Below are positions 1 to 17,485 of a DNA stretch of 17,485 nt, piece by piece. Both the position numbers and the translations under genes were made by a program. Position 1 is the stretch's first letter. Each line of letters begins with the position of its first letter. Origin of the DNA: Deltaproteobacteria bacterium RBG_13_61_14 (GTDB lineage Bacteria; RBG-13-61-14); NCBI GenBank assembly GCA_001797815.1, contig MGQK01000024.1, positions 10,063-27,547 of the forward strand, given 5' to 3'. The notes under the pieces are model-generated. The model was not told the origin of the DNA. It was given only the letters and a program-made list of their open reading frames with translations, and made no database searches.

Positions 1-2920
1 TGAGGTAGCCGGCGTCGGCGCCGTGCTCATCCAATTCGAGGATGAGGAGCGGCTTGTGTCCCATGATCTGCTCGGCATAGGCCAGGCTGAAGCTGTCCGG
101 CCCGCAGTTGAAGTTGGAAAGGTAAACGGCGAAGAGCCGCTGGTGCCGCTGCACGTAGCGCAGGGCCGCGAGGATGCGCTGGGCATAATTCCAGTAGAGG
201 TTCTGGTATTCCGGGCCCAGGTCGTGGAGGTCAACCGGCAGCCAGTCCATGGGGATCACGGTATGGCCCAGCTCGGAAATTTTTTGCGGCAGGTCGAGGT
301 TGGCGCCGGAATCGTGGCAGTTGTAGGGCCGGCCGGCGATGACAATGCCGGGCTTGTCTTCCTGGGCCAGCTCCGAAAGAGCCTTCCGGCCTTCCTCCCG
401 GCAAAGCGCCTCGAACTCGGCCTGGGTCTTGAGGCCCGCCTCCCAGGCCTTGGCAATGGCCTTGGCCGAGCGGTTCAACCGGGGCCCCAGAACGCGGTGG
501 AGTTCCTTGACCTGTTTCTTGTCCGGCCAGCGCAGGTCCACCACCGGCTGGATCAGTACCGAGGGGTCGTATCCGTGGACCCGCAGCGCCGAGGCCGAGA
601 GCGAGGAATAGGACTGCACGTAAGGGCAGAAAAGCGCGTTCGAGGTCTCGGCATTGGGCCGCGAGCTGATCACCTGGGGGATGAAGATGCCGGCCAGGTC
701 CGGCCGGTCGAGCAATGCGCGCAGGTGGCCGAAGGCGATTTTCACGGGGAAGCAGAACTCGCCGGAGGACCAGGCGATGCCGGCCTGGCGGATGCGCTCG
801 TCGGTGGGCGGGCTCAATTCGAAGCGAAAGCCCAGCTCGCCGAAAAACCGCCGCCACAGCGGCTGCATGGAGATGCCGGTCAAGGTCTGGGGCAAAGCCA
901 CGGCCGGCGCGTCCTGGGGCAGGGCGATGTGCCCCGCGGCCCGGAGCATTTTCCGGTGCCGGCGGAAGTGGCGGAAGTGCGGGTCCTTGCGCACCGAGGT
1001 GGCATCCGGGTCGCGGCCGCAGAGATACCCCCAGGAAGGAGACTCGGCCTCGCCCTCGATGTCGGCGAAGGTGAGGGTGCAGTGGTTGACGCACAGCTCG
1101 CAGCGTTCGCTCCGGAGCTGGATCCGGCGGTTGACCAGGTCCAGGCCCTTGAAAGTTGATGGCTTCGCGGTCTGCTGAAGGCGCTCGCGCGCGATCAGCG
1201 CCGCGCCCCAGGCGCCCATCACGTGGCTGTAGGGCGAGACCACGACCTCCACCCCGAGCAGGTTCTCAAAGGCCGCGACCAGGCCGCGGTTTCTCGCGGT
1301 CGCGCCCATGAAAAAGACCCGCTCCCGCGACCAGGGCCGCTGGCCCACCACCTTGTGCAGGTAATTTTGCACTACCGAATAATGCACCGCGGCCAGGGCC
1401 TCGACCCGCGAGTGCCCCTGCCGGATCAGCCGGCTCACGTCCTGCTCCATGAACACCGTGCAGCGGTCCGAGGTGTGCGGCGGCGCGATCTCCATCACCG
1501 CCTCCCCCACTACCTCGATCGGGAAGTCCAGCTTCTTGGCCTGCTCCTCCACGAACGAGCCGGTCCCCGCCGCGCACACGTAGTTGAGGTTGGCCTCCCG
1601 GATGCGTCCGTTCTGCGTGTGCACGTATTTGGCGTCCTGGCCGCCGATCTCGAAGATGGTATCTATGGTCGGGTCCACTTCGGCCGCGGCCCGCACGTGG
1701 GCGGTGATCTCGTTGACAATGCAATCCGCGCCGAGCACCTGGCCGATCATCTTGCGGCCCGAGCCGGTGGTGCCTACGCCTAAGATCACCAGCCGCGCCG
1801 CTTTCTTCTGGGTCAGCTGCACCAGCGCGCTGAACAACTTCCGCACCGCGCCCAGCGGGTCGCCGAGCGTCCGGCGGTAAATGTCCACCCGGACCCGGCC
1901 TCCCTCGCCGACCAGAGCCAGCTTGGTGCTGGTCGAGCCGATGTCCACACCCATGAAGCAGCGCAGCTCCAAGCCCGGTTCCAGCCGGGTGACGCGGACT
2001 TCGTTTCCCTCTTCGTCCTTGTATTCCTCCGCCACGGCAAAGGAAGGATACTTGGTTTTGATCAGCTTCAAGGGCTTGCGCGCGGTCTCGATGGCGACGA
2101 CCGGCTTGACTTCTTTCTCGGATAGCTCGGCAAAGGCCTGGTGATCGTAGCGGTTGGAGTCATCGGCCAGGAGCGCCGCGCCCATCGCGCCGGCCAGGTG
2201 GGCGTCGGCAAAGGTGACGATCAGGTCCGGGCTGCTGGCTTTCAGCCAGCGGACCACCTCGGGGTTGCGGGCCACCCCGCCCACCACCACGGTGCGGCCG
2301 GGCAAGGGCTTGCCCCGGAGCAAGGTCTGGAGCAGGTTGTGGGCCATGCCCTTGCACAGGCCGGACCAGCAAAGCCTCTTGCTCACCCCGGTCTGCTGGA
2401 GGTGGATCAGGTCGGACTTGGCAAACACCGCGCAGCGGGCCGCGACCGGAGGCGGGTCAGCCTCTTCCGAGTCCAGGGCCATGGCCTCGGCGTTCATGCC
2501 CAGCCGAGAGGCCTGCTCGTCCAAAAAGGAGCCGGTGCCGGCCGCGCACAGCGAGTTGGCGGCAATGCCCAGGAATCGGCCGCGCTCGTCCAGGGTGATG
2601 AGCGAGACGCTCCCGCCGCCCACGTCCAGGATGGCCCGGGCCCCCGGCGCCTCGCGGTCCACGGCCTGCATCAGGGCCTGGGTGAGGTCAATCGGCCTGG
2701 AGCCGATCTGGTCGGTGACCAGGCTGGCCAGTGCGCCGGTGATGCCGATCGCGGCCGGCTGGCCGTCAAGGAAGCGGGGCAGCTCTTCCTTGAGCGCCTT
2801 GATCGGGTTGCCCCGGTGCGGCCGGTGGATGGAGGCTGTGATCCGGCCCTGTTCGAGCAAGACCATTTTCAGGTAATGCGATCCGAGGTCAAGACCGATC
2901 CGAGTATTGCCGTTGGCCAT
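1..2920 (-). CDS. 2-hydroxyacyl-CoA dehydratase activase-like ATPase, large tandem form (3' end beyond window)
   Basis: Continuous frame of 973 codons from ATG 2920 to the left edge with no stop, so the C-terminus is missing. The protein has two BadF/BadG/BcrA/BcrD-type ASKHA ATPase modules in tandem. Module 1 (about 5-255) has LDLGSHYLK, CAAGTGSFLDEQ (Cys125), RCAVFAKSD (Cys163) and VVVGGVARN. Module 2 (about 320-580) has VDIGSTSTK, EIGGQDAK, CAAGTGSFVEEQ (Cys449) and RCTVFMEQD (Cys487). In known activases such as HgdC the equivalent cysteines hold a [4Fe-4S] cluster shared by the dimer. A DUF2229-like part follows (about 600-840, Cys607/610/614/634), then an HgdB/COG3581-like stretch (about 856 onward, AGRPYNCHDSG). 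Family role: ATP-driven low-potential electron transfer to 2-hydroxyacyl-CoA dehydratases or benzoyl-CoA reductase-like enzymes. The partner here is unknown. Module 1 lacks the usual GGQD in its second phosphate loop (GGGS instead). A strong Shine-Dalgarno AAGGAGG sits 5 nt before the ATG. Cytoplasmic and oxygen-sensitive by inference. Confidence 0.9.
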   Translation of the reverse strand, partial: MANGNTRIGLDLGSHYLKMVLLEQGRITASIHRPHRGNPIKALKEELPRFLDGQPAAIGITGALASLVTDQIGSRPIDLTQALMQAVDREAPGARAILDVGGGSVSLITLDERGRFLGIAANSLCAAGTGSFLDEQASRLGMNAEAMALDSEEADPPPVAARCAVFAKSDLIHLQQTGVSKRLCWSGLCKGMAHNLLQTLLRGKPLPGRTVVVGGVARNPEVVRWLKASSPDLIVTFADAHLAGAMGAALLADDSNRYDHQAFAELSEKEVKPVVAIETARKPLKLIKTKYPSFAVAEEYKDEEGNEVRVTRLEPGLELRCFMGVDIGSTSTKLALVGEGGRVRVDIYRRTLGDPLGAVRKLFSALVQLTQKKAARLVILGVGTTGSGRKMIGQVLGADCIVNEITAHVRAAAEVDPTIDTIFEIGGQDAKYVHTQNGRIREANLNYVCAAGTGSFVEEQAKKLDFPIEVVGEAVMEIAPPHTSDRCTVFMEQDVSRLIRQGHSRVEALAAVHYSVVQNYLHKVVGQRPWSRERVFFMGATARNRGLVAAFENLLGVEVVVSPYSHVMGAWGAALIARERLQQTAKPSTFKGLDLVNRRIQLRSERCELCVNHCTLTFADIEGEAESPSWGYLCGRDPDATSVRKDPHFRHFRRHRKMLRAAGHIALPQDAPAVALPQTLTGISMQPLWRRFFGELGFRFELSPPTDERIRQAGIAWSSGEFCFPVKIAFGHLRALLDRPDLAGIFIPQVISSRPNAETSNALFCPYVQSYSSLSASALRVHGYDPSVLIQPVVDLRWPDKKQVKELHRVLGPRLNRSAKAIAKAWEAGLKTQAEFEALCREEGRKALSELAQEDKPGIVIAGRPYNCHDSGANLDLPQKISELGHTVIPMDWLPVDLHDLGPEYQNLYWNYAQRILAALRYVQRHQRLFAVYLSNFNCGPDSFSLAYAEQIMGHKPLLILELDEHGADAGYL

Positions 2921-2953
2921 GATGTCCTCCTTAAAACCGGGAAAATTTTTCAC

Positions 2954-3104
2954 CACAGAGACACAGAGAGCTCAGAGAAAGAAAAATTAACCACCAAGTC
3001 ACGAAGACACCAAGATGAAGAGAGACTTTTTTGGCTTCGTGCCTTGGTGCCCTGGTGGTTAAATCTTCCTCCTTCTTCTCGGTGTTCTCTGTGCCCTCTG
3101 TGTT
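2954..3104. repeat. Nested inverted repeat of short tandem words (CACAGAG / ACCACCAAG type)
   Basis: The outer arms are CACAGAGACACAGAG-like (2954-2978) and its imperfect complement ending CTCTGTGCCCTCTGTG (3077-3103). The inner arms are TTAACCACCAAG...GAAGACACCAAG (2988-3015) and CTTCGTGCCTTGGTGCC...GGTGGTTAA (3035-3062). The loop contains a run of T. Each arm is itself a degenerate tandem repeat of 8-10 bp words. It lies in the leader of the activase and could fold into a long hairpin in that RNA. Confidence 0.7.
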
Positions 3105-3124
3105 TTATTTCCTGTTCTTTTCAC

Positions 3125-3144
3125 TGGACTGACATGTCATTCCA
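3125..3144. promoter_or_regulatory. Second palindromic operator in the activase leader
   Basis: TGGACTGACATGTCATTCCA is a 20-bp palindrome with one mismatched pair. It shares the 11-bp core CTGACATGTCA with the operator at 3203-3226. The two dyad centres (3134/3135 and 3214/3215) are exactly 80 bp apart, so cooperative or looping binding is possible. Confidence 0.65.
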
Positions 3145-3162
3145 GCCATCACCTATTAAATT

Positions 3163-3188
3163 CTCGGCCGGAAACCTCTTTGGCCGAG
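3163..3188. other. Stem-loop between the two operators
   Basis: CTCGGCC (3163-3169) and GGCCGAG (3182-3188) can pair around a 12-nt loop. It lies in the transcribed leader of the activase between the two palindromes. No T-run follows on the minus strand, so it is not an obvious intrinsic terminator. Function unknown. Confidence 0.4.
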
Positions 3189-3202
3189 CGGGGCTACCAC
3201 TG

Positions 3203-3226
3203 GCTAGACTGACATGTCAGTCTAGC
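3203..3226. promoter_or_regulatory. Perfect 24-bp palindromic operator at the activase transcription start
   Basis: Half-site GCTAGACTGACA followed by its exact reverse complement. It starts 5 bp below the -10 box and covers the predicted +1, the classic position for a repressor. The dyad with core GACATGTC resembles operators of TetR-type acyl-CoA regulators, but the regulator family is an inference and no regulator gene is in the window. Confidence 0.7.
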
Positions 3227-3231
3227 TACAA

Positions 3232-3260
3232 ACTATAACCCCAAATCATCCCCTTGTCAA
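3232..3260 (-). promoter_or_regulatory. Sigma-70-type promoter of the activase gene
   Basis: Read on the minus strand, a perfect -35 TTGACA (3255-3260) is separated by exactly 17 bp from the -10 TATAGT (3232-3237). Transcription would start near 3225, giving a leader of about 305 nt before the ATG at 2920. The predicted start falls inside the perfect palindrome at 3203-3226. Confidence 0.75.
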
Positions 3261-3304
3261 GCAAATTCTGCCGGCTAAATTCACATTTAAAATCAGCCGC
3301 TTAT

Positions 3305-3328
3305 CGTGAACGTGAACGTGGACGTGGA
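3305..3328. repeat. Hexamer tandem array CGTGAA/CGTGGA
   Basis: Four consecutive 6-bp units: two CGTGAA then two CGTGGA. Too short and too degenerate to be a functional satellite, but the same style of short-word repetition recurs elsewhere in the gaps of this window. Confidence 0.6.
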
Positions 3329-3431
3329 TGAATTCCGAAGTAGATAGCAGGCAGTAGTCGGTGGTCAGGTCAAGAAAGAAACATCCGCAGATTCCCCAGC
3401 GCGGCCGAGCCGCAACCAAAGAAGAATTGGA

Positions 3432-3541
3432 AACCGCAGATGGACGCAGATAAACGCAGATAGTTATATCCAAGAGGATTGAAGGTGAAAATCGAAACCT
3501 TTGAGCTCAAATCCACGTTCATCCGCGTTGATCTGCGGTTA
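3432..3541. repeat. Inverted repeat of CGCAGAT words
   Basis: The left arm (3432-3461) has three CGCAGAT words about 10 bp apart: AACCGCAGAT, GGACGCAGAT, AAACGCAGAT. The right arm (3511-3541) is the imperfect complement, with ATCCACGTTC, ATCCGCGTTG and ATCTGCGGTT. A spacer of about 50 bp separates the arms. The right arm supplies the -35 hexamer of the promoter that reads toward the dikinase gene. Confidence 0.7.
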
Positions 3542-3557
3542 AAATTATCTTTATAAA
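3528..3557 (+). promoter_or_regulatory. Candidate promoter of the dikinase gene
   Basis: -35 TTGATC (3528-3533) and -10 TATAAA (3552-3557), spacer 18 bp, in an AT-rich pocket. The -35 lies inside the right arm of the CGCAGAT repeat. A start near 3564 would give a leader of about 300 nt before the gene. Match is good at -10 and moderate at -35. Confidence 0.45.
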
Positions 3558-3653
3558 TAAAAAGATGTTGCCAGATTGCAATGCAGATTCAATCCGTACC
3601 CCACTTCACGGTCGGGATCATTAGGCGTCCCTTGATTAAAGAAGGGGATACTG

Positions 3654-3720
3654 AACATGGGAAGGAGCACCGATAAAAATGCATCTTCGGGCATTGGCGG
3701 AGACGACGCCCATCCCAGTT
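3654..3720 (+). promoter_or_regulatory. Possible three-way-junction RNA fold in the dikinase leader
   Basis: The closing stem is AAC + TGGGA (3654-3662, one bulged A) with TCCCA + GTT (3713-3720). Inside it are a hairpin AATGC/GCATT (3678-3682 with 3691-3695, loop containing TCTTCG) and a hairpin GGCG/CGCC (3696-3699 with 3707-3710). It sits about 145 nt before the start codon. I do not recognise it as a known riboswitch, and chance folding is possible. Confidence 0.3.
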
Positions 3721-3865
3721 GCCAAATCAGCCGTAACTATTGAATTCAGCGCTTTATTTTTTTCCGAGAGGATTTGTTCCTGCCGGAAGCTTGGCTCTTG
3801 GCTGCTTTCTTGGGAGGTCAGGTAGACAGACCCCCGGAATATGCTAAGATCAAAACAATCTGGCC

Positions 3866-6571
3866 TTGAAGGATGAAGACATAAATCCTGAACAAGTCAT
3901 TTCCTTTGAATCCACCCCTGGCCTGGAAGAAGCAGCTCTCGGTGCCAAAGCCCTGAGCCTCGTGCGCCTGAGCGGGATCGGATTGCCGGTTCCCCCGGGT
4001 TTCTGCATCCTGGCCTCTGCCTACCGAGAACATTTCCATTCAAGCGGCCTTCTCTCCCGGGTCCAGAGCGCCCTGGAACAACTGGGCGCCGCCTCGCCGG
4101 AGGCGCGGGGCCCGATCCTGGCTGCCTTGCGCCAAGAGATCATCGCCACGCCTCTGTCCCCGGAGCTGGAAAGCCGGATTGCCGACCATTACCACCGGCT
4201 CGCCGCGGACCGGGTCGCGGTCCGATCCTCCGCCACCGCGGAAGACCTGCCCGGCCACTCCTTTGCCGGACAGTATGATACCTTCCTGGGCGCCGCGGAC
4301 CTGGCGGGTTGTCTCGCGGCGATCAAGCGCTGTTGGGCTTCGCTGTGGACCGAACGGGCCTACGCTTACCGCGAGCGCAACGGTTTTGACCACCTGGACC
4401 TGGCCATGGCCGTGATCGTGCAAAAGCTCGTCCCGGCCGAGGTCGCGGGCGTGCTCTTTACCGCGGACCCGGTGACCGGTCGCTCGGACCGGATCGTGAT
4501 CGAAGCCTGCTTCGGCCTGGGCGAAGCTTTGGTCTCCGGCAAAGTTAGCCCGGACCGATTGATCGTGGCCAAAGCCAACCTCCGCTTGCTCTCTCACACC
4601 ATCGCGGAGAAAAAAATCGCCTGTGTGCTGGAGGAGGGGGGCGGGGTCCTGGAACAAACGGTGGCCGCGGAACGAGCGCAGGCCCCCTCGCTGGATGAGG
4701 CCCTGGCCCGAAAATTGGCCGAACTGGCCATCAAGGCCGAAGCCGCCTTGGGGGCGCCGCAAGACCTGGAATGGGCGATATGCAAAAATGATATTTTCTT
4801 CCTGCAGGCCCGGCCGATCACCACCCTTCCCCCGAAAAAAACCTGGGAGGACCGTCAGGTCTGGAGCAATATCAACACCGGCGAGATCTTGCCCGACGTG
4901 GTGACCCCCTTGACTTGGTCGTTGCTCGATATCCCGTTCAAAAAGATGGTCCAGGATATCTTGAGCCGCTTAGGCATGGATTTAGGGGATCATCCGCTGG
5001 TCGGCCAGGTCGCCGGCAGAGTGTATTTTAATCTCAATACCGCGGTCGGCATGGTCCGCTGCTTTCCAGGCTCCCAGAACATAGACCTCACCAAAATTCT
5101 GGGCGGCAAACAAGAAAATATGGAGGATCTGGGCCGGTTGGAGATTCCGGAGGAAGACATCCCGGACCTAAGCTTTCATGGGCTGACCATGGCCCTTAAA
5201 CTGCCGGGCCTCCTGGTCTGGGTCCTTTCTCACTCGCTCGGCCGGGGCGAAGTCTTTGTGGCTGAAACCCGAAAGCGGGTCGAGGAGTTTCAGCGGATCA
5301 ATTTAAACTCTCTTTCGGACCAGGCTCTCCTCGGCCGGATTCAAACCGTGATCGCCGAGGTTTTTACCAGTTCCAACTTCCTCGCCTTTCCCTTCGTGGG
5401 CATGGCTTGCTTCACCGCTTTGGACAAGTTATGCCGCAAGTGGCTCCAGGATTCCGAAGGCGCCTTGGCCAACCGCCTGGCCTCCGGCGTGGGCGGCATG
5501 GACAGCGCCGAGGCCGGTTTTGCGCTCTGGCGCCTGGCGGTTTCGGCCCAGCAACACCCGGCCCTGGCCGAAGCCCTCTTGGCCAAAGAAACCTGGGAGA
5601 CCGCTCGGAAAAAAATCGCCAACCATCCCGGCGGCCGGGAATTCCTGGCCGATTGGAACGCCTTCATGGCGGAACACGGCCATCACACCCGGGGCGAGCT
5701 CGAGCTTTTCAACCGCCGCTGGCGCGAGCAACCGGATTACATCCTGGGACTGGTGTGCGGATATTTGGGCGGTCTGGAAAAAACGGACCCGCTGGCCAAC
5801 TACCAGCGCCGCCGAGAAGAACGCGACCGAATGGTCCACCAGTGCCGGCAACTGCTCCGTAACCCGATCCAACGTCGGTTGTTCAATTTCTGGCTTCCCC
5901 GAGCCCAGCGCGGAGTGGTGCTGCGGGAAAACATCAAGAGCATGGCCATGCGCTTCTTCGCCGTGATTCGCTTCCTGTTCCTGGAACTGGGACAAAGGCT
6001 GGTCCGAAGAGGCCGGCTGGAGGAAGTCGAGGATATTTTCTTCCTGCGCCTGGAAGAAATCGAGCCGGTGGCGCGGGGTCAGGCAAAATTCGAGGTAAAG
6101 AAAACCATCGCTCAGCGCCGGGTCGAACATGAAAAAAATTTAGCCATCACCCCGCCGCCCCTGGTCATCGGCAAATTTGATCCCGACCACTTCGTCCCCC
6201 TCCCGGTGGAAGAGAACGTGGAAATACTGCGCGGGATCGCGGTCAGCCCCGGCGTGGTCACCGGCCCGGCCCGGGTGATCCTTCGCGCCAGCACCGAGGA
6301 ACAAGTCCTCCCCGGCGAAATCCTGGTCGCGCCCTTTACCGACCCCGGCTGGACGCCTTACTTCATCACCGCCGCGGCCATCGTCATGGACCAGGGCGGC
6401 CTGCTTTCCCACGGCAGTATCGTGGCCCGGGAATACGGGATACCGGCGGTGGTCAACGTCGGCCCGGCCACGAAAATTATTCGGACCGGTCAGATGATTC
6501 AGGTGGACGGCAACCGCGGCCAGGTCAGGATTTTAAAAGATTTTCCTCACCCGAAGGCGGGACGGGAGTAA
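3866..6571 (+). CDS. PEP-synthase-like dikinase with rifampicin-phosphotransferase domain order
   Basis: 901 residues in three parts. The N-terminal ATP-grasp PPDK domain (about 15-320) has LGAKALSL (Lys28), VRSSATAEDLPGHSFAGQYDT (Arg120), GVLFTADPVTG, EACFGLGEALVSG and DLEW...FLQARPI. A central linker/substrate domain (about 328-760) begins SNINTGEILPDVVTPLTWS. The swivelling phosphohistidine domain (about 790-890) has the GGLLSHGSIVARE motif with catalytic His849. The C-terminal PEP/pyruvate TIM barrel of true PEP synthase is absent, as in rifampicin phosphotransferase (RPH) and the separate subunits of phenylphosphate synthase. Expected reaction: ATP's beta-phosphate moves via His to a small acceptor, releasing AMP and phosphate. 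The acceptor (antibiotic, phenolic or other) cannot be read from the sequence. Start: TTG 3866 is the only plausible start upstream of the Lys28 motif. An in-frame stop lies at 3845, the ATG at 3873 is out of frame, and no clear Shine-Dalgarno is seen. Convergent with the next gene, 14 bp apart. Confidence 0.85.
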   Translation: MKDEDINPEQVISFESTPGLEEAALGAKALSLVRLSGIGLPVPPGFCILASAYREHFHSSGLLSRVQSALEQLGAASPEARGPILAALRQEIIATPLSPELESRIADHYHRLAADRVAVRSSATAEDLPGHSFAGQYDTFLGAADLAGCLAAIKRCWASLWTERAYAYRERNGFDHLDLAMAVIVQKLVPAEVAGVLFTADPVTGRSDRIVIEACFGLGEALVSGKVSPDRLIVAKANLRLLSHTIAEKKIACVLEEGGGVLEQTVAAERAQAPSLDEALARKLAELAIKAEAALGAPQDLEWAICKNDIFFLQARPITTLPPKKTWEDRQVWSNINTGEILPDVVTPLTWSLLDIPFKKMVQDILSRLGMDLGDHPLVGQVAGRVYFNLNTAVGMVRCFPGSQNIDLTKILGGKQENMEDLGRLEIPEEDIPDLSFHGLTMALKLPGLLVWVLSHSLGRGEVFVAETRKRVEEFQRINLNSLSDQALLGRIQTVIAEVFTSSNFLAFPFVGMACFTALDKLCRKWLQDSEGALANRLASGVGGMDSAEAGFALWRLAVSAQQHPALAEALLAKETWETARKKIANHPGGREFLADWNAFMAEHGHHTRGELELFNRRWREQPDYILGLVCGYLGGLEKTDPLANYQRRREERDRMVHQCRQLLRNPIQRRLFNFWLPRAQRGVVLRENIKSMAMRFFAVIRFLFLELGQRLVRRGRLEEVEDIFFLRLEEIEPVARGQAKFEVKKTIAQRRVEHEKNLAITPPPLVIGKFDPDHFVPLPVEENVEILRGIAVSPGVVTGPARVILRASTEEQVLPGEILVAPFTDPGWTPYFITAAAIVMDQGGLLSHGSIVAREYGIPAVVNVGPATKIIRTGQMIQVDGNRGQVRILKDFPHPKAGRE

Positions 6572-6585
6572 AATCTTGGCAGCGC

Positions 6586-7227
6586 TTACCGACTTCTTTT
6601 CGATTTACGAACGATCTTCTTGACGGCTTTTTTCTGGGCCGCTTGCTTCTTCGCCGCGGTCTTCTTGACGGGCTTCTTTGCCGCAGGCTTCTTCACTTTC
6701 CCTTTGACCTTCGCTTGAGGTTTCGCCCGGGTTTTTTGGACCACGGGTTTCTTGTACTCGGCTTTTTTCTTGGCCTCCGCGGCCGGCGCAAAATGGGAGA
6801 TGTCCGTGATCCGGCCTTTGCGCTCTTCGGCAAAGACCGCCTTGACCCTCTGGCCCACCTGGACCTGGTCCGGCGGAACTCCGCCGAGGAGGTGGATCAA
6901 CGAGCTGTCCGCCCCGTCCAACTTGATGGCGGCCAGGACCAGGGGCGGCTTGTGGGGCTGGAACGGCTCCGCATAGCGCACCACCGTAAAGCTCTCGACT
7001 GTCCCCGTTCCCGGGAGCTCCACCCATTCCTCGATCTTCGATAGGCACCGCTCGCAGTTCCCGCGCGGGGGCACGAACACCTTGCGGCAGGTCGGGCACC
7101 GACAGCCCAGGATCTTTTTCTCATCCCGCAAGGCGCGGAACCATCGGGAAGAGAACGTGCCTGCAAAGTAGCGGTAGGGGATCTCCAGCTTGCCCGGAAC
7201 CTCAAACGCCCACTTCGCTTCGGTCAT
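6586..7227 (-). CDS. DUF35 zinc-ribbon/OB-fold protein with lysine-rich C-terminal tail
   Basis: 213 residues from ATG 7227, chosen because AAGGAG (7234-7239) sits 6 nt before it; a longer frame to 7257 lacks such a site. The N-terminal helix region is followed by a rubredoxin-like zinc ribbon with Cys44/Cys47 and Cys58/Cys61. A DUF35 OB fold follows (about 65-146, GTVESFTVVRYAEPF, LVLAAIKLDG, VGQRVKAVF). Residues from about 148 to the end are a low-complexity basic tail (28 Lys/Arg in 66 residues, AAKKPVKKTAAKK style) like histone H1 or AlgP tails. DUF35 proteins commonly bind acyl-CoA and pair with thiolase-like enzymes (for example benzylsuccinate-pathway BbsA, steroid-pathway ChsH2, archaeal HMG-CoA synthase partners). 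No thiolase is in this window. Second gene of a two-gene unit with its paralogue upstream. Confidence 0.82.
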   Translation of the reverse strand: MTEAKWAFEVPGKLEIPYRYFAGTFSSRWFRALRDEKKILGCRCPTCRKVFVPPRGNCERCLSKIEEWVELPGTGTVESFTVVRYAEPFQPHKPPLVLAAIKLDGADSSLIHLLGGVPPDQVQVGQRVKAVFAEERKGRITDISHFAPAAEAKKKAEYKKPVVQKTRAKPQAKVKGKVKKPAAKKPVKKTAAKKQAAQKKAVKKIVRKSKRSR

Positions 7228-7242
7228 CGCCCACTCCTTGGT

Positions 7243-7265
7243 GGTGCAGGTTTTCAACCTGCACC
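7243..7265. repeat. Hairpin between the two DUF35 genes
   Basis: GGTGCAGGTT (7243-7252) and AACCTGCACC (7256-7265) form a 10-bp stem with a 3-nt loop. It starts 2 bp past the stop codon of the upstream DUF35 gene and 4 bp before the Shine-Dalgarno of the next. No T-run follows, so it may be an attenuating or stabilising hairpin rather than a terminator, or simply a dispersed palindrome. Confidence 0.6.
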
Positions 7266-7267
7266 CT

Positions 7268-7753
7268 TTAATCCGGAATCACGTGGAAATAGAGGATATC
7301 CAGCACGTTGCCGGTGCGCTCGCCGTCCGGCCGGAACACGGCCTCCACCCGCTGGCCCACCCGGAGCTTCTTGGGGTCCGTCTCATCCAGGAAGTGCATG
7401 AGGGTGGCGTCACCGCCGTCCAGCTTGATGCTGCAGGTGGTATAGGGCACCTCCCGCATCTTCCCGGTCAGCGGGTTGATAGTGGGCACATAGACCACGT
7501 CGAAGACCACGACCTGGCCCGACGTTTTCAACTCCACCCACTCGGTCACCTCCACGTTGCACTCGGCGCAAACGATCCGGGGCGGAAGCTGGGTCCGGCC
7601 GCAATTCGGGCATTGATTAGCCCAGATCCGCTTGTGGTCCCGGATCTCGGCCAGGAACCGGCCCATGGTGGGTCCGGTGGAAAAGACGAGGGGGATGCTC
7701 ATCAACTCCTGGACCTCGATCAACTCCTGGACCGGCTTGGTTGCAAGTGCCAT
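7268..7753 (-). CDS. DUF35 zinc-ribbon/OB-fold protein
   Basis: 161 residues from ATG 7753, selected over an upstream ATG because GGAAGGAG (7761-7768) lies 7 nt before it. Zinc ribbon Cys48/Cys51 and Cys62/Cys65 (QCPNCGRTQLPPR, CAECN). OB fold from about 70 to 155 with GQVVVFDVVYVP, YTTCSIKLDGGDA, VGQRVEAVF. The domain order is the same as in the downstream paralogue but without a basic tail. Family members act with thiolase-like or HMG-CoA-synthase-like enzymes to channel acyl-CoA. The cognate enzyme is not visible here. Two different DUF35 proteins side by side suggest a hetero-complex or two partner enzymes (inference). First gene of the pair, with its own promoter candidate. Confidence 0.85.
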   Translation of the reverse strand: MALATKPVQELIEVQELMSIPLVFSTGPTMGRFLAEIRDHKRIWANQCPNCGRTQLPPRIVCAECNVEVTEWVELKTSGQVVVFDVVYVPTINPLTGKMREVPYTTCSIKLDGGDATLMHFLDETDPKKLRVGQRVEAVFRPDGERTGNVLDILYFHVIPD

Positions 7754-7784
7754 GGCGAAACTCCTTCCTTGGGCGGCGCCCTTT

Positions 7785-7813
7785 TTCATACGATAGATCT
7801 CGCGCCTTGTCAA
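7785..7813 (-). promoter_or_regulatory. Promoter of the DUF35 gene pair
   Basis: On the minus strand, -35 TTGACA (7808-7813) and -10 TATGAA (7785-7790), spacer 17 bp. It lies in the 78-bp gap between the glmS stop and the DUF35 start, so the pair can be transcribed independently of glmS. No intrinsic terminator for glmS is evident in the gap. Confidence 0.6.
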
Positions 7814-7831
7814 TACCGGCTTCGGGCGATC

Positions 7832-9664
<1,833 letters not shown>

Positions 9665-9702
9665 AACTTGTCGCTCCACTTTATCAAAATCTGTCCATTA
9701 TT

Positions 9703-9708
9703 ACTATA
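9703..9708 (-). promoter_or_regulatory. Possible -10 element of glmS
   Basis: TATAGT on the minus strand, about 40 nt before the glmS ATG. No good -35 lies at 16-18 bp. A TTGACA occurs further up (24 bp spacer), which is too far for normal use. Weak call. Confidence 0.3.
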
Positions 9709-9775
9709 TCCGAATCGTTGCTAAAGAATGCTTGTCAAGGGTCAGGTGTCAAAAGGCCCGGAATCATTTCTTTTT

Positions 9776-9814
9776 GTAGCCCACCCTTCGCGTCCACGCG
9801 AAGGGTGGGGTTAC
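9776..9814. repeat. GTAG-hairpin element between the NicO gene and glmS
   Basis: CCCACCCTTCGCG (9780-9792) pairs with CGCGAAGGGTGGG (9797-9809) around a 4-nt loop, preceded by GTAG and followed by GTTAC. It lies 42 bp beyond the NicO stop. On the minus strand it is followed by GCTACAAAAAG, with no U-tract, so it could stabilise the 3' end but is not a standard intrinsic terminator. It resembles the palindromes at 10997 and 16386. Confidence 0.65.
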
Positions 9815-9845
9815 CTTGCCACCTTGCCACCCTCACACCCTGGCA
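9814..9845. repeat. Octamer tandem array (CCTTGCCA type)
   Basis: Four 8-bp units in register: CCTTGCCA, CCTTGCCA, CCCTCACA, CCCTGGCA. It ends 6 bp before the stop codon of the NicO gene. Non-coding on both strands as far as I can see. Confidence 0.6.
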
Positions 9846-9851
9846 CCTTCT

Positions 9852-11930
9852 TCACGGCCACGCCTTCCAGACCATGACCGCGCCGAGCAAGGTGACGAGG
9901 GTCGCGCTGAAGAGCGGCAGCCCCAGGCCGGCAAAGCGGCCCTGGCCGGTGAAACGGTCCAGCAGCGGCCGGGCCTGGACCATCACGATCCCGATCGCGA
10001 TCAACACCGCGGCCAGACCCAGGCTGAAAGATAAGATGACCGAAAGGCCGAAGAGGATGCGCTTCAGGGAGACCGCGATCAGGAGCACCGCGAGCGCGTC
10101 CGGGCAAGGCACAATGCCGCCGGTCACGCCCAGGGCGACCAGGCTGCCCAGAGTTACCTGGCTCCTGGGCAAGGCATGGGCATGGGTCACTCCGTCATGG
10201 GAATGGGTCAAGTTAGAAGGGTGCGGGTGAGGGCACCCGCACTCCAGGCCGTGATCGTGTCCATGTCCGTGGTCATGATCGTGCTCGTGTCCCTGATGGC
10301 GGAATTGGTCCGCCACAGCGCCGGCGGCCGAGCCGAAGCGGAGGTAGTTGCGAAGGCGGATCTGAAAGAGATAGACCCCCAACACCAGGATGAGGACCCC
10401 GGAGGAGAACGACATCCAGGGCACCAACTGGTCGGGCAGAATGTAGCGCGAGGCGAAGAGCGCGAGCACGGCGAGGATGATGACGCTCCCGGTGTGGGTG
10501 AGGGTGACGATGAAGCCGAGTAGGACCGCGTCCAGGGTGCGGCCCTTGGTGCCGACCAGGTAGGCCGCGACAATGGTCTTGCCGTGGCCGGGGGTGAGGG
10601 CGTGGAGCCCGCCGATGACCACGGCCAGGATCAGGGCCAGGGTCAGGAAGGGCGCGCCCATTTCCGGGCTTTGCACCAGGTTACGGAGGAGCTCTCGGGC
10701 GTTCTCGTAGCGGAAGGAGCTGAAGGCCAGGTTGACGTTGCGGAGCGCGAAGACGACCACGCCGCCGGCCAAGACCAGGAGTCCAGCCCAGGCCTGCAGG
10801 TGGAACCGGAGCACGAGCTTTCTGAGCGGCCAGGCCAGGGCCGCGGCGGCGAGCACCAGGGCCAAGGCGCCCCAGCCCGGGTGGAGATTAGCTCGGGTTC
10901 GAAGGAGGATGAAACCGTTGACCAGGCCGAAGGTCAGAGCGAGCAGATAAAGGGCGACCGGGGAAATGCGGGGGCGATCCGACTCCTCTCCGAAAAGTAG
11001 GGGCGACCGGCCGGTCGCCCCTACGGAGGCCGCGATCAGGAAAAGGCCGGTAACCATGAGCGGACTCAGGCGCAGGAACTCGGCCCAGGCGAGCACCAGC
11101 ACCAGGGTAGAGCCGGCCAGGAGCAAGGCCCAGCCCCTCCGCGTCCATCCCCGGCCGGCGGCCCAGGCCAAGAGTCCGGCATAGATAGTCAGGGCCGCGA
11201 GCACGCTGCGGAGCATGGCCGAAGCGGGGATGGGAAGATTAAGCCGGAGCGCGAGCGGGGCCAGGCCGTGTCCGAGCACGAGCACGGCCAGGGCAGAGGC
11301 CAGGGAGCGGCTTCCGCCGGCCAGGATCAGGAGGACCAGGCCCAGGGCCAGGTAATCCCACCAGGGCGCGATCCGCGCCTGCCAAGCCGGCGCGGTCTTG
11401 GTCTCCGGCCCCGCGGCTTTAACGCCGCAGGTGAACTGGCTGGAGCGGAACAGGCACTGCTGGACCCGGTCCGGGAAGTTAAGCGTGGCAAAGGAAGTGT
11501 GCAGCCGGTTCTCGTCCACCAGGAAATGACTGACCAGGGAGAATTGGTCCAGATAGCCGGGCTCGCAGGCCAGGCCCGCCTCGACTTGCACGCTGGCGCC
11601 TTCGAATAATACTTTCATGTCCGGCTGAAAAGCGCAGCCGGGCAGCTTGATTTTCTCAGGCAGGCTCGAGGCCAGGTAGTCGCGGACCTTGGCCTTGAGC
11701 GCCTCATCCACCGGCACCCGAATCTGGATCATTACCTCCTGCTTGATTACCAGGTCCGGGTCCATGATCCAGACCGCGTCGGCCAGGGGCATCCGGAAAA
11801 CCACCCGGGCCTGGTCCGATTTCAGCTCCCAGGTGGAAAAACTCATGCTGATGTGGTGGGCAAAGACCGAAAGCGGCACGGCCCAAAGAAGCACGGAGAA
11901 AATCAGGATGCGGCGACAACTTGATCTCAA
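9852..11930 (-). CDS. NicO/RcnA-family nickel/cobalt transporter with large N-terminal domain
   Basis: 692 residues. Signal peptide about 1-24 (ends SVFAHH), then an extracytoplasmic domain to about 205, then many membrane helices. The NicO signature GLHALTPGHGKTIVAAYLVG (about 439-458) and GGIVPCPDALAVLL (about 600) flank a histidine-rich loop at about 540-584 (HEHDHDHGHGHDHG...HPHP...HSHDG). Such loops bind Ni, Co or Zn in RcnA-like exporters. The family moves Ni2+/Co2+ across the inner membrane. Substrate and direction here are inferred. The N-terminal half, including a HupE/UreJ-like membrane region, makes it about twice the size of RcnA. Start is TTG 11930 with AGGAG 5 nt upstream, and its TTGA overlaps the TGA stop of the isomerase gene, indicating translational coupling. 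An in-frame perfect palindrome encodes residues about 303-312. Confidence 0.85.
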   Translation of the reverse strand: MRSSCRRILIFSVLLWAVPLSVFAHHISMSFSTWELKSDQARVVFRMPLADAVWIMDPDLVIKQEVMIQIRVPVDEALKAKVRDYLASSLPEKIKLPGCAFQPDMKVLFEGASVQVEAGLACEPGYLDQFSLVSHFLVDENRLHTSFATLNFPDRVQQCLFRSSQFTCGVKAAGPETKTAPAWQARIAPWWDYLALGLVLLILAGGSRSLASALAVLVLGHGLAPLALRLNLPIPASAMLRSVLAALTIYAGLLAWAAGRGWTRRGWALLLAGSTLVLVLAWAEFLRLSPLMVTGLFLIAASVGATGRSPLLFGEESDRPRISPVALYLLALTFGLVNGFILLRTRANLHPGWGALALVLAAAALAWPLRKLVLRFHLQAWAGLLVLAGGVVVFALRNVNLAFSSFRYENARELLRNLVQSPEMGAPFLTLALILAVVIGGLHALTPGHGKTIVAAYLVGTKGRTLDAVLLGFIVTLTHTGSVIILAVLALFASRYILPDQLVPWMSFSSGVLILVLGVYLFQIRLRNYLRFGSAAGAVADQFRHQGHEHDHDHGHGHDHGLECGCPHPHPSNLTHSHDGVTHAHALPRSQVTLGSLVALGVTGGIVPCPDALAVLLIAVSLKRILFGLSVILSFSLGLAAVLIAIGIVMVQARPLLDRFTGQGRFAGLGLPLFSATLVTLLGAVMVWKAWP
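10997..11024. repeat. Perfect 28-bp palindrome inside the NicO coding sequence
   Basis: GTAGGGGCGACCGG followed by its exact reverse complement. It is read in frame as part of ASVGATGRSPLLFG, a loop between two membrane helices. The GTAGGGGC...GCCCCTAC ends match the style of intergenic palindromes elsewhere in this window, which suggests an inserted repeat tolerated in a loop. Confidence 0.8.
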
Positions 11931-12736
11931 TCTTTCTCCTCAACCCGGTATTTTTTCTTCAGCCGGGTGATTTCCTCCTGATACATCTTCTCCCGCAGTT
12001 CCCGCCGGCAATCTTCGGTGACCCGGGTCTTGACCTCCTCGAACTCATAGGGCCGCACCGCCTCCTCGTCCAGCACCTTCAAATAGTGCCAGCCCAGGCT
12101 GGAGCGGATCGCCTCGCTCCACTTGCCCCGGGGCAACTCGAACACCTGCTTCGCCAGCGTCGGACCGTAAGCCTTGCGAAGATCATCCTCGCTCACCCAC
12201 TTCGGCTCGCCCCAGCGGCTTTGGTCGCGGAACAACTCCTCCAAACGGCCGCGGGCCTCAACCTCATCCACCAGGTTGGTAATCGGCACAAACAGGTGGA
12301 GGTAAAACCTCCGGGGCTGGGTGCGAAAGCGGTCGCGGCGCTCGCTAAAATACCGCGCCACCGCTTCCGGCGTGACCATTGCGTCGGCCTTCTCATAGAG
12401 CGCCATCACCTGGATCTCGACCAGGCGGTTCCGCACAATGTAATCGTCTGCGGCCAGGCCCTGGGAAAAGGCCTCGGCCACGAACAGCGCCTGCGCCTCA
12501 GCGCCCTCCCGCATCTCCTCCTTGACCTGGTCGAGTTGATCGCGGAGCGCCGGGGTCTCGGCCACCGCGGCGTCCACCGCGTCCTGCACCTGGCGGCGGG
12601 AGTAACCGACTTCCAGCGCCTCGGCAGACTCGGGCAGCTTCGCCGACGGGTCCCAGACCAGCGCGGCCCCCAGCACCGCGGCGCCGATTAAACCCAGCCA
12701 GGGAGCCAGGCCGGACCAGACCCTGGGACGAGTCAT
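11927..12736 (-). CDS. Membrane-anchored parvulin-type peptidyl-prolyl cis-trans isomerase
   Basis: 269 residues from ATG 12736. The N-terminal membrane anchor is about 8-28 (LAPWLGLIGAAVLGAALVW), followed by a helical chaperone-like segment (about 35-140, SRRQVQDAVDAAV, LVEIQVMALYEKADAMVTPEAVARYF). A PPIC-like domain follows (about 145-235) that ends with the parvulin hallmark LPRGKWSEAIRSSLGWHYLKV, then a C-terminal coiled stretch. Expected role: folding of exported proteins on the periplasmic face. The catalytic core is divergent, so isomerase activity is uncertain while a holdase role remains possible. The start ATG overlaps the TGA of the DUF3604 gene (ATGA). The only SD-like AAGGA directly abuts the ATG with no spacer, so coupling to the upstream gene probably drives translation. 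A longer TTG start at 12781 has no SD. Confidence 0.82.
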   Translation of the reverse strand: MTRPRVWSGLAPWLGLIGAAVLGAALVWDPSAKLPESAEALEVGYSRRQVQDAVDAAVAETPALRDQLDQVKEEMREGAEAQALFVAEAFSQGLAADDYIVRNRLVEIQVMALYEKADAMVTPEAVARYFSERRDRFRTQPRRFYLHLFVPITNLVDEVEARGRLEELFRDQSRWGEPKWVSEDDLRKAYGPTLAKQVFELPRGKWSEAIRSSLGWHYLKVLDEEAVRPYEFEEVKTRVTEDCRRELREKMYQEEITRLKKKYRVEEKD

Positions 12737-14901
12737 TCCTTGACGATGTAGATGGGCGACGTCCAGGCCCGTTCCTCGCAATAGGTTTCAAAATCGCCGG
12801 CGTCGGAAAAGCAGGCGTCGCCGAGCTCGGCGCGGGAGATCGGGGAAGCCTTGCCCTGGGGGTTGGCTTTCTTGGCCACTTCATCGGGTTTGGGGATCCG
12901 GTTGTCGCAGCTCTGCCCGCGAGTCAGCCGCGCCGTGGGCCGGCAGTTGTAGCCCGGGGTCGGCTCCTGGATCACCCGGAAATAGTAAGCCACCGAGCGG
13001 CCCGGCGCTTCCCTCTCAAACTCCGGGTCGGTCCAGGTCCACTCCACCTGCCCCTGGTGGAACTCGATTGTGGCGTAGGGGTCCAGGATCAGGCCGTCCG
13101 GATTTTCCGGCGACCACTTCAGGTCCGCCATCTGGGCCTCGGTGATGGTCAAAGGCTGGCGCACCTTGACCACCTCGATCCGGGCAATGGGCGTGCGCCG
13201 GTCTTGCGGGTTGTAGCACTGGCTAAAGCAGAGTTTCTCAAACTCGCGCCGCGACAGGGCCGCCTGGATCTCCGGCTGCTGGTCATACCGGCAGGTGCCG
13301 TCTTCCACAAACGCGCCCTGGGCCTTGAGATAAAAGGTCGGATTCATCGAAGAAGTAGTTACGTCACCCATCTCCACCAGCTCTTCCCGGCCCAGCCGCT
13401 GGATCCGGGCGCGCAGCCACAGCTCGATCCGGCCGCCCGAGGTGCCATACACGTGCCGGTCCTGGAGCGCCTGCCACAGGGCGTCCCGGGTCCGGTGGGG
13501 CGCCGCGACGGCCACCAGGCCGCCGGGGTTCAGGTAGTTGGCGATCCGCTCGTAGCCCCACATTTGCACCGAGGCGTCCATCCCGGCCACGCCCAGGTTG
13601 GTCTTCTGGGCCAGGTTGTAGAGGAGGGCGCCGCCGTGGGCCATGATCAGCTCGGCGCTGAGCTTATCCTCCATCACCGAGGCCGGCCGCGCCGCATGGG
13701 TGTCGGTGGAGTTGAGGAAGCCGAAGCGGTAATAGGTGGGCTTGCCTTGCTCGTCAAAGTAGGCGGAGGCCAGCGCCTTTTGCACCGAGCCCAGGGGGTT
13801 GTAGTTGAAGGCCGGCTGGTAACAGTCGCGGCACTGACCGCAGACTCCCCAGTCCCAGTAATTCAGCTTGGCGGGGTCGTTTCGGAACTGGGGCTTGAGC
13901 TGATCCCGGTCCTTGCGCGACACGCCCTGGGGGAACGGAGCCGCGGCCTCCCGGGCCAGCGCGATCTGCTGCTGACAGAAATCCGAGTTGGGGTCATCAC
14001 AGCGTTCCTTCACGATCTCGCCGGCGCGCCAGCAGCAGGGCTCGTAGCTGGCGGTTGGCTCGGAGCAGACTTTCTCGCAGGTCCCCGGCTCCTTGCACTC
14101 TCCGGCCGGGAATTCTTTCCCCTCCCGGAAATACCGGTAGTCGGACGGGAAGGCGCGGTATTCCTCGGAGTTGCCGTGCTTGGAAAAGACCTCGATCAGG
14201 CGCTGCAGCTCCGGGTTGTGCTGCTCCGGGTTGAGCTGGATATCCCAATCGGTGTGCATGGTGAAATTGCCCCAGGCGTTGCCGTGGGGGATGACCGTGG
14301 CCGCGCAGCCGGTCCCGGCCTGGGTGCAATACTTTTGCAAAAGCGCGTAGAGCTTGGCCGGCGTCTCGGCCAGGAAGGTGAGGTCTTTGAAATCGCCGAA
14401 GTCCTGCGGCCGCAAGCCGGCGAAACCCCGGTAACAGCGGATGGGGCTGGGCGGCAGCTTGTCCAGGGTGTCGTATTTCAGGATCACGTTCTTGTGGCCC
14501 CAGGGCGCTTGCTGGGTCCATTCCCAGCCGGTGAAGGCCACGATCCTGGGGTCGCCGTCCGACGCCGGGTGCGCCTGCGCCTGGGCGTTCCGGCTCTGGG
14601 CCGCCCGCGTGGCTTCCGGCCAGTAGTCGTTGCGGGTCAGCACCTCGGCATGGTCGGTCACCGAGTAAAAGTCCAACTTGGCGCAATGCTCGGCATACAC
14701 GCCGGCCTCTTCGGCATAGGCTCCGGGCGGCAAGAGCATGATCCAGGCGTCAAGCGAAAAGTTGGTATGAACGTGCAGGTCGCCCCAGTAAATGTTGGGC
14801 AGCGGTTCCTCCCAGGGCTCCGCCGCCGACAGCGGGCAGGTGAACAACAAAACCGCGCCTAACCCCGCCGCGGCCAACGCCTTAATTCTTTTTCTTGCCA
14901 C
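12733..14901 (-). CDS. Secreted DUF3604 protein (PHP-like metal-dependent hydrolase), cysteine-rich
   Basis: 722 residues from GTG 14901, with GGAGG 5 nt upstream (14907-14911). Signal peptide 1-27 (ends PLSAA). PHP-superfamily metal motifs are YWGDLHVHTNFSLDAW (His43, His45), DFYSVTDHAEV (Asp83, His84), IPHGNAWGN and LNSTDTHAARP. This fits DUF3604, a family with putative metal-dependent hydrolase or phosphoesterase chemistry and no settled substrate that I know of. The mature chain has about 21 cysteines, clustered around residues 270-370 (CKEPGTCEKVC, CCW, CGQCRDC) and near the C-terminus, suggesting disulfides or metal sites in an exported protein. It overlaps the 3' end of glmU by 20 bp and the next gene by 4 bp, so expression is tied to both. 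Neighbours (an anchored foldase and a metal transporter) suggest a metal-containing periplasmic enzyme. Confidence 0.85.
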   Translation of the reverse strand: MARKRIKALAAAGLGAVLLFTCPLSAAEPWEEPLPNIYWGDLHVHTNFSLDAWIMLLPPGAYAEEAGVYAEHCAKLDFYSVTDHAEVLTRNDYWPEATRAAQSRNAQAQAHPASDGDPRIVAFTGWEWTQQAPWGHKNVILKYDTLDKLPPSPIRCYRGFAGLRPQDFGDFKDLTFLAETPAKLYALLQKYCTQAGTGCAATVIPHGNAWGNFTMHTDWDIQLNPEQHNPELQRLIEVFSKHGNSEEYRAFPSDYRYFREGKEFPAGECKEPGTCEKVCSEPTASYEPCCWRAGEIVKERCDDPNSDFCQQQIALAREAAAPFPQGVSRKDRDQLKPQFRNDPAKLNYWDWGVCGQCRDCYQPAFNYNPLGSVQKALASAYFDEQGKPTYYRFGFLNSTDTHAARPASVMEDKLSAELIMAHGGALLYNLAQKTNLGVAGMDASVQMWGYERIANYLNPGGLVAVAAPHRTRDALWQALQDRHVYGTSGGRIELWLRARIQRLGREELVEMGDVTTSSMNPTFYLKAQGAFVEDGTCRYDQQPEIQAALSRREFEKLCFSQCYNPQDRRTPIARIEVVKVRQPLTITEAQMADLKWSPENPDGLILDPYATIEFHQGQVEWTWTDPEFEREAPGRSVAYYFRVIQEPTPGYNCRPTARLTRGQSCDNRIPKPDEVAKKANPQGKASPISRAELGDACFSDAGDFETYCEERAWTSPIYIVKE

Positions 14902-16303
14902 TGCTCCCTCCTTTTTTCTTTAACTCCGCCCGCTTCTTCGCCCAGCCGGGCTTGTGCTTCTCCGGCGCCCGGGTGATCGCCAACGCTCCCGGCGGCACGT
15001 TCCGGGTGATGGTGGAACCCGAGCCGATATAAGCCCCCTTGCCCACCTTCACCGGCGCGATGAACTGGGTGTCGCTCCCCACAAAGACGTCATCTTCAAT
15101 CACCGTCACCGACTTCTTCACCCCGTCGTAATTGCAAGTGATGGTCCCGCACCCGATGTTCACGTTCTTCCCCACCCGGGCGTCGCCCAGGTAGGTGAGG
15201 TGCGCGGCCTTGGTGTCGTCGCCGACCCTGGCGTTCTTCAACTCGACAAAGTTCCCGATCCGGACCCGCTTGCCCACCATTGAGCCGGGCCGCAGGCGCG
15301 CCATCGGGCCGATGGTGGTGTCGTCTCCAACCGTGCTCGATTCCAGGACCGAGCCGGCCCGCACTTCCACCCGGTTCCCCAGGTCCGAATCATCCAGGCG
15401 CGACCCGGCCTCAATCACGCAAGCCCTGCCGATCCGGCTTTTGCCCAAAAGCCGCGCGCCGGACTCGATCACCGTGTCCGGCCCGATCTTGACCCCGGGC
15501 GCGATCCAGGTCCGCTCCGGATCTTCCAGGGTCACCCCGCTCTCCATCAGCGCCGCGTTCACCCGGGCCCGGAGCACGGCCTCGGCCTGGCCGAGCTGGG
15601 AGCGGGAGTTGATCCCGAAGGTTTCGCGCGGGTCATGCGCTTCCAGGGTGGCGATGAGGACTCCCTCGGCCACGGCCAGGCCCACCAGGTCGGTCAAATA
15701 ATATTCCTTCTGCCGGTTGTCCTTCTTGAGCTGGGGCAGCATGCGGAACAGGAACCCGGCCTCGCAAAGGTAGATGCCGGGGTTGGCCTCGGTGATGCCG
15801 CGCTGGCCCGGGGTGCAGTCGGCTTCCTCCACGATGCCGAGCACCTCCCCGGAGGAGTCGCGCAAAATCCGGCCGTAGCCCCGGGGCTCGGCCAGCCGCG
15901 CCGTGATCAGCGAGAGCTTGGCCCGCTTCTTATGATGGGCGGCCCTGAGCCGCTTGATGGTGGCCGGGGTGAGCAAGGGCACGTCGCCGTAAAGGATCAA
16001 TACTTCTCCGGAGAAGCCCTTGAGCGCGGGCGCCGCGGCCAGGGTGGCGTGGCCGGTGCCGAGTTGCTTTTTCTGGAGGGCGAAGCGGATCCTGGGGTTA
16101 CGGCGACGGAGGAGATGCGCCTTGACCTGTTCGGCCTGCACTCCCACGACCACCACCACCCGCTCGGCGCCCAGGGAGAGCGCCAAATCCACCGGGTAGT
16201 CCACCAGGGGCCGGCCCAGGATCTCATGGAGCACCTTGGGCCGCTCCGACTTCATCCGCTTGCCTTCACCCGCGGCCAGGATTACGACGGCTAATTTGGA
16301 CAT
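14882..16303 (-). CDS. glmU: Bifunctional UDP-GlcNAc pyrophosphorylase / glucosamine-1-phosphate acetyltransferase
   Basis: 473 residues, slightly longer than E. coli GlmU (456) because of a Lys-rich C-terminal tail (KKRAELKKKGGSSGKKKN). The N-terminal nucleotidyltransferase (1 to about 230) has LAAGEGKRMKSERPKVLHEI, QLGTGHA and YGDVPLLT. The left-handed beta-helix acetyltransferase (about 255-445) has the hexapeptide pattern, RPGSMVGKRVRIGNFVELKNA, AHLTYLGDA, GCGTITCNYDG and FVGSDTQFIAPV. It acetylates GlcN-1-P and then uridylates it to UDP-GlcNAc. ATG 16303 is preceded by GGGAG at 7 nt. First gene of a run in which the next three genes overlap one another. In many bacteria glmU is followed directly by glmS, but here three genes intervene. 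Confidence 0.97.
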   Translation of the reverse strand: MSKLAVVILAAGEGKRMKSERPKVLHEILGRPLVDYPVDLALSLGAERVVVVVGVQAEQVKAHLLRRRNPRIRFALQKKQLGTGHATLAAAPALKGFSGEVLILYGDVPLLTPATIKRLRAAHHKKRAKLSLITARLAEPRGYGRILRDSSGEVLGIVEEADCTPGQRGITEANPGIYLCEAGFLFRMLPQLKKDNRQKEYYLTDLVGLAVAEGVLIATLEAHDPRETFGINSRSQLGQAEAVLRARVNAALMESGVTLEDPERTWIAPGVKIGPDTVIESGARLLGKSRIGRACVIEAGSRLDDSDLGNRVEVRAGSVLESSTVGDDTTIGPMARLRPGSMVGKRVRIGNFVELKNARVGDDTKAAHLTYLGDARVGKNVNIGCGTITCNYDGVKKSVTVIEDDVFVGSDTQFIAPVKVGKGAYIGSGSTITRNVPPGALAITRAPEKHKPGWAKKRAELKKKGGSSGKKKN

Positions 16304-16333
16304 GCTTCTTCTCCCTTAGGAGTTGTGGACGGC

Positions 16334-16362
16334 ATTATATAAGGTTCAATGAAGTGATGCAA
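16334..16362 (-). promoter_or_regulatory. Promoter of the glmU operon
   Basis: On the minus strand, a perfect -10 TATAAT (16334-16339) and -35 TTGCAT (16357-16362), spacer 17 bp. Start near 16327 gives a short leader of about 24 nt containing the glmU Shine-Dalgarno. Likely drives glmU, DUF3604, isomerase and NicO genes together. Confidence 0.75.
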
Positions 16363-16385
16363 CCTGGGCCTGCGACAAAAAAGTT

Positions 16386-16481
16386 GTAGAAGCAGGCCCC
16401 CGTTCGGCCTGAGCTCACGGCCGAAGGCTGTGCCTGCCCGATTTCGGGCAATCCCGCGCCGCGCGGGAGGGTTGCCCCTAC
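16386..16481. repeat. Composite hairpin element bounded by GTAG and CTAC
   Basis: The bounds are GTAG (16386) and CTAC (to 16481). Inside, GCAGGC/GCCTGC (16392-16397 with 16432-16437) encloses TTCGGCC/GGCCGAA (16403-16409 with 16419-16425). Next come GCCCG ATTT CGGGC (16436-16449, sharing GC with the previous arm) and CCCGCG/CGCGGG around 16453-16467. Similar in ends to the palindrome at 10997. Confidence 0.6.
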
Positions 16482-16649
16482 GATCATCACCGTTGCCCCC
16501 CTTTTATGGTGCATGCCAAAATTGAATTATTTTTTTGACTTCGGTATCAAAGATTGGATAGAGTAAGCCCAAGCCGAGATTGGCCCCCGCCCGGACGCGG
16601 GGCAGGCAGTGGACAGGAGGATTGCCTGGGCGTGATCATTCTTGGAAGA

Positions 16650-16817
16650 TCTCACGCCAAGCCGCTAAGCCGCAAAGGTTTACCGTTCTGCACCCTTGGC
16701 GTCTTGAGTTTCTTGGCATCCATAAAGCCCTGGGTGTTGCCAATCATGACCTTCCGCACCGCCAGGCTTCCGACCACGGTCAAAAAACTTAGTGCCTTTG
16801 CGCCTTTGCGTGAAAAT
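16650..16817. repeat. Two-arm inverted repeat of GCCAAG/GCAAAGG words
   Basis: The left arm (about 16650-16680) contains CTCACGCCAAGCCGCTAAGC and CGCAAAGG. The right arm (about 16788-16817) is the imperfect complement, CTTAGTGCCTTTGCGCCTTTG then CGTGAAAA. The 107-bp spacer has further TTGGCGTCTTGAG-like words. Same style as the elements at 2954 and 3432 but with different words. Confidence 0.6.
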
Positions 16818-16853
16818 CTTCCTTTCCGAGGGACTGACTTTCCTGTCCGCCAA

Positions 16854-16885
16854 CCTTCGTGCCCCTTCGTGTCCTTCGTGGATCA
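16854..16885. repeat. CTTCGTG tandem words
   Basis: Three CTTCGTG units with 2-4 nt spacers (CCTTCGTG, CCCCTTCGTG, TCCTTCGTG) then GATCAA. No complementary arm is seen nearby. It looks like one half of an inverted repeat of the kind seen at 2954. Confidence 0.55.
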
Positions 16886-16900
16886 ATCCTAATTTTTTTC

Positions 16901-16930
16901 TTGACTTTGGCTTCCTAATATGCCTATTAT
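16901..16930 (+). promoter_or_regulatory. Promoter toward the HEPN-like ORF
   Basis: -35 TTGACT (16901-16906), 18-bp spacer, -10 TATTAT (16925-16930), with a T-rich stretch just upstream. Start near 16937 would give a leader of about 90 nt to the ORF. Each hexamer matches consensus at five of six bases. Confidence 0.5.
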
Positions 16931-17026
16931 TTTGCTATTCCGAGCTTGGCTCGATTTGCGGATCCGGGCCGCCTTGCAGGGCCGATTATGGGAGGGACAA
17001 CCTCCGAATAAGGGGAATTAGGTACT

Positions 17027-17431
17027 TTGGGAGCTGCCCACCGCGATTTCAATGCCGGTCTCCTTTTCGATACAGAGAGTCGGGTAAGGGTGGACGTTTT
17101 AGATGATTTCATGGATCAAACAGAGTTCTTGTTAGAGGAAAGGTTAGATGTGCCTGCCACCTCTTTGGCTGGAGCAATCTTAGAAGATACATTGAGAATA
17201 ATTTGTGACCGACACAGCATCAGCTACCCTGATAAAACTAAGATAGACGCTCTTAATCGTTCTCTTGCAAGTGCGAAGGTATACGATAAACTAGTTCAAA
17301 AGCAGATTACAAGTTATGCAGATATGCGTAACAACGCTGATCACGGCCACTTTGATAAAATTCGTCATCAAGATGTAGAAGATTTTTTAAAATGGCTAAA
17401 GCGCTTTGTTATAGATCACCTCTCTAGGTAG
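17027..17431 (+). CDS. HEPN-like helical protein, possibly N-terminally truncated
   Basis: 134 residues if started at TTG 17027, ending at TAG. All-helical in appearance. The segment DVLDDFMDQTEFLLEERL...SLAGAILEDTLRIIC and the end YADMRNNADHGHFDKI resemble C-terminal domains of HEPN-type/DUF4145-like proteins. RNNADH fits the HEPN RX4-6H motif linked to RNase activity in toxin and defence proteins. Members I recall are longer, with an N-terminal part missing here. An in-frame ATG at 16988 is cut off after 7 codons by TAA 17009, so decay of the 5' end is possible. Start is unclear: other choices are GTG 17090 and ATG 17111, none with a good SD. Visibly richer in A/T than all other genes here, which suggests horizontal acquisition. 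Nothing further is seen from 17432 to the right edge. Confidence 0.6.
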   Translation: MGAAHRDFNAGLLFDTESRVRVDVLDDFMDQTEFLLEERLDVPATSLAGAILEDTLRIICDRHSISYPDKTKIDALNRSLASAKVYDKLVQKQITSYADMRNNADHGHFDKIRHQDVEDFLKWLKRFVIDHLSR

Positions 17432-17485
17432 TTGACAGTTGATGGAATGCGGTTGGCGGTTTAGGATAGATAGCCAATGAATTAG

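Follow-up and report, generated by a model that had tools for sequence, protein, structure and literature searches.

A recurrent DUF3604, PpiC and HupE/UreJ_2 gene triad, with a HupE-NicO transporter fusion, between glmU and glmS of a deltaproteobacterium

The window analyzed here, a stretch of 17,485 nucleotides from Deltaproteobacteria bacterium RBG_13_61_14, carries between glmU and glmS a trio of genes encoding a DUF3604 protein, a PpiC-like protein and a HupE/UreJ_2-NicO fusion transporter, and the same DUF3604, PpiC and HupE/UreJ_2 combination recurs as 33 further triads in diverse bacteria (34 including the window). We hold with about even confidence that these three conserved genes together produce a PHP hydrolase that is exported by Sec, folded and loaded with metal; this function in maturation is plausible and is proposed from gene content. 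The parts each have known relatives, so that the novelty apparently lies in the triad and in the HupE-NicO fusion, neither of which was described in the literature searched (most subscription journals lay outside its scope). The same literature named DUF3604 only in work on a Chlamydia transposon platform, and the triad gives this family a functional context. It is largely unsettled how exported metalloenzymes come by their correct metal once they have left the cytoplasm, and the triad offers a testable case.

Components of the triad

The trio and glmU (14882–16303) all lie on the minus strand according to the reading-frame coordinates of the window, with the DUF3604 gene (12733–14901, 722 aa) followed by the PpiC-like gene (11927–12736, 269 aa) and the transporter gene (9852–11930, 692 aa). 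The GTG start of DUF3604 lies within the last 20 bp of glmU, the ATG of PpiC at 12736 overlaps DUF3604 by 4 bp (ATGA), and the TTG of the transporter at 11930 overlaps PpiC by another 4 bp (TTGA). These overlaps of 20, 4 and 4 bp are exactly those given in a preliminary description of this DNA, whereas the interval it had assigned to the unit, 12733–16303, covers only glmU and DUF3604; the unit extends over 9852–16303.

The DUF3604 protein, matching PF12228 with 104.2 bits (gathering score 20.4), is predicted from its sequence and its modelled fold to be a Sec-exported PHP-fold metallohydrolase. The model (pLDDT 86, pTM 0.89) adopts a PHP fold with 3e38 (Z 18.9) and 2anu (Z 16.9) as top matches (Foldseek, VIA), and the PHP ligands D41, H43, H45, D77, H84, E127, H206, H242, D400 and H402 are kept in at least 95% of 70 relatives, the first three within motif I, GDLHVHT (14764–14784, minus strand). 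The protein exhibits a Sec-like signal peptide, recognized by eye, and 22 cysteines with a Cys-rich insert, in which the alignment places CGQCRDC (13822–13842, minus strand). Fold and ligands support the PHP-like metalloenzyme proposed earlier. The fold and the metal ligands are common to PHP-family phosphoesterases (3e38, 2anu) and CehA/McbA, whereas export, the Cys-rich insert and an extra C-terminal beta domain distinguish the DUF3604 protein, and the CehA/McbA metallohydrolase profile NF038032 yielded 32.5 bits, under its cut-off of 80. A sequence search against solved structures returned only weak CHCH matches to the Cys-rich insert (E 0.23).

By its sequence, the second gene product is a predicted membrane-anchored, parvulin-like protein, scoring 46.6 bits for Rotamase_2 (PF13145, cut-off 27) and 201.5 bits for the family profile. 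Two of the active-site histidines of PpiC are kept in the window and they vary across the triad family, which we count against a role in maturation.

The transporter had been described as NicO; the NicO domain stands, but the subfamily alignment indicates a HupE/UreJ_2-NicO fusion rather than a simple NicO protein. Residues 6–399 match the HupE subfamily of the triads end to end (hhalign P 98.3, E 1.3e-14, score 109.7, 363 columns). As controls, 20 shuffled sequences and 60 further membrane proteins scored at most 25.8, with one exception at 35.8, a HupE-type protein in two overlapping loci. This subfamily profile settled the HupE identity, as the broad HupE profile reached only P 81; PF13795, present in relatives, gave no Pfam match on the window transporter. 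Conservation of the motifs HI, GxDH, FTxxH, FGLxHG and FNxGVExGQ reaches about 100% among 88 relatives. In the window R186, W190, Y193 and N338 replace H, G, H and H, FNxGVExGQ is missing, and of the four conserved membrane histidines three are lost, with H221 of FTxxH kept. Since ligands are lost in this membrane half (10731–11375, minus strand; delimited by hhalign and motif loss) and kept in the periplasmic part, residues 1–400 appear to be a HupE/UreJ_2 permease whose membrane core has decayed while its outer domain is intact.

This outer domain (residues 25–185; 11376–11858, minus strand), delineated by conservation and fold, is a predicted zinc/copper-type metal-capture domain. H25, C99, C122 and H144 are all kept in the window, being invariant in 13 of 13 and conserved to at least 99% in 88 relatives, and cleavage at SVFA/HH, placed by eye, would leave His25 as the mature N-terminus, a histidine kept in 13/13 and 88/88 relatives. 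The AlphaFold2 model of the domain (pLDDT 77) matched ZrgA (Z 12.3), PA4063 (Z 11.4) and Ang-1 (9gce, Z 10.0 with 130 residues aligned), ZrgA being closer than Ang-1 and the next unrelated chain following at Z 5.9; a sequence search of the domain against solved structures yielded no match. The zinc-binding ZrgA and PA4063 (8f1b, 7ahw) have this fold in common with the capture domain, but are separate proteins with 12–18% sequence identity to it. According to the accessible text of the anglerase study (PMC12537917; 9GCE), Ang-1, which is copper-binding, and Ang-2 share with the window protein a signal peptide, a mature N-terminal His, a HupE/UreJ-2 membrane domain and a capture domain built as a beta-sandwich, in which strands 2 and 3 are separated by three helices. 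In contrast to these anglerases, the window transporter contains a pair of Cys and, in H144, a second invariant His, has lost HupE ligands, is fused to NicO and is attached to PpiC and DUF3604 genes; neither partner is reported in the accessible part of that paper. The triad extends these recently described domains to a genetic system.

The fused NicO/RcnA-like domain (9855–10703, minus strand) exhibits HALTPGHGK and GGIVPCPDA motifs. The only NCBIfam match of the transporter, to NF007454 (RcnA), covers residues 435–691 and scores 148.5 bits, under the cut-off of 195. Two RcnA hallmarks, a His-rich loop (10176–10298, minus strand; 14 His in 41 residues) and the HxxxPGHGK motif, are both present. 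Its likeness to RcnA/NicO nickel-cobalt exporters thus comprises the C-terminal 280 residues of the transporter, the His-rich loop and HALTPGHGK, whereas it differs from them in staying below the curated RcnA cut-off and in being fused behind a HupE half. None of the other sampled loci showed a HupE-NicO fusion, and we regard NicO here as a lineage-specific fusion on a transporter of the HupE/UreJ_2 line. The NicO half was also considered as the conserved partner; plain NicO relatives (at most 53% identity), several with a different, HPLGNF-type N-terminal region, had neither PpiC nor DUF3604 nearby, indicating that it is not.

Recurrence in other genomes

Triads were collected from three samples: 80 DUF3604 loci, for 25 of whose genomes HupE positions were added; 386 genomes searched with a HupE profile and without selection on DUF3604; and 282 genomes of one Myxococcota-like phylum. 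Several triads share a genus, so that they are phylogenetically non-independent and their effective number is smaller than the 33 found outside the window, none of which adjoins glmU or glmS. The co-occurrence of the three families, on which the preliminary description had staked its proposal, survives this comparison, with all 33 triads away from glmU and with matching subtypes. Gene order among the first 18 triads, to which 15 more were added, was DUF-PpiC-HupE in 11, PpiC-HupE-DUF in four, divergent in two (L051, L083) and PpiC-DUF-HupE in one (L064), and this shuffling with partners kept argues for a functional tie rather than one inherited block. One further triad contains two tandem DUF3604 genes (L235:9912–14987).

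The partners match also at the level of subtypes. DUF3604 proteins fall by profile score into groups A, which includes the window, and B; subtype A is always accompanied by the HupE subfamily carrying an insertion (22/22 triads including the window) and subtype B by the other HupE (12/12), such that DUF3604 and transporter subtypes agree in 34 of 34 triads. One genome carries a triad of each subtype with matching partners (L083).

PpiC and HupE form a tighter core than the full triad. The first sample contains 52 HupE genes, of which 29 have PpiC directly upstream; in 27 of the 29 pairs stop and start overlap by 4 bp just as in the window, indicating that the overlaps are more than chance. This PpiC subfamily is rare elsewhere, as a scan of 2.26 Mb revealed a single copy without a same-strand HupE/NicO partner, located at a contig end (L030). 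The HupE-only search of 386 genomes yielded five full-length proteins of the HupE subfamily to which the window transporter belongs, all with PpiC upstream and four with DUF3604, compared with PpiC at none of the six other HupE loci. In the Myxococcota-like sample PpiC accompanied 38 of 60 subfamily HupE genes, but DUF3604 only 15, which suggests that the PpiC-HupE pair can serve something else and may be more general than the triad. In part of this phylum no PpiC is recognizable upstream of HupE genes of this subfamily (L251–L258 and others), where an unrecognized gene could take its place.

These pairs without an adjacent DUF3604 gene underlie the main alternative to a metallation unit, namely metal acquisition. 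PpiC and HupE would then be a general pair that brings together a capture domain, a permease and a foldase of its own, with DUF3604 as one client or neighbour gene of several, here perhaps a helper hydrolase with chelated or ligand-bound metal outside the cell as its putative substrate, freed for import. The accessible text of PMC12537917 points the same way, proposing that anglerase capture domains feed import and citing the HupE of R. leguminosarum as a nickel importer. Against this stand the perfect matching of DUF3604 and HupE subtypes, arguing for a specific tie, and the RcnA-like replacement in the window, which resembles exporters; we consider metal acquisition possible but on the doubtful side. 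A maturation unit has its own counter-evidence, as most subtype A DUF3604 genes sampled elsewhere have no adjacent PpiC or HupE. Three further DUF3604 paralogues of the window's own genome (L026, L027, L028), 52–58% identical, reflect a lineage expansion of the enzyme; the available stretches around them, two of which are short, contain neither PpiC nor HupE as a neighbour. A search for DUF3604 on plasmids gave no match.

We further considered that the trio serves a single pathway with no relation to metallation, such as the breakdown of an exported lipid or aromatic compound, with the transporter only supplying or removing metal in the background. Genes for ring degradation and dehydrogenases indeed surround some triads (L098, L106), as judged by eye only, but neighbourhoods vary widely and it is the triad alone that recurs, rendering this explanation unlikely.

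A proposed route of metal loading

In the proposed maturation unit, the PHP-type DUF3604 metallohydrolase would exit via Sec and fold outside the cytoplasm, where the membrane-anchored PpiC-like protein would hold or fold it, a physical interaction that we infer from the gene association. The periplasmic domain of the transporter would bind a first-row divalent metal, starting at the mature N-terminal His, and the transporter would carry metal through the inner membrane, allowing metallation of the hydrolase near the membrane. In the lineage of the window, ligands of the HupE permease core are gone and a domain of NicO/RcnA type is fused on, with the capture domain kept.

One objection to this proposal concerns the direction of transport. 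HupE relatives import nickel (PMC2667541; also work cited in the accessible text of PMC12537917), and characterized HupE proteins would as importers draw metal from the periplasm, which counts against maturation. RcnA relatives, on the other hand, are described as exporting nickel and cobalt from the cytoplasm into the periplasm, and for cable bacteria it has been proposed that RcnA supplies a nickel cofactor in the periplasm (PMC11247825). By analogy with these NicO/RcnA exporters, the exchange of HupE for NicO in the window suggests nickel or cobalt as the metal and a putative flow towards the periplasm, the natural swap between the two families suggesting a metal that both handle. A more specific version of the maturation proposal is tentative: a dedicated periplasmic metallation system, in which a capture transporter with N-terminal His and a foldase load one class of Sec-exported PHP hydrolases, and in which gene fusion put a channel of exporter type in the place of one of importer type. 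If true, this swap would tie the metal of the system to nickel or cobalt and its flow to the periplasm.

Position between glmU and glmS

The genes flanking the trio are identified by profile, glmU with 568.5 bits for NCBIfam TIGR01173 and glmS (7832–9679, minus strand) with 848 bits for TIGR01135, the latter separated from the transporter by a 172-bp gap. In a relative of the same order (G002) glmU adjoins glmS with 49 bp between the reading frames, indicating that the trio interrupts an old pair in the window's lineage. Adjacency was also found in G022, G030, G033 and G037, supporting the insertion proposed earlier, whereas a further genome (G001) is silent on it, having glmU at a contig end; both G001 and G002 lack any DUF3604 gene. 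The GC3 of the trio (0.83–0.86) differs little from the values of its neighbours (0.87–0.88), and thus by this measure there was no recent foreign arrival.

This similar GC3, and the fact that overlaps are common in bacteria, would also fit chance operon packing, in which a highly expressed glmU gathered unrelated genes. As a full explanation it is refuted by the 33 triads away from glmU, their shuffled order and their matching subtypes, and we deem it highly improbable. For the maturation unit, insertion between glmU and glmS would need no link to amino-sugar metabolism, and transcription of the trio probably continues from glmU. The single promoter assumed earlier found no counterpart, since a promoter/terminator scan of the minus strand, performing near the chance rate, detected no sigma-70-like site ahead of glmU; the same scan placed one weak sigma-70-like site, again close to the chance rate, in the gap between NicO and glmS.

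Additional reading frames surround these genes. A 134-aa ORF at 17027–17431, without a Pfam or NCBIfam match, adjoins glmU. Two adjacent ChsH2/DUF35-type zinc-ribbon OB-fold proteins are encoded at 6586–7813 on the minus strand, the one at 6586–7257 carrying at its C-terminus a long, histone-like tail rich in Lys and Ala (KKPAAKKPVKKTAAKK). PPDK_N and mobile domains make up the PEP-synthase-like protein encoded at 3866–6571, for which NCBIfam scores, including those for prodigiosin ligase and rifamycin phosphotransferase, stay under the curated cut-offs. A large BcrAD/BadFG-type activase with DUF2229 occupies 2–2956 on the minus strand, with a 1363-aa ORF in L038:8927–13018.
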